Notes under the pieces: model-generated | Told to the model about the DNA's origin: nothing | The model's input: the letters and a program-made list of their open reading frames with translations, nothing else | The model's database searches: none | Source of the DNA: Thermodesulfovibrio yellowstonii DSM 11347 | Lineage (GTDB): Bacteria; Nitrospirota; Thermodesulfovibrionia; Thermodesulfovibrionales; Thermodesulfovibrionaceae | NCBI RefSeq assembly: GCF_000020985.1 | Contig: NC_011296.1 | Span: 372,001-436,000, forward strand | DNA length: 64,000 nt | Reading direction: 5' to 3' | Position numbers and translations under genes: made by a program | In this document: positions 1-64,000 of the stretch, in pieces | Position numbering within the stretch: the stretch's first letter is position 1 | Layout of the letters: each line of letters begins with the position of its first letter

Positions 1-99
1 AAAGGGAATATCAAAATATTTTAAAATAAGTTCACAAGCAGACAAAACTTCAGTATGGGGCATGCTTCCTATGCCAGTTGTGCTAAATGGTTCAAACAC
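1..99 (-). CDS. MetE/UroD-superfamily protein, N-terminal fragment (runs off the window)
   Basis: The first 33 codons of a gene continue past the left edge. A GTG start is preceded by GGAG at about 8 nt, and the peptide begins VFEPFSTTGIGSMPHT followed by LSACELILKYFDIPF. The TTGIGSMPHT signature, followed by a helix and a DIPF motif, is typical of stand-alone proteins related to the C-terminal half of cobalamin-independent methionine synthase and uroporphyrinogen decarboxylase. It starts only 5 nt after the stop of the coiled-coil gene upstream, so it is probably co-transcribed with it. Substrate cannot be inferred from the fragment. The family call rests on a short motif. Confidence 0.55.
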   Translation of the reverse strand, partial: MFEPFSTTGIGSMPHTEVLSACELILKYFDIPF

Positions 100-104
100 T
101 GTAA

Positions 105-320
105 TTACTCCATAGAACTCAGTTTTTTCAATATATCAGGAAACTCTTTTTTAAAATCAGGGAAAACTCTTTTTAAAAATAGTTTGATTGCCTTGATTTC
201 CAAATCAATCTCTTCTATTTTGTTTAACTTTTTATCAATTAAATCAATCTTTTCTGATATGATTTTTATTTCTTTATCAATCAGGGCAATCTGTTCTTTT
301 AAAATCAATAAATCTTTCAT
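105..320 (-). CDS. Small coiled-coil protein, 71 aa, unknown function
   Basis: I do not recognise a family. The product is a lysine/glutamate/isoleucine-rich helical protein with near-continuous heptads (IDKEIKIISEKIDLIDKKL) and no membrane segment or cysteine. An ATG start is preceded by GAGGAAT at 6-7 nt. It begins 12 nt after the stop of the mS38-like mini-gene and ends 5 nt before the MetE/UroD-like gene, so it sits inside a compact operon. The good ribosome-binding site and tight spacing argue that it is translated. A longer frame on the opposite strand across the same bases has no such support. Confidence 0.6.
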   Translation of the reverse strand: MKDLLILKEQIALIDKEIKIISEKIDLIDKKLNKIEEIDLEIKAIKLFLKRVFPDFKKEFPDILKKLSSME

Positions 321-332
321 TTTTTATTCCTC

Positions 333-428
333 TTATTTATTTCTTCTCTGTGCTCTCATTTTTTTACGAAGTTTTCTATATTTGTGTTTTTTTATCTTTT
401 TCTTTCTCCACTTAAGAACATTACCCAC
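333..428 (-). CDS. mS38/bS22-like (AURKAIP1/COX24 domain) ribosomal mini-protein, 31 aa
   Basis: This gene starts with GTG behind a near-perfect Shine-Dalgarno (GAGGAGGT, about 8 nt before the start). The product is extremely basic: VGNVLKWRKKKIKKHKYR followed by KLRKKMRAQRRNK. The pattern KKKIKKHKYRK...RKKMRAQRR is the signature of the AURKAIP1/COX24 domain (PF08213, formerly DUF1713), known in mitochondrial mS38 and in small bacterial ribosomal proteins related to mycobacterial bS22. The expected role is binding 16S rRNA on the small subunit. It is too short for most gene finders and starts with GTG, so it is easily missed. A hairpin lies just upstream. The family call is from pattern recognition only. 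Confidence 0.72.
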   Translation of the reverse strand: MGNVLKWRKKKIKKHKYRKLRKKMRAQRRNK

Positions 429-464
429 TCAGTTCACCTCCTCTTTTTAAGTTTATAGACTGTT

Positions 465-504
465 CAAAAACTTGTAATTTATTGAAAATCAACAAATTAC
501 AAGT
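465..504 (-). terminator. AT-rich intrinsic terminator or leader hairpin after the activase gene
   Basis: A 16-bp stem has arms ACTTGTAATTT / AAATTACAAGT plus TTGA / TCAA, separated by one A-C mismatch, with a 3-nt loop. Read on the minus strand it is followed by TTTTT, just downstream of the activase stop, so it can act as an intrinsic terminator. The same hairpin with the same flank (TTTTTGAACA) occurs at 54439-54480 ahead of a chemoreceptor gene. Confidence 0.6.
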
Positions 505-509
505 CCAGA

Positions 510-3500
510 TTACGTTTTTATAGTTTCTATGAAAGCTTCCAGCCACAGTTCATTTACTGTAGAATTTGTGCCATCAAATGCGAGTGATACAACAGGTATA
601 TTATAATCTCTTTGAATAAATCTTAACAAAGCAGTAACAATAGCACCAGGCATACACCCAAAAGGCATTGCGTTTATTATTCCACTTACTCCTTTTTTTA
701 TCAAATCAACGCTTTTACCAATACTCAAAATAGTTTCTCCTTCAAAGCTATCAGGAACGTATGGTGAAGCAAATTTAAAAAGTTCCTTTATAGAGGGTTC
801 ATGCAAAAATTTAAGTGTTTCTTTAAAGTTTGATGAAAATTTTTTCTCAACCCTCCATTGAAAAAATTTATTAATAAGAATTTTTATAATAGCAGATTTA
901 TCCTTTTTTATCAAGGCTTTTCTTAAAGCCATTTTATTTACATAATGAATCCACTCTTCAATTGGTGTGAAATAGACCTCTGCTCCTAAGGATTCAAGTC
1001 TTTTTATCAGATTTTCATTTGAAAATGAATGAGAACGGACAAATATCTCTCCTACAATTCCTACAAGAGGTTTTTTATCTTTGTATTTGGGAATATTTTC
1101 AAAATCTTTTTTCATATTGTTCATCAGATTTTCAATATTTCCATTTCTGCTCTTTAAAGCATCGCAAATTTTTGTAAGATAGTATTCATATAGAGATTCT
1201 GTTTCACCTTTATTTTTTTCATAAGGTCTTGTCTGTAGCAAAATTTTTATAAGCAATCCGTAGGCAACAATGCCTTGCCATGCTCTGAGAGAAAATTCAC
1301 TTCCAGCAATATTTAAATCTTTGTAAAACTGAGCATCCTGTTGGGGTGAATAAACTGGCACATTGTCAAACCCTAATTTTTTAAGCATTCTTCTATGGGA
1401 AACATTATACTGTCCAAATCTACAAGGACCTGCACCAGAAGGCATAAAAAAAGCTGTTTTTTCTGGGTTGAAATCTCTTGAAAAAACAAGTTTTAACATA
1501 TCCCCTAAGGTTACAACATAAGGGAAACATTCTCCTCCACCTATATATTTTCTTGCAAGTTCAATGGATTCTTTATCAGAGGGAGGCATTACTTCTGCAT
1601 CAATTCCACAGTAGTTAAAGGCTGCTTTTAAAGCAAAGGCATGATCAGACATTCTGGGGATATATATTGTTCTTTTTGATAAATCTTTATTGGAAGTTTT
1701 GATTGATAAAGGAATAAATATTTGCTCGGATCGTTTTTCTTCTCTACTTTTTACACTGTCAATAAAAGCCTCAAGTCTTGTAACTATTCCTGCATCAGCA
1801 CTATGTTCATCAATTTCAAGAATTAAATAGGGTTTCTGAAGCATTTCTTCTTTGAAATAATTTATTATGAACGAGTCAGGTCCACAGGAAAAGTTGGTTA
1901 TAAAAAGGGGATATACTTCATCTAATTTGTGAAGAAACTTTGAGGCTCTGATTATCCTCTGCCCTGAACGCCAGTATAAATTGTTCCATTCATCCTTTAT
2001 GTTTACGCTATCAAGAGGTAACATATCCATAGGAATTGGAAGGACATCAAGGCGTGTAAGCTTTCCTGAAATATCAAGGCTAACTGCCTGATCAAAGGAG
2101 TTATATGACCTGCCAATAATAACAACAGTTGCTTGTTGCCCGAGTGATTTATCTTTTGCTGTTTCAAGAAGTTTTAAACCTTCCTTCTGAAGGGAATTTA
2201 CAAATTCTTTTTGCTTTTCTCTTGCAATAGATATTTTTGCATCAATGTTTTTTATATTTATAATTCCCTTAAAAGTCCTAAAAAGTTCCTTCTTTAAGTA
2301 ATCAAATCCTCTTGAGAAATCTATTCTCGGTATCAGGATTTTTGCTTCATTAAATAGCTTTCTGCTTACATATGGGATTGTTTGCACAAGTGGGCATGCA
2401 AGTCCTCTTTCATACTCATCATAAAGGTTAAGATTTATAAAACTCGGAACAAATATTAAATCAATTCCTTTTTCAACTAAATCTGCTATATGGCCATAGG
2501 CTACTTTAAGAGGAAAGCATGCTTCAGATAAAACCTTTTCAACGCCTTTATTAATAATTTTTTTGTTTGTTTTATCTGAAATCCTGACATTAAACCCTAA
2601 TTCCCATAAAAGTGTGCTCCAGAAAGGAAGATGGTCATGAAAGAAAAAAATGTAAGGAATTCCTATTACAGGTGCTTTTCTATCTTTATATTGCTTTTCG
2701 TATTCTTTATGTGTTTTCCAAAGCAATTCTTCTCTAAGCTTCACAGGGTCTGGAAGTTTAGATAAGAAATCCTGTTTTTCATATTTTTCGCATCTTCCTC
2801 CATAAAAAAGATTTTTTTCCTCGCCTTCTAATTTAACTCTGTTTATTTCACAATAATTAGGACAGCCTTTGCATTCAAAAGAAGAAATGGTGTATTGTTT
2901 ATTTCTAAGTGAAAAGCCTTTAAATTTACTTTTTTTCCCATTTTTCATAAAGTCTTTAGCAAGCAGAGCGACTCCAATTGCTCCCATAACTTCATGATTG
3001 ATTGGAATAATTAACTCGCATTCTTTGTCAATTTTGGATTTTAAAAAGTTCTCAAAAGCTGCAATGACAGCTTTATTAAAAGCAACACCTCCCTGAAAAA
3101 ATATTTTTTTACCAATCGGTTTTCCTGCAACAACTCTATTAATGTAATTTTCCACAATACTATAACAAAGACCTGCAACAATATCCTCTTTGCGTGCACC
3201 TTTATGAAGGTTTATAACCAGAGAGTTTTCCATAAAAACAGTGCATCTTTCTCCAAGTCTACAAGGAGTCTCAGAAGCAAAAGCAAGCCTTTGAAATTCT
3301 TCAAGGCTTACTCCAAGTTTGTCAGCCTGCTCTTCAATAAAAGAGCCCGTGCCTGCTGCGCAGGCTTTATTCATTTCAAAATCTACCACCTTGCCATCTT
3401 TTAAACGTATATATTTTGAATCCTGTCCACCAATTTCAAAAATTGTATCAATGCTGCTATCATAATGAACTGCACCATGAGCATGGGCTGTGATTTCGTT

Positions 3501-4679
3501 CTTAATAATATCTGCACCTACGAAATCTGCAATCATGTAACGGCCTGAACCTGTAACACCAGCACCCTTAATTTTGATTTTTGGAAATTCTTCATTTAGC
3601 TCATTGAATCCTCTTTTAACAGCATCAATTGGTCTTCCAGCTGTAGGAAGATATTTTTTTGCAATAAGTTTTCCATCTTCATCTATAAGAACAATGTTTG
3701 TGCTTACTGAACCAACGTCAATACCAAGATAAGCAGAGTCAGACTGAAGGCTTGAGGCTGAAGATTGACAGCTATCATTTTTTCCATTCTGAACTACCGC
3801 AGGGTGTGCCAAGAATCTCTCTTTTTTAAGAGGGGGCAATCCATATTCAATCTCTGCTTTTATGCTACTAAGTTTGTCTATAATTTTCTCATTTAGATAA
3901 ACACTGCTATGCTGAGCCTTTATTGCTGCTCCTATTGCACCAGTTACTTCAAAATGCTCAGGTATCAATATTTCATCAATGTTCAAAATTTTTTTAAATG
4001 CCTTTACCATTCCTTTATTTGCTGCTACTCCACCTTGAAAAGCAACCACTTGCTCAACAGTTCTTCCTTTAAACATGGTTGCCTTAAAGTTTCTTGCAAG
4101 AGCAAAGCAAAGTCCTGCAATTATATCTTCCACAGGGGTTGCAATCTGCTGTAGATGAATCATGTCTGATTTGGCAAAAACACTACATCTTCCTGCAATT
4201 TTTGAAGGTTTGTCTGACTTTGTTGCAAGTTCGCTGAATTCTTCTATTGTTAAACCAAGACGTTCTGCCTGCTGCTCAAGAAATGAGCCTGTGCCTGCTG
4301 CACATATGCTGTTTAAAGAAAAGTCCTTAATTCTTCCGCCTTTGTCAAGAAAAATAAGCTTTGAGTCTTCTCCGCCAATCTCAATAATTGTTCTTACCTG
4401 AGGATAAAAAAATGAAGTTGCTGTTGCCTGTGAAACAATTTCATTTACATAGGGAGCGCCAGCAGTCTTTGCAATAAATCTCCCTGATACACCTGTAAAA
4501 CATATTTTTAAGTTTTTATATTTTGAAACAATATCTTTCAAAATATGAGAGACTATCTCAGCAGGTTTTCCAAAATGCTTCAAATAGAGTTTTTCAATAA
4601 TGTTACAATCCTTATTAACAACTGCTATCTTAGCTGTTTCGCTTCCTACATCAATTCCAAGAAAAAAATCAGAATCCAT
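510..4679 (-). CDS. Giant 2-hydroxyacyl-CoA dehydratase/benzoyl-CoA reductase-type activase
   Basis: Fusion protein of about 1390 aa. Two tandem BadF/BcrA/BcrD-type ATPase domains each carry GIDVGS, CAAGTGSF and RC(S/T)VF motifs. They are followed by a cysteine-rich segment (CKGCPNYCE) and a DUF2229/HgdB-like C-terminal half. Characterised activases are dimers with a [4Fe-4S] cluster between subunits that couple ATP hydrolysis to low-potential electron transfer into a dehydratase or reductase. Here both halves are in one chain. The long fused form is common in anaerobes, but its physiological substrate is not known. I chose the ATG giving MDSDFFLGIDVGS; upstream TTG and ATG codons in the same frame would add 2 or 8 residues, and none has a clear Shine-Dalgarno. 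It overlaps the ubiD stop by 11 nt, implying translational coupling. The linker between the ATPase domains looks repeat-derived. Confidence 0.88.
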   Translation of the reverse strand: MDSDFFLGIDVGSETAKIAVVNKDCNIIEKLYLKHFGKPAEIVSHILKDIVSKYKNLKICFTGVSGRFIAKTAGAPYVNEIVSQATATSFFYPQVRTIIEIGGEDSKLIFLDKGGRIKDFSLNSICAAGTGSFLEQQAERLGLTIEEFSELATKSDKPSKIAGRCSVFAKSDMIHLQQIATPVEDIIAGLCFALARNFKATMFKGRTVEQVVAFQGGVAANKGMVKAFKKILNIDEILIPEHFEVTGAIGAAIKAQHSSVYLNEKIIDKLSSIKAEIEYGLPPLKKERFLAHPAVVQNGKNDSCQSSASSLQSDSAYLGIDVGSVSTNIVLIDEDGKLIAKKYLPTAGRPIDAVKRGFNELNEEFPKIKIKGAGVTGSGRYMIADFVGADIIKNEITAHAHGAVHYDSSIDTIFEIGGQDSKYIRLKDGKVVDFEMNKACAAGTGSFIEEQADKLGVSLEEFQRLAFASETPCRLGERCTVFMENSLVINLHKGARKEDIVAGLCYSIVENYINRVVAGKPIGKKIFFQGGVAFNKAVIAAFENFLKSKIDKECELIIPINHEVMGAIGVALLAKDFMKNGKKSKFKGFSLRNKQYTISSFECKGCPNYCEINRVKLEGEEKNLFYGGRCEKYEKQDFLSKLPDPVKLREELLWKTHKEYEKQYKDRKAPVIGIPYIFFFHDHLPFWSTLLWELGFNVRISDKTNKKIINKGVEKVLSEACFPLKVAYGHIADLVEKGIDLIFVPSFINLNLYDEYERGLACPLVQTIPYVSRKLFNEAKILIPRIDFSRGFDYLKKELFRTFKGIINIKNIDAKISIAREKQKEFVNSLQKEGLKLLETAKDKSLGQQATVVIIGRSYNSFDQAVSLDISGKLTRLDVLPIPMDMLPLDSVNIKDEWNNLYWRSGQRIIRASKFLHKLDEVYPLFITNFSCGPDSFIINYFKEEMLQKPYLILEIDEHSADAGIVTRLEAFIDSVKSREEKRSEQIFIPLSIKTSNKDLSKRTIYIPRMSDHAFALKAAFNYCGIDAEVMPPSDKESIELARKYIGGGECFPYVVTLGDMLKLVFSRDFNPEKTAFFMPSGAGPCRFGQYNVSHRRMLKKLGFDNVPVYSPQQDAQFYKDLNIAGSEFSLRAWQGIVAYGLLIKILLQTRPYEKNKGETESLYEYYLTKICDALKSRNGNIENLMNNMKKDFENIPKYKDKKPLVGIVGEIFVRSHSFSNENLIKRLESLGAEVYFTPIEEWIHYVNKMALRKALIKKDKSAIIKILINKFFQWRVEKKFSSNFKETLKFLHEPSIKELFKFASPYVPDSFEGETILSIGKSVDLIKKGVSGIINAMPFGCMPGAIVTALLRFIQRDYNIPVVSLAFDGTNSTVNELWLEAFIETIKT
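3735..3827 (-). repeat. Repeat-derived linker between the two activase ATPase domains
   Basis: The interdomain linker is low-complexity and unlike either ATPase domain. It encodes KKERFLAHPAVVQNGKND and then SCQSSASSLQS. The first part resembles the peptide KKERFFGVIETPQNDR, which a dispersed-repeat arm encodes inside the GT9 gene at 39.3 kb. The second part is a CAGCCTTCAG-type sequence like the linker of NadE at 61.96 kb. The first resemblance is partial. Confidence 0.4.
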
Positions 4680-6114
4680 ACTCATGCCATCTTTTTGTGA
4701 CAAGTTGTTTTATTTCTTCTGTTTGAGTAATTTCTTCGGGCCAGTCTCTCATCATGCCTTCTTCACGAGTTTTTCTTGTTGCATCAATTCCCATCTTGCC
4801 ACCAAATCTTGGAAAGCTTGCAGAATGGTCAAGTTCATCAACAGGACCTTCAGAGATAATTATATCCCTTCGCCAATCAACATTATTTAGCACCTTCCAT
4901 GCAGTTGTTGATAAATCCTGAACATCTACATCATCATCAACAACAATTATAAGCTTTGAAAACATCATCTGTCCCATGCCCCAGAGTCCATGAATGATTT
5001 TTTTACCATGTCCAGGATATTGCTTTTTTATAGAAATTATAGCTGCATTGTGGAATACTCCTTCCATTGGAAGATTCATATCTCTAATTTCTGGAAACTG
5101 CATTTTAAGCAAAGGTAAAAAAATTCTTTCTGTTGCCTTACCCATGTAACAGTCTTCCATAGGAGGCTTACCAACAACTGTTGCAGGATATATGGGATTT
5201 TTTCTGTGAGTAATACAAGTTATGTGAAAAACAGGAAATTTATCAACAGGTGAATAAAAACCTGTATGGTCACCAAAAGGACCTTCATCCCTTAATTCAT
5301 TAGGGTCAACATAGCCTTCAAGAACAAATTCTGCATTTGCAGGCACTTCTATATCACAGGTTACGCACTTAACCATTTCTACAGGACTTTTTCTTAAAAA
5401 TCCTGCAAAAACCATCTCATCTACACCATAGGGAAGGGGTGCGGTGGAAGAATAAATAACCGCTGGGTCAGAACCGATTGCCACTGCTACAGGCATTCTT
5501 TTACCGAGTTCTTTGTATTTTCTGTAGTGTGTTGCACCGTCTTTATGGATATGCCAGTGCATGCCTGTGGTTTTTGCATCATAGACATGCATTCTATACA
5601 TTCCACAGTTTTGCTTGCCTGTGTCAGGATCACGGGTAAAAACCATTGGCAATGTGATAAATCTTCCTCCATCAAGGGGCCAGGTTTTCAATATAGGAAG
5701 CTTATCCAGATTCGGCTCGTAGTTAACCACTTCCTGACAGGGAGCATTTTTAACCCTTTTTGGTAAATACTTACTTATCTCAAGAAGGTCAAAGGCTGTT
5801 TTTATTTTTTCTTTAAAGGTTTTTGGCGGAGTTTGGTTAAGAAGCTTTTCTACTCTTTTTCCAACATCATCAAGGCTTTCCACTTCAAGGGAAAGGCACA
5901 TTCTTTCAAAAGAGCCGAAAATGTTTGTCACGACAGGGATGTTTGAGCCTTTTACTTTCTCAAAAAAAAGGGCTTTTCCACCATGTGGTGATTTACACAT
6001 TCTATCAGTGATCTCCGCAATTTCAAGAACAGGGTCAACCTCAACTTTAACTCTATGAAGAAGCCCTTTTGTACCAAGAACCTCTATAAAATCTCTCAAA
6101 TCCTTATAAGCCAT
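4669..6114 (-). CDS. ubiD: UbiD-family (prenylated-FMN) decarboxylase
   Basis: A 481-aa protein with full-length UbiD layout: N-terminal MAYKDLRDFIEVL, the central GMYRMHVYDAKTTGMHWHIH region, EGPFGDHTGFYS, and CDIEVPANAEFVLEGYV. UbiD enzymes use prenylated FMN made by UbiX to decarboxylate aromatic or unsaturated acids reversibly. In a quinone-making anaerobe the usual role is ubiquinone or menaquinone (futalosine-pathway) precursor decarboxylation. No ubiX or other quinone gene lies nearby, so the substrate is open. There is no Shine-Dalgarno; a good promoter places the transcript start almost on the ATG (see promoter). Its 3' end overlaps the activase gene. Confidence 0.85.
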   Translation of the reverse strand: MAYKDLRDFIEVLGTKGLLHRVKVEVDPVLEIAEITDRMCKSPHGGKALFFEKVKGSNIPVVTNIFGSFERMCLSLEVESLDDVGKRVEKLLNQTPPKTFKEKIKTAFDLLEISKYLPKRVKNAPCQEVVNYEPNLDKLPILKTWPLDGGRFITLPMVFTRDPDTGKQNCGMYRMHVYDAKTTGMHWHIHKDGATHYRKYKELGKRMPVAVAIGSDPAVIYSSTAPLPYGVDEMVFAGFLRKSPVEMVKCVTCDIEVPANAEFVLEGYVDPNELRDEGPFGDHTGFYSPVDKFPVFHITCITHRKNPIYPATVVGKPPMEDCYMGKATERIFLPLLKMQFPEIRDMNLPMEGVFHNAAIISIKKQYPGHGKKIIHGLWGMGQMMFSKLIIVVDDDVDVQDLSTTAWKVLNNVDWRRDIIISEGPVDELDHSASFPRFGGKMGIDATRKTREEGMMRDWPEEITQTEEIKQLVTKRWHEYGF

Positions 6115-6122
6115 ATTAAATT

Positions 6123-6152
6123 ATTATCCATGCTAATTCAGTATTATGTCAA
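6123..6152 (-). promoter_or_regulatory. Predicted promoter of ubiD-activase, near-leaderless
   Basis: Minus-strand TTGACA, 18 bp, GATAAT. The -10 ends 8 nt before the ubiD ATG, so transcription would begin 0-2 nt upstream of the start codon. No Shine-Dalgarno is present, which fits a leaderless mRNA. Other promoters in this window share the 18-bp spacing. Confidence 0.55.
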
Positions 6153-6310
6153 TTTTAAGGTTGGTTGGTTTAGAGATGTTGTGGAATATGTATAAAAAAT
6201 TAAGAAGGGAGAAATTATCATCCTCTGATTTAGGAATATCTTAACTGTTGACAATTAAAGGATTTTTTCTACATACTTTATAAGTTTAATTTTTTACGAA
6301 GGAGGTTATT

Positions 6311-7735
6311 ATGCCTGAAGGCTTTAAATCAAAACTAAAAAGAACATCAGGTCTTTATAAAAAATTTCTTATTATATTCAACCTATCTATTATTCTTTCC
6401 ACCATTATTCTTCTTGCAGGACTTGTCATAACAGGATATGAAATTTATGGAGAAGAATTTATTATGAAAAAGATGGGAGTTCTAAATAGTCTTTTGAAAT
6501 TTGCTCCTGTCCTCGGTATATTTGCTATAGCATTAATAGGAATATCAACAGCTAATGTTTTTTGGTTTAAAAAACAGATTGTATCTCCTCTCGCAGAAAT
6601 TGAAGAGGCTATGGAAACTATAAGAAAAGGAAATTTTGAAAAAAGAATAAAATTAAAGACAGGTGATGAGTTTCAAAAAATTGCAGATACTTTTAATCAA
6701 ATGATGGACAAACTTTCCACGCTTATCCAGACAGAAGAAGAAAAGAAAGAAATGCAGAATAACATCATAAAATTTTTACAGATAATGACTCAGGCATCTG
6801 AAGGAGACCTTACTCAGAGAGCAGAAGTTACTCCAGATGTTTTTGGTTCATTGGCAGATGCATTTAATCTTATGACAGATGGATTGAGCGAACTTATTAA
6901 AGAAGTTAAAAATTCAGCAGAAGATGTTGGTCAAAAAAGTAACATTCTCAATGATATAATCCAAAAACTACAAACAGGAGCAGAAATCCAGAAACAGGAA
7001 ATTGAGAAAATAGCATCACTTGTTGAAGAAGCTGCAGAAATTGCTTACCAGACAAAAGAAAAGACAACAGTTGCTACAGATGTTTCAAAAGAAGCTATGA
7101 ATGCAATTATTAAGGGTAACGAAATTGTTACAGAAACAATTAATAGTATGCAGTTAATCAGAACAGCTGTTCAGGGAATAAACAGAAGGATGAAACTTCT
7201 TTCAGAAAAATTAATGGAGATAGGAACAATATCAACAATAATCAGTGACATAGCAAATAGGACAAATCTCCTTGCCTTGAATGCGTCAATTGAAGCAGCA
7301 AGAGCAGGAGAAGAGGGGAAAGGATTTGTTGTTATTGCTGAAGAAATAAGGACACTTTCTGAAAAAACAGCTAAATCATCTAAAAATATCGCAGATATTA
7401 TCACAGCAATTCAGGAAGAAGCAACAGCTGTTACAAAAAATCTTGAGGAGGAAACTAATTATGTTGAGACAGGAACTACAATGGTAAGCCAGACTACATC
7501 AGTATTTGAAAAAATTGACTCAATCATAAAAAATATCGGACAAATTATAGGTGAAATTAATGAATCAACATTGAAACAGAAAGAAATAACAGATAGTCAG
7601 GTAAATTCAGCTCAAACAGTTAAGGAAGTAACTGAAAATATATATGGAATAACTACTGAACTTACAGATGTATCTAATTCTTTGGCAGATACTTCAAAAG
7701 AGCTTGTTAATGTAGCAGAAAAATTTAAAGTTTGA
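6311..7735 (+). CDS. PilJ-like methyl-accepting chemotaxis protein
   Basis: A 474-aa receptor. Two transmembrane helices (about residues 22-46 and 60-83) are separated by only a short loop, so there is no sizeable periplasmic sensor domain. A HAMP domain follows (about 84-136), then a second HAMP-like segment (about 150-200), then a long coiled-coil signalling domain whose tip reads [20 protein letters not shown]. The arrangement resembles receptors of pilus-type (PilJ/Frz) pathways. The start has an excellent ribosome-binding site (AAGGAGG). It converges on the CheA-containing operon, with 32 nt between the stops, so it is probably the receptor for that kinase. It may sense membrane, cytoplasmic or pilus-derived cues rather than a soluble ligand. 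Confidence 0.85.
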
Positions 7736-7767
7736 TAAAGAAGTCAGAATATTATACGAATACTTTA

Positions 7768-9996
7768 TTATAAAAGTTTTAATCTGTCAAGAATTTCTTC
7801 TTCTATAGTCTTTTCATCAAAGGGCTTAACAATATATCCATCTGCACCTAACTCAAAAGCTTTTTCTTCATGCTTTTTGGTTCCTCTTGAGGTAAGAACA
7901 ATAATCGGCAAATTTTTAAATCTCGCATCTTTTCTTAATCTACTGATAAGTTCATAGCCGTGCATAACAGGCATTTCAAGGTCAGTTACCACCATGTCAA
8001 CCTTGTTTCTTTCAAGTAAATTTAGTGCTTCAACACCATCTTTTGCAGTGTATACCCTTAATTTTTTTGCTTCAAGAACACTTTGAAGAGTTTTTCTTAC
8101 GCTTATAGAGTCATCTACAACCAGAACAGACCCTGAGTATATGAAAGATTCTGTAATTTTATCAGATAAGCCTGTAAATATAAATTCTTCTTCAAATAAT
8201 TTCAATGGGTCAATGACATATCTTGGACTACCTTTGCCAGATATAAAATAGCCAAGATACTGTATTAACCCTTCAAGAAATTTGCCAAAATTGTGAACTG
8301 TTGCTTCCTCATGTCCTAAAATCTCATCAACAATAAGTCCTTTTCTTATTCCTGAAAAATTAAAAACAATTATATAACCCTTCTGAAGTGTTTTGCCATT
8401 TAAAGAGAAAAAAATTTCTGAAAATATCTTAACAGGGATAATTCTGTTTTTATGATTAATGCTTCTTTCTTCAAGTGCATGGGGAAAATCTTCCAGTGTT
8501 AAAATTTCTTCAATATAATTAATAGGTATTGCAAAATCCAGATTATGAGAACTAAAAATCAGAAGATTGCTAATAGTTAATGATTGCGGAATTTTTATTA
8601 TGAATGTGGTTTCTTTATCTAATTCTGAAAAAACTTCTATTGTGCCTTTAAGTTTTGAAATAGCTGTTTTAACAATATTAAGCCCCATTCCTCTTCCACT
8701 TTGGAAATCTATCTCATCTGAAGTTGAAAACCCAGGGACAAATATGTAAGAAAGAATTTCCTCCTCGGAAATAAAAGATGTATATTCTGAAGAAATCAAT
8801 CCTTTCTGCACAGCTATTTCTTTTACTTTATCAATATCTATTCCTCTACCATCGTCTTTGATAGCAATGACTATATATTTCCCTTCTTTTTTTACATCAA
8901 TTTTTATATGACCTGTTTGTTCTTTGCCTTTTTTTATTCTTTCTTCAAAAGATTCAATCCCGTGCTGGATAGCATTACGAAGAATATGAATAATTGGCTC
9001 ATATAGTGAGTCAAAAACAGGTTTATCAATTTTTATTTCTGCTCCTTTAATATCTATTTCAACAGTTTTTCCTATGTCTTTTGCGTTTTCCTTAATGGCT
9101 TCAGAAAGTCTGTGTAAAAGTTTTCCGATAGGTATCATTCTTATCTCAATTAAACTGTCTTTTAAATAATTGATTTCTCTGCCCAAAGATTTAAAGTGAG
9201 ATGAGAGGTTTTCAGAAAAAATAAACAAAGAATTTATACCCTCTGTTATATCATTTGTTATTTCCTGAATTTTTCTTAAAAAGATGTGGTATTCATCATA
9301 TCTGTCAAACTCAAGGTCACTAAAGTCAACAAAAAAACTATCTATTACTTTCTGTCCTCTTTCATATGTGCTTAACCAGTACATATCTGAAAAGTCCGTT
9401 ATTTCTTTTAAAAGCTTTTTTCCGCTATTTGATATTTCTTCAACAATGTGGAATAGTTCTTTTTCTTTATCGGTTATGGTATTTTTCTGAACAAGAACCT
9501 CGCTCAAGGAAGCAAATATATTTTCAATAACTTTTAGCTCAACTCTTACATTATCAGTTACTGGGAGGGCATCAAAAATTACAGATTTTTGTTGCACTGC
9601 AGGAATCTCTTTTTTATTTAAAATATTATCAATTAATTCTATAACTTCCTTTTCAATTTCGCTTTTTTCTTCTCCTGCTTCATGAACTTCATTTACAAGA
9701 GCAACGATTAGATTAATAACGTTTCTAATATGATAAATAAGGGAATTATCATAATTTATTTCTCCATTCAATAAAGCTTCAAAGAGATCTTCAAGTTTAT
9801 GAGACAATGTTGTAATCTTATTGAACTTAACTATAGATGCAGAACCTTTTAAAGTATGAGTTGCTCTAAAAAGACTTTCTATGGTGCTTTTGTTATATCC
9901 TTTGGTTTCAAGTTCTTCTGTCCCTTCAACTAATACATTCAAACAGTCATCAGCTTCCAGAAGAAAATATTTTATCAGCTCAGATTTATTTATCAT
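7768..9996 (-). CDS. Hybrid chemotaxis histidine kinase CheA-REC (PilL/ChpA/FrzE-like)
   Basis: A 742-aa protein with domains in order: Hpt (about 1-105, phospho-accepting His47 in ATHTLKGSA), a long linker, a CheA-type dimerisation and HATPase module (about 240-460, with HILRNAIQHG, DDGRGID and GRGMGLNIV), a CheW-like coupling domain (about 470-600), and a C-terminal receiver (about 620-742; acceptor Asp in VVTDLEMP, KPF motif present). It phosphorylates receivers in response to receptor arrays. The fused REC is typical of pilus-motility systems (PilL/ChpA, FrzE). No P2 domain is obvious. It overlaps cheW by 11 nt. No cheR or cheB lies in the window, so adaptation enzymes must be encoded elsewhere or be absent. 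Confidence 0.9.
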   Translation of the reverse strand: MINKSELIKYFLLEADDCLNVLVEGTEELETKGYNKSTIESLFRATHTLKGSASIVKFNKITTLSHKLEDLFEALLNGEINYDNSLIYHIRNVINLIVALVNEVHEAGEEKSEIEKEVIELIDNILNKKEIPAVQQKSVIFDALPVTDNVRVELKVIENIFASLSEVLVQKNTITDKEKELFHIVEEISNSGKKLLKEITDFSDMYWLSTYERGQKVIDSFFVDFSDLEFDRYDEYHIFLRKIQEITNDITEGINSLFIFSENLSSHFKSLGREINYLKDSLIEIRMIPIGKLLHRLSEAIKENAKDIGKTVEIDIKGAEIKIDKPVFDSLYEPIIHILRNAIQHGIESFEERIKKGKEQTGHIKIDVKKEGKYIVIAIKDDGRGIDIDKVKEIAVQKGLISSEYTSFISEEEILSYIFVPGFSTSDEIDFQSGRGMGLNIVKTAISKLKGTIEVFSELDKETTFIIKIPQSLTISNLLIFSSHNLDFAIPINYIEEILTLEDFPHALEERSINHKNRIIPVKIFSEIFFSLNGKTLQKGYIIVFNFSGIRKGLIVDEILGHEEATVHNFGKFLEGLIQYLGYFISGKGSPRYVIDPLKLFEEEFIFTGLSDKITESFIYSGSVLVVDDSISVRKTLQSVLEAKKLRVYTAKDGVEALNLLERNKVDMVVTDLEMPVMHGYELISRLRKDARFKNLPIIVLTSRGTKKHEEKAFELGADGYIVKPFDEKTIEEEILDRLKLL

Positions 9997-10396
9997 CCCT
10001 CTTTTCTGCAGGTTTTTGAGAACTGACTTTTAGTTGTTCAAATAATTTTTCAGGATCAATAAAATCCTCCACAACTATATCTGATTCAAAATTAACAAAA
10101 AATGGAGTAATATCTGATAAAATTCCTATTTTTTCTCCTTTTACATCAATAACCAGCAATTTATTATCAGAGTAGTTTAATCTTTCAATATTATAAACTT
10201 TGGCGAGGTCTACTGCGGGAATGATTTTACCTCTAACAGGCAATGCACCGACAATATAATCAGGTGCCCCCGGAATAGGGAAGATTCGGGTAACATCCAA
10301 AACTTGCATAACACTTTCTTTTGGTATTAGAAACTCTCTTTCTCCTATACCAAAAACACAGTAAGATTTTTCTGTTTCTTTTATTTCTTCAGACAT
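9986..10396 (-). CDS. cheW: CheW-like coupling protein
   Basis: A 136-aa single CheW domain (YCVFGIGEREFLIP, VRGKIIPAVDLAKVY). It couples chemoreceptors to CheA at the cytoplasmic face of the membrane. The start overlaps the end of the upstream REC gene by 16 nt and the stop overlaps cheA, so cheW and cheA should be translationally coupled. It is of ordinary CheW length, without extra domains. Confidence 0.88.
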   Translation of the reverse strand: MSEEIKETEKSYCVFGIGEREFLIPKESVMQVLDVTRIFPIPGAPDYIVGALPVRGKIIPAVDLAKVYNIERLNYSDNKLLVIDVKGEKIGILSDITPFFVNFESDIVVEDFIDPEKLFEQLKVSSQKPAEKRDDK

Positions 10397-10746
10397 TTTT
10401 TTATAGCTACCAAAAGGTCAATTGGTTCAAAAGGTTTTGTAATATATTCATCTGCACCCTGCATCTTACCCCAGAATTTATCAGCTTCTTCCTTTTTAGA
10501 AGTTACAAGAATTACAGGAATATTTTTAGTTTTATCATTCTTTTTTATTTCCCTGCAAATCTGAAATCCGTTTTTCTTAGGCATAACCACATCTAAAATT
10601 ATTAAATCAAAATTTTCATTTTTAAGCAGGTTTTCTGTTTCTTCTCCATCCTTTGCAAAAATAATGTTATATTCTCCTTCTTTAAGGATGGACTCAATAT
10701 ATTTTGCATCTACTGTAGAATCTTCAGCAACAAGAACTTTATACAT
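10381..10746 (-). CDS. Single-domain response regulator (PilG/PilH/CheY-like)
   Basis: A 121-aa receiver only: acidic pair AEDS, phospho-acceptor Asp52 (LIILDVVMP), conserved Thr/Ser in VTSK, and Lys in TKPF. The short insertion around EEADKFWGKMQGADEYITK resembles PilG/PilH regulators of the twitching-motility system. It is expected to receive phosphate from the neighbouring CheA and act on pilus motors or serve as a phosphate sink. An AGAGG Shine-Dalgarno precedes the ATG. Confidence 0.88.
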   Translation of the reverse strand: MYKVLVAEDSTVDAKYIESILKEGEYNIIFAKDGEETENLLKNENFDLIILDVVMPKKNGFQICREIKKNDKTKNIPVILVTSKKEEADKFWGKMQGADEYITKPFEPIDLLVAIKKCLKK

Positions 10747-10774
10747 TTTAATTTCCTCTTAAATTTGTATTATA

Positions 10775-12034
10775 TCATTTTAATGTTTCTTTAAAAAGCT
10801 CTGAAGGAGTATAGCGTTCTTTATTCAACAACCATTCCTCAGTAAAATCTTTCTTTTCAAAAATAAAGTTTTCAATTTGAGATTTTTTCAAAGCCGTTAT
10901 TGCTTCAATAGTAATATTTTTAATTTGTTCCTGAGAAAGTTCATTCAGTAGTTTAAAACCGAATTTCTGTTTCTGAAAGTTTGATATCCCATAAATGACC
11001 TGTCCGTATATAAATAAAAATTCATAGATTTCCCCTTTTCCATAAACAGTCAAAATACCACTTAATCCATTAGAATTTATTAGTGAAAAAATTTCAGGAA
11101 GTTTAAAAAAATTTAAATTTCCTGAGAGAATTAAAGAAGAATCTTTTATCAATCCATATTTTTTGAATATTCCTTCAATAGAACCATCAAAGAGGGTTAT
11201 AATTTTTTCATAAAAACTACTAAATTTATCCTCTATTAATTTCTCTAAACTACTCAAAGCATAAGCTGGACTGTCTTCCATTTTTTGAATTTCTTCTTTA
11301 GCTTGAATTTCCTCAACTTCAGGTTGGACAGTTTTTTCTTCAAATAAAAATTCTTCAGTAGATTTGATTTCTTCTATTTCAGGTATTTCTTCTATTTTTT
11401 CAGAGATTTCTAATTCAGGCTCCTTTAATATTTCCATGTTTTCTTTCATTTCTACAAAGTCAATTTCCTTTGCTAAATCTTGAGATTCTTCTAATAGAAT
11501 TTCATCAAGAGTCTCTTTTTCTTCTGGAAATTGTAAGGGTTCTTTTTGTTCAAGAGATAATATTTCTTCAACTTCAGGAATTTCTAAAGAAGGTTGCATT
11601 TCTTCTACTTCTTTTATCTCTATTTCAGATACAGGCTCTGAAATGTCAACAATAGGCTCAGGAACTTTGCTTAACGTTGTTCTAACTTTCTCTATAAGGT
11701 CCTCTGATTTGAAGGGCTTTATGAAATAGTCTAAAACTTGATATTTTTCAATAAATGTTTGTCCTACTGTCTCACCCTTTCCAGTAATTAAGATAATAGG
11801 AATATCTTTAAGAGTTTCATTATCTTTTATTAGTTTGCAAAATTGAGAGCCTGTCATTTTAGGCATTATAAAGTCTACTAAAATCAGGTCAGGTTTTACT
11901 GTTTCCGCAATTTTCAGCCCCTCTTCTCCATCAGCTGCTGTGTAAACCTCATATTCTGCTTCTTGTAAAGAAACTTCCGCAAGCTTTCTTACAAGAGGGC
12001 TATCATCTACTACTAAAATTTTTTCTTTTGCCAT
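10775..12034 (-). CDS. REC-PATAN (DUF4388) response regulator with acidic linker
   Basis: A 419-aa protein. N-terminal receiver (about 1-125, Asp54 in LILVDFIMP, Lys in FIKPF), then a roughly 130-residue glutamate-rich disordered linker with repeated EIPE/EEI units, then a C-terminal DUF4388/PATAN domain beginning about residue 290 (SGNLNFFKLPEIFSLI, GLSGILTVYGKG, FIYGQVIYG). In cyanobacteria PATAN-REC proteins bind the pilus extension motor PilB and reverse pilus-driven motility. Here the order is reversed (REC first). I chose the ATG giving MAKEKILVVD because it has AGGGG about 7 nt upstream; a TTG six codons earlier is possible. Likely an output protein of the CheA next door, by inference. 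Confidence 0.82.
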   Translation of the reverse strand: MAKEKILVVDDSPLVRKLAEVSLQEAEYEVYTAADGEEGLKIAETVKPDLILVDFIMPKMTGSQFCKLIKDNETLKDIPIILITGKGETVGQTFIEKYQVLDYFIKPFKSEDLIEKVRTTLSKVPEPIVDISEPVSEIEIKEVEEMQPSLEIPEVEEILSLEQKEPLQFPEEKETLDEILLEESQDLAKEIDFVEMKENMEILKEPELEISEKIEEIPEIEEIKSTEEFLFEEKTVQPEVEEIQAKEEIQKMEDSPAYALSSLEKLIEDKFSSFYEKIITLFDGSIEGIFKKYGLIKDSSLILSGNLNFFKLPEIFSLINSNGLSGILTVYGKGEIYEFLFIYGQVIYGISNFQKQKFGFKLLNELSQEQIKNITIEAITALKKSQIENFIFEKKDFTEEWLLNKERYTPSELFKETLK

Positions 12035-12044
12035 GTTTAACCCC

Positions 12045-13175
12045 TTATTCAAGAAGTTTTCTCATTGTAATACGCATTCTTTCAACTGCTTTTGCTAAGA
12101 TAGCAATTTCTCCTCGTGCATCTTTAATTTCTACTTTCTGAGATGTCTTACCCATTGATATCTCATCTGTGATTTTTGTAAGTGTTACTATCGGATTTAT
12201 TACATATTTATTCATGCCATATCCAATCAAAAGAGCAATGACTATAAGCATTATAATATAAACTGAAATATTTATACCAAGAATTGTAAAAACCTTCATT
12301 GGAGTGAGAATTCTCTCTTTGACAATATATATAAAACCTATTGTTTTACCAGAGAAATCTTTAAAGGGGCTATAAACAATAATATAATCTTTACCTGATT
12401 GAGAAACCTTTTCAGTATAATATTTCTCTTTTGATTGAGAAGCCTTTTTTAAAGTAGATTCAGAAATAAACAGTTTTGGGTCCTGTGCAGTAAAATAAAG
12501 AGAAACCCATTCTCCAAAGTTATATTTAACGTCTTTTAAACCTGGCCAGCCAGAAAGTAATTCTTTATAAACAGCTACTCCAATTTCAGCATTTATTGCT
12601 TTTTTAATCTGCTCAATCTCAGTTTTTAATCCTCCTCCAAAATCAACACTTCCGACATAGTTACCTTTGTAGAAAACAGGTTCTACACCTCTCAATCCAA
12701 CTCCTCCCAAACCGATCTCAACCCCTCTTACACCTTTTCGGGTTGTTTCTACCTGCACAACGGTTTTACGGTCTTTTGAAATATTATCACCAAAGTGTTC
12801 CAGATCATGAAGCCTGAGAAGAGAAACTGCTGGGGGTATATGGAAATGAAATTGAGCAAGACCAAAATTTTCCTTTAAATAATTAAAACTGGGTAGAAAT
12901 TTATCTATTAAACGATTTCTATCTTTTTTATTAATGGCTTCTTGAATATCAGGAATATGCGTAACCAGAGCAGCCATTTGTTGATAATGTATTGTAGATG
13001 TCTCAAGAAAAACCTGCACTGTATTAACTGATGCTTCAATGTTTCGTTGTTCTTCCTCCTTTAAAAGGCTTACCTGCATAATATAATTAAAAACAACCAG
13101 TAGACTCATACCAACAATTAGAGTTGCTAATAGAGGCAAAGCTATTCCTGTTCTTAATCCAAATTCTATTTTCAT
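12045..13175 (-). CDS. Membrane sensor with double-Cache and HAMP domains but no output domain
   Basis: A 376-aa protein. TM1 (about 14-33), a periplasmic double-Cache domain (about 35-290; diagnostic HFHIPPAVSLLRLHD and PVFYKGNYVGSVDFGGGL segments), TM2 (about 293-318), HAMP (about 320-372), then an immediate stop. It has neither a kinase nor a methyl-accepting domain. HFHIPP-type Cache domains are normally attached to such outputs. The downstream REC-PATAN gene starts in another frame with its own RBS, so this is not simply an undetected fusion. The upstream RBS is strong (GGAGGG). Perhaps HAMP-HAMP contacts pass the signal to the PilJ-like receptor, or the protein controls a cytoplasmic partner. 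Both ideas are inference. Confidence 0.8.
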   Translation of the reverse strand: MKIEFGLRTGIALPLLATLIVGMSLLVVFNYIMQVSLLKEEEQRNIEASVNTVQVFLETSTIHYQQMAALVTHIPDIQEAINKKDRNRLIDKFLPSFNYLKENFGLAQFHFHIPPAVSLLRLHDLEHFGDNISKDRKTVVQVETTRKGVRGVEIGLGGVGLRGVEPVFYKGNYVGSVDFGGGLKTEIEQIKKAINAEIGVAVYKELLSGWPGLKDVKYNFGEWVSLYFTAQDPKLFISESTLKKASQSKEKYYTEKVSQSGKDYIIVYSPFKDFSGKTIGFIYIVKERILTPMKVFTILGINISVYIIMLIVIALLIGYGMNKYVINPIVTLTKITDEISMGKTSQKVEIKDARGEIAILAKAVERMRITMRKLLE

Positions 13176-13730
13176 TTATAGCCCTCCGATAAATTTATTT
13201 ACCTCATTTAAAAATTCTTTTCTTGATGCAGGGTCTTCTATCTCTTCTTTTAACAAATTGACCAAATTTAACAAATCATTCTTAGATGGCGGGTTAGCAG
13301 GAATCCATTTTTCAGCAATATATTTTTCTGTAATTTTACTTCCTATCGGTCCAATCTGTCTGATTAATGCTGTTTTTATTACATCTTTTATTTTTTGAAA
13401 ATCTGAGGAATGAAAAGACATAGGGTCTTCAGAATTGATAAACTTGTTCATATTTCTCAAAGTGGTTATTATATCTTCGGTTGAAGGGATATCATTGCTT
13501 GTTATATCAACTGAAATCTGAGGAATGAAATTGTATGAAACAGGTTCTCTTGAGATTATTTCATTTAAACATTGCACACCTTTTTTAAATCCAAATGAAA
13601 GATAATAGATTTGTCCAGTTTTAAAATAAAACTTGAAAAGATTTTTTTCTGAAGCAAAAATTATTGTTAAAAGCCCTGTGCTTTTGCTTTCATATAAATT
13701 TTCAATAATATCTGCAAGATTTTTTTTCAT
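13176..13730 (-). CDS. Stand-alone PATAN/DUF4388-like protein
   Basis: A 184-aa soluble protein. The N-terminal half (about 1-90) has the DUF4388/PATAN pattern: a leading helix, STGLLTIIFASEKNLFKFYF, then KTGQIYYLSFGFKKGVQCL. The C-terminal half (about 105-184) is helical, with a RQIGPIGSKITEKYIAEKW segment similar to domains that often accompany PATAN domains in regulators. The ATG has no clear Shine-Dalgarno and lies 4 nt after the thiE stop, so it may depend on re-initiation. The stop abuts the Cache-HAMP start. Likely a non-phosphorylatable partner of the REC-PATAN protein; function unproven. Confidence 0.65.
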   Translation of the reverse strand: MKKNLADIIENLYESKSTGLLTIIFASEKNLFKFYFKTGQIYYLSFGFKKGVQCLNEIISREPVSYNFIPQISVDITSNDIPSTEDIITTLRNMNKFINSEDPMSFHSSDFQKIKDVIKTALIRQIGPIGSKITEKYIAEKWIPANPPSKNDLLNLVNLLKEEIEDPASRKEFLNEVNKFIGGL

Positions 13731-13734
13731 AAAA

Positions 13735-14337
13735 TCATTGGAAAAGTTCTAAAAAATCTTTAACATTACTCTTAACATCTCCTACTAAAATTCCTGAGGC
13801 TATAGCCACGTATTTGCAACCCATCGCTTTTAAATCCTTTAAATGCTGTTTTTTAATGCCTCCTATTGCGACAACAGGAACTTTTATTTTTTTACAAATC
13901 AAAGATAGCATATCATATCCTTTTGGTTCAAGAGCATCTTTTTTCGTTGTAGTATAAAAAATTGGTCCATACCCAATATAGTGAGCTCCTTTTTTTTGAG
14001 CATCAAGAGCTTCTTCAAGATTATGGGTTGATATGCCTATAATGCCTGAAAAAAATTTTTTTGCAACTTCAATTGGAAGGTCATTCTGTCCCAAATGGAT
14101 ACCATCAGCTTTTATAGTAATTGCTATGTCTAAGTAGTCATTGATAGTTAAAAGAGCGTTGTAGTGCTTTGTTATCTCTTTTACCCAAAATGCGTATTTT
14201 AAAATCTCTTTTCTTGGTAATTCCTTTTCTCTATATTGAATCCATTTGATTCCCGCTTTTAGTGCTATTTCTAATTTTTCTGGAATTTCTTTTGATGAAA
14301 CAATAAGACATATTGATGGAAGTTCAGGATTTATCAT
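13735..14337 (-). CDS. thiE: Thiamine-phosphate synthase
   Basis: A 200-aa TIM barrel joining HMP-PP and HET-P to thiamine phosphate. The complete active-site set is visible: KWIQYREKEL, TINDYLDIA, GIHLGQNDLP (metal-binding Asp), GPIFYTTTKKD, PVVAIGGI and IASGIL. It differs from the paralogue in the thi operon at 57.3 kb, which lacks the Asp of the GQxD motif, so this copy is the better candidate for the true ThiE. The start overlaps accC by 14 nt. It is not under the TPP riboswitch seen elsewhere in the window. Confidence 0.9.
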   Translation of the reverse strand: MINPELPSICLIVSSKEIPEKLEIALKAGIKWIQYREKELPRKEILKYAFWVKEITKHYNALLTINDYLDIAITIKADGIHLGQNDLPIEVAKKFFSGIIGISTHNLEEALDAQKKGAHYIGYGPIFYTTTKKDALEPKGYDMLSLICKKIKVPVVAIGGIKKQHLKDLKAMGCKYVAIASGILVGDVKSNVKDFLELFQ

Positions 14338-15679
14338 TGTTGTTCATAGTCTGAACAAAGTCTGTAAAGAACTTTCCTTTGATGAAATCTGGATGTTCAA
14401 GCAATTTCAAAAATAAAGGTATGTTTGTTTGTATTCCTTTTATCACTGTTTCTTGAAGAGCTCTTTTCATTCTGTTTATTGCTTCCTGTCTGTTTGTGCC
14501 TTTAGCGATTATTTTGGCTACAAGAGAATCATAATACGGAGAAACCTTGCATCCATGATAGAGATAACTATCTACTCTTATCCCTGGTCCACCAGGTAAA
14601 TATAAAAACTCTACTATGCCAGGAGAAGGAATAAATTTTTCAGGGTCTTCTGCATTGATTCTGCATTCAATAGCATGTCCACGAAATTTAATCTGAGGTT
14701 GTTTAAAAGATAAAGGATATCCCTTTGCGAGTTTAATCTGCTCTTTAATAATATCAATATCTGTAATTTCCTCTGTTACAGGATGTTCTACCTGTACTCT
14801 GGTATTTATTTCAATAAAATAGGGATTTAATTCGTCATCAACAATAAATTCAAATGTGCCTATATTTCTAAATTTTAAAGCTTTTGCAGCTTTTACAGCA
14901 TACTCTCCAATTTTTTTTCTCAATTTTTCATTTAAAACTGGTGATGGTGCTTCTTCAATTAATTTTTGATGTCTTCTCTGAATTGTGCAGTCTCTCTCTC
15001 CAAGATGAATTATGTTTCCCTGTTTATCAGCAAGTATTTGAACTTCTATGTGCCTTACTTTAGGAAAATATTTTTCAATATAGAGTTCTCCATTGCCGAA
15101 CGCAGCAAGAGCTTCTCTTTGAGCCATAAAAAATGCTTGTTCAATATCTTTTTCCTCATTTACTATTCTCATTCCTCTTCCACCACCACCTGCAGAAGCC
15201 TTAAATATTATGGGAAGTCCTATTTTTTTAACAATTTTGATACAAGCTTCGTCTGTATTTACAGGACCGTCACTTCCAGGAACTACAGGGATACCCTTTC
15301 TCTTTAGAATTTGTCTTGCCTTTGCCTTGTCTCCTCCTATTTTTATATTTTCAGGAGCAGGACCGATAAATACAATTCCAGAGTTTACACAAGCTTCTGC
15401 AAATTGAGCATTTTCAGATAAAAAACCATATCCTGGATGAATTGCTTCTGCATCAGTTACATCTGCTGCAGAAAGTATGGCTGTAATATTCAAATAGCTT
15501 TGCCCAGGATTTGCAGGACCTATACATATTGCTTCATCTGCAAGCTTTACATGAAGGGCATCTCTGTCAGCTTCGGAATACACTGCCACTGTCTTTATAC
15601 CAAGTTCTCTACAGGCACGTATAATTCTTACAGCTATTTCTCCACGATTTGCAATAAGAATTTTTTTGAATAACTCCAT
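14324..15679 (-). CDS. accC: Acetyl-CoA carboxylase, biotin carboxylase subunit
   Basis: A 451-aa ATP-grasp enzyme that carboxylates biotin on BCCP in the first step of fatty acid synthesis. Motifs: KILIANRGEIAVRIIRA at the N-terminus, KASAGGGGRGMRIV (glycine-rich ATP loop), HIEVQILAD, GERDCTIQRRHQK, and EMNTR-like IEINTRVQVEHPVTE. The ATG was chosen over an in-frame TTG two codons upstream because GAGGT lies 9 nt before it. It starts 2 nt after accB. The carboxyltransferase genes accA and accD are not in the window. Confidence 0.95.
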   Translation of the reverse strand: MELFKKILIANRGEIAVRIIRACRELGIKTVAVYSEADRDALHVKLADEAICIGPANPGQSYLNITAILSAADVTDAEAIHPGYGFLSENAQFAEACVNSGIVFIGPAPENIKIGGDKAKARQILKRKGIPVVPGSDGPVNTDEACIKIVKKIGLPIIFKASAGGGGRGMRIVNEEKDIEQAFFMAQREALAAFGNGELYIEKYFPKVRHIEVQILADKQGNIIHLGERDCTIQRRHQKLIEEAPSPVLNEKLRKKIGEYAVKAAKALKFRNIGTFEFIVDDELNPYFIEINTRVQVEHPVTEEITDIDIIKEQIKLAKGYPLSFKQPQIKFRGHAIECRINAEDPEKFIPSPGIVEFLYLPGGPGIRVDSYLYHGCKVSPYYDSLVAKIIAKGTNRQEAINRMKRALQETVIKGIQTNIPLFLKLLEHPDFIKGKFFTDFVQTMNNNDKS

Positions 15680-15681
15680 TA

Positions 15682-16125
15682 TCAAGCTACCTCAATAAGG
15701 AACAATGGTTCTCCATATTCAACAGGCTGTCCATTTTCAACAAGTATTTTTTTAACAATTCCTGATACATCGCTTTCAATCTCATTCATTATCTTCATTG
15801 CCTCTATTATACATAGAACCTGTCCTTTTTCAACTCTTGTTCCAACTTCCACAAAAGGTGCAGCCTCTGGAGATGATGCTCTATAAAATGTACCAACCAG
15901 AGGTGATGTAACAGTGTGAAGTAGTTCCTCTTGTTCTTGAATTTCTACAACATGAGAAGGTTTAACGGTTTCTTCCGAGGGTTTTACTGTCTTTGTTATT
16001 TCTATAGGACCATAAATATAACCTCTTTTAATTCTAATTTTGAAACCTTCTCTTTCAATATTTAATTCTGTTACATCAGTATCCTTGAGAAAAGATATGA
16101 TTTCTTTTATCTCTTTAATTTCCAT
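15682..16125 (-). CDS. accB: Biotin carboxyl carrier protein of acetyl-CoA carboxylase
   Basis: A 147-aa protein. An N-terminal helical domain (about 1-45) and a short flexible linker precede a C-terminal biotinyl domain (about 72-147) with the biotin-accepting Lys in [11 protein letters not shown] and the thumb-containing segment [16 protein letters not shown] typical of BCCP. It carries CO2 between AccC and the carboxyltransferase. It lies directly after efp (3 nt) and before accC (2 nt), the common efp-accB-accC order. Confidence 0.95.
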
Positions 16126-16128
16126 TCT

Positions 16129-16692
16129 TTACTCCTTTACTTTTTCAATATACTCCCCGGTTCTTGTGTCAATTTTTAATAAATCCCCAGTTTGAATATG
16201 AAAAGGAACTTTTACTGTAAGACCTGTTTCAAGCTTAGCTGGTTTTGTGCCTCCTGATGCTGTATCACCTTTAAAAGCAGGCTCTGTTTCAGCAACTCTT
16301 AATTCAACAAACATGGGAGGTTCAATAACAAGGGGCTCACCTTTATAGTAAATCACATCAACAATCATTTCGTCTTTTATATAGTATATGGCATCTCCTA
16401 TTCTTTCTTTTGGAATAGAAATCTGTTCATAGCTCTCCATGTCCATAAAAACATAAGAGTCTCCCTGAGAATAAAGATACTGCATCTGTTTTTCTTCTAA
16501 TTCAGGTTTTTCAAATTTTTCTCCAGCAGGGAAGTTTTCCTCAAGAACTCGTCCTGTTTTAAGATGCTTAATTTTAGTTCTTACAATAGGAGCTCTCTGC
16601 TGCATTTTTACATGCTGAAAATCAATTATTTCATATGGTTCTCCTTTGTATTCAATCTTTAATCCTTTTTTAAATTCTGATGTTGAAATCAT
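16129..16692 (-). CDS. efp: Elongation factor P, with non-canonical tip loop
   Basis: A 187-aa three-domain EF-P (KOW-like N-terminal domain, two OB folds) that relieves ribosome stalling at polyproline. The tip loop, normally PGKGxA with modified Lys34, reads KMQQRAPIVRTK here: aligning the flanking VK and VRTK leaves Gln at the lysine position, followed by Arg. A lysylated (EpmA) or aminopentanol-modified lysine is therefore not possible at that site. The rest of the protein is ordinary, including the C-terminal GDLLKIDTRTGEYIEK. The RBS is good (AGGAGG) and it sits 12 nt after an M24 peptidase gene, a frequent neighbour. Confidence 0.92.
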   Translation of the reverse strand: MISTSEFKKGLKIEYKGEPYEIIDFQHVKMQQRAPIVRTKIKHLKTGRVLEENFPAGEKFEKPELEEKQMQYLYSQGDSYVFMDMESYEQISIPKERIGDAIYYIKDEMIVDVIYYKGEPLVIEPPMFVELRVAETEPAFKGDTASGGTKPAKLETGLTVKVPFHIQTGDLLKIDTRTGEYIEKVKE

Positions 16693-16704
16693 TTTTCACT
16701 CCTC

Positions 16705-17769
16705 CTATAAAATTTCTAAATCCTTTGACAGAGTTGTTAAAACTTCCACTGAATTTTCTTTTACAGCTACCATATCTTCTATCCTCACTCCTCCAAAACC
16801 TTCAATATAAATTCCTGGTTCTATCGTAAAAATCATGCCAGGCTTGATAGTTTCTTCAGATTGAGCACTTATTTTTGGCAATTCATGAACATCAAGCCCA
16901 ACTCCGTGTCCTGTTGCATGACCAAAGTTTTCGCCATAACCAGATTGTTTTATCAAATTTCTTGCTACTGCGTCAATTCCTTTAGCCTCAATGTCAACTC
17001 TACATGTTTCAATTGCTTGAAGATTTGCATTATTGACTATTTCGTAAATTTCCTTCTGTTTTTCTGAAGCCTCTCCTATTATAAATGTCCTTGTCATATC
17101 ACAAAAATAACCGTTGTATTCAGCACCCCAGTCAATTATAACAAAATCTCCTCTTTTAAGTATTCTATTAGAATGTCTCCAGTGGGGCATTGAAGAATTC
17201 TCTCCTGATGCTACAATTACAGGAAAGGGTAAACTATCGCTGTGTTCTTTTATTGTATTTTCTACCATTTTTGCTATAGTTTTTTCAGTAATTCCTTCTT
17301 TAATAATATGTTTATTTTGCAAAAAAGCATTTTCTGCTATTTTGATTGCTTCTTTTATATTGTTTATTTCTTCGTCTTCCTTAACTGCTCTAATATTTTC
17401 AATAACATAATGCTCAGGAACAAGCTCAAGTTTTGTATTATCCCTGAGCTTTAAAAAAGTCTCATAGGTGCATGTAACTTCAAAAGAAAGTTTTTTTATA
17501 TGCATCTCCTCAATTAATTTTTTTAATGTATCAATCCATGAGTCTTTAAAACATATAATTTCTCCTGTAGCTTCCTTTTTAGCCTGCTCACTATAACGAA
17601 AATCAACAAAAATATAGCATCCTGTCCATGTTAAAAGAGCAATAGCAAAAGTGCCTTTAAAACCTGTAAGATATCTAATATTTTTGAGATTTGTTACTAA
17701 AAAAGCTTCAGAATATGAACTTATTTTATCAAAAACCTTTTTAACCCTGTTTTCATATTTATTTGCCAA
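16705..17769 (-). CDS. M24 metallopeptidase (Xaa-Pro aminopeptidase/dipeptidase)
   Basis: A 354-aa protein with an N-terminal creatinase-like domain (about 1-125) and a C-terminal pita-bread catalytic domain. Metal ligands are visible in IDWGAEYNGYFCDMTRTF (two Asp), GHATGHGVGLDVHE (His), FTIEPGIYIEG (Glu) and GVRIEDM (Glu). It releases N-terminal residues before proline or cleaves Xaa-Pro dipeptides in the cytoplasm. The start appears to be TTG, with GGGAG 8-9 nt upstream and an 11-nt overlap with coaBC. Its position next to efp is a common arrangement. Aminopeptidase and dipeptidase roles cannot be separated from sequence alone. Confidence 0.9.
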   Translation of the reverse strand: MANKYENRVKKVFDKISSYSEAFLVTNLKNIRYLTGFKGTFAIALLTWTGCYIFVDFRYSEQAKKEATGEIICFKDSWIDTLKKLIEEMHIKKLSFEVTCTYETFLKLRDNTKLELVPEHYVIENIRAVKEDEEINNIKEAIKIAENAFLQNKHIIKEGITEKTIAKMVENTIKEHSDSLPFPVIVASGENSSMPHWRHSNRILKRGDFVIIDWGAEYNGYFCDMTRTFIIGEASEKQKEIYEIVNNANLQAIETCRVDIEAKGIDAVARNLIKQSGYGENFGHATGHGVGLDVHELPKISAQSEETIKPGMIFTIEPGIYIEGFGGVRIEDMVAVKENSVEVLTTLSKDLEIL

Positions 17770-18958
17770 GTTTTATCTCCCTGATTTTAGAAAGAATAAT
17801 ACTGGCTATCTCTTCTTTTGACATTAGCGGAGTTTTTTCTTCAAAAAATTTATTTCCTTTTCTGTAAATTATTAATACTTCATTAGTGTCAGATTCCATG
17901 CCTCTGTCTTTTTGCATAATATCATTAAGGATAATCATGTCAAGTGATTTTTCCCTCAACTTTATTTTTGCCCTTTCTGTATTAAGCCCTGCTTCAGCAG
18001 CAAAGCCTACAGTAAATGGTTTTTTTTTAAGCTTTGAAACTTCTATGAGTATATCAGGACAAAGTTTAAGTGGGATTGATTTTATTGATTTTTTTTCAAT
18101 TTTTGTTTTAAAAATTTTTTTGGGTTCAAAATCAAGAGGAGCTGCTGCCATCAAAAGAGTGGTAGCTTTATTTATGTTTCCCATAACTTGATTGAGCATT
18201 TCAGACGTTGTTTCAACTCGGATAAATCTATCAACTTCAGGTGGTTCAATAGTTGATGGTCCACTTATAAGTGTTACATAGGCACCTTTTCTTTTTGCAA
18301 TTTTTGCCAGAGCATAACCCATTTTCCCTGAAGATTTATTTGTTATGAATCTTATAGTGTCAATATATTGTCTTGTTGGTCCTGCTGTGATAATTATATG
18401 TTCTTTTTCTAAATCTTTTTCAGTTATGGCAGAAACTACACTCTCAAAAATCTTATTTATTGATGCAAGTCTTCCAGCACCTTCCTCTCCGCAAGCAAGT
18501 AAACCTTCTTCAGGTCCTACAAATTTCACTCCAAGATTTTTCAAATATTCAATACTTTTCTGAACCTGAGGAGATTGATACATTCTCCAGTTCATTGCAG
18601 GAGCAATGATTACATGTCCTTTGAATGCAAGTAGAGTTGTTGTAAGAAGGTCATCTGCAATGCCTGAAGCGTACTTATTAATCAGATTTGCAGTAGCTGG
18701 CGCAACTAAAAAAATATCTGCTTTTTTTGCAAGCTCAATATGAGAAAGAGGCTCTTCAAACATGTCAATCAAAACTTTATTGCCACATGATATCTCAATA
18801 CTGAGAGGTGTAACAAAATAGGTTGCCTTTTCGGTCATAACAGGAAAAATGTCGGCTTCTGCATCTTTTAAAAGTTTAATAAGTTCATATATTTTGTATG
18901 CAGCAATACTTCCTGTTATACCGAGGATAATTTTTTTATTTTTTAAAAAATTCCCCAC
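17759..18958 (-). CDS. coaBC: Bifunctional phosphopantothenoylcysteine decarboxylase/synthetase
   Basis: A 399-aa fusion: CoaC flavoprotein (about 1-185; ITGSIAAYKIYEL, the catalytic His in PLSHIELAKKAD, APAMNWRMY, and the lid cysteine in LLACGEEGAGRLA) and CoaB synthetase (about 190-399; ITAGPTRQYIDTIRFITN, KSSGKMGYALA). It converts 4'-phosphopantothenate plus cysteine to 4'-phosphopantetheine in coenzyme A synthesis. The start is GTG with no clear Shine-Dalgarno. It lies between rpoZ and the peptidase gene; gmk-rpoZ-coaBC is a widely conserved order. Confidence 0.93.
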   Translation of the reverse strand: MGNFLKNKKIILGITGSIAAYKIYELIKLLKDAEADIFPVMTEKATYFVTPLSIEISCGNKVLIDMFEEPLSHIELAKKADIFLVAPATANLINKYASGIADDLLTTTLLAFKGHVIIAPAMNWRMYQSPQVQKSIEYLKNLGVKFVGPEEGLLACGEEGAGRLASINKIFESVVSAITEKDLEKEHIIITAGPTRQYIDTIRFITNKSSGKMGYALAKIAKRKGAYVTLISGPSTIEPPEVDRFIRVETTSEMLNQVMGNINKATTLLMAAAPLDFEPKKIFKTKIEKKSIKSIPLKLCPDILIEVSKLKKKPFTVGFAAEAGLNTERAKIKLREKSLDMIILNDIMQKDRGMESDTNEVLIIYRKGNKFFEEKTPLMSKEEIASIILSKIREIKLGK

Positions 18959-18976
18959 TGTTCACAATTAAATTTT

Positions 18977-19393
18977 TTATTCCTGTTCATTAGAAGAATT
19001 GCTTTCACCTTCTGTAAACAGGTCCTCAAGCATTTTTTCAGCTGATTCTTTTCCGTGTAAATAAACTTTAAGGTCTTTTTCAAGTTCACTGAGATCAGGA
19101 ATTGCTTTTCTTTTATCTTCAAGAAGTTTTTTAACATCAATCTGATCAATCTTTTCTTTAGCTTTCACTGCCTCTTCGCCTGTAATATAATCTATTTTAT
19201 TTGACAAAATCTCAAGCAGGGCTGTTGTTGTAACTTTTTTACCCTTTTTGTCTATTTTTGCTGTTGCCCCAAGAGAAAGTTCAGCTGCCCTCTGAGCTGC
19301 AATAAGTGCCAGCCGATATCTTGATTCAATTTTTGTTCTGTCCAGTTCTATTGGTAGAGAAATAATATCAAGACTTTGTTCTTTTTTCTTCAT
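18977..19393 (-). CDS. rpoZ: RNA polymerase omega subunit
   Basis: A 138-aa protein. The core is a canonical omega domain (IESRYRLALIAAQRAAEL, then KKVTTTALLEIL). The C-terminus is longer than usual, with an acidic tail rich in Glu and Ser (EDLFTEGESNSSNEQE). Omega assists folding of the beta-prime subunit and assembly of the polymerase. I used the ATG giving MKKKEQSLD, preceded by AGGAGG at 8 nt; a longer frame would overlap gmk. It lies 13 nt after gmk, in the usual gmk-rpoZ order. Confidence 0.9.
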   Translation of the reverse strand: MKKKEQSLDIISLPIELDRTKIESRYRLALIAAQRAAELSLGATAKIDKKGKKVTTTALLEILSNKIDYITGEEAVKAKEKIDQIDVKKLLEDKRKAIPDLSELEKDLKVYLHGKESAEKMLEDLFTEGESNSSNEQE

Positions 19394-19406
19394 CTTATTT
19401 TCCTCC

Positions 19407-20021
19407 TTATTTTTTGAAAATTTCATCTATTTTATTGTGTTCTATTCTTTTTGTTTTCAATCTTTCTGCATAAATTATACAGAGTAAGTCATTTAAAGCC
19501 CTTTCAATACTATCATTTATCACGACATAGTCATAAAATTTATATTGAGAAATTTCTTGAGATGCTTTGCTCAATCTTTTGTCTATTATATCTTTATCCT
19601 CATTTCTTAGTAAAAGTCTTTTTTCTAACTCCTTTAGAGAAGGTGGAAGAATAAAAATTAAAACACTATCAGGATAAAGCTTTCTTATATTTTTTGCTCC
19701 CTGTGTATCAATGTCAAGCAATATATCATATCCGTTTTTGATTAAATCAAATATAACTTTTTTTGAAGTTCCATAAAAATTTCCATAAACCTCTGCCCAT
19801 TCAATAAACTCGTCATTGACTATCATTTTTTCAAAGTTTTTTTTATCTACAAAAAAATAATCAACTCCATTCTTCTCATAAGGTCTCGGTTGCCTTGTTG
19901 TATGGGAAATACTCATTTTTAAATCTGGTAATATTTTAAGTAATCTCTCACACAATGTTGTTTTCCCAGTTCCTGAAGGAGCAGATATAACGAAAATAAT
20001 TCCCTTTTTATAAATCTCCAT
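19407..20021 (-). CDS. gmk: Guanylate kinase
   Basis: A 204-aa protein with P-loop [15 protein letters not shown], the GMP-binding [17 protein letters not shown] segment, [11 protein letters not shown] and the lid region [14 protein letters not shown]. It phosphorylates GMP to GDP in nucleotide metabolism. Its start overlaps the remA stop by 14 nt, and rpoZ follows. Length and motifs are ordinary. Confidence 0.95.
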
Positions 20022-20265
20022 CTTCTACTCTGTTTATTTCATTTATTCTCTGCAAAATAGTTTCAACTTGAAGGGCGCTTAATATTATATGGTCACTATC
20101 AGTAATTATAATTGAACGAGTTTTTCTCCCTTCAGTTGCGTCAATGAGTTTTCCTCTTTTCCTTGCTTCATCTTTCATCCTTTTCATGGGAGATGAGCCA
20201 GGATTAACCACTGCAATAATTCTTGATAAAGATACTATATTACCAAATCCTATATTTACAAGCAT
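20008..20265 (-). CDS. remA: RemA/DUF370 family regulator
   Basis: An 85-aa protein matching the DUF370/RemA pattern from end to end: [68 protein letters not shown]. In Bacillus RemA is a ring-shaped DNA-binding regulator of matrix and osmoprotection genes; in other phyla its role is unclear. The yicC-remA-gmk-rpoZ order seen here is conserved widely, which supports the assignment rather than a specific function. Confidence 0.9.
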
Positions 20266-20267
20266 GA

Positions 20268-21119
20268 CTATTGAATATTCTGGATTTGTTCTTTCAGTCT
20301 TTCAGTTTGTGTTTTTATATCAATAGCAAGGGTTTTTACTTGAAAATCTTCAGTTTTTGCCATTACTGTATTGATTTCTCTATTTATTTCCTGAAGTAAA
20401 AAATCCAATTTTTTCCCAACCATTCCACCCTCTAAAATATTTTCTCTAAATTGAGTAATATGACTGCGAAGTCTGTCAACTTCTTCTTTTATATCTATTT
20501 TCTGAGCATATAAGATAATTTGTTCTAACACTCTCTTTTCATCCAGATTATTTTCCGCTATTATTTCTTTTACCCTGTTTTTTAAGGAATTAATATAGGT
20601 ATTATAACTTACATCCACCATATTTTCTAAATCTTTAATCTTATTCTCAAGATTGTTGGTAATTTCTATCAGAGATTGTTTTATTATCTCACCCTCTCTT
20701 TTTCTCATTTCATGAAGTGATTCAAGAGCTTCTGATACAGCAAGCATTAGGGTATTTATATCAGGTTCCTCTTCTTCATATATAAAAAGTTCTTTAAAAT
20801 TTGAAAACATTGAAATATCAATTGAACCAAGAATGCTCAACTCTTTTTTTAAATCAATAAATGCTGAGTATAGCTGCTTTGCAAGATTTTTATTGAGGTA
20901 AACCTTTCCTGTTTTTTCTTTCTGATTAATTGATACAATAACATCTATTTTACCTTTATAAAATTTTTGTTTTATGAGATTTCTTATTTCAATTTCATGG
21001 CTTGCGAGTATTTGAGGCAGTTTTAAATTTATTTCAAGAAATCTATGATTTAGAGATTTTGCCTCAACTCTGAATATTCCTTTTTCAGAAAATCCATAAC
21101 CTGTAAGACTTTCTATCAA
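20268..21119 (-). CDS. yicC: YicC family endoribonuclease
   Basis: A 283-aa protein with the N-terminal signature (M)[31 protein letters not shown], and the C-terminal metal-site region [19 protein letters not shown]. YicC proteins (YicC_N plus DUF1732) are hairpin-opening endoribonucleases in the enterobacterial and Bacillus cases studied. The start is TTG, with GGAG 8 nt upstream, and it overlaps the preceding stop as TTGA. Confidence 0.92.
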
Positions 21120-21379
21120 ACCAGTTCTCCTTTTAGTTTAATAATTTTGTGTTTTGATGTTTTCCCCTTTATTATTTCAATCCTTGATTTAGGAATATTT
21201 AATATTTCAGAAAGCATCTCAATAAGCTCTTTATTAGCCAGTCCATCATGAGGTTGAGCTGCAAGTCTTAATTTTAGAGTATTTCCTTCAATCCCTCCTA
21301 TTCCAGTAATTTTTGCCCCAGTCTTTACAAGCACTTTTAATAGGTAACCATCTTTATCTTTTGATAAAGGAATTTCCAT
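21116..21379 (-). CDS. DUF167 (YggU) family protein
   Basis: An 87-aa protein with the family pattern YLLKVLVKTGAKITGIGGI, LKLRLAAQPHDGLANKELIE and SRIEIIKGKTSKHKIIKL. The molecular function of YggU/DUF167 proteins is not established. The gene overlaps the PAP2 gene by 26 nt upstream and yicC by 4 nt downstream, so it is part of the same transcript. Confidence 0.85.
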   Translation of the reverse strand: MEIPLSKDKDGYLLKVLVKTGAKITGIGGIEGNTLKLRLAAQPHDGLANKELIEMLSEILNIPKSRIEIIKGKTSKHKIIKLKGELV

Positions 21380-22238
21380 TTCTTGTTAACCAAAAATTAT
21401 AGTATAAATTACCAATAGATAAACTTACAACTGCTAAAATAATCCCACCTAAAACATCAGTAAAATAGTGATATCTGCAATAAATTGTAGAGACTATTAA
21501 AAATAAGACAGGAATAAGGCTCAACCAAAAAAGCTTTCTTGAATATTTTAACATTAAAAAAAGAACTACTAACGATATTCCAACATGTCCGCTTGGAAAG
21601 GCATCTCTTTTTATTCCTTCAAGAGAATTTAAAAAATCTTTAATTCTGTCAGCCAGAAACAATCCACTAAGATCATTATGAAACATGTGTGGGATACTAT
21701 ATCTTGGACCAAGAGCAGGAAATATCATATAGCCAACATAGGAAAGATAATAACAAAAAAGCACAATAAACAATGCTCTATAGAATTCCTTTTTATTTCC
21801 GTTTTTAATTAGATAAACTCCTATTAGAAAAGGAAGAATATAATACACGCAATATGAAATCTGCATTAATTCAGTAAAAAAAGGGTTTGCAATTCTTTCA
21901 AAATAAACATATGGATAAAAACCTAAAATTGAATAATCAAGCTTAAGTAGAATTTCATCAATATCTCTTGGATTTATATAAGGAGTAAGCTCGCCTACTG
22001 TGTCAAAGGCAATTAACACAGAAAAAACAGGAAGGCAAATATTTTTTATAAAAGATAAAAGAGCATTGTCTGGAATTTTAAAAAGAAAAATTTGGAATAA
22101 AACTATGGAAGCATAAAGTGTGAAAAAGTTGAAAAAGGGCAGTCTATTTGAAAAAATAAGTAATAAAAGGCACATACCAGTAAAAAATATAATATTTAAC
22201 TGAAATGCTGGTTGTAGTTTTAAAAATTTTTTTACCAT
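21354..22238 (-). CDS. PAP2-superfamily integral membrane phosphatase or transferase
   Basis: A 294-aa protein with about 7-8 transmembrane helices. The PAP2 catalytic motifs are visible late in the chain: FPSGHVGISLV (SGH motif) and RYHYFTDVLGG (RxxxxxHxxxD), preceded by FPALGPRYSIP. The GPRYxxP motif and domain order resemble inositol-phosphoceramide synthase/AUR1-like members rather than undecaprenyl-pyrophosphate phosphatase, so it may act on lipid phosphates in the inner membrane. The start ATG overlaps the NYN stop by one base. Substrate unknown. Confidence 0.8.
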   Translation of the reverse strand: MVKKFLKLQPAFQLNIIFFTGMCLLLLIFSNRLPFFNFFTLYASIVLFQIFLFKIPDNALLSFIKNICLPVFSVLIAFDTVGELTPYINPRDIDEILLKLDYSILGFYPYVYFERIANPFFTELMQISYCVYYILPFLIGVYLIKNGNKKEFYRALFIVLFCYYLSYVGYMIFPALGPRYSIPHMFHNDLSGLFLADRIKDFLNSLEGIKRDAFPSGHVGISLVVLFLMLKYSRKLFWLSLIPVLFLIVSTIYCRYHYFTDVLGGIILAVVSLSIGNLYYNFWLTRNGNSFIKR

Positions 22239-22684
22239 TATAGTTTTGATATTGCCCTTAGTATTGCTTTTTGTTTTTTTGAAAGAGTTACTCCTTTTGA
22301 TTGTTCCAAATAGTATTCCTCGCCATTAAGAATATCAGAAAATATTTCAGAGTTAACTACCACGCAGTTTTCTTTCCAGCCTGTTTTTTCTATATCTCTG
22401 TCAGAAGTTATTACAATCCATGAATATTTTTCTGTTTTTAAAAGTCTTTTTATTACATCGTCAGCTTTTTCATTAGCTCCTGAATAAATTATTCTTATTC
22501 CACCCTGATATTCTATTGTTTCCCTACCATATCCTTCTTTATATCCATCAAAAACAACAGTAATATCATGTCCTTTTTTATTGTGATAGTTTATGAGTGT
22601 TTGAATAAGTTGTTGTCTGGCTTTTTTTAAATCACGATGTAAAATCCCAATGAGATTATATCCGTCAATTAAAAGCTTGCTCAT
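22238..22684 (-). CDS. NYN-domain (YacP/Rae1-like) nuclease
   Basis: A 148-aa PIN-like/NYN domain: LLIDGYNLIG (catalytic Asp), ITVVFDGYKEGYGRE, SGANEKADDVIKRLL and IVITSDRDIE. This matches the YacP family, whose Bacillus member Rae1 cleaves mRNA in the ribosome A site. It is the first gene of the long minus-strand series. The ATG follows an A-rich stretch with no Shine-Dalgarno, so the start or mode of initiation is less certain than the gene itself. Confidence 0.82.
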   Translation of the reverse strand: MSKLLIDGYNLIGILHRDLKKARQQLIQTLINYHNKKGHDITVVFDGYKEGYGRETIEYQGGIRIIYSGANEKADDVIKRLLKTEKYSWIVITSDRDIEKTGWKENCVVVNSEIFSDILNGEEYYLEQSKGVTLSKKQKAILRAISKL

Positions 22685-22717
22685 TTTTTTATTTTAAATT
22701 TTACAACTATATTTTTT

Positions 22718-23141
22718 GAAGCTGTTTAATTATCAACTGACATTCTAAGGAGTCTCAATGACCCCGAAGAATCTCTGCCCGAGGGCTCTCCTCTTTCTTT
22801 ATCATTCCGAACACCCTCAATGGGTGTGAGGAACCTCTGCCCTGTTTACCCTTGTAGGAAAAAGTGGAGGAGATTTCTTACAGACCTATCACTTTGTTCG
22901 GAACTACGCTTCTTTTCGGCGAGGCATGACACTCTTTTTCTGTCACCCCGAGCGAAAGCGAGGGGTCTACTCTTTTAGACGGAGATTCCTCGCTTCGCTC
23001 GAAATGACAAAAGAGGAACGTTCCTTGGAATGACAAGAAAAAGGCGGAATGACAGATAGAATGAGCGAAATGGCAGATAGAAGACTTAGGATGACAGTTA
23101 GAGGTGCGGAATGCAAAGTGAGCAGGCTTTTGAACAGGCTC
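22718..23141. repeat. Dispersed repeat element A filling the gap upstream of the NYN gene
   Basis: This gap holds no supportable gene. It contains several arms of the window-wide repeat family: GGAGTCTCAATGACCCCGAA, a CACCCTCAATGGGTGTGAGG hairpin, and CGAGCGAAAGCGAGGGG and CTCGCTTCGCTCG variants. The left edge GAAGCTGTTTAAT and the reverse-complemented right edge GAGCCTGTTCAAAAG look like imperfect terminal inverted repeats. The right edge abuts the stop codon of the FkbM gene. Confidence 0.7.
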
Positions 23142-23980
23142 TATTCCATATAAGCCCATATATTATATGGTGTAAGTCTCATAAAGTCTTTGAATTCAAG
23201 TGTTGATAAAAAGGAGATAGTTTTTTCATCATCAAAGGACTCTATCAATAAATGAACTTCTTCAAATTCCTTAAAAATATTTTTACCTTTGCTTAAAATT
23301 TTTCCCTCAGCACCTTCAACATCAATTTTTATTACCAAAATATCAAAAAAATTTGTAAACTCTCTTAAAAGGCTTTCTAAAGTCTGGGTTTTAACTGATA
23401 TTTCTTTCCCTAAATCTTCAGTAACAAAAGTTTGCCCAGGCACTTTATCATTATGGAAGATTGAAATAGTTACTCCATCTTTGTCCCACAAAGCAATATT
23501 GTAGGTTTTAATTATATGGTTTAATTTATTAATCTGAATGTTTTTAAGTAATATTTCATAATTAAACAGACTTGCTTCAACTGACAGCACTAATAAATCA
23601 TAATTTAAGAATTTCTTTGCAACTTCAATGGAATAACATCCTATATTTGCTCCAATATCAACAAATAGAACTTTTTTTCTTTTTTTAAAAAATTTTTTAA
23701 ATCTCTTAAAAAGTTCTTTTCTATCAAGATATTCGTATGCAGGTGAAACAGTAATAGCATCGGTAGTTTTTGGTCTAATATAGAATATGCCGTATTTTGT
23801 AATGATAACATTGTCATTAAAAGGATAAATTAGCATATATGATTTTTTAAAAATTTTGATAAATGAGTATAAAAGTTCATAAACATAAAATTTCAATTTT
23901 GGAGTTTTAATTTGAAAAGGTAGAATAAAAATTTTATAAAAAAGATAGCTAAAATAAAACTTCCAGCTATTGTATCTCAT
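23141..23980 (-). CDS. FkbM family methyltransferase
   Basis: A 279-aa protein with an N-terminal hydrophobic stretch and a Rossmann SAM-binding domain: motif I FVDIGANIGCYSIEV, NIALWDKDG, and the FkbM hallmark VIKIDVEGAEGKILSKG. These enzymes O-methylate sugars or other small groups. Here the neighbours (polyprenyl-phosphate sugar synthase, GT9, DUF2723 protein) point to a surface glycan. The stop codon coincides with the end of a repeat element, so the last codons may have been altered by an insertion. Confidence 0.85.
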   Translation of the reverse strand: MRYNSWKFYFSYLFYKIFILPFQIKTPKLKFYVYELLYSFIKIFKKSYMLIYPFNDNVIITKYGIFYIRPKTTDAITVSPAYEYLDRKELFKRFKKFFKKRKKVLFVDIGANIGCYSIEVAKKFLNYDLLVLSVEASLFNYEILLKNIQINKLNHIIKTYNIALWDKDGVTISIFHNDKVPGQTFVTEDLGKEISVKTQTLESLLREFTNFFDILVIKIDVEGAEGKILSKGKNIFKEFEEVHLLIESFDDEKTISFLSTLEFKDFMRLTPYNIWAYME

Positions 23981-23985
23981 ATTGT

Positions 23986-24690
23986 CTATTTCCCAAATTT
24001 TAGTTTCCAGACCATTAAAGCTGCTTCGCGGACGATTCTTTTATTCATTTTTGATGAGCCGCTGTTTCGTTCATAAAAAATTATTGGTATTTCAGTAATT
24101 TTGAAATCCATTTTGTATACTCTGTAAACCATTTCTATCTGAAAGGCGTAACCATTTGACTTTATATTGTCAAGGTTTAAGGCTTCAATTACCTTTCTAC
24201 TGTAACAGCGGTAACCGCTTGTTACATCAGTAAGAAAACTGAGCCCGAGTATTGTTGTTGCATACTTATTTGCAAATTTTGAAAGAAGAAGTCTCCTGAA
24301 ATCCCATCCAACTACACTTATTGTCCCATGAGTGTATCTTGAACCAATGACAAGAGCATAATCTTCTTTGCATTTCTCAATAAATTTTGGAATATCAGCA
24401 GGATCATGAGATAAATCAGCGTCCATCTCAAATATATATTGATAATCTTTCTTTAAAGCCCATTTAAAACCAGTAACATAAGCTGTTCCGAGTCCGAGTT
24501 TTGCAGGTCTTTCAATAAGATTTATTCTTGTTGATTTATTCATCCATTTTTTTATTAAATTAGCTGTCCCATCCTCTGATGCATCATCTATGAAAAGCAT
24601 ATCAATGTTTTGTTCAAGAAGTTTGGGAATTAATTTGTCTATATTTTCTGCCTCATTGTATGTAGGCAGTATCACAAGAGTATCAATCAT
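23986..24690 (-). CDS. Polyprenyl-phosphate mannose/sugar synthase (GT2)
   Basis: A 234-aa GT2 of the DPM1 type: VILPTYNEAENIDKLIP, FIDDASEDGTA, FEMDADLSHDP (DxD) and VTSGYRCYSRKV. No C-terminal membrane helices, so it is a soluble, membrane-associated enzyme that moves a sugar from an NDP-sugar to a polyprenyl phosphate on the cytoplasmic side. Its likely consumer in the same operon is the GT-C-like DUF2723 protein. The start overlaps the preceding GT9 stop by 4 nt. Confidence 0.88.
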   Translation of the reverse strand: MIDTLVILPTYNEAENIDKLIPKLLEQNIDMLFIDDASEDGTANLIKKWMNKSTRINLIERPAKLGLGTAYVTGFKWALKKDYQYIFEMDADLSHDPADIPKFIEKCKEDYALVIGSRYTHGTISVVGWDFRRLLLSKFANKYATTILGLSFLTDVTSGYRCYSRKVIEALNLDNIKSNGYAFQIEMVYRVYKMDFKITEIPIIFYERNSGSSKMNKRIVREAALMVWKLKFGK

Positions 24691-25715
24691 AATAAACTCT
24701 CCAGAGCATTTTTTACGGTTGATACATCAATATCTTTAAGGCATTTAAAATCTAATCCTGAATGGCATTTAAGAGGCTCTGGAGAATAGTAAAAACATGG
24801 CGAACAGGAAAGTTCAATACGAACAACTCTGTGTTTTACCTTCCAAGGTCTAACCCATGCAGGATTTGTTGGTCCAAAAATGGCAACAGTTGGAATTCCT
24901 AAAGCAGAAGCAATATGCATTAGCCCTGAATCATTTGAAATAAATGCATTCAGATGAGTAATTATTGATGCAACCTCACGAATAGGTTTATTTTGAATGA
25001 TAATTACGTTACCATATTTTGCATTATTAAATATAAATTCATTTTCCTGTTTTTCTTCCTCTGTGCCAAAGATGAAAAAATCAATATCTGGTAGACTATT
25101 TATAAGTTCTAAAAATTTTTCTTCTGACCATCTTCTCTGTTTATGTCCTTTAAATCTACTTGTTCCCGTATGAATACCAATCTTAACTGCTTTTTTAGAT
25201 AAAACCTTAACCAGTTGCTCTCCTTGCTTAATTTCTTTTTCATCAAGATAAATCCTCATTTCTGGAGATTTATCTGTTTTTATTCCCAGAAACTCAAGTA
25301 GCCTTAAATTTTCTTCAACATTATGAAGTGTCATGTCTTCTTTTAATGTTTGATTTTTTAGAAAATTAAGTTCCATAAAATCTCTTTTAAAATATCTGTG
25401 TCCTATTCTATATTTTGCTCCTGTAAGAAGACTCAAAATATTATACTGTTTTCTGTTTGAAGGATAAAAATTGATTGAGCAATCAAATTTTTCTAAAGAA
25501 AAAATAAATTTTAAGGATTTTAAAATTCCTCGTTCAAAAAATGGGAAATAAATGAGTTCATCAATATAGGGATTGTTTTTAAGAACTTCATAGGTACCTT
25601 TGAACATACATATATTTACAATTCTGCAATCAAGGTTTTTTTTCAGAACCTCAATTGCCGGAGTTGTCATCAGAGTATCACCAATTCCATATAAAGGTAA
25701 AATAAGGATTTTCAT
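24687..25715 (-). CDS. Glycosyltransferase family 9 (heptosyltransferase-like)
   Basis: A 342-aa GT-B protein: N-terminal ILPLYGIGDTLMTTPAIEVL and C-terminal SNDSGLMHIASALGIPTVAI, FGPTNPAWVRPW, with a cysteine pair (CSPCFYY). GT9 enzymes add heptose to lipopolysaccharide inner core. It is one of four GT9 genes in the window; the other three lie between 38.8 and 44.6 kb. The acceptor is unknown. Confidence 0.88.
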   Translation of the reverse strand: MKILILPLYGIGDTLMTTPAIEVLKKNLDCRIVNICMFKGTYEVLKNNPYIDELIYFPFFERGILKSLKFIFSLEKFDCSINFYPSNRKQYNILSLLTGAKYRIGHRYFKRDFMELNFLKNQTLKEDMTLHNVEENLRLLEFLGIKTDKSPEMRIYLDEKEIKQGEQLVKVLSKKAVKIGIHTGTSRFKGHKQRRWSEEKFLELINSLPDIDFFIFGTEEEKQENEFIFNNAKYGNVIIIQNKPIREVASIITHLNAFISNDSGLMHIASALGIPTVAIFGPTNPAWVRPWKVKHRVVRIELSCSPCFYYSPEPLKCHSGLDFKCLKDIDVSTVKNALESLL

Positions 25716-25718
25716 GGC

Positions 25719-26333
25719 TTACGCAATATAAAGTCCTATAATCCATAAGCTGAAAAACAGGACAAAACTCACAAATCCGATTAGCAGATATTTTTTATTT
25801 AGTGGAGTATTAAATCCTTTGATTATGATCCAAAAAACAGAGCCGATCCATGCAAGAAGAGAAAAAATAGAAATTATACTCCAGAGCCCAGATGGTGAAC
25901 TGTCATATTTTAAAATTTCCATATGATGATTATAAAGCCTTTGATAATCTTTTTCTGAAAAATTATTATACTTCCATTGAATCATCTGTTTTGTTTTAAG
26001 CTCTGCAATTGAAGGTTCAATGTTTTTAATCTCGTCTTTATAAGGCTGATAAAAACTTCTTATCTGATAAAGAGCACTTCTTAGGGTTTCATAACAGTAA
26101 AGCTTTTGTTCTGTATCTTTAAATTTTTCACATCTTTCAAGAATTCCCTGTATAGCTTCTTTATTGTAAGGACTTAGAGGTATATAGGATAGCAAAGCTC
26201 TTTCATAATATCTAACTGCTTTAATAGAGTTATCAGTTTTTTTTGCTTCAGAAATAAAATTTTTCTGTGTTATAAAAGCTTTTGCGCAGAATAAAAAAAT
26301 TATAACAAAAAATATTATGCTAATTTTTTTCAT
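25719..26333 (-). CDS. Uncharacterised membrane-anchored protein
   Basis: A 204-aa protein I do not recognise. It has an N-terminal signal-anchor (about 4-20), a helical extracytoplasmic region of about 120 residues rich in Tyr, Lys and Glu, and two C-terminal transmembrane helices (about 148-169 and 180-203). Its start overlaps the DUF2723 stop by 14 nt, and GT9 follows 3 nt after its stop. It is therefore probably an accessory protein of the same glycan or glycosylation system. Confidence 0.65.
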   Translation of the reverse strand: MKKISIIFFVIIFLFCAKAFITQKNFISEAKKTDNSIKAVRYYERALLSYIPLSPYNKEAIQGILERCEKFKDTEQKLYCYETLRSALYQIRSFYQPYKDEIKNIEPSIAELKTKQMIQWKYNNFSEKDYQRLYNHHMEILKYDSSPSGLWSIISIFSLLAWIGSVFWIIIKGFNTPLNKKYLLIGFVSFVLFFSLWIIGLYIA

Positions 26334-28209
26334 TCTCTTTTCCAGATAAATAAAATTTATTCATTTTGTTGTATTTTTTAATAGCATTATAAATATAAAG
26401 ATACTTTTCATTTTCACTGCTGATTTTTGCTTTTATATTAAATGGTGCTGTAAAATCTCCATAGCTTATTTTCTGTTCAAAGGTTATCTCGTTACCAGAA
26501 GATGTCTCATATGCTTTTGCCATGTTAACATATCCCATTGTAGAAAAGTTACATAGCAAAAGAGTAAAAACATCATCTGTTCCGTGACTAAGGCAGTCTT
26601 CATAGTTAACAAAAGGCTCAATTTTTTTCATTCTTTCCCTGAAAAATTCATCAAAATCTCTTTTATCAAATGATTTTCCCATATAAATAAAAGTGTAAAA
26701 ATAAGGATAACTATCAACGACTCTGTAAATAGGATGTTTTTCTGATAAAGCAATAATTGAATAATATCTTTTTTTTCTGGTTAAATCTATCAAATCACCA
26801 CCAAAAAACTCAGGGAAAAGTTCGCTGTAAAATTTATAAGGTTTGCATCCTTGAAGTGCCCATAGCATTGTTTTATAATCATCAAGAGCTATATGACATA
26901 TATCTTCTCTGTATCTACCGACAAGCTTTAAATACCATGCCTGAAAGGCATGATTATCCCCATAGGTCATATAAATTGATGCAACAGGTAAAGAAGAAAA
27001 AATTTCCTTTGTATATGAATAGGGAACATAGTTTTTATGCTGGTACTGATCAGTAAGCCTATCAAAAATCATTAGTAAAGGGAACAAAATAGCAATAATA
27101 GGTACAATCTTTTTAATTAAATGGAGATTTAATCTCTCAAACATACTGTAAATGAAATATATTCCTGAACCTATTACTATACAGTAAATAGCAAATGAGG
27201 GAAGAAAGTATTGATGCCCTATCACGTATATATCATGTATATCAAGGTTTTGTAAGGAAAATGTTAGCTTTGCAAGAAAAATTGAATAGATGAAAAAAGA
27301 TGTCAAAATAAACCAAAAAAGTTTTTTTGATTTTTTAAAAAGCCATATTAGTCCAAGAACAAAAAAAGGAATAGAGAATAAAGTAAAGTTTTTTTCAATA
27401 AGATAAAAATAGTTTTTGAAAGCATAGAAATATCCATAAAAATTAATAAAGCCTGATGTTGTCAAATCAATTGATGAACCACTCCCATAGCTTTTTCTTA
27501 AAAAAACCGTCAAGAAAGAACTCCAGTCAGTTACAGCTATCATATTGAAAAGCGTTTCTTTAATACCTCTTATGTAAAGATAGAGATTTATTGAAAAACC
27601 CAGAAGAAAAAATAGAAAACTCAATGGCAAATTTTTAAAAAAATTCCTAAAATAAAAAAGACTGAGAACAAAAAGAGGTACGATCATCATAAAACCTGTA
27701 TGATGTGCTGAAAGCGTGATTCCAAGAATAAATGAAGCAAGAAATTGAATTTTTCTATCATATCCATTTAAAGCTGTGTTTACTCCGCAAAGAAATAAAA
27801 GCATGACAAGAAAGGAATTTAAAGTATAAAATTTTGCTACAATACTCTGACCAAAAAATGAGTAAGAAAAGGCAAGAATAATAACAGAAGTGATGGCAGC
27901 AAAATAGGCTTCACGATTCTGTTCAGAAAGCTTAAAAACAATAAAATATACAAGAAAAAGTGTAAAAATTGAAAAAAAAACTGAAATTAGCTCAACTCTG
28001 TTTCCAATATTTCCAATTGGTAAAAAACTGAATAACTTACCAAGCTGAACATAAAGTGGATAGCCTGAGGGATGAGGAGTTCCAAGTCCATATGAGGCTG
28101 TTATTAATTCTCCGCCATCACCTGTTGAAAGAACTGGTGGAAGAGAGAAAATGTAAACCGAAACAATTAAAGATAGCGTAATGAAAAGAAAAAGTTTTTT
28201 AGAATCCAT
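26320..28209 (-). CDS. DUF2723 (GT-C-like) integral membrane protein
   Basis: A 629-aa protein with roughly 11 transmembrane helices followed by a soluble C-terminal region of about 200 residues. The N-terminal first-loop motif STGDGGELITASYGLGTPHP...GYPLYVQLG is the DUF2723 signature; this loop carries acidic residues as in GT-C protein O-mannosyltransferases. Such enzymes use polyprenyl-phosphate sugars on the periplasmic side. It lies just after the pilin gene and upstream of a polyprenyl-phosphate sugar synthase, so glycosylation of pilin or another secreted target is a reasonable but untested idea. Confidence 0.8.
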   Translation of the reverse strand: MDSKKLFLFITLSLIVSVYIFSLPPVLSTGDGGELITASYGLGTPHPSGYPLYVQLGKLFSFLPIGNIGNRVELISVFFSIFTLFLVYFIVFKLSEQNREAYFAAITSVIILAFSYSFFGQSIVAKFYTLNSFLVMLLFLCGVNTALNGYDRKIQFLASFILGITLSAHHTGFMMIVPLFVLSLFYFRNFFKNLPLSFLFFLLGFSINLYLYIRGIKETLFNMIAVTDWSSFLTVFLRKSYGSGSSIDLTTSGFINFYGYFYAFKNYFYLIEKNFTLFSIPFFVLGLIWLFKKSKKLFWFILTSFFIYSIFLAKLTFSLQNLDIHDIYVIGHQYFLPSFAIYCIVIGSGIYFIYSMFERLNLHLIKKIVPIIAILFPLLMIFDRLTDQYQHKNYVPYSYTKEIFSSLPVASIYMTYGDNHAFQAWYLKLVGRYREDICHIALDDYKTMLWALQGCKPYKFYSELFPEFFGGDLIDLTRKKRYYSIIALSEKHPIYRVVDSYPYFYTFIYMGKSFDKRDFDEFFRERMKKIEPFVNYEDCLSHGTDDVFTLLLCNFSTMGYVNMAKAYETSSGNEITFEQKISYGDFTAPFNIKAKISSENEKYLYIYNAIKKYNKMNKFYLSGKENEKN

Positions 28210-28245
28210 TATGTTGTTTTATGTATGAATTTTATTTATTAGGAT

Positions 28246-28279
28246 TAAAAGAGGGCAGGTTTTGCCTGCCCCTTTTTTA
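28246..28279. terminator. Intrinsic terminator between the pilin gene and DUF2723 gene
   Basis: Perfect 7-bp GC stem GGGCAGG / CCTGCCC with a 5-nt loop. On the minus strand, after pilA, it is followed by TCTTTTA; the plus-strand side has CTTTTTT. It would limit read-through from the highly expressed pilin gene into the glycosylation genes. Confidence 0.75.
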
Positions 28280-28280
28280 A

Positions 28281-28715
28281 TTATTTAACCTCGCATTTGA
28301 ATCCGCCTGCATCAACCCTACATATTGCTGTATAAGAAGTTACTCCAGCTAAAGAGCCTGTTACTGCACCTGTTGTAACAGAGCCTGTAGAATCACATGT
28401 AATACTCTCATTGCCTGTTAATATAACAGTTCCACCAGGAGTTGAGATGGAAATACCTGATTGAGAGCAATTTTTAAGACTTTCAACTGGAATTATGGAA
28501 CCACTTCCTGATGCAGGATTTTCAACGCAGTATGCAGTTGCATCCATCATACATGCTCTTGCCATTGGTTCTGCATAAGAAGAAACCTTTGCTTTTTGTT
28601 GATACTTCATGTACTGAGGAATTGCGATTGATGCTAAAATTGCAATAATTGCGATAACAATAAGAAGTTCAATAAGTGTAAATCCTTTTTCGTCTCTTAA
28701 GAACAATTTTTTCAT
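28281..28715 (-). CDS. pilA: Type IV major pilin, prepilin
   Basis: A 144-aa prepilin. It has a short leader ending in Gly11, then mature [20 protein letters not shown] with Glu5, the substrate pattern for PilD. The hydrophobic helix is followed by [14 protein letters not shown], and the C-terminal domain has six cysteines and is rich in Ser, Thr and Gly. Residues with hydroxyl side chains are possible O-glycosylation sites. A strong RBS (AAGGAGG) precedes the ATG, and an intrinsic terminator follows. The gene stands apart from pilMNOPQ, separated by a repeat-filled gap and a two-component system. Confidence 0.93.
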
Positions 28716-29107
28716 TTTTACATCCTCCTTCTTGTGAACTTCTGGCTTCCGAAGGAAGCTTTTTAAGATTTATTTATTTCTCACCTCCTTTGCTCTTTCT
28801 CCCTGTCATTCCGAGGAACACCTCTTTCTGTCATTCTGAGCAGCACCTCTTTCTGTCATTCCGAACGGAGCGAAGCGGAGTGAGGAATCTCCTCCTTTTT
28901 CTATAACAGAAAAGGTCAGAGATTCCTCGCACCCATTGAGGGTGCTCGGAATGACAGAAAAACACAGCCCTCGGCTTGACTCTTTTGAGTCAGAGATTCT
29001 GAGAGGTCATTGAAACCCCTCAGAATGACATTTTAAATAGATAATCTCATAAAAATATAAATAATTTACTAAAATATAAATAAAAATCCAATTAAATGTT
29101 GTGAAAA
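28716..29107. repeat. Pilin upstream region with repeat element B and a leader hairpin
   Basis: About 390 bases without a gene. Next to pilA lies the perfect 6-bp hairpin GCTTCC / GGAAGC (28745-28759), which would be in the pilin mRNA leader. From about 28798 to 29030 the DNA is repeat-family sequence: three TCATTCCGA/TCATTCTGA arms, a GCACCCATTGAGGGTGC dyad, and GAGTCA/TGACTC arms. I could not identify a convincing pilin promoter. Confidence 0.65.
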
Positions 29108-29938
29108 TTATGTGAATTTTACTACTGCTATAAAATTATCTCCTTTTGCTCTGCATTTAAGTTTAAGTCCTTGCTTTTTTGCAAGGGCTTCTGTAATTTT
29201 CAATCCTACTCCAGAACCCTTTTGTTCCTGTGCAATGTTGTTTCTGATTGCAAGTAAATTTTTTGATAGTCTTATATGAATTTTCCCATTAGAATATTTA
29301 ATGGCATTTTCCAGCAGTGAAAAAATAATATTCTCAATAATCTGTCGGTTTGCGGAGATATAAGTATCTTGCAAGTTCAATATTAATCTTGTATTATTTA
29401 TATCAAATATTGAAATATTTTTCTCTATTATTGTCTTCAAATTAATTTTCTCCTTATTAAGTGAAAACTCTTTAAAGCGGCTTATGGTTTCCAGAATTTT
29501 GTAAAAATCCTTCTGAATGTAATTATAGCTTGTTTCTAATCTTTGAAGAGCTCTTTCGTCATGTCGGATTTTCAAAATTTCTATATTACCCTGTTGAGTA
29601 GCAAGAAAATTACCAAACTTATGAGAAATAGTCAAAAGAATTAATTCTAAAAAATCTCTATAATCTCTTTCTTGTCTAAGCATTCTGTCAATGATTTTAT
29701 AAAGAATTAACATTAAACTTAAAACAAGTAAAAATTCACGTAATAAAACATCTTTTACATATTCCTGGAATTTTTTTTCTATAAATTCTTTTCTTTTCAA
29801 TTCCTTTTTATCAAATGTCTGAAAAATATAATCTTCTTTGGCACTATCAAAAAAGTTTATTACTACCGTATTCAAATAAAAGAGGATTACTCCCATAATT
29901 AATGAAAAAACAATAATTATCTTAATCTGAAACTTCAA
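29108..29938 (-). CDS. Membrane sensor histidine kinase
   Basis: A 276-aa protein. Two transmembrane helices (about 5-28 and 65-83) with a short loop, a dimerisation helix with presumed phospho-acceptor His106 (TISHKFGN), then a compact ATPase domain with N-box LLENAIKYSNGK and GSGVGLKITEAL. The G1 box (DxGxG) is degenerate, reading RNNIAQE, and the domain is short. The start appears to be TTG overlapping the response-regulator stop. Its position after pilQ suggests it controls pilus or pilin expression, with the adjacent regulator as partner. Confidence 0.8.
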   Translation of the reverse strand: MKFQIKIIIVFSLIMGVILFYLNTVVINFFDSAKEDYIFQTFDKKELKRKEFIEKKFQEYVKDVLLREFLLVLSLMLILYKIIDRMLRQERDYRDFLELILLTISHKFGNFLATQQGNIEILKIRHDERALQRLETSYNYIQKDFYKILETISRFKEFSLNKEKINLKTIIEKNISIFDINNTRLILNLQDTYISANRQIIENIIFSLLENAIKYSNGKIHIRLSKNLLAIRNNIAQEQKGSGVGLKITEALAKKQGLKLKCRAKGDNFIAVVKFT

Positions 29939-30579
29939 CTCAGTTTATATCCCCTTCCTGGATAAGTTATTATACTGTCTGATGGCAATACTTTTCTCAA
30001 TTCTTTAATATATGCTCTCACAATTTCATCTCCCACATCCTTGTCAGGCCATATGTAGTTTAAAATTGTTTCTGTATCAACAATTTCACCTCTTTTCTTT
30101 AAAAGAAGAATAAAAACTTCCCATGCTTTTTTTGATAATTTTATCTCATTATTTCCTTTATGAATTGTTTTAGCATCAAGATTTACAATAAGTTCTCCTA
30201 AGTTAATGATGTTTCCGATATGTTTCCTTCTGCTTAAAGCCTTAAGCCTGAGGACAAACTCTTTGAATTCAAAAGGCTTTGTAAGATAGTCATCAGCACC
30301 TCTTAAAAAACATGTCTCTTTATCATCTATGCTTTTTTTGGCAGTAGTAACCAGAATTGGGGTTTCAATGCCTGCTTTTCTTAATGCAGCAATTATTTCT
30401 TCGCCAGATGTAAATTTAAGTATCAGGTCTATAACTATTACATCAAACTCGTATTTTTTGATTGTTTTAGGAAGTTGTCTTTCATCATAAAGCCATACTG
30501 TTTCTATAGCTTCTATTTTGAGATAATCTTTTAGTGTTTCTCCCAAAATTCTATCATCTTCTATGAGAAGAATCCGCAT
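29935..30579 (-). CDS. OmpR-family response regulator
   Basis: A 214-aa protein. Receiver domain (acidic pair EDD, Asp51 in VIVIDLILKF, Lys in TKPFEF) and a C-terminal winged-helix DNA-binding domain (LSKKAWEVFILLLKKRGE, DEIVRAYIKELRKVL, GRGYKL). It is the expected partner of the histidine kinase immediately downstream (4-nt overlap) and starts at the last base of pilQ's stop. Targets are not visible; the nearby pilA promoter is a candidate. Confidence 0.88.
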   Translation of the reverse strand: MRILLIEDDRILGETLKDYLKIEAIETVWLYDERQLPKTIKKYEFDVIVIDLILKFTSGEEIIAALRKAGIETPILVTTAKKSIDDKETCFLRGADDYLTKPFEFKEFVLRLKALSRRKHIGNIINLGELIVNLDAKTIHKGNNEIKLSKKAWEVFILLLKKRGEIVDTETILNYIWPDKDVGDEIVRAYIKELRKVLPSDSIITYPGRGYKLS

Positions 30580-32570
30580 TACTCATACTTTAAAATTCTT
30601 GGAGTCACAAAAATCATAACTTCGTAAAGTGTTTCATCTCTGCCACGACTTTTAAACAGTTCACCAAGCAAAGGAACATCTCCAAGTCCTGGAACCTTAG
30701 ATTCTGTCAAGCTGTCAGTCTTTTTATATATGCCTCCTATAACAAGAGTTTCACCATCTTTTAAAGAAACCTTTGTATTTCCTTCTATTTTTGTGGTTCT
30801 CGGAGCATAAACTCCACCTATATTTACAAATTCCACAAGGTCTTCTTTGATAACACTTACATCAAGAAGCATTGATTTATCATCAATAAGATGAGGCGTT
30901 GCCTCAACTGTTATTGCAACATCTTTAAACTTGGTTGATATTTGTCCGCTTTGAACATCTTTTTCTCCGTAAGGAATACTTGCTCCCTGAACTATTTTTG
31001 CTTTCTGATTATCAAGAGTAATAACCTTTGGATTTGATATAACTTTACCCTTTCCTGATTGTTGAAGTGCTGAAATCCTTAAATCAAGTGCAATTGTTTG
31101 ACTTGGATTAAGATATCCGATTGTAAATGCAGTTGTTGGCGAAGTTACATTCCCTGTTGAAGCAGGTAGATTTATTGCTAATGGTGCAGTTCCTCCTGGA
31201 ACACTGCTTGCTGAACTACCTGCTGCTGCTCCTACAGAGCCAACTATCGTTGTTCTTGTGCCCGGAGGATACCACTGAATACCCCATTCAAACCCAAGAC
31301 TTTTTGAAAAGCTGCTTGACATTTCTATAATTCTTGCTTCAAGAAGTATCTGCCTTGTTGGTTTATCAAGGTCTGCTACAAGCCTTGCAATATGCCCTAA
31401 AACAGAAGGAATATCTCTAATGATTACTGTTCTTGTTCTTTCATCAGTTGATATTGTTCCTTTTGGGGATAGAATTTTTGCTGCTTCTATTGTCCCTTTT
31501 ACCTTATCAACAGAAGCGTACTTCAAAACAAATATGCGAATTTGTTCATCTTCTGCTTTTTTGAAAAGATCTTTTGTCTCTGCTTCAAGTTTTTTTTCTT
31601 CCTGAAAAATTTTAACAGGAGCAATTCTTATTATATTTCCTTCAAATGTTTTTTCAAGTTGAAAGGTTTTACATATGACATCAACTGCCTGTTGCCATGG
31701 AACATTTATTAGCTTTAATGTTACCTTACCTTTTACATCAGGATGGATGACAATATTGTATCCACCTATGTCTCCAAGAAGTCTGAAAACCCCTACAATA
31801 TCAGCATCTTGAAGGTCAAGTGAAATAGTCTTTTCTTCATTACCAGCCTTTGGCAGAGAGGTTTCTATGGATTTAGTTTCTTGTGATTCAACTATTTTAG
31901 TTTCTTTAACTTTTTTCATATCAAGAATTATTTCATCTCCGAGATAAACAGGCTCAACATCAAATTCTTTCCCGTAAAAGAAGCTCAATATGAGTTCGTC
32001 TCCCTGCCTTTTTATAGAAACAGGAATGTCTTCTGATGGTTCTGTATCCAGATTTATACCCTGAAAACCAACATTAATGTAACCATCAATCTTGGTTATA
32101 GAAGGCTCTGGAAGTTCGCCATCTCCCTGAATTGATATCTCAAAACCTTCCTCTGTTTCATCAACTGTTATTTCAATAATCTTTTTCGCCTTCATCTGTT
32201 GAGATATTGAATCAGACGGAGAACTAAAAGAAATGATCAAAATATTGTTTTCCATTTTTATTTCAGGCTTAGCAGGTTCAACCAAAAGCATATCTACAAT
32301 AGTGGTATCTCCATAAGCTTGAGCTGAGATCTCACTTACAATTCCTTCTCTGAAAAACATTTTTTTATCTAAAATTCCAGGATTTGTGTTTTTAAACTCT
32401 ACTTTTATCTTAAAGGGATCTTCCTGAGGAATTACTTTATATTCTGTTTTTTCTGTAAGTTGTATTTTTAGAATATCTCCTTCAGGAATTATCGCTTTAA
32501 TCTCACCAGCTATTAAATTTGATGCAAAAAAAAGTATAAAAATTAAGATAAAAACAATTTTATTTATCAT
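30579..32570 (-). CDS. pilQ: Type IV pilus secretin
   Basis: A 663-aa protein. Signal peptide (about 1-21), two AMIN-like domains (about 22-100 and 130-225), an STN/secretin N0 domain (about 240-310), an N1-like domain, and the C-terminal secretin barrel from about 400, with VISNPKVITLDNQKAKI and LVIGGIYKK...VPGLGDVPLLGELF. It forms the outer-membrane pore for pilus fibres. It overlaps pilP by 4 nt as the last structural gene of the pilMNOPQ series. Confidence 0.93.
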   Translation of the reverse strand: MINKIVFILIFILFFASNLIAGEIKAIIPEGDILKIQLTEKTEYKVIPQEDPFKIKVEFKNTNPGILDKKMFFREGIVSEISAQAYGDTTIVDMLLVEPAKPEIKMENNILIISFSSPSDSISQQMKAKKIIEITVDETEEGFEISIQGDGELPEPSITKIDGYINVGFQGINLDTEPSEDIPVSIKRQGDELILSFFYGKEFDVEPVYLGDEIILDMKKVKETKIVESQETKSIETSLPKAGNEEKTISLDLQDADIVGVFRLLGDIGGYNIVIHPDVKGKVTLKLINVPWQQAVDVICKTFQLEKTFEGNIIRIAPVKIFQEEKKLEAETKDLFKKAEDEQIRIFVLKYASVDKVKGTIEAAKILSPKGTISTDERTRTVIIRDIPSVLGHIARLVADLDKPTRQILLEARIIEMSSSFSKSLGFEWGIQWYPPGTRTTIVGSVGAAAGSSASSVPGGTAPLAINLPASTGNVTSPTTAFTIGYLNPSQTIALDLRISALQQSGKGKVISNPKVITLDNQKAKIVQGASIPYGEKDVQSGQISTKFKDVAITVEATPHLIDDKSMLLDVSVIKEDLVEFVNIGGVYAPRTTKIEGNTKVSLKDGETLVIGGIYKKTDSLTESKVPGLGDVPLLGELFKSRGRDETLYEVMIFVTPRILKYE

Positions 32571-33049
32571 TTCTCTTCCTCCGCTCCAAGCTTTAAATAT
32601 TTAAGCTTTCTATTATCTTCTTTAATCTCAACACCATCTTTTAGAATCCTGATTACTTTACCTCCACTAAACCCTATTCTATCATTTTCTCTTACGATAT
32701 AGAACCTTCCATCAGGTGCCTGAATAAGTGCAAGACTACCTTTTTTATCCTTTGCAACTCCTGTGAGCTTAAGTTCTTCTATGTCATAACTTTCAAGAGG
32801 AGAAGCCCCTTTTTTCCGCTCCTCTCTTTTTACGATTAATGGTGCAAAGGGATCTCTTAATTTTTGAGCATCATAGGAATATGTAGGGAATGTAATTTCT
32901 TGTAAATTTGTTTGGATTGATTGTTTTTTTACAGATTGTTGGACTATTTCTTCATGTTTTAAGGTGTTATTAAATAGATAAATTACTAACAGTAAAACTA
33001 TGAATAATGTAACTATTCCGATAAATAAAATATTTTTTCTATTCATCAT
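32567..33049 (-). CDS. pilP: Type IV pilus assembly lipoprotein-like PilP
   Basis: A 160-aa protein with an N-terminal transmembrane anchor rather than a lipobox (about 6-27), a disordered spacer, and a small beta domain (DPFAPLIVK, YDIEELKLTGVAKDKKGSLA, FYIVRENDRIGFSGGKVIRI) characteristic of PilP. PilP links the inner-membrane PilNO complex to PilQ. It overlaps its neighbours by 4 nt on both sides. Confidence 0.88.
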   Translation of the reverse strand: MMNRKNILFIGIVTLFIVLLLVIYLFNNTLKHEEIVQQSVKKQSIQTNLQEITFPTYSYDAQKLRDPFAPLIVKREERKKGASPLESYDIEELKLTGVAKDKKGSLALIQAPDGRFYIVRENDRIGFSGGKVIRILKDGVEIKEDNRKLKYLKLGAEEEK

Positions 33050-33633
33050 TTTTTCTTCTGTTGTATTTTCTTCTTTTCTTCTTCTGGTATCAATGAGTAT
33101 GTTACAGCAATCAAGTTCATATTAAGCATTGTTGGATCCTTATCACCTTTTTTAATTTCCATCTTTTTTATGTTGATTATTCTTTCTATTTTTGTAATAT
33201 CAGCGAAAAATGTTCCAAATGTATGATATTTACCACGCATTAACACTTCTACAGGAATTTCATAAACTTCATTTGATGAATGTGGCTTTTTATCTTTTGG
33301 TTTCCATGAAGTTACAACTAATCCTTTTTGAAGTCCTATCTCAGAAACTTTCTTTAATACATCAGAAACTTCTGTTTCCTTAGGAAGAAGATTTGCAAGA
33401 AACTCCATCTTTTTCTGAAGTTGTTCATTTAAAGCTTTCAATTCTTCATACTTGTTAACTACCATATTTGCTTTTTCTATCTCTTCTTTTAAACTATTTT
33501 TTTCTTTTTTTAATTTATCAATAGCTTCCAGATTTGGTAATAAATAAACAGAACTGAAAAGAATAAAAAGAACAAGACATGGAATCACCATTAAAAGAAT
33601 TCTGTTAGTTTTTGAAAGGTTTTCCCAGTTCAT
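33046..33633 (-). CDS. pilO: Type IV pilus inner-membrane protein PilO
   Basis: A 195-aa protein with one N-terminal transmembrane helix (about 14-33), a coiled coil (KLKKEKNSLKEEIEKANMVV), then a ferredoxin-like domain (KVSEIGLQKGLVVTSWKPK, MRGKYHTFGTFFADI). PilO pairs with PilN in the periplasm to form the alignment complex. It lies between pilN and pilP with 2-nt and 4-nt junctions. Confidence 0.9.
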   Translation of the reverse strand: MNWENLSKTNRILLMVIPCLVLFILFSSVYLLPNLEAIDKLKKEKNSLKEEIEKANMVVNKYEELKALNEQLQKKMEFLANLLPKETEVSDVLKKVSEIGLQKGLVVTSWKPKDKKPHSSNEVYEIPVEVLMRGKYHTFGTFFADITKIERIINIKKMEIKKGDKDPTMLNMNLIAVTYSLIPEEEKKKIQQKKK

Positions 33634-33635
33634 TT

Positions 33636-34190
33636 TTACACCTTTAGCTTAAATTTTATAATAAATTTATATACTGCCTGTTTTTCAAACTCAGTTTGCT
33701 GAGATTCTACAAGATAGACATCCTGTAACTCTGGTGTTGCTTTAAGATTGTCAACAAATGCAACTACATTTAAGTTTGAAAATCCTATGCCTTCAACTGT
33801 AACTGCCTCATCAAACTGTAATCCTGTAAGCCATACTCCATCAGGAAGTTTTTTTACAATAGTGCTGAGAATACTAACAGGTGCTGATTGCATTTTTTTC
33901 AAACTTTCAATTAATTTTGTTTTTGCTTCTATATCTTTATTCATTGCTTCAAATTTTTTAACCTCGGCAATTTTTTTCTGTAGCCCTGAAAGCACTTTTT
34001 TCTGGCTTTCTATATCTTTTTGATATTCTGATTTTATATACTCACAATAAGCAAAAATAACCATCAGAATCACCAATGTTATTCCTGCTGGAATTATAAA
34101 CTTTTTAACAACTTCCCAAGATAGTGTGACTTGGAACTTTTTGCCTGTTTTTTTTACCTCTTTTTTGGGTAAAAGATTTATTTTAATCAC
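33636..34190 (-). CDS. pilN: Type IV pilus assembly protein PilN
   Basis: A 184-aa protein. The N-terminal cytoplasmic motif IKINLLPKKE, which binds PilM, is followed by a transmembrane helix (about 33-50), a coiled coil and a periplasmic ferredoxin-like domain (LPDGVWLTGLQFDEAVTVEG). It starts with GTG overlapping the pilM stop as GTGA, so translation is coupled. Confidence 0.9.
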   Translation of the reverse strand: MIKINLLPKKEVKKTGKKFQVTLSWEVVKKFIIPAGITLVILMVIFAYCEYIKSEYQKDIESQKKVLSGLQKKIAEVKKFEAMNKDIEAKTKLIESLKKMQSAPVSILSTIVKKLPDGVWLTGLQFDEAVTVEGIGFSNLNVVAFVDNLKATPELQDVYLVESQQTEFEKQAVYKFIIKFKLKV

Positions 34191-35125
34191 TTTATCTTCT
34201 CCGTTCCTCTCAGAGATAAACCTATTGATATAGAGGCAATGTTTACATATTTATGCATTTTGGATGAGATTTTTTTATTAATCTTGATTTTTTTGAAAGG
34301 ATTAAATATAAAAATTTCCTGCTCCAGCCTTTCCTCAATTGATGAAATAAAAAAAGGAGAAATTACAGGAAATCCTGTAAGATATATCTTTTTTACAGAT
34401 TCTTCGGACATAAAAGCCTTGAAATACTCAATCTGTCTATAAATTTCTGCAGAAACTTCATCTGCGAAGTTTCTTATTTCTTCATCGTGAGCTTCATTTA
34501 TATTAATATTTAAAGCAATAGTGCTATCTCTAATATAAATAGGCTTATTTTTCTTTGCGATAGCAAAGTTAATAACATTTTCTCCTATGTTAATAACTGC
34601 GACAGTATCAACATCGCTATAATTTACCTCGTATATATTGTAAAGAGCTAAAGCTCCAATATCTATAGCTACCAGTGTAATGCCTGCTCTTTCAAAAATA
34701 TTGACATATTCATCCACTATTTGTTTGTTAGCGACTGCTACAAGCAGTTCTGCTGAATTTCTATTTTTTGATTGTTCAAGTATATGAAAATCATAATATA
34801 CTTCTTTCACGCTAAAAGGAATGTATTTATCAAGTTCTAAGGGAAGATTTAAAGCAATTTCATCTTTATTTATGTAAGGAACTTGGAGTATTTTTACAGC
34901 TGTATATGTGGGTCCTGAAATTGCTAATGCTACTTTGAGATCCTTTATATTAAACTTAGGAGGAATTTTTAAAAGAGTTTTTATAAGAGTATCACTATCA
35001 ACAATGCCTTCTGAACCGAATACGCCATTTGGAAGTTCAAATATCTCCCATTGAACAAGCTCATATTTCTTGCTCATCTGAGCTATTCTAATAGAAGAAG
35101 GCTCTATTTCTATCCCAAGAACCAT
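34187..35125 (-). CDS. pilM: Type IV pilus assembly ATPase-fold protein PilM
   Basis: A 312-aa actin/FtsA-like protein: VLGIEIEPSSIRIAQM, NKDEIALNLPLELDKYIPF, DTVAVINIGENVINFAIAKK and IYLTGFPVISPF. It sits on the cytoplasmic face and binds the PilN N-terminus. It follows aroE by 21 nt, and no separate promoter was found, so the pil operon may be read from the aroE promoter. Confidence 0.92.
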   Translation of the reverse strand: MVLGIEIEPSSIRIAQMSKKYELVQWEIFELPNGVFGSEGIVDSDTLIKTLLKIPPKFNIKDLKVALAISGPTYTAVKILQVPYINKDEIALNLPLELDKYIPFSVKEVYYDFHILEQSKNRNSAELLVAVANKQIVDEYVNIFERAGITLVAIDIGALALYNIYEVNYSDVDTVAVINIGENVINFAIAKKNKPIYIRDSTIALNININEAHDEEIRNFADEVSAEIYRQIEYFKAFMSEESVKKIYLTGFPVISPFFISSIEERLEQEIFIFNPFKKIKINKKISSKMHKYVNIASISIGLSLRGTEKIK

Positions 35126-35146
35126 TTTATGTTTTGTAGCAAAAAA

Positions 35147-35974
35147 TTAATCTTTTGTCAATAGTTTATTCAAAGTTTTTTTCATAATTTCAATAGGAGC
35201 TTCAACTTCAGTCCATATTTTAAAGGCAAATGCAGCCTGCCACAGAAGCATTCCAATCCCTCCAACAACCTTGCATCCGATTCGTTCCGCTTCTCTCATC
35301 AAAGGTGTTTCAGGATAAACAATATCACAATAAACATGTTCAGGTTTTATTAATTCAGGATTTAAAGGCATAGGGTCATCCTTTTTTAAACCAAGTGATG
35401 TGGCATTTACTATAACATCTATTTTTTCAGTAACTGATTTATCCATTTCCACAATTTCAATAAAACCAAATTTTTTAAACTTTTCTTTTATTGCCAATGC
35501 GTTAGATGGCGTTCTATTGTAAATATAAACTTTTCCACCTTCTTTTAAAATCCCGTAAACTATGGCTTTTGCAGCCCCACCTGCTCCCAGAATTAAAAAG
35601 TTCTTATTTTTCATTGATATTCCTTCATCTTTAAGGGATAAAATAAAGCCGTTTACATCTGTATTAAATCCTTTTAATATTCCTTCATTATTTAAAATTG
35701 TATTGACTGCACCGATATTTTTAACTTCATCTGAAAGCTCATCAATGTATTGGATTACTGTCTCTTTGTGAGGAACTGTAATATTAACACCCCTTATATT
35801 CAGAGCTCTTATAGCTTCCACAGCTTCTTTTAGTTTGTCTTTTTTTACATTAAAGGCTACATAACAATAATCAAGTCCAAGATATGAAAAAGCTTCATTA
35901 TGTATTAAAGGAGAAAGTGTATGTTCTATAGGATCACCGAATATTCCTATTATTTTTGTTTTTCCTGTAATCAC
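35147..35974 (-). CDS. aroE: Shikimate dehydrogenase
   Basis: A 275-aa enzyme of the shikimate pathway (3-dehydroshikimate to shikimate, NADPH). Motifs: [28 protein letters not shown] (catalytic Lys), NTDVNGF (catalytic Asp), [13 protein letters not shown] and YNRTPSNA. The start is GTG, without Shine-Dalgarno. A promoter whose -10 ends 7 nt before the GTG suggests a near-leaderless transcript. It precedes pilMNOPQ on the same strand. Confidence 0.93.
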
Positions 35975-35981
35975 GGAATTT

Positions 35982-36011
35982 ATTCTATCAGATAAATCAA
36001 TTTAATCTCAA
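35982..36011 (-). promoter_or_regulatory. Predicted promoter of aroE-pil operon, near-leaderless
   Basis: Minus-strand TTGAGA, 18 bp, TAGAAT. The -10 ends 7 nt before the GTG start, predicting a 0-1 nt leader, and no Shine-Dalgarno is present. Geometry is the same as at ubiD. Confidence 0.5.
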
Positions 36012-36039
36012 TTTGTTATAATTATGAGGATAAAAATAC

Positions 36040-36384
36040 GAAGCTGTTTAATAATAAAGAGAGTTTAAACTGTTGTTCTGAGAGACGAGACTCTGAGGAA
36101 CTTGGACTTAAAGAGTTATCCTGAGGGATTATCTCCTTAAAAAAGTGGAGGAGATTCTTCGTCGCTTACGCTCCTCAGAATGACAGAAAGCATCAGATGG
36201 CAGAAAAAGATTTAGAAGGGCAAAAATATAATTGGAGGACCAACAAAGCCTTAGCATGATAGAAAGGAAAGAGGAATGATATTTTTATGCTGTCACCCTG
36301 AGCGAAGCGAAGGGTCTCCTCTTTTGGATGCATAGGGGAAGTATAGGCAGACAGAAGAAAAGGGCTCAGAATGACAGATTGCGG
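36040..36384. repeat. Dispersed repeat element C between aroE and the sugar dehydrogenase gene
   Basis: The remainder of a roughly 480-base gap without genes. It begins GAAGCTGTTTAAT (as element A), carries GATTCTTCGTCGCTTACGCT with CCTCAGAATGACAG, and CACCCTGAGCGAAGCGAAGGG further on. An apparent ORF across it is composed of repeat arms and is not a gene. Confidence 0.7.
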
Positions 36385-36454
36385 CAAGTGAAAAATTACT
36401 TTTATTATGTGGTTTGATTTTTAAAACTTAAAACATTGTTAAGAGGTAGAACTA

Positions 36455-37768
36455 ATGGTTCAATATGAAGATTTAGAAAAAGGTAAAGAAAAAATTCTCA
36501 TCATAGGGCTTGGATATGTGGGATTACCCTTGGCAGTTGCCATGGCAAAATATTTTAATATTGTTGGCTTTGATAGGAACTCGCAAAGAATCAAAGATCT
36601 TAAAAAAGGGCTTGATTCTACAGGCGAAGTAACAAAGGCGGAACTATTGAATTCAAATATTGAGTTTCAGGATAGGTTGTCGGATAAGAATAAATTTAAA
36701 TTTATAATAGTTGCGGTTCCAACTCCTGTTGATAAGCTTAAAAATCCTGATTTATCTTTTCTTGTTTCTGCATCTGAGGTAGTAGGTAGGCATATTTCAA
36801 AAGGTGGGGTGGCTGTATTTGAGTCTACTGTTTATCCAGGAGCAACTGAGGAAGTATGTGTTCCTGTTATTGAAAAAGAAAGCGGTTTAAGATGGAAAAG
36901 AGATTTTTGGATCGGCTATTCACCTGAAAGAGTAAATCCTGGAGACAGGGAGCACAACATAGAAAGAGTAGTAAAAATCGTATCAGGAGACACTCCTCAG
37001 ACACTTGAGCTTGTGGCATCGGTTTATGGGAAAGTAATCAAGGCAGGTGTTTACAAATCACCAGACATAAAAACAGCAGAAGCTGCCAAGGTTATTGAAA
37101 ACATTCAGAGAGACATAAATATAGCTTTGATGAATGAATTAGCCTTGATTTTCCATAAATTGGGACTTGACACTAAAGAAGTTCTCAATGCTGCCAAGAC
37201 TAAATGGAACTTTTTGCCATTTGAACCTGGGCTTGTAGGTGGGCATTGCATACCTGTTGACCCTTATTATCTTGCCAGAAAATCCGTAGAGGTAGGACAC
37301 GCTCCAGAGTTGATTTTAGCTGGTAGAGGTGTAAATGAGTTTATTCCTCTTTATATAGCCCATGAAATAGTGAAAATTTTGATAAAAGCAGGAAAAAAGG
37401 TAAAAGGTTCTAAGATTTTAATTTTGGGGGCAACTTTCAAAGAAAATGTGCCTGATTTAAGAAACAGTAAGGTAATGGAACTAAGCAAAGAATTAGAGGA
37501 TTTTGGCATGCAGATTTATCATTACGACCCTGTTGTGATGAAAAATGACCTAAATCACGAATACAGATGGAATTTTATAGATGATATAAATCATCATTCA
37601 CCCTATGATTGTGTTGTTTTAGCTGTTAAACATGAAGTTTTTATTAAGAAATTTAGCCTTGATTTTTACAGTAAAATTATGAAAACCCCTTGTATACTTA
37701 TTGACATAAAAGGCGCTTATGATAGAGAGGAAATTTTGAGAAAAGGATTTCTTTATTGGAGATTATAA
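36455..37768 (+). CDS. UDP-N-acetyl-hexosamine 6-dehydrogenase (TviB/WbpA-like)
   Basis: A 437-aa nucleotide-sugar dehydrogenase: NAD-binding ILIIGLGYVGLPLAVAMAK, ESTVYPGATEEVC, YSPERVNPGDREHNIERVVK, catalytic Cys in GLVGGHCIPVDPYYLA, and KILILGATFKENVPDLRNSK. The SPERVNPGD and VGGHCIPVDPYYL pattern points to the UDP-GlcNAc/GalNAc dehydrogenases used for capsule and O-antigen uronic acids rather than UDP-glucose dehydrogenase. RBS AGAGG. It is the only plus-strand gene between 8 and 49 kb and overlaps the convergent GT4 gene by 6 nt. Confidence 0.9.
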   Translation: MVQYEDLEKGKEKILIIGLGYVGLPLAVAMAKYFNIVGFDRNSQRIKDLKKGLDSTGEVTKAELLNSNIEFQDRLSDKNKFKFIIVAVPTPVDKLKNPDLSFLVSASEVVGRHISKGGVAVFESTVYPGATEEVCVPVIEKESGLRWKRDFWIGYSPERVNPGDREHNIERVVKIVSGDTPQTLELVASVYGKVIKAGVYKSPDIKTAEAAKVIENIQRDINIALMNELALIFHKLGLDTKEVLNAAKTKWNFLPFEPGLVGGHCIPVDPYYLARKSVEVGHAPELILAGRGVNEFIPLYIAHEIVKILIKAGKKVKGSKILILGATFKENVPDLRNSKVMELSKELEDFGMQIYHYDPVVMKNDLNHEYRWNFIDDINHHSPYDCVVLAVKHEVFIKKFSLDFYSKIMKTPCILIDIKGAYDREEILRKGFLYWRL

Positions 37769-38857
37769 AGTTTTGTTTGAATATTGCAAATATAAATCAA
37801 GCATACTTTTGCACATATGTTCTAACGTATATTTGTTTTCCACTTTTTTTCTTCCTGCCTGTCCCATCTTATATGCTAAATTTGGCTCTTTAAGAATTTC
37901 CAATATTTTGGATGCCAATAAACGAGGCTCATTCGGAGAAACAAGATATCCATTTACCCCATTATCAATGACTTCTCTTACTCCATCAACATCTGAACCT
38001 ATAACAGGTTTGCCCATTGCCATTGCTTCTAAGAAAGATGTCCCCAAAGCTTCCTGTAGGGTGGGAAGAATAAATAAATCAATGGAATTAAGTATCTGAG
38101 GAATATCATTTCTGTGTCCAAGCATAATTACATTTTTTGAAAGTCCATACTGCTTAATTTTTTCCTCAATATTTTTTCTTTGAGGACCGTCTCCGACAAA
38201 GACAAAAATTGCTTCTGGGATTTCTCTTAAAACTTCAGGAATTGCTTCAAGCAGAATGTGATGACCTTTTTTCTTTCTTAAAACAGCTACAGTGCCGATT
38301 AAAGGAGTGTTTTTGCTAAGTCCTAATTTTTCTCTTAGCGAGGCTTTCACTTTATCGGGATTAAATTTTTCAATATCAATTCCTGTAGGAACTGTAAAGA
38401 CTTTTTCAGGCTTGATACCCCTGCTGATAAGATAGTTTCTCACATATTCGCTGACTGTTACTATAATATCTGAGAGATATTTATATGAAAAAGTAGAGGT
38501 AATTGGTAAAGCAAGATGTCGGGTTCTCACAATTAGGGGATGTTTTTTTGAGAGCTTTCTTGCAAATCCTGCAATATAGGTGTCCTTACCACTATGAGTG
38601 TTTACTACATCAATGTTCAATTTGTGGATGAGTCTTGCTGTATAGTAGATTGCTTTGATATCGTAACTCTTTCTCATAGGATGCATAAAAACTTCTATAC
38701 CAGCATCTTGGGCTTTTTTGGCAAGTCCACTCTCAGGTTGGCAGAGAATAAATACCTTAGCGCCTAATTTCTGAATGCCTATACATTCATTCAAAATTCT
38801 ATTTTCCTGTCCACCCCAGCCTGGTGAGGATTCAGTGTGAAGAACCTTGATAGTCAT
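37763..38857 (-). CDS. Glycosyltransferase family 4
   Basis: A 364-aa GT-B enzyme: HTESSPGWGGQENRILNE near the N-terminus, VPTGIDIEKFNP, LIGTVAVLRKKKGHHILLEA, and the EX7E-type donor site within LPTLQEALGTSFLEAMAMGK, PVIGSDVDGVREVI. It likely builds lipopolysaccharide core or O-antigen with the adjacent GT9 genes. It is the last gene of the minus-strand glycan operon, starting immediately after the GT9 stop. Confidence 0.88.
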   Translation of the reverse strand: MTIKVLHTESSPGWGGQENRILNECIGIQKLGAKVFILCQPESGLAKKAQDAGIEVFMHPMRKSYDIKAIYYTARLIHKLNIDVVNTHSGKDTYIAGFARKLSKKHPLIVRTRHLALPITSTFSYKYLSDIIVTVSEYVRNYLISRGIKPEKVFTVPTGIDIEKFNPDKVKASLREKLGLSKNTPLIGTVAVLRKKKGHHILLEAIPEVLREIPEAIFVFVGDGPQRKNIEEKIKQYGLSKNVIMLGHRNDIPQILNSIDLFILPTLQEALGTSFLEAMAMGKPVIGSDVDGVREVIDNGVNGYLVSPNEPRLLASKILEILKEPNLAYKMGQAGRKKVENKYTLEHMCKSMLDLYLQYSNKTL

Positions 38858-39904
38858 TTACTGTGTTATCTCCTTAACGAATCTGACAATTGCCTCATAT
38901 ACTGGTTCAACATCTACATCATCTGCTTTTTTATTAATACCTTGAATAAGAACATTTTTTACTCCCCAAGGTCTCCACCTTTCAGGGTCTGTGGAACCCC
39001 ATATGGTAACAATAGGTTTACCAAGTGCTGCTGCTATATGCATAGCTCCTCCATCAAGACAGACAACAAGATCTGCGAAACTCAATGCAGCAATAAGCTC
39101 TCCAAGACGGACAGTCCTACAAGGAATAATCTCAGGAACTGCTTTTGATATAAGCTCAGCTTTCTCATCATCTCCTGGATGGTAGGGGTTGTTTTCTGAA
39201 CCTGGAGACCACAGTAGCATTATATTGGCATTATGATTTTTTAAAATAAGTCTTGCGAGGCTTATAAACTTCTCAGTAGTCCATCTGTTTTCAGGCTTTC
39301 TGCTGCTTATGTGGAAGGCTATTTTTCTGTCATTCTGAGGGGTCTCAATGACCCCGAAGAATCTCTCCTTTTTAAGCAATTCATTTACCCTTTCAATCTC
39401 GTATGATGATGGATATACCCTCATTTTGTCTGGTTTTTCATTTATTCCCAATGGTAAAAGCAAGGTAAAAACTCTTTCTACTTCATGCATAGGTTTTTGA
39501 GGCTCTTTGAGAGGCATATTATAAAAAAATGATTTTTCAACATTTTTTGGTAGATAACCAATTTTCAGCTTTGCTCCTGTTAAATATGTATATCTTGCAA
39601 GTCTTGGCGAATATGAGCCACAAGCAATTGCAACGTCATATTTTTCTTTTCTGATTTTCATGAGAATTTTGGTATTGTTGAACCAAACAGAAAACTTGTT
39701 TTTCTCAGGAACATGTTTAGCTTTTTCATAAATATATATCTCATCAATATCTGGATTGTTTCTAATCGCCTCTGCATTGTAAGAATTTACAAGGATTCCA
39801 ATTTTTGCCTGAGGATAAGCCTGCCTAACTGCATGTATTGCAGGAGTTGTGCATACGAGGTCACCAATATTGTCCCGACGGATGAAAAGGATTTTTGAGA
39901 TCAT
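38858..39904 (-). CDS. Glycosyltransferase family 9 with repeat-derived insertion
   Basis: A 348-aa heptosyltransferase-like protein: ILFIRRDNIGDLVCTTPAIH, VCLDGGAMHIAAALGKPIVT and WGSTDPERWRPWG. In the middle, just before the second Rossmann domain (KIAFHISSRKPENRW), lies an unusual stretch KKERFFGVIETPQNDR. It is translated from an arm of the dispersed repeat family found in nearly all long gaps. The frame is kept and the downstream donor-site motifs are intact, so the protein is probably functional. Start ATG overlaps the O-antigen ligase stop by 4 nt. Confidence 0.87.
   Translation of the reverse strand: MISKILFIRRDNIGDLVCTTPAIHAVRQAYPQAKIGILVNSYNAEAIRNNPDIDEIYIYEKAKHVPEKNKFSVWFNNTKILMKIRKEKYDVAIACGSYSPRLARYTYLTGAKLKIGYLPKNVEKSFFYNMPLKEPQKPMHEVERVFTLLLPLGINEKPDKMRVYPSSYEIERVNELLKKERFFGVIETPQNDRKIAFHISSRKPENRWTTEKFISLARLILKNHNANIMLLWSPGSENNPYHPGDDEKAELISKAVPEIIPCRTVRLGELIAALSFADLVVCLDGGAMHIAAALGKPIVTIWGSTDPERWRPWGVKNVLIQGINKKADDVDVEPVYEAIVRFVKEITQ
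39326..39375. repeat. Repeat arm D inside a coding region
   Basis: The stretch GTCATTCTGAGGGGTCTCAA followed by TGACCCCGAAGAATCTCT is nearly identical to arms in elements A (22.74 kb) and G (54.28 kb). Here it lies wholly inside the GT9 gene and is read in frame on the minus strand. Confidence 0.85.
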
Positions 39905-41163
39905 TGTTGATGTACAATTTCCCTTTCTCTTGGTATTCTATGCATAACAGCCATTCCTATTCCGAGTAACATCATGAAAAGCAATTTTGAATCATCTCCA
40001 TCAAAACTTCCAAAGAAATTATTAACCCAATAGCCTACCATCATAGTCATTAATGAAGCAGAAAAATATTTTATTAACGTATCTTGAGATTTTAGCCAAT
40101 ATTTTAAACAAACTATAAAAAATGCTGTTATCATCCATAAGAAAACTATTAAACCTTGAATCCCTAACTCAAAAGCAATTCCTATAAAAGTATTGTGAGT
40201 TTGAGGATAAATAAAATGCTTATTATTTTCATTTCTTACAGTTTTACCGAATAAAAATCTTCCGTATCCATGAGGATAAAATGGATTTTCAGATATTTTA
40301 TCAATTGCTGTTTTCCACATGGCAAGCCTTTGCTTCATCGAAGATGGATTATATCCTGCTATTTCCTCAGGTTTCATTTTGAAGTATTCACTTATAGAGG
40401 GAATCCGCTCTGTATGCATTTCTCTAAACATCTTCTTTTCAATATATACAAAAGTTAAAATAGATAGAAGTATAACCAAAAGCAAAGAGATAAAAAATTT
40501 TTTCTCTTTGAGTAATAATAAAGAGCTAAAAAACACATGTAAACCTAATGCAATTATTCCTGCCCTTACGAAAGTTATATGAAGTGCTAATAGATTTATG
40601 ACTAATGCTAATATTAAGAAAAATTTCTGCTTTTTATCTTGAAGATAAATCAATCCCCAAAATATAAAAGGGATGACCATAGTATGATAAAGAGCTGCTA
40701 CTTCTCCACCTCCAGGGTCTCTGAATCCACCAGCTTTATAAGTTACAGAAAACCAATTGCCTCCGTTTCTATAAAAGTCATAGAATGAATAAAGACTGAA
40801 TATTATACTACTAAAGAATAGAACTCTCATTAAAAGAAGAGCATTTTCTTCCTTTTTAATAGCATAGTAAACTAAATAAAATAGCAAAATTGGTGTAATT
40901 AACTCGCCTCTAATTTCTTTTATTGTTTCTTTGGGGTTGACTGAAGTAAAAAAGGAAAGTAATGCAATAACAAAAAAAACTAAAAATGGAACTTCAAATG
41001 AGGTCTTAATGAATTTAAAATTTTTCTCACGATAAAATCGTAAAATTAATAAAATAAATGGAGTCCATAAAGCAATAGAACGAATAGTAGCAGTGTGAGC
41101 AACAGGCAAAACTAAGATGAGAATACTCAGAAATATAATAATTATTTTATCAACTTGTTTCAT
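39901..41163 (-). CDS. O-antigen ligase family membrane protein (WaaL-like)
   Basis: A 420-aa protein with about 11-12 transmembrane helices and a large periplasmic loop (about 255-330) containing RLAMWKTAIDKI, NPFYPHGYGRF and PQTHNTFIGIAFELGI. The Wzy_C pattern (W..A......P..G.G, then H N..L......G) fits O-antigen ligases and pilin O-oligosaccharyltransferases. It transfers undecaprenyl-linked glycan to lipid A core or to protein. Flanking GT9 genes favour lipopolysaccharide. It overlaps both neighbours (4 and 14 nt). Confidence 0.85.
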   Translation of the reverse strand: MKQVDKIIIIFLSILILVLPVAHTATIRSIALWTPFILLILRFYREKNFKFIKTSFEVPFLVFFVIALLSFFTSVNPKETIKEIRGELITPILLFYLVYYAIKKEENALLLMRVLFFSSIIFSLYSFYDFYRNGGNWFSVTYKAGGFRDPGGGEVAALYHTMVIPFIFWGLIYLQDKKQKFFLILALVINLLALHITFVRAGIIALGLHVFFSSLLLLKEKKFFISLLLVILLSILTFVYIEKKMFREMHTERIPSISEYFKMKPEEIAGYNPSSMKQRLAMWKTAIDKISENPFYPHGYGRFLFGKTVRNENNKHFIYPQTHNTFIGIAFELGIQGLIVFLWMITAFFIVCLKYWLKSQDTLIKYFSASLMTMMVGYWVNNFFGSFDGDDSKLLFMMLLGIGMAVMHRIPREREIVHQQ

Positions 41164-42289
41164 AACAATTAGTATTCAGACTATAGAACTTTTTGATCTT
41201 CTCAACTATCTCATCTATCTCAATTAATTCAATACAGTCACGATTTTTTGTCTCACAATCATAAGGGGATTTAAAAACATGTGAGCATGGCACACAATGT
41301 AAGTCTGTTTTTTGAATTATCACGACCTTTTCTCCCAAAGGTCTTTGATCTTCCATGTTAGAAGGTCCTGCTATATTAATCAAAGGGATATTTAAAGCAT
41401 CAGCCATATATGTTATACCTGTATCTACACCAATAAACAATGATAGTTTTTCAATAAGTACTGGGAGTTCTTTAAGATTAAAAATTCCAGCGGTATTAAT
41501 TACTCTGCCCTTATTCTTTGAAGTTACTTTAATTATTTCAGCATTATTTGTATCTTGAGAATTTCCTATTAAAACAATTTGAGCATCGAGATTTTCTAAT
41601 AACTTATCCACCAAATCTATTATCTTCTCAACTCCCAATTCCTTTAGTTTATTAGCACTACTGACCGCAATGCCTATCAAGGTTTTATTTGTCTTACCTA
41701 AAATCTCTTTAACTTTCATTTCAGCTTCTTCAGATTTGTAAACTTCCTTTCTTAAATCGTATTTATCAATATCTATAAATCTCAGCATTTTCATGTAAGT
41801 TTCAATAACAAGTTGTCCTGAAACATGTGGTTCAACATAGGTAAAGAGCTTTGAAGCAAGTTTAAAAGTTAAACCAGAAAAATTTGGCATTACTGATAAT
41901 CTTATCGGGACTAATCCCCAGAACAGAGAAATAGCATACAGAACACTTGGATTTAGAGCAATTCCAATGTCATACTTGCCATTATAAATTAATTTTGCAA
42001 GCTTAATCTTACCCCAAAATCCTTTATAATCTTGAGGTTTTATTGCTATAATTTCATCTACATGTGGATTTAATTCTAACAATTCCTTTGTAGTTGGAGT
42101 TACGATAACAGATAATTTAATATGAGGAAAAGTTTTTTTTATTTCTCTAAAAACAGGCGTTGAACAGATTAAATCACCAATTTTTGCCGTTTGTATAATT
42201 AATATTTTAGAGACTTTATTTTTTCCTTTCAAGGAAGTCAGAATATAAATAAAAGGGTAGAAAATATAAGTTAAAATCAGATATATCAA
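41150..42289 (-). CDS. Glycosyltransferase family 9
   Basis: A 379-aa GT9 protein with an N-terminal hydrophobic segment (about 1-18), ILIIQTAKIGDLICSTPVFR, LFIGVDTGITYMADALNIPL, AGPSNMEDQRPLG, and a cysteine-rich C-terminus (HCVPCSHVFKSPYDCETKNR). The start is TTG overlapping the GT4 stop, with GAGGTG about 10 nt upstream. Heptosyltransferase-like; exact linkage unknown. Confidence 0.85.
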   Translation of the reverse strand: MIYLILTYIFYPFIYILTSLKGKNKVSKILIIQTAKIGDLICSTPVFREIKKTFPHIKLSVIVTPTTKELLELNPHVDEIIAIKPQDYKGFWGKIKLAKLIYNGKYDIGIALNPSVLYAISLFWGLVPIRLSVMPNFSGLTFKLASKLFTYVEPHVSGQLVIETYMKMLRFIDIDKYDLRKEVYKSEEAEMKVKEILGKTNKTLIGIAVSSANKLKELGVEKIIDLVDKLLENLDAQIVLIGNSQDTNNAEIIKVTSKNKGRVINTAGIFNLKELPVLIEKLSLFIGVDTGITYMADALNIPLINIAGPSNMEDQRPLGEKVVIIQKTDLHCVPCSHVFKSPYDCETKNRDCIELIEIDEIVEKIKKFYSLNTNCYETS

Positions 42290-43500
42290 TCTTTCAACAC
42301 CTCTTCAAAAACATTTTCAACACCTTTTATATAATGATCAATTGAAAAATCTTTTATAACTCTTTCTCTTCCCTTTTCACCCATCTGATTCCTTAAATCA
42401 GGATTTTTTATTAGTAATAAAATCTTTTCAGCAAAAGCTTCAGGATTGTTAGGTGAAACAAGAAAGCCTGTCTCTCCATTCACGACGAGTTCGGTAGGAC
42501 CTGATTTATTTGAAGCAACGACTGGTTTACTCATAAGCATTGCTTCAATAATAACTCTTGGTAATCCTTCTTTATCTGAGGTCATTACAAAAATATCAAA
42601 TGCATTGATATAAGAAATAGCATCATTTTGAAAGCCTGTAAAGATTATATCATTGATTAGGTTTTTTCTTTTTGCTAATTCAACCAAATTTTCTTTTTCA
42701 GGACCTTCACCTACAATTATGAGTTTGATTTCATTATCAATTTTACTTCTAACTATACTGAATACCTCTATTAAAGCTGATATTTTTTTTCTTTTCATAA
42801 GGGAGCCTACTGTTCCTATTGCTATTTCTTTTTCTGATACTTCTAGTTTTTTTCTTATTGCTTGCAGGGATTGCTTGGGTAATATAGCAATGTCTATGCC
42901 ATTATAGACTACTATGCATTTTTCTGTGTTAATGTTCTGCTTAATAAGTTCATTTTTGACACCTTCTGATACGCATATTATTTTATTGACTGATGAATTT
43001 GTTAATTTTGCTTCAAAAAAATTAAGAACTGGCTCTACTCGGCAATGTAATATTGAGGGAATTCCTGTAATTTTTGAGGCTATTATCCCCTCAAGATTTG
43101 ATGATGGTTGATTATTCATATATAATAAGTCGATTTTCAAATCTTTTATTATTTTGGCAATTCTTTTTGCGTTAGGTTTTATTTTATAAAAATAATCAAT
43201 CCAGAAAATGATAATTTTTTTAATTTTTTTACTATAAAAAAATAAGATCCTGCTCACTTCCTTTATTATCTTTATAAATATCGCCTGAGATTTTTGTGGT
43301 AACAAAACAAACTTTATTCCGAGTTTTTCAATTTCTTTTTGGATATTAGAATCATTACCCTTATTATAGTTGTAGTAAAATAAAACAGTAAAATTGTATT
43401 TTTTTCTATCAATTCTCTTGAGAAGTTCAATAAGGCTATTAGTGCCTCCTCCCCATTCTTTGCCTGTATCAAGAATTAATATATCATAAATTTTTTTCAT
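42286..43500 (-). CDS. Glycosyltransferase family 4
   Basis: A 404-aa GT-B enzyme: ILILDTGKEWGGGTNSLIEL, VYNGIDIAILPKQSL, AIGTVGSLMKRKKISALIEV, VMTSDKEGLPRVIIEAMLMS, and NGETGFLVSPNNPEAFAEKI. The E(G/L)xxRVxxEAM pattern is the donor-binding EX7E site. It is overlapped on both sides by GT9 genes and belongs to the same glycan operon. Confidence 0.88.
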   Translation of the reverse strand: MKKIYDILILDTGKEWGGGTNSLIELLKRIDRKKYNFTVLFYYNYNKGNDSNIQKEIEKLGIKFVLLPQKSQAIFIKIIKEVSRILFFYSKKIKKIIIFWIDYFYKIKPNAKRIAKIIKDLKIDLLYMNNQPSSNLEGIIASKITGIPSILHCRVEPVLNFFEAKLTNSSVNKIICVSEGVKNELIKQNINTEKCIVVYNGIDIAILPKQSLQAIRKKLEVSEKEIAIGTVGSLMKRKKISALIEVFSIVRSKIDNEIKLIIVGEGPEKENLVELAKRKNLINDIIFTGFQNDAISYINAFDIFVMTSDKEGLPRVIIEAMLMSKPVVASNKSGPTELVVNGETGFLVSPNNPEAFAEKILLLIKNPDLRNQMGEKGRERVIKDFSIDHYIKGVENVFEEVLKD

Positions 43501-44612
43501 AAATTCAAAAATTTTATTATAACTTTATAAACTTCTTCAACACTTATACTTTCCATACATACGGGATATTTACATTTTTTACTTATACATGGTTCACATG
43601 TTCTATCTTTTTTGATAATAAAATGCTTATCTAAATCATAATATGCTCCAGACCGATTAGGATCAGAAACAGCAAATAATCCAATTATCGGCGTTCCCAA
43701 AGCAATTGCCATATGCATAATTCCTGTGTCTCCTGTAACTAAAACTCTTAATTTCTTTATGAGAGATGGGAGATATTTTAAAGGAATTTTACCTGCCGAA
43801 ACAACTGCTCCTTTTCCTATACTTTGAGCGATTTTTTGACAGTATGAATATTCACTGGGAGAACCAGTTATTATAATTTTTATTTTAGAGTCTAATTGGA
43901 TTAATTTTTTCCCTAATTCTATAAATCGTTCCGGCAACCACATTCTACTTACAGTTGAAGCTCCCACTTGAAATCCTATGATTGTGTTATTTTCATCAAT
44001 ATTGTTTTGTTTTAAAAATTTTTTTACAAAATCTTCTCCCTCATTTTGAATTGGTAAAACCATTCTTTTATCTCTAATATTACATCCTATCAATTCTGCT
44101 GATTTTAGCCTAGCCTCAACTCCATGCGTAAAATCATCCCATGTATACAGCTCATTTGAGTTAGAAAGCAGAAATTTAAACCTATTAGAATTTGGCACTT
44201 TAACGATAAATCTTGCTTCTCCGAGGTATGCCATCGGAGTTGCCTGAGGTTCGTTGCCATGAAGGATTACAGCTACATCAAATTTATGTTTTCGGAATTC
44301 TCTGATTGTTTTAAAAAACTTTTTCCACCCTCTGTAGTAGGGAATTATTCCGTCAATATGGGGATTGTTTTCGAAAAGTTCCATGTTTTTTACATTAAAA
44401 TGGGCAATAATTTTAGCTTTAGGATATTTCTCTCTTATAGCTCTTATTGCAGGAGTTGACATAAGTGTATCTCCGATAGCGGTTGAAGACACCACAAGAA
44501 TATTCCTTACCTCATCTGGATTAAAATATTTCAGTTCTGTTTGCCTTTGGTCCAATTTTTTAATTATTTTTAATAAAAAATACAAAAGATTTTCTCTTAT
44601 CCTGAGTTTCAT
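43497..44612 (-). CDS. Glycosyltransferase family 9, first gene of the glycan operon
   Basis: A 371-aa GT9 protein: ILVVSSTAIGDTLMSTPAIR, GFQVGASTVSRMWLPERFI, VTGDTGIMHMAIALGTPIIG and cysteines near the end (CEPCISKKCKYPVCMES). The TxxIGDxxxxTPxIR motif and GxSxxxR...P.xxF pattern are those of heptosyltransferases. AGAGGC precedes the ATG. Upstream lies the broken MNT/HepT locus, so the operon promoter must be in the short AT-rich interval; I could not define it. Confidence 0.87.
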   Translation of the reverse strand: MKLRIRENLLYFLLKIIKKLDQRQTELKYFNPDEVRNILVVSSTAIGDTLMSTPAIRAIREKYPKAKIIAHFNVKNMELFENNPHIDGIIPYYRGWKKFFKTIREFRKHKFDVAVILHGNEPQATPMAYLGEARFIVKVPNSNRFKFLLSNSNELYTWDDFTHGVEARLKSAELIGCNIRDKRMVLPIQNEGEDFVKKFLKQNNIDENNTIIGFQVGASTVSRMWLPERFIELGKKLIQLDSKIKIIITGSPSEYSYCQKIAQSIGKGAVVSAGKIPLKYLPSLIKKLRVLVTGDTGIMHMAIALGTPIIGLFAVSDPNRSGAYYDLDKHFIIKKDRTCEPCISKKCKYPVCMESISVEEVYKVIIKFLNL

Positions 44613-44650
44613 CTGCCTCTTTGATTATGAATTGTCTAAAATAAAAATAA

Positions 44651-45165
44651 TTATTTTAACAACTCATCAAGAAATCTTAGAAATTTATTTATTTCACTTT
44701 TATATTTTTTCTTTATTTTCAATGCTTTTTCAGCAACAATTTTAAATTTTTCTCTATCAATATCAACATCGTAGGCATGCCTGAAAAAATGCATGAATGC
44801 TTTCTTTCATATACAAGAATTCCCTCTTTTCTTATTTTTTCCCTAAAAGGAAGTTCGCTGAGTAATCTTATGTCTACTTCTCTTTTAGAATATCTGTTTA
44901 TCTCAGAATAAAGCTTGAGAAGGTTTTCAAAATCTAAGTCTGGTTCCACAGCAATATCAATATCTGAATACTTATTAAACGAAAACTCTACCATTGAACC
45001 ATAAAGGTAAACCCTTTCCACTCCATATTTTTCCCATAGCTTTGAAAGTCTCCTTATCATTGACAATATCTCATCCCGCTCTTTTGTTTTAATAGCTAAT
45101 TTTTTTTCATTTTTTTCTAAAAGATAATTTTTGACTGATTGAATATCTATTTTGCAGCCTTTCAT
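44651..45165 (-). pseudogene. Broken MNT nucleotidyltransferase-HepT toxin-antitoxin remnant
   Basis: A minimal nucleotidyltransferase (MNT) frame starts at the right end: YLYGSMVEFSFNKYSDIDIA has the GS...DxD metal site, and VDIRLLSELPFREKIRKEG and VYER are normal for the family. After VYERK the frame reads an unusual tail (HSCIFSGMPTMLILIEKN) to a stop at 44719. That tail is the out-of-frame copy of a HepT C-terminus: in another frame, 44651-44794 reads MHFFRHAYDVDIDREKFK, IVAEKALKIKKKYKSEINKF, LRFLDELLK. The FFRHAYxxxxD motif is the end of HEPN-type HepT toxins. Most of hepT is therefore deleted and its end is fused out of frame to mnt. The MNT domain itself may still be expressed. Confidence 0.7.
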
Positions 45166-45230
45166 GTTTTGATTATATCACATAGTTTTCAAAAATCTCT
45201 TTACCTCATCAGGATTGAAATAAATTAATT

Positions 45231-45500
45231 GAGGCTGTTCAATCACCAACGGTCATTCCGATGGGTCTTCTCCTTAAAAGAGAAAAGGAGATTCCTCACT
45301 TCGTTCGGAATGACATGGACGAACAGAGGAGATTCCTCGTCGCTAACGCTCCTCGGAGTAACAGAAGAGGAACGCTCATTGGAATGACAGGAAAAAGGTG
45401 CAATGACAGAAAGCGAATCCGAAGGATACATATATTCTCTTACCCTGAGCGAAGCGAAAGGTCTCATCTTTTAGAGCGGAGAAGATTCTTCTTCCGCATA
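45231..45500. repeat. Dispersed repeat element E between the MNT remnant and proB
   Basis: A gap of about 400 bases with no gene. It begins GAGGCTGTTCAAT, then has TCATTCCGATGGG, CTTCGTTCGGAATGACA, GATTCCTCGTCGCTAACGCT with CCTCGGAGTAACAG, and CCCTGAGCGAAGCGAAAGG arms. Frames read across it (SVSDEES and VIPNEVRNLL peptides) are repeat translation products, not genes. Confidence 0.72.
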
Positions 45501-45570
45501 CACGGCATTGGAATAGCAAACTTTTTGGGCAACTCATATTAGAAACCGAAGTAGACAAAAGAAATCAAAA

Positions 45571-47971
<2,401 letters not shown>

Positions 47972-47973
47972 TT

Positions 47974-48288
47974 TTATCCTCCTACAATTTCTTTTATCTT
48001 TATTTTAGTATACCATTGTCTGTGTCCTTTTAGCTTGTGGATAGCTTTTTTTGAAGGAGGACTATAGACAAGAACTTTCTTGTCTTTTTTCTCATCAATA
48101 ACTTCAGCTTTAACTTTTACACCTTCAATATACGGATTTCCTATCTTAAGTCCCTCATTCCCTTTAAAAAGTAAAACCTTATCAAAAATCACTTCCTGCC
48201 CTGGTTCAATATTGAGTTTTTCAATTTTTACTATGTCTCCAGATTTAACTCTGAATTGTTTTCCTCCTGTTTCTATAATCGCGTACAT
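47974..48288 (-). CDS. rplU: 50S ribosomal protein bL21
   Basis: A 104-aa protein: [39 protein letters not shown], and the C-terminal [14 protein letters not shown] signature. It is a 23S-rRNA-binding protein of the large subunit. AAGGAGGTG lies before the ATG. It begins 11 nt after the hisG stop, so it may be read from the hisG promoter. Confidence 0.96.
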
Positions 48289-48299
48289 GAAACACCTCC

Positions 48300-49178
48300 T
48301 TATGGAATTACTTTATTCAATGGATACTCAACAAAACCTGATGCACCTGCATCTTTGAGCTTAGGTAAAAGTTCTCTAACTTTTTTCTCGTTTATTATAA
48401 CTTCTACTGCATACCATTCTTCATCATAAAGCTGAGAAATTGTTGGCGAATGTAATGAATTAAGTAAACATAACACTTTCTTAAGAGAATCCTTTGGAAC
48501 ATTCATCTTGAGTCCTACTTTTTCTTCAGCCAATAAAGCACCCTGAAGAAGCATTGCTATATCCTGCATTTTTTTCTTTTTCCATGAGTTTTTCCATGCA
48601 TTTTTATTTGTAATAAAACGGGTGGTTGATTCAAGAATTGTTTCAATAACGCGTAATTTATTTGCCTTTAAAGACGTCCCGGTTTCTGTTAAATCAACAA
48701 TTGCATCAGCAAGATAAGGTGGTTTAACCTCTGTTGCTCCCCATGAAAAATAAACTTCAGCTTTGATGCCTTTTGATTTTAAATATCTTTTTGTGTATCC
48801 AACAAGCTCAGTAGCAATCCTTTTACCCTGCAAGTCTTCAACTGTTTTTATCGGAGAGTCTTCTGGAACAGCTATAACCCATTTGACAGGCCTAAATCCT
48901 TCTTTTGCATATCTCAATTCAGCAACCTCTATTACATCAACATTTTGCTCAAGAATCCAATCATATCCTGTAAGTCCGCAATCAAGATATCCTTTTTCAA
49001 CATAAACTGGTACTTCTTGGGCCCTCAAAAGCATACCTGAGATTTCTTCATCATCAATTACAGGATAATATGACCTGTGTGAAACATGTATATTGTATCC
49101 TGCCTTCTTAAAGAGCTTTAATGTGGTTTCTTGAAGACTTCCCTTAGGCAATCCGAGTTTTAAGACTTTATCCTTCAT
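48300..49178 (-). CDS. hisG: ATP phosphoribosyltransferase, long form
   Basis: A 292-aa enzyme, first step of histidine synthesis. Catalytic domains carry [31 protein letters not shown], and [18 protein letters not shown] (PRPP loop). The extra C-terminal domain (about 215-292, ending [11 protein letters not shown]) is the histidine-binding regulatory domain of the long, HisZ-independent form. It heads the rplU-rpmA-obgE-proB series, an uncommon neighbour for ribosomal genes. AGGAGGG lies 13 nt before the ATG, a longer spacing than usual. Confidence 0.93.
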
Positions 49179-49217
49179 TTTATTTAGATGTCCCTCCTAA
49201 ATAAATTTAGAAATTTT

Positions 49218-49247
49218 AGTTTAAAATTTTTATTAATTTTCCGTCAA
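49218..49247 (-). promoter_or_regulatory. Predicted promoter of hisG-rplU-rpmA-obgE-proB
   Basis: Minus-strand TTGACG, 18 bp, TAAACT, placing the start about 30 nt upstream of hisG with its AGGAGGG in the leader. It is the only promoter-like pair I found before the ribosomal genes. Confidence 0.45.
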
Positions 49248-49257
49248 CTTTTTTGCC

Positions 49258-49545
49258 ATTCAGGGGCTGCGTATGCGGAAGAAGAATCTTCTCCGCTCTA
49301 AAATATGAGACCATTTACTTCGCTCAGGGTGACAGAATATATGTGTCCTGCGGATTCGCTCTTTCTGTCATTCCACTTTTTCCCTATCATTTGAACTTTT
49401 CTTGTCATTCCAATGCACGTTCCTTTTCCGTCATTCCGAGGAGCGTTAGCGACGAGGAATCTACTTTTTTTTCCCGAGTATCAAAGACTCCTCGCACCCA
49501 TTGAGGAAGTTAGGAATGACAAAAAAGACTGCTCAATTATTAAGG
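49258..49545. repeat. Dispersed repeat element F between hisG and tRNA-Leu
   Basis: A gap of about 440 bases with no protein gene. It contains CTTCGCTCAGGGTGACAG, GTCATTCCGAGGAGCGTTAG with CGACGAGGAATCT, and CGCACCCATTGAGGAAGTTA with GGAATGACA. The right part reads GACTGCTCAATTATT, resembling the GCTGTTCAAT edge of other copies. Confidence 0.7.
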
Positions 49546-49621
49546 GGTATTAAAACCATTGAAATAACCGTTAGTATAAGTTTCTGAATTTAAAGGCTTT
49601 AAAAATCAAGGGGTTATAAAA

Positions 49622-49705
49622 TGCCGAAGGCGGGATTTGAACCCGCACGGCGTTAACACCACCAGATCCTGAATCTGGCGCGTCTGCCAGTTCCGCCACT
49701 TCGGC
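49622..49705 (-). tRNA. tRNA-Leu (anticodon CAG)
   Basis: 84 nt, folding as a class II tRNA. Acceptor stem GCCGAAG / CTTCGGC, anticodon stem CCAGA / TCTGG with loop TTCAGGA (anticodon CAG, reading CUG), long variable arm TGGTGTTAACGCC, T arm GCGGGTTCAAATCCCGC. The CCA end is not encoded. A possible -10 (TAAAAT) sits 7 nt before the 5' end, with TTGAAG 19 bp further upstream. Confidence 0.95.
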
Positions 49706-49937
49706 ATATAGTATTTTAAACTTTTTTATTATCTTTTCTTCAAGAATGAATTCAGAGGGGTATGATTTATATAAAAAATTTATTAAACTATTTAAAAGTT
49801 TTAACAAACCTAAGAATTAAAAATTGATATTATATTTTTGATGAGTCAAATATATCACAATTTTGATTGTCCATCCCCTTGATTTCCTGTCTCATTAATG
49901 TTTGACAATACTTTGATACTTAAAAGGAGGAATTATC

Positions 49938-51551
49938 ATGAAAATTTCAAAACTTATTCAATTAGTAAGTATTACAACACTTTTTTCTTTTATATTTCTT
50001 TTTGTTATTTTTTACTTTACTGGGAAAACTTCTCAGGATAATGTCAGGGAACTTGTGGATAAGGATATTCAGCTTCTTGTTGCGTATAAAGATATTTATG
50101 GACATGGTTCTCAGACATTAGCTTCGGTCAGAAATGTTCTGGCATCTAATGATGAACAGTCAAAGAAAAATGCTGAGAAATACTATAAAGAGTTAGTACA
50201 AACGATTGATGAAACAATAAAAATAGCACCTGCTAACATACAGGAAGAATTGAAAAAACTTCTGAAAATGTGGCAAGACAATCATGTTTTAATAGCAGAA
50301 ATAATTAAACTTACAGAACAAGGTAAAAAAGAAGAAGCCCTTAAGAAATCACAAGAACTTACAAATGGATTCAGAAAAGCAAGAGATATAGTTTTTAATC
50401 TTAGTGATTTGCAAAAATCTAAGTTTTTAAAAGCAAAAGAAAATATGGCAAATACTATGAAAAGAAACTTTTATCTCTTTGCAGGAATATTTGTATTTGC
50501 AGCTCTTTTGACCAACATATTTTTGTTTTTCATGAAAAAATCATTAAAGGTTATCCCAGAGATGGCATTAAAGATGGAAGAGATAGCGAAGGGAGCAGAC
50601 AGAGGTGATATAGGGTCAATAGAGTTTGATAAAAAACTTGAGGAGAGGAAAGATGAGATAGGCTTAATAGCAAGAGGAGTAAGAAAGGTTGATGAATTCA
50701 CTTTATCAGTAATAGAAAATGTAAAGAAATCTCTGGGGACGATTCAATCAGTAATAGGAGCACTTGAGGCAAATGTTGAGACATTAAAAAAGAAAGCAGC
50801 GGAGCAGACATCACAGTCTCATCAAATAGCTACAGCAGCGGAAGAAATGAGTCAGACAATAACTGACATAGCAAAGAATGCTTCTCAGGCATCTGACTTA
50901 GCAACAGAATCACAAAATATTGCACATGAAGGAGTAACACTTTCTGATAAATCAACAACAATAGTCCAATCAGCTAATCATTCAACCACAGAGTTGAAAA
51001 GGACAATAGATTCACTGAATAAGAGAGTAGAGGAAATTGGAGAGATAGTTATAGTTATAAAAGACATAGCAGATCAGACAAATTTGCTTGCTCTTAATGC
51101 AGCAATAGAGGCAGCGAGAGCAGGAGAACAGGGAAGAGGCTTTGCAGTAGTGGCAGATGAAGTAAGGAAACTTGCAGAAAGAACAATAAAATCTACAGAA
51201 GAGATATCACAGAAAATAGAAGCGGTACAGGCAGAATCAAGGGAGTCATTGAAAAGCATGGATGTGACAGCAAGGGAGGTAGCTGAGGCACTGGAAGCAT
51301 TAAATGAAGTAAAGGATGCATTGAACAGAATAGCAGAACATTCAATAAAAGTAAAGGATACAATAACGCAGATAGCTACAGCTACAGAACAGCAATCCTC
51401 AACATCTGATGAGGTAGCCCGTTCAGCAGAGCGTTCAAGCGGGCTTGCTCAGGATGTAAAAATAACATCAGAGACAGTGGGACAGGAAGTGGAAAATCTT
51501 AATGAAGTCATAAAAAAGCTTACTGAGGCTATTAGAGGTACAAAAGTTTAG
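49938..51551 (+). CDS. Methyl-accepting chemotaxis protein with four-helix-bundle-type sensor
   Basis: A 537-aa receptor. TM1 about 9-29, a helical periplasmic domain of about 140 residues, TM2 about 175-197, a HAMP-like region (about 198-260), and a signalling domain with tip [45 protein letters not shown] lies 7 nt before the ATG. It is oriented away from the tRNA gene and followed by a helicase gene. Unlike the PilJ-like receptor it has a full periplasmic domain. No CheA lies beside it, so it may feed the kinase at 8-10 kb or one elsewhere. Confidence 0.9.
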
Positions 51552-51707
51552 TTTTGATTTTTGAGAATGTAGGAGCTGAATTTTAGTTATTCCCTAAGGC
51601 TTAAAATAGGAGACTGTTATTTTTTCTCAGTATCTGTTCCTCCTGCGGAAAACGGTTTTTATTCTTATTTAATCTTTTAAATTAAAAGTGTAAAAGTGAA
51701 GGATTTT

Positions 51708-53957
51708 ATGAAAGAAGCAATTCTTCTAAAAGAAAGCCTTTTCAGTCTTGATGGTAAAGGCAAAGCTGTCTATGAGCTTGACGGAATAAAAAAAGAAGCA
51801 GAGCTTGTAAAAAGCTCTACCATACATTCAAGAATACCTTACAAATTTCTTAATCCCCTACAGAGTCTTTTTTATCATCTTTACAAAAATGGAAATGCTA
51901 TTGTATCAGCACCTTCCTCAGCTGGTAAAAGCCTTATAGGATATCTTTTCTTTCTTAAAAATAACAGAGGTGGAATAAAACTTTATTCAGCTCCTACAAA
52001 ATCCTTAGTTTATGAAAAGGCAAGAGAATTCAAGACATTTTATAGCAGCCTCAGCGTAAGAACAGGAGACAATATAGTTGAACTTCTTAAGCCAGTAACA
52101 CAGGAGCTTGTGTTAAGCACCTATGAAAACATGGCTTACACATTCCGTAACAGAGGAGGCTGGCTACAGAATATAGACTGTATTGTTTTTGATGAGATAC
52201 ATCACATTGTAAAGAAATGGATTGTGGAGGAAGCCATAGTTTATGCCATTGAAAGAGGCATTCCAGTTATCGGGCTTTCAGCAACACTTCCTGGTTTAAA
52301 AGAGATTGCAGAATGGATGAACTGTGAGCTTGTCATAAAAAGTGACTGGAGACCTGTTCCTCTTCAGAGAAACCTGCATCTCCTTAAAGATTTTAAACCA
52401 GTAGTTAAAGTGTCGGATGGAGCGGAATCAAAATTAGCTTCAAAAATACTTGGTGCTGTAATGAAATTGAAACAAAATGAAGAAAAGGTGCTTGTTTTTG
52501 TCCCGAAGAAAACTCTTGGCTGGAGAATTCTTGAGTATGCCCAGCAGTATGGCTTATCAGTTATGAATGTAACAGCTCCCTTTGAAGTAAAACTCACAGG
52601 CACTGAAATAGCCTTCCATAATGCTGATATTCCACAGGAAGAAAGACATTTAATAGAAAGGGAATTCAGATATGGCAATCTCAATATTCTCATTGCCACC
52701 CAGACACTTGCCTATGGAGTTAATCTTCCTGCAGACAGAACAATAATTGCAATTAAGGGATGGTTTGATATGCAGAACTTTGTCTACAGATACATACCTG
52801 ATGTTCTTGACATACTTCAGGAAGAAGGAAGAGCCGGCAGACTTGGAATAAAAGAAATTGGATACTCAGACTGGCTACTTTACGGAATAAAGGAAGACTC
52901 TCTTAAAGAATCAATAACTAAAAGCCTCACAGGAACACTGAAAACCGAATTAATGTATACAGAAGCAAGCTCATTCATTGATGCTCTGAGTCTCTGGATT
53001 CCTGTTGGATATCTTTATCTTGGAAGTAGATACAGAGATTTTTTAAAAAAGACCTTTTCCCTTAAAAATGTTTCAGAGTCTGCTGTAAAAGAAATTGAAG
53101 GGTTTCTCAGGCAGAATGGATACATTACTGAAGATTCTCTTACTAAAAAAGGAGCATTCTGCGTAAGAAGCGGTATTCCTCCGCTTAGGTTTGAAGAATT
53201 TTTGATAAGGCTTAACAAAATGGCTGAATTTTCAGAACTTCCAGCAGTTATAAGACCTCTTCTTCACATGAGAAGATTTGATGGACTTTTTCCTTTTATT
53301 GAAAATGCTGAAAGATTTCATAAGGATTTGTCAATGGTTTATAGCAAACTGTCCAGATTTGGCTCTTCCTGTATAAATGACAATACCCATCAGTTTATTT
53401 TCTTTACTGAGGGTTTGACCTTTTATTATCCAAATATTGTTAGTCCTCCTGGAGAGTTTTCAGCAATAAGAACAGATGCTCTGCATCTTATGCGTGCTTT
53501 ACTTGAACTTAGAAAGCTTAAAGTGATGCTACTTTCAAATCAGGAAATACTCTCCCTTGCCCATACCATAAAATATGGAATACCAATCGGATATTCCCTA
53601 TTTGGTGCTATTCCAAAAATAGGACACATAAGAGGAAATCTTCTAAGGATTACTGCACAAAAACTAAATTTAGAAATGCCCCAGTTTGGAATGCCAGCCA
53701 GAGAGTTTTTTGATTCCTTTCTTACAGAAAAAAACTTAAAATTAATGGGTGGTATACTTCTTTCTGAAAGAAAGATACAGAAAGACAGAGTAACGTCAGA
53801 AATTTCAGTTATTGTGCAGATATTAAAGGAAAACAGAGACACCCCACTTATAGATAGAGACATATTAAATACCTTTGGAGTCCTCCTTTACGCCCATAAA
53901 GCTCTTTCAATGAAAAAGGAGGAGTTGATTGAAAGAGTATGCTATGGGACTTACTGA
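51708..53957 (+). CDS. Ski2-like superfamily II helicase
   Basis: A protein of about 749 aa. Walker A SAPSSAGKSLIGY, DEIH box FDEIHHIV, motif III GLSATLPG, motif V ATQTLAYGVNLPADRT and motif VI LQEEGRAGRLG, followed by a winged-helix-like and helical C-terminus. The layout matches Ski2/Hel308-type DNA or RNA helicases. No nuclease or defence gene is adjacent; it lies between two chemoreceptor genes. I chose ATG with GAAGGA close upstream over an in-frame GTG four codons earlier that lacks any RBS. Substrate unknown. Confidence 0.8.
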   Translation: MKEAILLKESLFSLDGKGKAVYELDGIKKEAELVKSSTIHSRIPYKFLNPLQSLFYHLYKNGNAIVSAPSSAGKSLIGYLFFLKNNRGGIKLYSAPTKSLVYEKAREFKTFYSSLSVRTGDNIVELLKPVTQELVLSTYENMAYTFRNRGGWLQNIDCIVFDEIHHIVKKWIVEEAIVYAIERGIPVIGLSATLPGLKEIAEWMNCELVIKSDWRPVPLQRNLHLLKDFKPVVKVSDGAESKLASKILGAVMKLKQNEEKVLVFVPKKTLGWRILEYAQQYGLSVMNVTAPFEVKLTGTEIAFHNADIPQEERHLIEREFRYGNLNILIATQTLAYGVNLPADRTIIAIKGWFDMQNFVYRYIPDVLDILQEEGRAGRLGIKEIGYSDWLLYGIKEDSLKESITKSLTGTLKTELMYTEASSFIDALSLWIPVGYLYLGSRYRDFLKKTFSLKNVSESAVKEIEGFLRQNGYITEDSLTKKGAFCVRSGIPPLRFEEFLIRLNKMAEFSELPAVIRPLLHMRRFDGLFPFIENAERFHKDLSMVYSKLSRFGSSCINDNTHQFIFFTEGLTFYYPNIVSPPGEFSAIRTDALHLMRALLELRKLKVMLLSNQEILSLAHTIKYGIPIGYSLFGAIPKIGHIRGNLLRITAQKLNLEMPQFGMPAREFFDSFLTEKNLKLMGGILLSERKIQKDRVTSEISVIVQILKENRDTPLIDRDILNTFGVLLYAHKALSMKKEELIERVCYGTY

Positions 53958-54253
53958 AATCCATCAAGTAGATACTAAGTAAAAATTTTTATATAGCATT
54001 GTAATATCTGAATTTTTTCATTGAAAATATTATACAATTTTGTTTAACCTATAAATAGCAATAAAATGTTACCAAAATATACATTTTATTGCTACAAAAA
54101 GTAACGCAAATTTAAATGCTCTAATTTTTTCTTTAATTATTAAGACGTTTTATATTTGAAAAAGTCAGGCATGATTTTTGCTGCATTTATTTTTGGTGAG
54201 AAGTGAATTCAAAAAATAATTATGTTCATTGAAAAGAATTTTTTGCAATCAAT
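53958..54253. other. AT-rich gap with a perfect 14-bp inverted repeat
   Basis: No gene is supported here. The notable item is at 54056-54094: TAGCAATAAAATGT and ACATTTTATTGCTA form a perfect 14-bp stem around an 11-nt loop. It lacks a T-tract on either side, so it is not a classical terminator for the helicase. It might be an operator or an element end. Confidence 0.5.
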
Positions 54254-54486
54254 AGGGCTGGTCAATTTCTTTCTGTCATTCCGAAGGGTCTCAATGACCC
54301 TGAGGAATCTCTGATTTGTTCCATTTGAGAAAAAACAGAGGAGATTCCTCGTTGCTTATGTTCCTTGAATGACAGGTGGGGCGGAATGATAGAAAAATGA
54401 GAGATATGATAGATGGATGCAATTTAAAAATAACACAGCTTGTAGTTTATTGATTTTCAATAAATTGCAAGTTTTTGAACAATCTT
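54254..54486. repeat. Dispersed repeat element G upstream of the second chemoreceptor
   Basis: Begins GGGCTGGTCAATTTC, then GTCATTCCGAAGGGTCTCAA and TGACCCTGAGGAATCTCTG, then GATTCCTCGTTGCTTATG. It ends with a hairpin whose right flank reverse-complements to AGATTGTTCAAAAACTTG. The two outer edges are related in inverted orientation, consistent with a small mobile element. Confidence 0.65.
54439..54480 (+). promoter_or_regulatory. Hairpin leader upstream of the second chemoreceptor
   Basis: A 15-bp stem (CTTGTAGTTTATTGA / TCAATAAATTGCAAG, two G-T wobbles) with a 3-nt loop, followed by TTTTTGAACAATC. The copy at 465-504 has the same structure with base changes that keep pairing. In both, a start codon with a strong Shine-Dalgarno lies about 35 nt after the T-tract. 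It could be a terminator, an attenuator, or an element end. Confidence 0.55.
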
Positions 54487-54511
54487 AAACTAAAAAAAGG
54501 AGGGGAAGAGT

Positions 54512-56131
54512 ATGTTTAAGAACCTTACAATTGGTAAAAAACTCGGGATTGGTTTTGGGGTTGTTATAGCATTACTAATAATTCTTGGATTTTTGGTGTT
54601 CACCCAATTGACAGCCATTGAAGGAAAGTTAGGAGATATTGATGAAAGAACAAATAAGCTAAATGATGCAGCAATTATAAGGAAAGAAGTTAAAGATATA
54701 TTGACCACCATAAGAGACATAATGCTGACTGATGATATAAAGCGAAAAGAGGAGATGAAAAAAGAAATTGATGAGCATAGGAAGATTTATAAAGAAAAAT
54801 TTGAAACTTTAGAAAAAGTTACCCGTTCTGAGCAGGGAAAGAAAATACTACAAGAAATAGAAAATGCTATAAAAGATGCTGCATCGGCAAATAATAAAGT
54901 TATAGAACTAAGTTTTGCAGGAAAAAATAAGGAAGCTATAGCATTTTTTAACAAAGAGTTGCCTAAGAAAGTTGAAAGGATTAACAAGTCACTTGATGCT
55001 GCTGTGAGCTTTCAACATGAAAATTTAAGTAAAAGAGTGAATGAAATCAAAACTTCCATTAGAACTCAAATAGTTATATTAATTGTTATATCACTCGCGA
55101 GTGCCTGTATCGGAATTTTCTTTGCTCTCTTCATCTCCCGTTCAGTCAAGAAACCTGTTACCCAACTAAAAGGAGCACTTGAGAAAGTAGCACAAGGAGA
55201 CCTATCAGTTGATATAAGAGTAGAAAGCAAAGACGAACTTGGAATGATTGCACAATCAGTGCATGAAGCAATAACAAGCATAAAACGCCTTATAGCAGAA
55301 TCAAAGACAATCTCAAGCTCTCTTGCATCATCTTCTGAAGAACTTTCAGCAACAACAGAAGAGATATCAAGAAACCTCAAATCCCAGACAGAAAGAGCAA
55401 GCCAGATAGCCTCTGCAGCAGAAGAAATGAGCCAGACAGTAGTTGACATAGCAAAGAACGCATCAAACATAGCAGAAGTAAGTGTAACAACAGCCAGTGT
55501 TGCAAAAGAAGGAAAAGACATGACAATGAACACAGCACAAGAGATAAAAGTAATTGAAGGAGCAATAGGGAAACTTTCAGAAGTAATCAATGTATTAGGA
55601 GACCGTTCTCGTCAGATAGGAGAGATAGTAACAGTGATCAAAGACATAGCAGACCAGACAAATCTACTTGCATTGAATGCAGCAATAGAGGCAGCTCGGG
55701 CAGGAGAGCAAGGAAGAGGCTTTGCAGTTGTTGCAGATGAAGTAAGAAAATTAGCAGAGAGGACAACAAAGGCAACAGATGAGATAGCAGAGATGATAAG
55801 AGGAATACAGACAGAGGTAGATGTAGCAGAGGGTTCAATGGAAGATGCAACGAAAAAGGTGGCAAGTGGAGTTGAGCTAAGCAACAAGTCAGCAGAGATA
55901 CTTGGGCAGATACTGAGCAAAGCACAGGAACTTCAGTCAATGATACAACAGATAGCATCTGCAACAGAGGAGATGTCTTCAGTGACAGACCATATAACAC
56001 AGGATATAGGAAGCATAGCAGAGGGTTCAAAGGAGATATCTCTTGCAGTGGATCAGTCAGCTCAGACAGCAAGTGATATAGCAAGATTGGGTGGAGAATT
56101 AAATACAGCAATAGGAAGATTTAAGGTTTAG
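54512..56131 (+). CDS. Methyl-accepting chemotaxis protein (4HB_MCP type)
   Basis: A 539-aa receptor. TM1 about 13-31, a four-helix-bundle periplasmic domain (about 32-188), TM2 about 190-212, HAMP (about 213-265; VKKPVTQLKGALEKVAQGDL), and a signalling domain with [20 protein letters not shown] at the tip. The signalling half is very similar to that of the receptor at 49.9 kb, while the periplasmic half differs, so different ligands are likely. AGGAGGGG lies before the ATG. The thiamine operon promoter starts about 28 nt after the stop. Confidence 0.9.
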   Translation: MFKNLTIGKKLGIGFGVVIALLIILGFLVFTQLTAIEGKLGDIDERTNKLNDAAIIRKEVKDILTTIRDIMLTDDIKRKEEMKKEIDEHRKIYKEKFETLEKVTRSEQGKKILQEIENAIKDAASANNKVIELSFAGKNKEAIAFFNKELPKKVERINKSLDAAVSFQHENLSKRVNEIKTSIRTQIVILIVISLASACIGIFFALFISRSVKKPVTQLKGALEKVAQGDLSVDIRVESKDELGMIAQSVHEAITSIKRLIAESKTISSSLASSSEELSATTEEISRNLKSQTERASQIASAAEEMSQTVVDIAKNASNIAEVSVTTASVAKEGKDMTMNTAQEIKVIEGAIGKLSEVINVLGDRSRQIGEIVTVIKDIADQTNLLALNAAIEAARAGEQGRGFAVVADEVRKLAERTTKATDEIAEMIRGIQTEVDVAEGSMEDATKKVASGVELSNKSAEILGQILSKAQELQSMIQQIASATEEMSSVTDHITQDIGSIAEGSKEISLAVDQSAQTASDIARLGGELNTAIGRFKV

Positions 56132-56158
56132 TAATTTAAAATCACAAGATTGAGAACA

Positions 56159-56188
56159 TTGACAGATTATGTTCTAAATTTATAGAAT
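56159..56188 (+). promoter_or_regulatory. Predicted promoter of the thiamine operon
   Basis: TTGACA followed after 18 bp by TAGAAT (or after 16 bp by TATAGA), ending about 8 nt before the TPP riboswitch. The transcript would begin with the aptamer. Confidence 0.65.
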
Positions 56189-56195
56189 TAACTAA

Positions 56196-56278
56196 TCCCT
56201 GGGGGAGGTCAAAAGACCTGAGAGTTCCCGATAAGGGAAGACCCCTTGAACCTGATCCGGATAATACCGGCGGAGGGA
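56196..56278 (+). ncRNA. TPP riboswitch (THI element)
   Basis: Conserved core present: GGGGGAGGTC, GACCTGAGAG (the CTGAGA of the THI box), then CCCTTGAACCTGATCCGG and ATAATACCGGCGGAGGGA. P1 is formed by TCCCT and AGGGA. It binds thiamine pyrophosphate and switches off the downstream thiS-thiG-thiE/tenI-thiC genes. The separate thiE at 13.7 kb has no such element. Confidence 0.95.
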
Positions 56279-56303
56279 AAGGGAGAGACTGAGTAAAAAA
56301 CAG

Positions 56304-56332
56304 CCTCTATCCTTCAGGGATAGAGGTTTTTT
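56304..56332 (+). terminator. Riboswitch expression-platform terminator
   Basis: Stem CCTCTATCC / GGATAGAGG with a 5-nt loop and TTTTTT, between the TPP aptamer and the thiS RBS. It indicates control by transcription termination. I did not resolve the antiterminator pairing. Confidence 0.85.
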
Positions 56333-56346
56333 ATTTAGGAGGTTTT

Positions 56347-56544
56347 ATGAAGCTAAAACTAAATGGCAATGACATAGATGTGAAAGCGAAAACAATAGAA
56401 GAACTTTTAAAAGAGCTTGATATAAACCCTCAGAGAGTTGTTGTTGAAGTGAATCTTGAAATTATAAAAAGAGATAGATTTGCTGACTATAAAATAAAAG
56501 AAGGCGATTCTATAGAAATCGTTAATTTTGTTGGAGGAGGATAA
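56347..56544 (+). CDS. thiS: Sulfur carrier protein ThiS
   Basis: A 65-aa ubiquitin-like protein: [33 protein letters not shown], and C-terminal VNFVGGG. The terminal glycine becomes a thiocarboxylate that donates sulfur to ThiG. Its RBS (TTTAGGAGG) lies just after the riboswitch terminator. thiF is not in the window. Confidence 0.93.
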
Positions 56545-56545
56545 A

Positions 56546-57319
56546 ATGAATGACTCATTAGTAATAAGAGGAATTGAATTTAAATCAAGGCTATGGGTAG
56601 GTACAGGCAAGTATAAAAGCTTTGAAGAAACTGCTCGTGCAATAGAAGCCTCTGGAACAGACGTAGTTACGGTCGCGGTAAGAAGAGTGAATATTATAGA
56701 CCGTTCAAAGGAAAACCTTCTTGACTATATTGATCCCAAAAAATACAAAATTCTACCAAACACCGCAGGTTGCTACACGGTTGAAGATGCTTTAAGATAT
56801 GCAAGATTAGCAAGAGAAGCAGGTGTTTCAGACATGGTTAAGCTTGAGGTTATTGGAGATGAGAAAACACTTTTTCCAGATGTATGTGGACTTCTTAAAG
56901 CAACAGAGATTCTTGCAAAGGAAGGGTTTATTGTATTTCCATATACAAATGATGACCCAATAACAGCAAAGAGACTCGTTGATGCAGGTGCTGCTGCTGT
57001 TATGCCTCTTGGCGCGCCAATTGGTTCAGGGCTTGGTATAAGAAATCCATATAATATAAAGATAATTCTTGAAACTGTTAACATACCTGTAATTGTTGAT
57101 GCAGGAGTTGGAACAGCATCTGATGTATCAATTGCTATGGAACTTGGTTGCGATGCTGTATTGGTAAACACTGCAATTGCTGGTGCAAAAGACCCTATCA
57201 TGATGGCTGAAGCATTGAAACATGCGTGCATTGCGGGTAGATTAGCATACAGAGCAGGTAGAATTCCTAAAAAACTTTATGCATCAGCAAGTTCACCTAT
57301 TGAGGGAATGCTTACATGA
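56546..57319 (+). CDS. thiG: Thiazole synthase ThiG
   Basis: A 257-aa TIM barrel: [50 protein letters not shown], the catalytic Lys in [10 protein letters not shown], and [18 protein letters not shown]. It condenses DXP, dehydroglycine and ThiS-bound sulfur to the thiazole phosphate. The ATG giving MNDSLVIRG is preceded by GGAGGAGG; an upstream TTG in the thiS end is less likely. The iminoglycine supplier (thiH or thiO) is not nearby. Confidence 0.94.
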
Positions 57320-57936
57320 ATTTTAAGCTTTATCTTATAAGTGATAGGAAGATTTTTCCCAATAAAGAAACTTTTTTCCGAGCAGTAGAAATTGCTTTGA
57401 AGGCAGGTATTAAGGCTTTGCAGTTGAGGGAGAAGGATTTGACAGCAAAGGAGCTTTACAATCTTGCAAAAAAATTGAGAGAGATAACTAAAAGAAATGA
57501 TGCCATGCTATTCATAAATGACAGAATTGATATAGCTTTGGCTGTTGAAGCTGATGGAGTTCATCTTCCACAGAGTGGGTTTCCTCCTCGTATTGTAAGA
57601 GAAGTATGGAAAGATAGATTTCTAATAGGTGTATCAACTCACTCTATTGATGAGGCAAAGGAGGCATCAGAATGGGCTGATTTTATTACCTTCAGTCCTA
57701 TTTTCCATACTCCATCAAAGGCTCACTATGGAGAACCTCAGGGAGTGGAAAAATTAAAGGAGGTTAAAGAATCTGTAAAATGCAAAGTTTTTGCACTTGG
57801 AGGAATTAAGCTGGAAAATGTTCATGAGTTAATTCCCTACTGTGACGGAATTGCTCTGATAAGTGGTATACTTGCTCAAAGGAATATTGAAGGAACAGTC
57901 AAAAAATTTAAAGAAATTTTAGGAGAAAACATATGA
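57316..57936 (+). CDS. ThiE/TenI family protein, probably thiazole tautomerase-like
   Basis: A 206-aa TIM barrel of the ThiE/TenI family: [72 protein letters not shown]. Where ThiE has HLGQxDLP with a metal-binding Asp, this copy has HLPQSGFP, and GPI is SPI. A canonical ThiE exists at 13.7 kb. Loss of the metal ligand, the conserved THS histidine and position right after thiG (4-nt overlap) fit TenI, which aromatises the ThiG product. Thiamine-phosphate synthase activity cannot be excluded. Confidence 0.75.
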
Positions 57937-59213
57937 CAAGAATAGAAATGGCTAAAAAAGGAATAATCACTGAGGAAGTAAGGCAGGTGGCCCAAGAGGA
58001 AGGAGTTTTTCCTGAAGAGCTTTCACAGAATATTGCAGAGGGAAGGGTTGTTATAACAAGAAATATTTTAAGGAATATAAAACCTCTCGGAATTGGTAAA
58101 GGACTTAGAACCAAGATAAATGCCAACATAGGAACTTCAAGAGACAAGACAGATATACAGGAGGAGCTTGAAAAGCTTGATATTGCTGTAAAATACGGAG
58201 CAGATGCGGTAATGGACCTTTCCACAGGAGGTCCGCTCACAGAAATGAGGAGGGCAATACTTAAGCATTCATCCGTAAGTATCGGGACTGTTCCAATTTA
58301 TGAAGTTGCTGTGAGAGCAATTGAAAAATATGGAAATATTGTAAAAATGACAGTTGATGATATATTTAATGTTATAGAGGAACATGCAAAGGATGGAGTA
58401 GATTTTGTAACTGTTCACTGCGGAGTTACAAAAAAGATTGTTGAAATGCTTAAATCTGGTGACAGAGTTTTGCCAATTGTTAGCAGAGGAGGTTCAATAC
58501 TTGCAGACTGGATATGCTATCATGACAAGGAAAATCCTCTTTATGAATACTTTGATAGGCTTCTTGAGCTTGCTAAAAAGTATGATTTAACACTTAGTCT
58601 TGGAGATGGATTAAGACCTGGATGCCTTGCCGATGCAACAGATAGATATCAATTAATTGAACTTATAACTATTGGCAAATTAAAAGACATAGCTATTTCA
58701 GAAGGAGTTCAATGCATAATTGAAGGTCCTGGGCATCTTCCTTTAAATCATGTTGAGACAAATATTAAGCTTCAGAAAAGCATTTGTAAAGAAGCACCAT
58801 TTTATGTTTTGGGTCCACTTGTAACAGATTGTGCGATGGGTTATGACCATATTGCAGCAGCAATAGGTGGCGCTTTAGCAGGCATGTATGGTGCGGATTT
58901 TCTATGTTATGTAACTCCGTCAGAGCATATAAGACTTCCTGATAAAGAAGATGTGAAAGAGGGAGTTATTGCTTCACGGATAGCAGCTCATGCTGCAGAC
59001 ATTGCAAAAGGTTATGCAAAAGCGTGGCAGAGAGACAACAAAATGGCAGAGGCAAGGAGAAATTTTGACTGGCAGAGTCAGATTTCTCTATCCTTTGATC
59101 CAGACAAAGTTCATTCAATGCGTTCAGAAAGACCACCTCTTGAAGATGAAAAAGTATGCAGTATGTGTGGTGAGTTTTGTGCAATAAAAATTTCAAGACG
59201 AGCTGTTGAATAG
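57933..59213 (+). CDS. thiC: Phosphomethylpyrimidine (HMP-P) synthase ThiC
   Basis: A 426-aa radical-SAM enzyme of the short ThiC type: KADAVMDLSTGG-like GADAVMDLSTGGPLTEMRRA, FVTVHCGVTKKI, LSLGDGLRPGCLADATDR, GPGHLPLNHVETN, YVTPSEHIRLPD, and the C-terminal cluster-binding CSMCGEFC. It converts aminoimidazole ribotide to HMP-P. It is the last gene of the riboswitch-controlled operon; its 3' end overlaps the convergent oxidoreductase gene by 21 nt. Confidence 0.96.
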   Translation: MTRIEMAKKGIITEEVRQVAQEEGVFPEELSQNIAEGRVVITRNILRNIKPLGIGKGLRTKINANIGTSRDKTDIQEELEKLDIAVKYGADAVMDLSTGGPLTEMRRAILKHSSVSIGTVPIYEVAVRAIEKYGNIVKMTVDDIFNVIEEHAKDGVDFVTVHCGVTKKIVEMLKSGDRVLPIVSRGGSILADWICYHDKENPLYEYFDRLLELAKKYDLTLSLGDGLRPGCLADATDRYQLIELITIGKLKDIAISEGVQCIIEGPGHLPLNHVETNIKLQKSICKEAPFYVLGPLVTDCAMGYDHIAAAIGGALAGMYGADFLCYVTPSEHIRLPDKEDVKEGVIASRIAAHAADIAKGYAKAWQRDNKMAEARRNFDWQSQISLSFDPDKVHSMRSERPPLEDEKVCSMCGEFCAIKISRRAVE

Positions 59214-60161
59214 AATGTGATACTTTTCAAGAATTCTTTCTACAGCTCTGTGAGCGGAGTTAAACGCGTAAATTATACTGCCTCTTTTGACTGCTACATC
59301 ACCGATAAGAAAAACTCTTTCAAGATTGCTTTCTCCAAATTCATCAATATCTGGAAGCGAGTCTTTAAATTTTATACCCATTTTCTCAAGAAGGTTTCTT
59401 GGCGTGCTTCCTCCAAGACAGTAAAAAATTTTTGAGAATACTTCAGTATGTCCATCATGGAATATAACTTTTACCGCTTCTTTTTCAGGCTCTAATGCTT
59501 TTATCTCTGTGCCCAAAAAAAAGGTTATTTGGTCTTTTCTCTTTTCAAGTTCTCTGAGATTTTCTTCATTTATTCTAAAAAAGTCAGGTCTTCTGTAAGA
59601 TAAGTATACATCGCATTTTCCTGATAGAATACAGGCAAGTTCAGCAGCTGTATTTCCTCCTCCAACAATTAGTATTTTTTCTCCTTCTGGTAATTCTTTA
59701 GGAAGTTCAAAAAAAACTCTATTTTTTATTTCTTCAGGAATGGGATAGGATGGCTTTCTGGGTCTATCAAAAACTCCTGTAGCAATAACTACAACATATG
59801 CATGGGCAACCGTATATGTTCCAGCTTTAATAATATAATATTGTCCAGACCTTTCAAGCCCGTTAATTTCCGTATTGTAAAAAATTTCTATTTTATAGTC
59901 TTTAATATATTTTTCAATTCTTTCAAGAAATTGTTCCTTTGTTTCTGTTTCAAAGGAACAGACTCCCTCTGAAATCATATTTATGCCTTTGTAGTTTCTG
60001 TCCACTCTTTTGCCTTCAGGATAGAGTCTTCTTATTGTATAACAAAAATTACCAGCCTTTTCAAAAATAGCGATATCTTTTATGCCCGCTGTTTTTAACT
60101 CTACTGCTGTAGCAATACCAGCAGGACCTGCACCAATTATTGCAACGGATAGCTTTCTCAT
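59193..60161 (-). CDS. FAD/NAD(P)-dependent oxidoreductase (thioredoxin-reductase-like/YpdA-like)
   Basis: A 322-aa two-dinucleotide-domain flavoprotein: FAD motif AIIGAGPAGIATAVEL, NAD(P) motif ILIVGGGNTAAELACIL, ATGVFDRP and LIGDVAVKRGSIIYAFNSAH. There is no CxxC redox pair between the domains, so it is not a thioredoxin reductase proper. The YRRPDFFRIN segment resembles YpdA-like or ferredoxin-NADP reductase-like members. Substrate unknown. It is convergent with thiC and stands alone as a transcription unit. Confidence 0.8.
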   Translation of the reverse strand: MRKLSVAIIGAGPAGIATAVELKTAGIKDIAIFEKAGNFCYTIRRLYPEGKRVDRNYKGINMISEGVCSFETETKEQFLERIEKYIKDYKIEIFYNTEINGLERSGQYYIIKAGTYTVAHAYVVVIATGVFDRPRKPSYPIPEEIKNRVFFELPKELPEGEKILIVGGGNTAAELACILSGKCDVYLSYRRPDFFRINEENLRELEKRKDQITFFLGTEIKALEPEKEAVKVIFHDGHTEVFSKIFYCLGGSTPRNLLEKMGIKFKDSLPDIDEFGESNLERVFLIGDVAVKRGSIIYAFNSAHRAVERILEKYHILFNSSS

Positions 60162-60530
60162 AAGTTTTTATTATACTTACAAAACCTGATTCTTTACAAA
60201 CCCTTAATCTGACCTTTTATTTTGTTTATATTCAGAGATTCCTCGTCGCTAACGCTCCTCCAATGATACCTAAGCTGTCACTCTGAGGGGCGAAGTCCTG
60301 AAGAGTCTCCTTCCTTTTTCTATCACCCCGAGCCAAGCGAGGGCTCTACTCCTTTTGGAGGAGGAGATCCCTAAGCATAACATAAAAAATGCAAAGTTAG
60401 ATGTACACCTAAGCTTGCGAAAGAGAGCATGAAAAAACAGGAAAAGGTTTTTTAGATTTCTATCGTCAAATTGTCCTGCGATGTTTGATTTTTTATCTGC
60501 TGTTGTTTAAAAATATTGAATAAATAACTT
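60162..60530. repeat. Gap with dispersed repeat element H
   Basis: No gene is supported. From about 60230 to 60372: GATTCCTCGTCGCTAACGCT with CCTCCAATGATAC, GTCACTCTGAGGGGCGAAGT and CACCCCGAGCCAAGCGAGGG. The rest is AT-rich spacer leading to the promoter of the next gene. Confidence 0.65.
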
Positions 60531-60539
60531 TGATATAAT
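60531..60539 (+). promoter_or_regulatory. Extended -10 promoter of the HSDR_N-like gene
   Basis: TGATATAAT is a perfect extended -10 (TGnTATAAT), 29 nt before the ATG with AGGAGG in the leader. No good -35 is visible, which extended -10 promoters tolerate. Confidence 0.5.
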
Positions 60540-60568
60540 GTTAAAAAATTTCTCAGTAGGAGGCATTG

Positions 60569-61129
60569 ATGGAAATACAACTCAATAAAACACCTGAGTC
60601 TCCAGAAGAGAGGAAAAAACTTATTGGGGATATTATCAAGGAAGAGGAGGAACTTTTTGCACAAAGTATTGGATATATTCAGAGGTTAATGATAGAAAGG
60701 TTAATAAATTGTGGCTATAAACTTAGTGATATGGAAATCAATAAAGGCTACGAAGTTATTGTATCAGATAAGGAAAAGTTTGTTACATCTGTTGATATTC
60801 TTTTAATCCTTGAAGGAAAGGTTGTATTTGCAATTAAATGTACTCCTGCTTCCATTGATTCATGGGAAAGATTCATGATTGCATTTTGTAGAGTAGTTGA
60901 ACCCTATCAGATTCCTTTTGCTATGGTTACTGATGGGAAGGAGGGAAGGGTTATAGATGTGCTTACGGGCGAGGTTAAGGAAACAATGGATATTCCCTCA
61001 AAGCAAGAGTTTTTGAAAGTTTTGCCAGATATAAAATTCATTCCCTACAGCGAGGAAAGACTTCCAAAGGAAAGAAGAATACTTTATGCTTTTGATGCCA
61101 TAAAGTGCTGTCCAACCTGTAATATATGA
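60569..61129 (+). CDS. HSDR_N-like (type I restriction R-protein N-terminal-like) protein
   Basis: A 186-aa soluble protein resembling the stand-alone HSDR_N family. A helical N-terminus (SPEERKKLIGDIIKEEEELF) leads into a nuclease-like fold (VTSVDILLILEGKVVFAIKC, FAMVTDGKEGRVIDVLTGEV). In active PD-(D/E)xK enzymes the second strand carries ExK; here it reads AIK, so nuclease activity is doubtful. The C-terminus has CCPTCNI. The ATG has AGGAGG 5 nt upstream; a TTG one codon earlier is less likely. It overlaps nadE by 4 nt, so it is co-expressed with it. Function unknown. Confidence 0.65.
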   Translation: MEIQLNKTPESPEERKKLIGDIIKEEEELFAQSIGYIQRLMIERLINCGYKLSDMEINKGYEVIVSDKEKFVTSVDILLILEGKVVFAIKCTPASIDSWERFMIAFCRVVEPYQIPFAMVTDGKEGRVIDVLTGEVKETMDIPSKQEFLKVLPDIKFIPYSEERLPKERRILYAFDAIKCCPTCNI

Positions 61130-62841
61130 AAAAAATTAGATTAGCTCTATGTCAGATAAATCCTATAGTAGGTGATATAGAGGGTAATTTTAGTAAAATT
61201 CTATCATTTAAAGAAAAAGCTGTTAAAGAAAAGGCTGATATAATTGTTTTTCCAGAATTAATCCTCACAGGATATACTCCAGAAGATCTTCTTTTCTATC
61301 CATCCTTTATAAAAAAAGCAAATGAAGCCTTGAACAAATTGATTGAGAATGTAAAAGATTTTGTAATGATTCTTGGATTACCTGTAAAAGAAGAAGACCT
61401 CTATAACTCCGCAGTTATTTTAGCTGAACAAAAAGTAATAGATACCTACCATAAGATTTATCTTCCCAACTACAGTGTTTTTGATGAGATGCGATACTTC
61501 AAATCAGGCAAAAGAGCTTCTGTTTATGAATACAGCGGAGTTTTATTTGGAGTTAATATTTGTGAAGATATATTCCATCCTACATTACCAAGTCCTATTC
61601 AGGCATCCTCAGGAGCAGAGTTGATAATTAATATATCTGCTTCACCCTTTTATGCAGGCAAATTTGAAAAAAAACTAAGGATGCTTTCAACAAGAGCCTA
61701 TGACATGGGAGTGTTTATTGCCTATTTGAATACAGTGGGTGGACAGGATGAGATTGTTTTTGATGGAAGAAGCATGGTTATTTCTCCTTCAGGAGAGATA
61801 ATTACAATGGGCAAAGCCTTTGAAGAAGACTTTATAGTTGTTGACCTTGACCTTGAAGAGGTAACAAGGGTAAGAATGAGAGAACCTAAAATAAGATGGG
61901 AATCTGAATTTGAAAGGGCAGAGATAATAAAAATTTCAGGTGAGCAAAAAAAATCTTTAGCGGTACAGTCTCTTCAGCCTTCAGCCTTCAGCCTAAAGAT
62001 TCTTAGCGAAGAAGAAGAAATATTCAAGGCTTTGAAAACAGGCTTAAGGGACTATGTAGAGAAAAATGGCTTTAGCAGAGTATGTCTTGGCTTAAGCGGA
62101 GGAATTGACTCTTCCTTTGTTGCTTTGGTTGCAACCGATGCATTGGGAAGTGATAGAGTTACAGGAGTTTTCATGCCTTCAAGATATACTTCAAGGGAAA
62201 GTAAAGAAGATGTTTATGAACTTGTAAAAAATCTCGGGATTGAGCTTATAGAGATTTCCATAGATGAGATTTTTGAGGAGTATCTCAGAAGGCTTGCGGA
62301 TACTTTTAAAGGCTTGCCAGAAGATACAACTGAAGAGAATATTCAAAGCAGAATTCGCGGAAACATTCTTATGGCGATTTCAAACAAATTCGGCTGGCTT
62401 GTAATTACAACAGGAAATAAATCAGAGATGGCAGTTGGCTATGCCACATTGTATGGTGACATGGCTGGTGGATTTGCAGTTATAAAAGATGTTTATAAAA
62501 CACAGGTTTACAGAGTGGCAAAATGGGCATCACGGGATAGAATTCCAGAAAGAATATTTAAAAAACCACCGTCAGCAGAGCTAAGACCTGGACAGACTGA
62601 TCAGGATACTTTACCACCCTATGAGATTCTTGATGAGATACTAAAAAGGCATATTGAAAAATGTATGAGTGAAGAAGAAATAGTGGAACAAGGATTTGAC
62701 AGAGACACTGTGAGAAAAGTTTTAAGGATGGTTAAGAAAGCTGAATTTAAGCGTAGACAGTCACCTCCTGGAATAAAAATATCTCCTGTCTCCCTTGGCA
62801 AAGATTGGAGATTTCCGATTACGAATAGATTTGGAGAATGA
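61126..62841 (+). CDS. nadE: Glutamine-dependent NAD+ synthetase
   Basis: A 571-aa two-domain enzyme. The N-terminal nitrilase-type glutaminase (about 1-265) has Glu44, Lys110 and Cys146 (VFPELILTGY, YHKIYLPN, GVNICEDIF). The C-terminal ATP pyrophosphatase (about 298-571) has SGGIDSSFVA and TGNKSEMAVGYATLYGDMAG. It amidates nicotinic acid adenine dinucleotide, using glutamine, to NAD. The linker between domains (about 272-296; LAVQSLQPSAFSLK) is low complexity and repeat-derived. A DNA methyltransferase gene begins 1 nt after its stop. Confidence 0.94.
   Translation: MKKIRLALCQINPIVGDIEGNFSKILSFKEKAVKEKADIIVFPELILTGYTPEDLLFYPSFIKKANEALNKLIENVKDFVMILGLPVKEEDLYNSAVILAEQKVIDTYHKIYLPNYSVFDEMRYFKSGKRASVYEYSGVLFGVNICEDIFHPTLPSPIQASSGAELIINISASPFYAGKFEKKLRMLSTRAYDMGVFIAYLNTVGGQDEIVFDGRSMVISPSGEIITMGKAFEEDFIVVDLDLEEVTRVRMREPKIRWESEFERAEIIKISGEQKKSLAVQSLQPSAFSLKILSEEEEIFKALKTGLRDYVEKNGFSRVCLGLSGGIDSSFVALVATDALGSDRVTGVFMPSRYTSRESKEDVYELVKNLGIELIEISIDEIFEEYLRRLADTFKGLPEDTTEENIQSRIRGNILMAISNKFGWLVITTGNKSEMAVGYATLYGDMAGGFAVIKDVYKTQVYRVAKWASRDRIPERIFKKPPSAELRPGQTDQDTLPPYEILDEILKRHIEKCMSEEEIVEQGFDRDTVRKVLRMVKKAEFKRRQSPPGIKISPVSLGKDWRFPITNRFGE
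61955..62000 (+). repeat. Heptamer-like repeat in the NadE linker
   Basis: The linker DNA contains CAGCCTTCAGCCTTCAGCCT, about three heptamer units. Similar sequence (CTTCAGCCTCAAGCCTTCAG on the coding strand) lies in the interdomain linker of the activase at about 3.75 kb. Confidence 0.5.
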
Positions 62842-62842
62842 G

Positions 62843-64000
62843 ATGGAAAGTTATAAACAGCAAGTTTTGGATATTATAGAACAGAATATAAAATTAATCA
62901 CTCCAAAAGAAGCCGCCCGATGGGCTACAGAATATCTTAAGAAAAATATTACTGTTTCAAATATAGCATATTTAATTCAATACGGAAGGCTCAAAAACTA
63001 TGGAAGCAATGGAAATCCTCTCATAGATAAAGATGAATTAAAAGACTATTATGACTCCTTCAGAAACGAACTTTATCAAAAAAGTTCAATTTTTAAGGAT
63101 ATAAATTGGCATTTGTCTTTCAGTGAGTATAAAGAATCTGAAAGAACAAAACATGTTCACAGATTACATCCCTATAAGGGTAAATTCATTCCTCAGTTAG
63201 TGGAATATTTTCTTGATTCTCACACAGATGAGTTTAAAAAAGAAGTTTATTTCAAAAAAGATGATATTGTTTTAGACCCTTTTTGTGGGAGTGGAACAAC
63301 GCTTGTTCAAGCAAATGAATTAGGAATTCATGCTGTTGGAATTGATGTTTCTTACTTTAATTCACTCATTAGCAACATAAAAATAAAAAAGCATGAAATT
63401 TCAAAAATATACAATGAAATAAAAAGATTGACTGATGAAATTGAAGATTTTAATAAGAATAGTAAAGTATCATCTTTTGAAAATGAACTAAACGAAGAAC
63501 TTTCAAAATTTAACAACAAATATTTTCCATTTTCAGATTTTAAAATAGCAATTAGAAATAAAGAGATTGACGAGAACAAATACGCAAATGAAAGATTAAA
63601 AGATTTTCTTCCACTTTACTACAAATTAGTTAATAAATACAGTATAAAACTCAAACAGGATAGGGAAGATGCATTCATTGATAAGTGGTTTCTATCTACT
63701 GTAAGAGATGAAATAGAGTTTATGAAAGAGAAAGTTTTAGAAATAAATGATAAAGATGTTAAAAATGTAATCATGATAATTTTGAGTAGAACTGTTCGTT
63801 CCTGTAGAGCCACAACTCATTCAGATTTAGCAACTTTAAAAGAGCCTGTATTTGAACCCTATTATTGTAAAAAACATGGTAAGATTTGTAAGCCTATTTT
63901 TTCAATTATAAACTGGTGGAAAACATATACAGTAGATACCATTAAAAGATTGAGAGAGTTTGAAAAAATAAGAACCGATACTTTTCAGATATGTTTAACA
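62843..64000 (+). CDS. DNA (N4/N6-type) methyltransferase, 5' part (runs off the window)
   Basis: 386 codons remain open to the right edge. The N-terminal winged-helix-like segment (ITPKEAARWATEYLKK, SNIAYLIQYGRLKNY, PLIDKDELKDYYD) resembles a DNA-binding helix-turn-helix. Then motif X-like RLHPYKGKFIPQLVEYFL and motif I VLDPFCGSGTTLVQANELG, GIDVSYFN. The catalytic (D/S)PP(Y/W) motif IV is not yet reached, so more than 200 residues separate it from motif I, including a lysine-rich helical insertion. The start ATG follows the nadE stop by 1 nt. Any cognate restriction enzyme would lie to the right. Confidence 0.8.
   Translation, partial: MESYKQQVLDIIEQNIKLITPKEAARWATEYLKKNITVSNIAYLIQYGRLKNYGSNGNPLIDKDELKDYYDSFRNELYQKSSIFKDINWHLSFSEYKESERTKHVHRLHPYKGKFIPQLVEYFLDSHTDEFKKEVYFKKDDIVLDPFCGSGTTLVQANELGIHAVGIDVSYFNSLISNIKIKKHEISKIYNEIKRLTDEIEDFNKNSKVSSFENELNEELSKFNNKYFPFSDFKIAIRNKEIDENKYANERLKDFLPLYYKLVNKYSIKLKQDREDAFIDKWFLSTVRDEIEFMKEKVLEINDKDVKNVIMIILSRTVRSCRATTHSDLATLKEPVFEPYYCKKHGKICKPIFSIINWWKTYTVDTIKRLREFEKIRTDTFQICLT

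What the first reader, a model, noticed from the sequence alone, without database searches (positions are those of the whole stretch)
6311..13730. PATAN-rich pilus-type chemosensory cluster without CheR/CheB
PilJ-like receptor, CheA-REC, CheW, REC, REC-PATAN, Cache-HAMP and a lone PATAN-like protein form one unit. In cyanobacteria PATAN proteins act directly on pilus motors. The reversed REC-PATAN order, the acidic 130-residue linker, two PATAN proteins and the missing adaptation enzymes suggest an output mode different from known Pil-Chp systems. This is the best candidate here for an undescribed system.
Basis: partly seen in the sequence, partly recalled or inferred. Interest (0 to 1): 0.58.

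Follow-up and report, generated by a model that had tools for sequence, protein, structure and literature searches.

The report
Pilus-type chemosensory cluster with PATAN outputs
Seven neighbouring genes of a heat-loving bacterium form a sensing circuit that probably steers its surface pili; it is a conserved cousin of the circuit cyanobacteria use to crawl, with an extra sensor-plus-adaptor gene pair that seems to travel as a unit.

Summary
In detail: six tightly packed minus-strand genes (lone PATAN, dCache-HAMP, REC-PATAN, CheY, CheW, CheA-REC) and a convergent MCP at 6311-13730. All ten congeners looked at have the full set. The CheA falls in a 50-row clade of Nitrospirota and Desulfuromonadales-type bacteria; 48 of its 49 named loci hold a PATAN gene, none a CheR or CheB match. 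Best reading: a pathway of the cyanobacterial Pix/Tax kind acting on type IV pili; no output was tested. Two points look new. First, the lone PATAN gene and the output-less sensor-HAMP gene are a recurrent pair (18 of 22 adjacent), found also without CheA nearby, whose sensor type follows the PATAN tree; elsewhere the sensor carries a heme-c motif. Second, the helical insertion of PATAN resembles the N-terminal domain of PilB-type ATPases (hhalign 95.5-97%; eight controls at most 6.3%). The window genus has lost that insertion. New variant of a known kind.

The parts
6311..7735 (+). MCP, 474 aa: two TM segments with a loop of about 20 residues (no sensor domain), HAMP (two stretches), signalling hairpin with 140 residues after the tip (40H geometry)
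7768..9996 (-). CheA-REC, 742 aa: one Hpt, ATPase, CheW-like domain, C-terminal receiver
9986..10396 (-). CheW, 136 aa
10381..10746 (-). CheY-like single receiver, 121 aa
10775..12052 (-). REC-PATAN response regulator, 425 aa: receiver, 185-residue acidic spacer, short PATAN core; the helical insertion and the C-terminal winged-helix-like part of relatives are missing
12045..13175 (-). dCache_3-TM-HAMP sensor, 376 aa, ending right after HAMP, no output domain, no cysteine
13176..13730 (-). Lone PATAN protein (PATAN2), 184 aa: PATAN core without insertion plus a C-terminal helical domain with a conserved GP.G motif that no Pfam model covers

Best explanation
A chemosensory pathway of the cyanobacterial Pix/Tax kind. 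A 40H-type receptor array with CheW controls CheA-REC; CheA phosphorylates the CheY and the REC-PATAN protein; phosphorylation changes how PATAN engages the type IV pilus motor (PilB/PilT side), setting pilus activity or polarity. The CheY and the CheA receiver act as competing or sink receivers. A second input comes from the sensor-HAMP protein, whose output is most likely the neighbouring lone PATAN protein, so that two PATAN proteins converge on the pilus. Adaptation has no dedicated enzymes: the pathway does without, or borrows the CheR and CheB of the flagellar cluster. Shown: gene set, domains, conservation, conserved phosphotransfer residues, the recurrent pair, pilus ATPases in the genome. 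Inferred: phosphotransfer, PATAN-motor binding, the step from sensor-HAMP to PATAN2, and the ligand.
For: Gene set. Full set in ten congeners; most of it in 8 further loci of other families or classes (L082 without a recognised MCP). CheA clade of 50 rows, SH-aLRT 97; 48 of its 49 named loci hold a PATAN gene. Nitrospirota loci outside the clade have the order REC-PATAN, CheY, CheW, MCP, CheA (e.g. L182, L184, L198). Receptor arm of 140 residues, as in an A. baumannii MCP encoded near its ChpA-like CheA (140 up to FKL, 142 in all; labels mine); E. coli Tar 126 without its tail (my count). Papers report that PATAN regulators of Synechocystis bind PilB (passages of PMC10519157 and PMC9090330). 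The PATAN insertion of relatives resembles the PilB N-terminal domain. Pilus ATPases in the genome. No Roadblock/LC7 match in the genome, which argues against an MglA/MglB route. PATAN2 beside a sensor-HAMP gene in 18 of 22 named loci, also without CheA nearby, sensor type following the PATAN2 tree.
Against: No experiment. PilT-family matches occur in all 40 genomes searched, so presence and absence give no test. A PilB-type gene lies in only 4 of 80 named loci, two of them sister genomes, about what I would expect by chance (rough estimate of mine). The window REC-PATAN has lost the PilB-like insertion, so if that is the docking part this genus must dock otherwise. Relatives carry a winged-helix-like C terminus (HTH_47, best E=0.0013), which would also suit a DNA-binding output. 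Geobacter EsnABC, class 40H, was tied to electrode growth, with a c-di-GMP link proposed (passages of PMC5585712). PATAN is also reported near MglA genes (passage of PMC4316618) and in PatA of heterocyst patterning, so PATAN does not by itself mean pili.
Confidence: 0.58

Rival explanations
1. The sensor-HAMP protein and the MCP form a split chemoreceptor: the periplasmic sensor of one signals through HAMP contact to the kinase-control hairpin of the sensor-less MCP, and PATAN2 is an adaptor or scaffold.
For: In 14 distinct genomes of the window genus (window, L048-L057, L124, L128, L135) the MCP has an estimated 15-39 residues between its two TM segments, and 13 of the 14 loci hold a sensor-HAMP gene without output domain (the L128 contig starts inside the cluster, at REC-PATAN).
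Against: In other genera the MCP has 130-192 residues between TM segments where two were found, L132 excepted (4HB_MCP in L069), and the sensor-HAMP gene is often there too; the pair also occurs with no CheA or MCP nearby.
Confidence: 0.25
2. The output is not the pilus but gene expression or c-di-GMP: REC-PATAN is a regulator with a winged helix, and the pathway controls biofilm or surface respiration, as proposed for Geobacter Esn.
For: Winged-helix-like C terminus in relatives; Geobacter EsnABC is described as class 40H and its mutants grow poorly on electrodes (passages of PMC5585712); an EAL protein beside CheW and MCP in L058, a different cluster.
Against: The window protein lacks the winged-helix part. 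PATAN regulators described in the cyanobacterial passages act on pilus motility. The same electrode screen also listed pil genes.
Confidence: 0.2
3. It is a second flagellar chemotaxis pathway; the PATAN proteins modulate the flagellar switch or act as phosphate sinks.
For: The genome has a flagellar cluster with its own CheA, CheB and CheR, and five other MCPs of the genome share the 140-residue arm, so receptors could be shared.
Against: The two CheA proteins lie in different parts of the tree. Flagellar genes beside this cluster were not searched for; none shows among the window genes tested.
Confidence: 0.1

Closest known systems
Synechocystis Tax1/Pix, Tax2, Tax3/Pil pathways
   Same: MCP, CheW, CheA, one plain CheY and one PATAN receiver protein; a PATAN receiver protein in all three tax operons (passages of PMC5812497). 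The CheA receiver and the pixGHIJL gene order are recalled
   Different: PATAN is N-terminal there (passage of PMC10519157), C-terminal here; I recall no sensor-HAMP + PATAN pair in the tax operons; light input in Pix. No cyanobacterial sequence was compared here
Pil-Chp of Pseudomonas/Acinetobacter
   Same: 40H receptor geometry, CheA with C-terminal receiver, two receivers, pilus ATPases in the genome
   Different: One Hpt, not many; no CheR/CheB; a PATAN output, which PilG lacks (passage of PMC10519157); CheA cores not grouped
Geobacter EsnABC (class 40H MCP, CheW, CheA)
   Same: 40H-class chemosensory proteins in Desulfuromonadales, an order where clade loci occur
   Different: Not compared by sequence; c-di-GMP output proposed; PATAN has 0 occurrences in that paper
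Deinococcus proteolyticus plasmid cluster (L120)
   Same: Receiver, CheW, MCPs, Hpt/CheA protein, DUF4388 protein and receiver protein side by side
   Different: CheA 27% identical, outside the clade; two MCPs; no sensor-HAMP gene annotated
sCache_heme (Tll0287/DUF3365) proteins with TM + HAMP
   Same: Same architecture as the sensor-HAMP gene of the relatives: Tll0287-like + HAMP with CXXCH
   Different: The window protein has dCache_3 and no cysteine; PATAN has 0 occurrences in that preprint

Membership tests
Type IV pilus (Tfp) class of chemosensory systems | CheA core groups with known Tfp CheA proteins | tested here: inconclusive
   window in its own clade (97); the A. baumannii ChpA-like CheA sits on a long branch in a group with E. 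coli and the own flagellar CheA; deep forks weak; no PixL at hand
Type IV pilus (Tfp) class of chemosensory systems | 40H receptor | tested here: met
   140 residues from tip to end. Not exclusive: five other MCPs of the genome also have 140
Type IV pilus (Tfp) class of chemosensory systems | Several Hpt domains in CheA (frequent, not universal) | tested here: not met
   One Hpt only
Type IV pilus (Tfp) class of chemosensory systems | C-terminal receiver in CheA | tested here: met
   REC at 624-735
Type IV pilus (Tfp) class of chemosensory systems | Acts on pili | not testable with these tools
   Pilus-type ATPases are present in the genome
Pil-Chp (Pseudomonas type) | CheR/CheB-type adaptation genes in the cluster (recalled) | tested here: not met
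   None in the cluster; 0 of 49 clade loci by phmmer at E up to 1e-6
PATAN / DUF4388, REC-PATAN gene | Pfam score above cut-off | tested here: met
   29.0 bits vs 25
PATAN / DUF4388, REC-PATAN gene | Alpha-helical insertion (named in the title of the 2006 description) | tested here: not met
   Missing in the window genus rows aligned, present in relatives
PATAN / DUF4388, lone protein (PATAN2) | Pfam score above cut-off | tested here: not met
   18.0 bits vs 25; hhalign 93% over the N-terminal half; 15 of 23 members match at E up to 1
sCache_heme sensor | Tll0287-like domain with CXXCH | tested here: not met
   Window protein: dCache_3, no cysteine. Relatives: Tll0287-like E=1.5e-35 in L069; CXXCH in 22 of 22 rows of that type, 19 distinct genomes

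The most novel reading that the evidence does not exclude
The sensor-HAMP gene and PATAN2 are a kinase-free two-gene transmembrane relay: a periplasmic Cache sensor (heme c, perhaps NO or redox, in most carriers; dCache here) signals through its bare HAMP directly to a PATAN adaptor that acts on the pilus motor, and this module is plugged as a unit into PATAN chemosensory clusters. PATAN itself carries a captured copy of the PilB N-terminal domain through which, in most lineages, it docks on or competes within the motor.
Probability: 0.25. Interest if true: 0.72.

Novelty: new variant of a known kind. Interest (0 to 1): 0.5.

Why it matters
How PATAN proteins talk to pilus motors is open. This clade offers non-photosynthetic versions from two large bacterial groups, a candidate docking element (an insertion that looks like a piece of PilB itself) and a natural experiment, since one genus has dropped it. 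The sensor-HAMP + PATAN pair, if it signals without a kinase, would be a transmembrane signalling arrangement that I do not know from the papers seen here, and it would link periplasmic heme-c sensing to surface motility.

Tried and rejected
Co-occurrence with pili: useless, PilT-family matches in 40 of 40 genomes. PilB near the cluster: 4 of 80 named loci (L131, L132, L142, L151), near chance by my estimate. Weak PATAN hits at the N terminus of two PilB proteins (17-18 bits) first looked like a PATAN-PilB fusion; rejected, that stretch precedes MshEN and T2SSE as in other PilB proteins; this led to the insertion comparison. MglA/MglB route: no Roadblock match. Fold match for PATAN2: none at E up to 0.001 (best 0.069). 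Tfp class by tree: unresolved. The REC-PATAN model (mean pLDDT 83) was not sent to the fold search because receivers would swamp the list. Plasmid search with REC-PATAN: the 20 rows shown match mainly the receiver part; with the PATAN domain, one Thermomicrobium record. In one search rows L051 and L053 picked up the wrong gene and were ignored, leaving eight genus rows including the window. The segment named 'rec' runs to residue 239 and so includes the PATAN beta part, which explains its 90% match to PATAN2. One full-length PATAN comparison with PilB gave 93.6%. The dCache tally rests on a model hit: 25 rows, of which three (L083, L085, L086; 57-62 bits) have CXXCH and match Mcp40H-20_sensor, with Tll0287-like below its cut-off, in the two checked by Pfam; I count these three with the heme type.

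The 49 clade loci are contig stretches of 5 to 23 kb, so 'absent' means absent from the stretch held, among ORFs of 80 aa or more. One search kept the best 80 of 299 relatives. The 48 of 48 order count needs PATAN over 40 bits; the seven genus loci in the named set score lower and are not in it, though they too read REC then PATAN.
Full report
What is there. The window is bases 372001-436000 of a single 2,003,803-base contig. At 6311-13730 lie a plus-strand MCP and, convergent to it, six packed minus-strand genes: lone PATAN, dCache_3-HAMP, REC-PATAN, CheY, CheW, CheA-REC. CheA has one Hpt, ATPase, CheW-like and receiver domains. H-kinase_dim is not detected in it but is in the orthologue L069; such misses are known for this domain (passage of PMC10782961). 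In an alignment of ten CheA proteins the phosphotransfer positions H47 and D672 are invariant (their roles assigned by me).

The rest of the genome. Five CheW-domain matches, two of them in CheA proteins (L080), eleven MCP matches, one CheR match, one CheB seen. The other CheA lies with CheB, CheR and flagellar genes (FlgG-type, FlgH, FlgI, FlgK, FlhA-type). PilT-family matches include two over the cut-off near 1.986 Mb and a 568-aa PilB-type protein at 0.671 Mb. No Roadblock/LC7 match.

Conservation. In 245 genomes of the phylum the lone PATAN protein has a match in 40 (E up to 0.001) and the CheA in 53 (E up to 1e-90). The ten congeners matched all have the full cluster. In eight loci of other families or classes (L066, L068, L069, L072, L073, L075, L082, L084) the cluster recurs, mostly in the same order; five of them have a Tll0287-type sensor-HAMP gene in place of dCache-HAMP, three none, and L082 has no recognised MCP (Pfam for L069). 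A scan of named genomes kept the best 80 of 299 relatives. In the CheA core tree (88 rows, quick method) the window falls in a 50-row clade of Nitrospirota and Desulfuromonadales-type bacteria (SH-aLRT 97). Of its 49 named loci 48 hold a PATAN gene; the exception, L147, is a 5.4-kb contig. None of the 49 has a CheR or CheB match, whereas five loci of Acidobacteria and KSB3 outside the clade do. Of the 31 loci outside the clade 11 hold PATAN over 40 bits, several in the order REC-PATAN, CheY, CheW, MCP, CheA.

In the 80 loci, proteins with both domains at my cut-offs are REC-PATAN in 48 of 48; 8 further proteins have PATAN alone, four of them at or within 90 bases of a contig start and one a piece of a split gene. 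In 56 rows the spacer is 53 to 253 residues and net acidic in 52. So order and linker are no sign of a new output mode. What is particular to the window genus is a loss: its REC-PATAN lacks the helical insertion of PATAN and the winged-helix-like C terminus of relatives.

The PATAN insertion and PilB. The insertion (29 of 30 aligned relatives used) matches the N-terminal region of 20 PilB-type ATPases of this phylum by hhalign at 95.5% (51 columns, 29% identity), and at 97.0% the first 75 residues of the 17 that have that region. Eight control alignments (Hpt, P3, ATPase, CheW, MCP, Tll0287-HAMP, PATAN2 C-terminus, winged helix) gave at most 6.3%. Each is a single pairwise comparison, not a database search. 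Pfam shows a trace of the same (PilB of L151 against DUF4388, E=0.075). A search for PATAN with MshEN lists three papers; I saw passages of them around PATAN, and none states such a resemblance. Whether it is known elsewhere I cannot say.

The sensor-PATAN2 pair. PATAN2 is a PATAN core without insertion followed by a helical domain with a conserved GP.G motif. In 18 of 22 named loci it is next to a sensor-HAMP gene on the same strand; the other four (L131, L134, L137, L142) have none adjacent. The pair also stands without CheA nearby: with Tll0287-type HAMP proteins in L063, L064, L070 (an M48 peptidase beside each), with a CXXCH-HAMP protein in L083, L085, L086, with dCache-type HAMP proteins in L059-L062. 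All 22 Tll0287-type rows (19 distinct genomes) have CXXCH; of 25 rows hit best by the dCache model only the three of L083, L085 and L086 do. In the PATAN2 tree (53 rows, 43 different) the 21 proteins with a CXXCH-less partner, plus L058, form one group (support 96) that includes loci of other families, while the window's CheA groups (support 88, below the 95 mark) with clusters that have the heme sensor or none. G186 carries both kinds (L060, L082). Either the pair was exchanged as a unit, or two pairs existed and were lost differentially; both make the two genes a unit of inheritance. A preprint reports that a TM-HAMP protein of the heme Cache family binds NO (abstract and passages of PMC12889525); whether those of this clade do is untested.

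The receptor. By a hydropathy estimate the MCP has 15-39 residues between its TM segments in 14 distinct genomes of the genus (window, L048-L057, L124, L128, L135), against 130-192 in the other clade MCPs where two TM segments were found, L132 excepted. So in this genus the sensor-HAMP gene encodes the only periplasmic sensor of the cluster.

How it most likely works. Receptor array with CheW and CheA, phosphotransfer to CheY and REC-PATAN, PATAN acting on the pilus motor; a second input by sensor-HAMP to PATAN2. The pilus step rests on cyanobacterial work that I saw only as passages in other papers (PMC10519157, PMC7690835, PMC9090330); Han 2022, Makarova 2006 and Wuichet and Zhulin 2010 were not read.

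Literature. 'PATAN domain' occurs in 10 held papers and 'DUF4388' in one; by title none is about Nitrospirota chemosensing. The listings (25 of 35 shown) show no title on this cluster. Passages only were seen of PMC4316618, PMC5585712, PMC5812497, PMC7690835, PMC9090330, PMC10519157, PMC10782961, PMC11580455, PMC11934962 and PMC12889525. All this covers the held open-access library only.

Noticed in passing
window 13735-14337; L083, L085, L086; L059: A ThiE gene abuts the lone PATAN gene in the window; the PATAN2 + CXXCH-sensor pair of distant f21 genomes also lies beside ThiE, and L059 has ThiC beside CheY-PATAN2-dCacheHAMP. ThiE was not found at this spot in three congeners (L048, L049, L050).
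   Followed up: no
L063, L064, L070: An M48 peptidase gene lies beside the stand-alone Tll0287-HAMP + PATAN2 pair in the three genomes looked at.
   Followed up: partly
L151:6282-8084, L154:6154-7989: A PilZ-PATAN-DnaJ-TPR protein (Pfam run on L151 only) is encoded divergently near REC-PATAN.
   Followed up: no
L125, L126, L127, L135: In one subgroup of the genus the sensor-HAMP protein is shortened to about 275 aa, with a weak single-Cache match in the two tested.
   Followed up: partly
window 50943-51440 and 55481-56020: Two further MCP signalling domains lie in the window, outside the cluster (converted from contig positions).
   Followed up: no
own genome 1496294-1496704 (L032/L081): A CheW-domain protein far from either CheA.
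   Followed up: no

Follow-up and report, generated by a model that had tools for sequence, protein, structure and literature searches.

Can a dispersed palindromic repeat enter a protein-coding gene, leave the reading frame open and be translated as part of the protein? This question is raised by a GT9 glycosyltransferase gene of Thermodesulfovibrio yellowstonii DSM 11347, located in the 64,000-nucleotide stretch analyzed here (NC_011296.1, positions 372,001 to 436,000; hereafter the window). A first-pass annotation of this DNA had placed the arm of an intergenic repeat within the gene and likened it to the palindromic elements of Rickettsia. It also suggested aligning orthologues, modelling the fold, surveying related strains and looking for the same peptide in repeat-free genomes.

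A hairpin repeat within the GT9 reading frame

Our analysis confirmed that a dispersed hairpin repeat lies within the GT9 gene and encodes an in-frame insert:

38858..39904, minus strand: GT9 glycosyltransferase gene with the in-frame element at residues 180-192, ERFFGVIETPQND
39328..39365, plus strand: REP-like hairpin element in the GT9 gene (hairpin z about -2.7; covariation)

The element, with the sequence TGTCATTCTGAGGGGTCTCAATGACCCCGAAGAATCTC on the plus strand, forms a complete two-armed hairpin of 38 nt, comprising a 5-bp outer stem, a GA/GA internal mismatch, a 6-bp inner stem and a TCAAT loop. It falls within the interval first assigned to it (39326-39375), the right end of which had been set about 10 nt too far. 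The GT9 ORF is uninterrupted (348 aa; Pfam Glyco_transf_9 match, E 4.5e-31), in agreement with the earlier description of an open gene with intact motifs, and residues conserved among GT9 orthologues, such as DGGAMHIAAALGKPIVTIWGST, are retained. Read on the gene strand, the element gives E180-RFFGVIETPQND-192, followed by R193, and the peptide sits between the two Rossmann domains as originally proposed.

Copies and counts of the repeat family

Copies of the repeat follow the layout TGTCATTCY-GA-core-RGAATCTC: they are alike at their ends (TGTC on one side, GAATCTC on the other), and the core between them varies in sequence and length. Copies were counted with a strict arm pattern (GTCATTCYGA-N5..30-GAATCTC), using the backward sequence as a control. 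This pattern gave 63 matches of 27-37 nt in the single-contig T. yellowstonii genome (2,003,803 bp), and the control gave none. A T preceded GTC in 60 of the 63 copies, and the base after CTC was C in 35 and T in 20; the CTC after GAAT is demanded by the pattern itself, and other tails lie outside these counts. Most strict copies overlap no ORF of at least 120 aa, with roughly ten lying inside longer ORFs. Across the genus, the strict pattern occurred in 12 of 16 genomes, at 0 to 119 copies each (119 in G012 and 9 in G003), and 80 of 296 genomes of the phylum contained matches (control, 2 matches). T. yellowstonii (G000), G007 and G012 are rich in the repeat, whereas G008 and G013 are poor in it.

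Within the window, the arm in the GT9 gene recurs at several other positions, including the first two below, which carry the same arm:

22739..22775, plus strand: related copy with a GGAGTC..GACCCC core, outside the GT9 gene
54275..54311, plus strand: related copy with an AGGGTC..GACCCT core, outside the GT9 gene
28855..28891, plus strand: left half of a head-to-head pair
28919..28955, minus strand: right half of that pair
28993..29029, minus strand: third copy of the 28855-29029 cluster, with a core resembling that of the GT9 copy
36151..36184, minus strand: copy with a AGCGTAAGCGAC core

In T. yellowstonii, two of three close pairs are in +/- orientation, and the G012 listing, taken without a count, also contains many +/- pairs separated by 20-30 bp (315399/315464 is one). 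An Rfam scan of the window returned only a TPP riboswitch (56191-56296) and tRNA, and nothing matching the repeat.

The window also contains mixed-orientation repeat clusters at 28804-29048, 22732-23041, 45251-45520 and 49252-49526, and long inverted blocks at 45322-45520 and 49252-49470 that are 86% complementary. At 36286-36328 and 45403-45475, the TGTCATTC type is accompanied by a second type of arm, GTCACCCTGAGCGAAGCGAAGGGTCTC, that may represent a sister subfamily.

Covariation of the hairpin and predicted fold of the protein

DNA folding of the GT9-gene copy returned the hairpin described above on both strands. For the GGAGCGTTAGCGAC class, the expected hairpin was absent on DNA folding with standard parameters, perhaps because tandem GA mismatches are penalized, and the covariation test was therefore confined to 37-nt copies with the long inner stem. 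Fifteen distinct copies (11 from T. yellowstonii and 4 from G012) were tested against a hairpin with a 5-bp stem, a GA/GA mismatch, a 6-bp inner stem and a 5-nt loop. Paired cells amounted to 98.2% versus 77.0% in shuffled data, a percentage inflated because these copies were selected as matching the long-inner-stem class and also served to define the structure. Two-sided changes still give an informative contrast despite this selection: the covariation score was 0.618 compared to 0.193 when shuffled (0 of 500 shuffles) and at most 0.19 with the partner slid. Across all 63 T. yellowstonii copies, the arm letter pair was C/G in 47, T/A in 10 and T/G in 6. The hairpin is strongly backed by covariation.

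An AlphaFold model of the GT9 protein showed a confident GT-B fold (mean pLDDT 91.3), with the GT9 enzyme 3tov as the best structural match, followed by WaaC and WaaF. The sole segment with pLDDT below 50 (residues 182-190) lies within the insert, which in the model forms the linker between helix 167-182, the last of the N-terminal domain, and strand 193-198, the first of the C-terminal domain. Fold modelling therefore bears out the suspected surface loop as a low-confidence linker in a predicted structure, and the hairpin DNA is predicted to be translated as a disordered surface loop.

In-frame copies in other genes

Strict copies in T. yellowstonii are also found in frame in HypF (two copies, the first adjoined by an additional relaxed copy), a CobN-like protein and NuoC. 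For each of these genes, orthologues within the genus lack the elements or carry different or decayed ones, and related species can be paired by presence and absence at several genes. Neither G003 nor G004, both 94% identical to T. yellowstonii over the matched part of this protein, has the CobN-like insert; since the protein spans only 2-771 of a 1277-position family profile, other causes may have split or shortened the gene. In HypF (L171 2124-4613), one linker is occupied by differing repeat elements in several Thermodesulfovibrio species and is free of them in others.

Further strict copies lie in AcsB, an HsdS-like gene and the N-terminal region of FlgI. These are probable in-frame insertions and were left out of the firm presence/absence cases: AcsB because the length of the region varies among orthologues, HsdS because it was examined in T. 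yellowstonii alone, and FlgI because its start codon is uncertain and the copy falls near the N-terminus. The FlgI copy (L173 2723-3940; genome 1959719-1960942) is read as VILSVAKNL directly before a likely signal peptide and is preceded by near-repeats, NYKVILS.

Probable gain of the insert among GT9 orthologues

Orthologue alignment showed that insert presence varies between related species, as the survey proposed in the first-pass annotation was meant to reveal. The insert is absent from GT9 of G009 and G008, both of the same genus, and of several other families of the order; orthologues with 61-71% identity are without it. In G003, the GT9 core is the same but bears substitutions and is somewhat decayed; in G012, the arms enclose a different core. 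Codon, orientation and frame match those of the T. yellowstonii copy in both cases. Lengths are 348 aa in T. yellowstonii, 358 aa in G003, 359 aa in G012 and 337 aa in G009, and the ancestral linker seems to have had about four of its codons removed or rewritten. As to whether a repeat-free genome shares the peptide, the one in which we found it, G003, has strict copies of its own, and its GT9 DNA at the shared peptide is still recognizable as the element. Target-site duplications were sought at the GT9, CobN-like and HypF empty sites, all of which have diverged, and none were seen; for GT9, the divergence of the flanks also leaves the empty site without base-exact limits. These observations count against an insertion account, as do the reach of the strict pattern, which covers only part of the genus, and the failure to find a Y1 transposase in T. 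yellowstonii.

A marker tree (AcsB, NuoC and HypF) groups T. yellowstonii (G000) with G004 and G003, and G012 with G009; the G000/G003 and G012 copies are therefore most simply explained by two landings. Alternatively, they could stem from one insertion that subsequently swapped cores with a different REP copy and was lost in G009. The differing cores at an identical codon, orientation and frame at both element ends are consistent with such an exchange, as is HypF, where a conserved site likewise holds differing elements. We nevertheless consider this history rather unlikely, given that G009, the sister of G012, is without the element: gain, exchange and loss would all be needed, while two insertions take fewer steps. 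Independent landings do occur, as unrelated repeats in the same linker demonstrate. GT9 orthologues from the deltaproteobacterial L083 and L080 have extra residues there, encoded by CCCCCGATACAAGCATTCGGGGG palindromes:

L083, 3531-3644: unrelated palindromic repeat in the GT9 linker, three palindromes in tandem and in frame
L080, 3528-3580: unrelated palindromic repeat in the GT9 linker, in frame

A strict 30-mer search had indicated that the L083 repeat was confined to few places, a view overturned by a shorter pattern showing dispersal (20 bases, up to 2 mismatches; 19 copies in the L083 genome, control 0). Since this repeat and the TGTC family have no sequence relationship, tolerance of the linker is the simplest shared cause.

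The GT9 linker has been filled by repeats more than once. A bolder proposal, to which we give low odds, is that the GT9 and HypF linkers are recurrent landing sites, with repeated hairpin insertion or in-place core exchange driven by a non-RAYT mobilizing activity; if true, a fixed gene position would cycle through different translated palindromes. The repeated occupation of both linkers makes chance tolerance versus targeted insertion testable.

The intragenic hairpin might also be kept for a role in mRNA or DNA (pausing, decay or topology) instead of as a tolerated loop. The hairpin is intact in the T. yellowstonii GT9 copy and REPs elsewhere have been proposed as RNA elements (PMC3733652), yet in G003 it has decayed with the frame kept; this points to the frame as the relevant feature and makes such a role improbable. 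Co-option of the peptide to improve or alter the enzyme is less probable still: the frame has been kept since the G000/G003 ancestor, but the peptide is predicted to be disordered, and cores and lengths differ freely between species. Finally, although G003 has much of the same peptide, a native GT9 loop that resembles the repeat by chance or gave birth to the family is almost certainly wrong, given the orthologues without the peptide, the complete two-armed hairpin with no chance matches in the control, and the same family at many other loci.

Mobility and proposed origin

The reading we favor, with a probability of about 0.92, is that a non-autonomous hairpin element inserted in the GT9 linker, the gene was kept open, and the element is now translated as a disordered loop. 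A TGTC-tagged, REP-like hairpin would have entered the gene in a Thermodesulfovibrio ancestor, landing in the flexible linker that joins the two Rossmann domains; the gene would have stayed open because the element's frames are free of stops and the overall change in length is divisible by three. Most insertions into genes were probably lost, with in-frame ones in flexible linkers persisting as near-neutral loops, and the GT9 enzyme may well still be active with its tolerated loop.

The hairpin unit may have been moved by a trans-acting enzyme or one since lost. RAYT-driven mobility in T. yellowstonii was ruled out of this account, as the genome has no match to PF01797 (Y1_Tnp); matches in the genus were confined to G001 and G011, and element abundance is unrelated to the presence of a Y1 transposase. 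Strict copies are most numerous in G012, where no Y1 transposase was found either, making this genome a good place to study transposase-less REP mobility.

Comparison with known systems

REPs are defined as palindromic sequences of about 14-40 nt with a shared motif and many copies that seldom overlap coding regions, and RepRanger lists T. yellowstonii with many predicted REPs (PMC12306157). The T. yellowstonii elements agree with this definition in size, palindromic structure, copy number and rarity in coding regions. Judged by sequence features, they represent a known phenomenon, being REP-like and resembling the CGTC REP superfamily. Members of that superfamily, which includes Neisseria dRS3 (CGTC-1), are hairpins with CGTC or TGTC at one end; no dedicated transposase is known for them, and some lie in frame within genes (PMC3733652). 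The terminal CGTC is often TGTC or CCTC, the stem is 8-9 bp starting with AT, the loop is 4-5 nt, the short unpaired tail is mostly CCA, and head-to-head dimers predominate (PMC3733652).

Shared features are the (C/T)GTC end, a stem starting with AT, dispersal, the occurrence of some head-to-head pairs, some intragenic copies and the lack of a dedicated transposase (here, no PF01797 match). In contrast, the T. yellowstonii stem is usually 5 bp, short of 8-9 bp, with a GA/GA mismatch and variable inner stem; the 5-nt loop occurs in the TCAAT class only; and the tail is CTC instead of CCA, the CTC being imposed by the search pattern. Given the interrupted stem and non-CCA tail, we call the elements CGTC-like and assign them to no named family. 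CGTC repeats have been listed for five phyla, Nitrospirota not among them (Di Nocera et al. 2013, PMC3733652), and no report of intragenic copies in Thermodesulfovibrio was found in the literature searched.

The comparison with Rickettsia made at the outset is apt as to kind: R. conorii RPE-4 and RPE-6 have been placed in the CGTC superfamily (PMC3733652), which the TGTC-tagged hairpins resemble. Like these elements and the longer RPE-1, the repeats are palindromes in frame within protein genes and add peptides, here to GT9, HypF, the CobN-like protein and NuoC, all likely to be functional proteins. Compared by their described features, they differ in lineage and in that most T. yellowstonii strict copies lie outside long ORFs. 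Our data add a free-living hot-spring thermophile of the Nitrospirota to the hosts of translated palindromic repeats, for which Rickettsia is the best-known example.

GTAG REPs with RAYT (Y1) are likewise dispersed small hairpins that form pairs and have an extragenic bias, but the terminus here is TGTC, not GTAG, and no Y1_Tnp gene was found in T. yellowstonii. A close parallel to the GT9 linker is Xanthomonas recB, in which related species carry different REPs at nearly the same position of the orthologous gene (PMC3733652); unlike recB, the GT9 linker is common to unrelated repeat families in different phyla.
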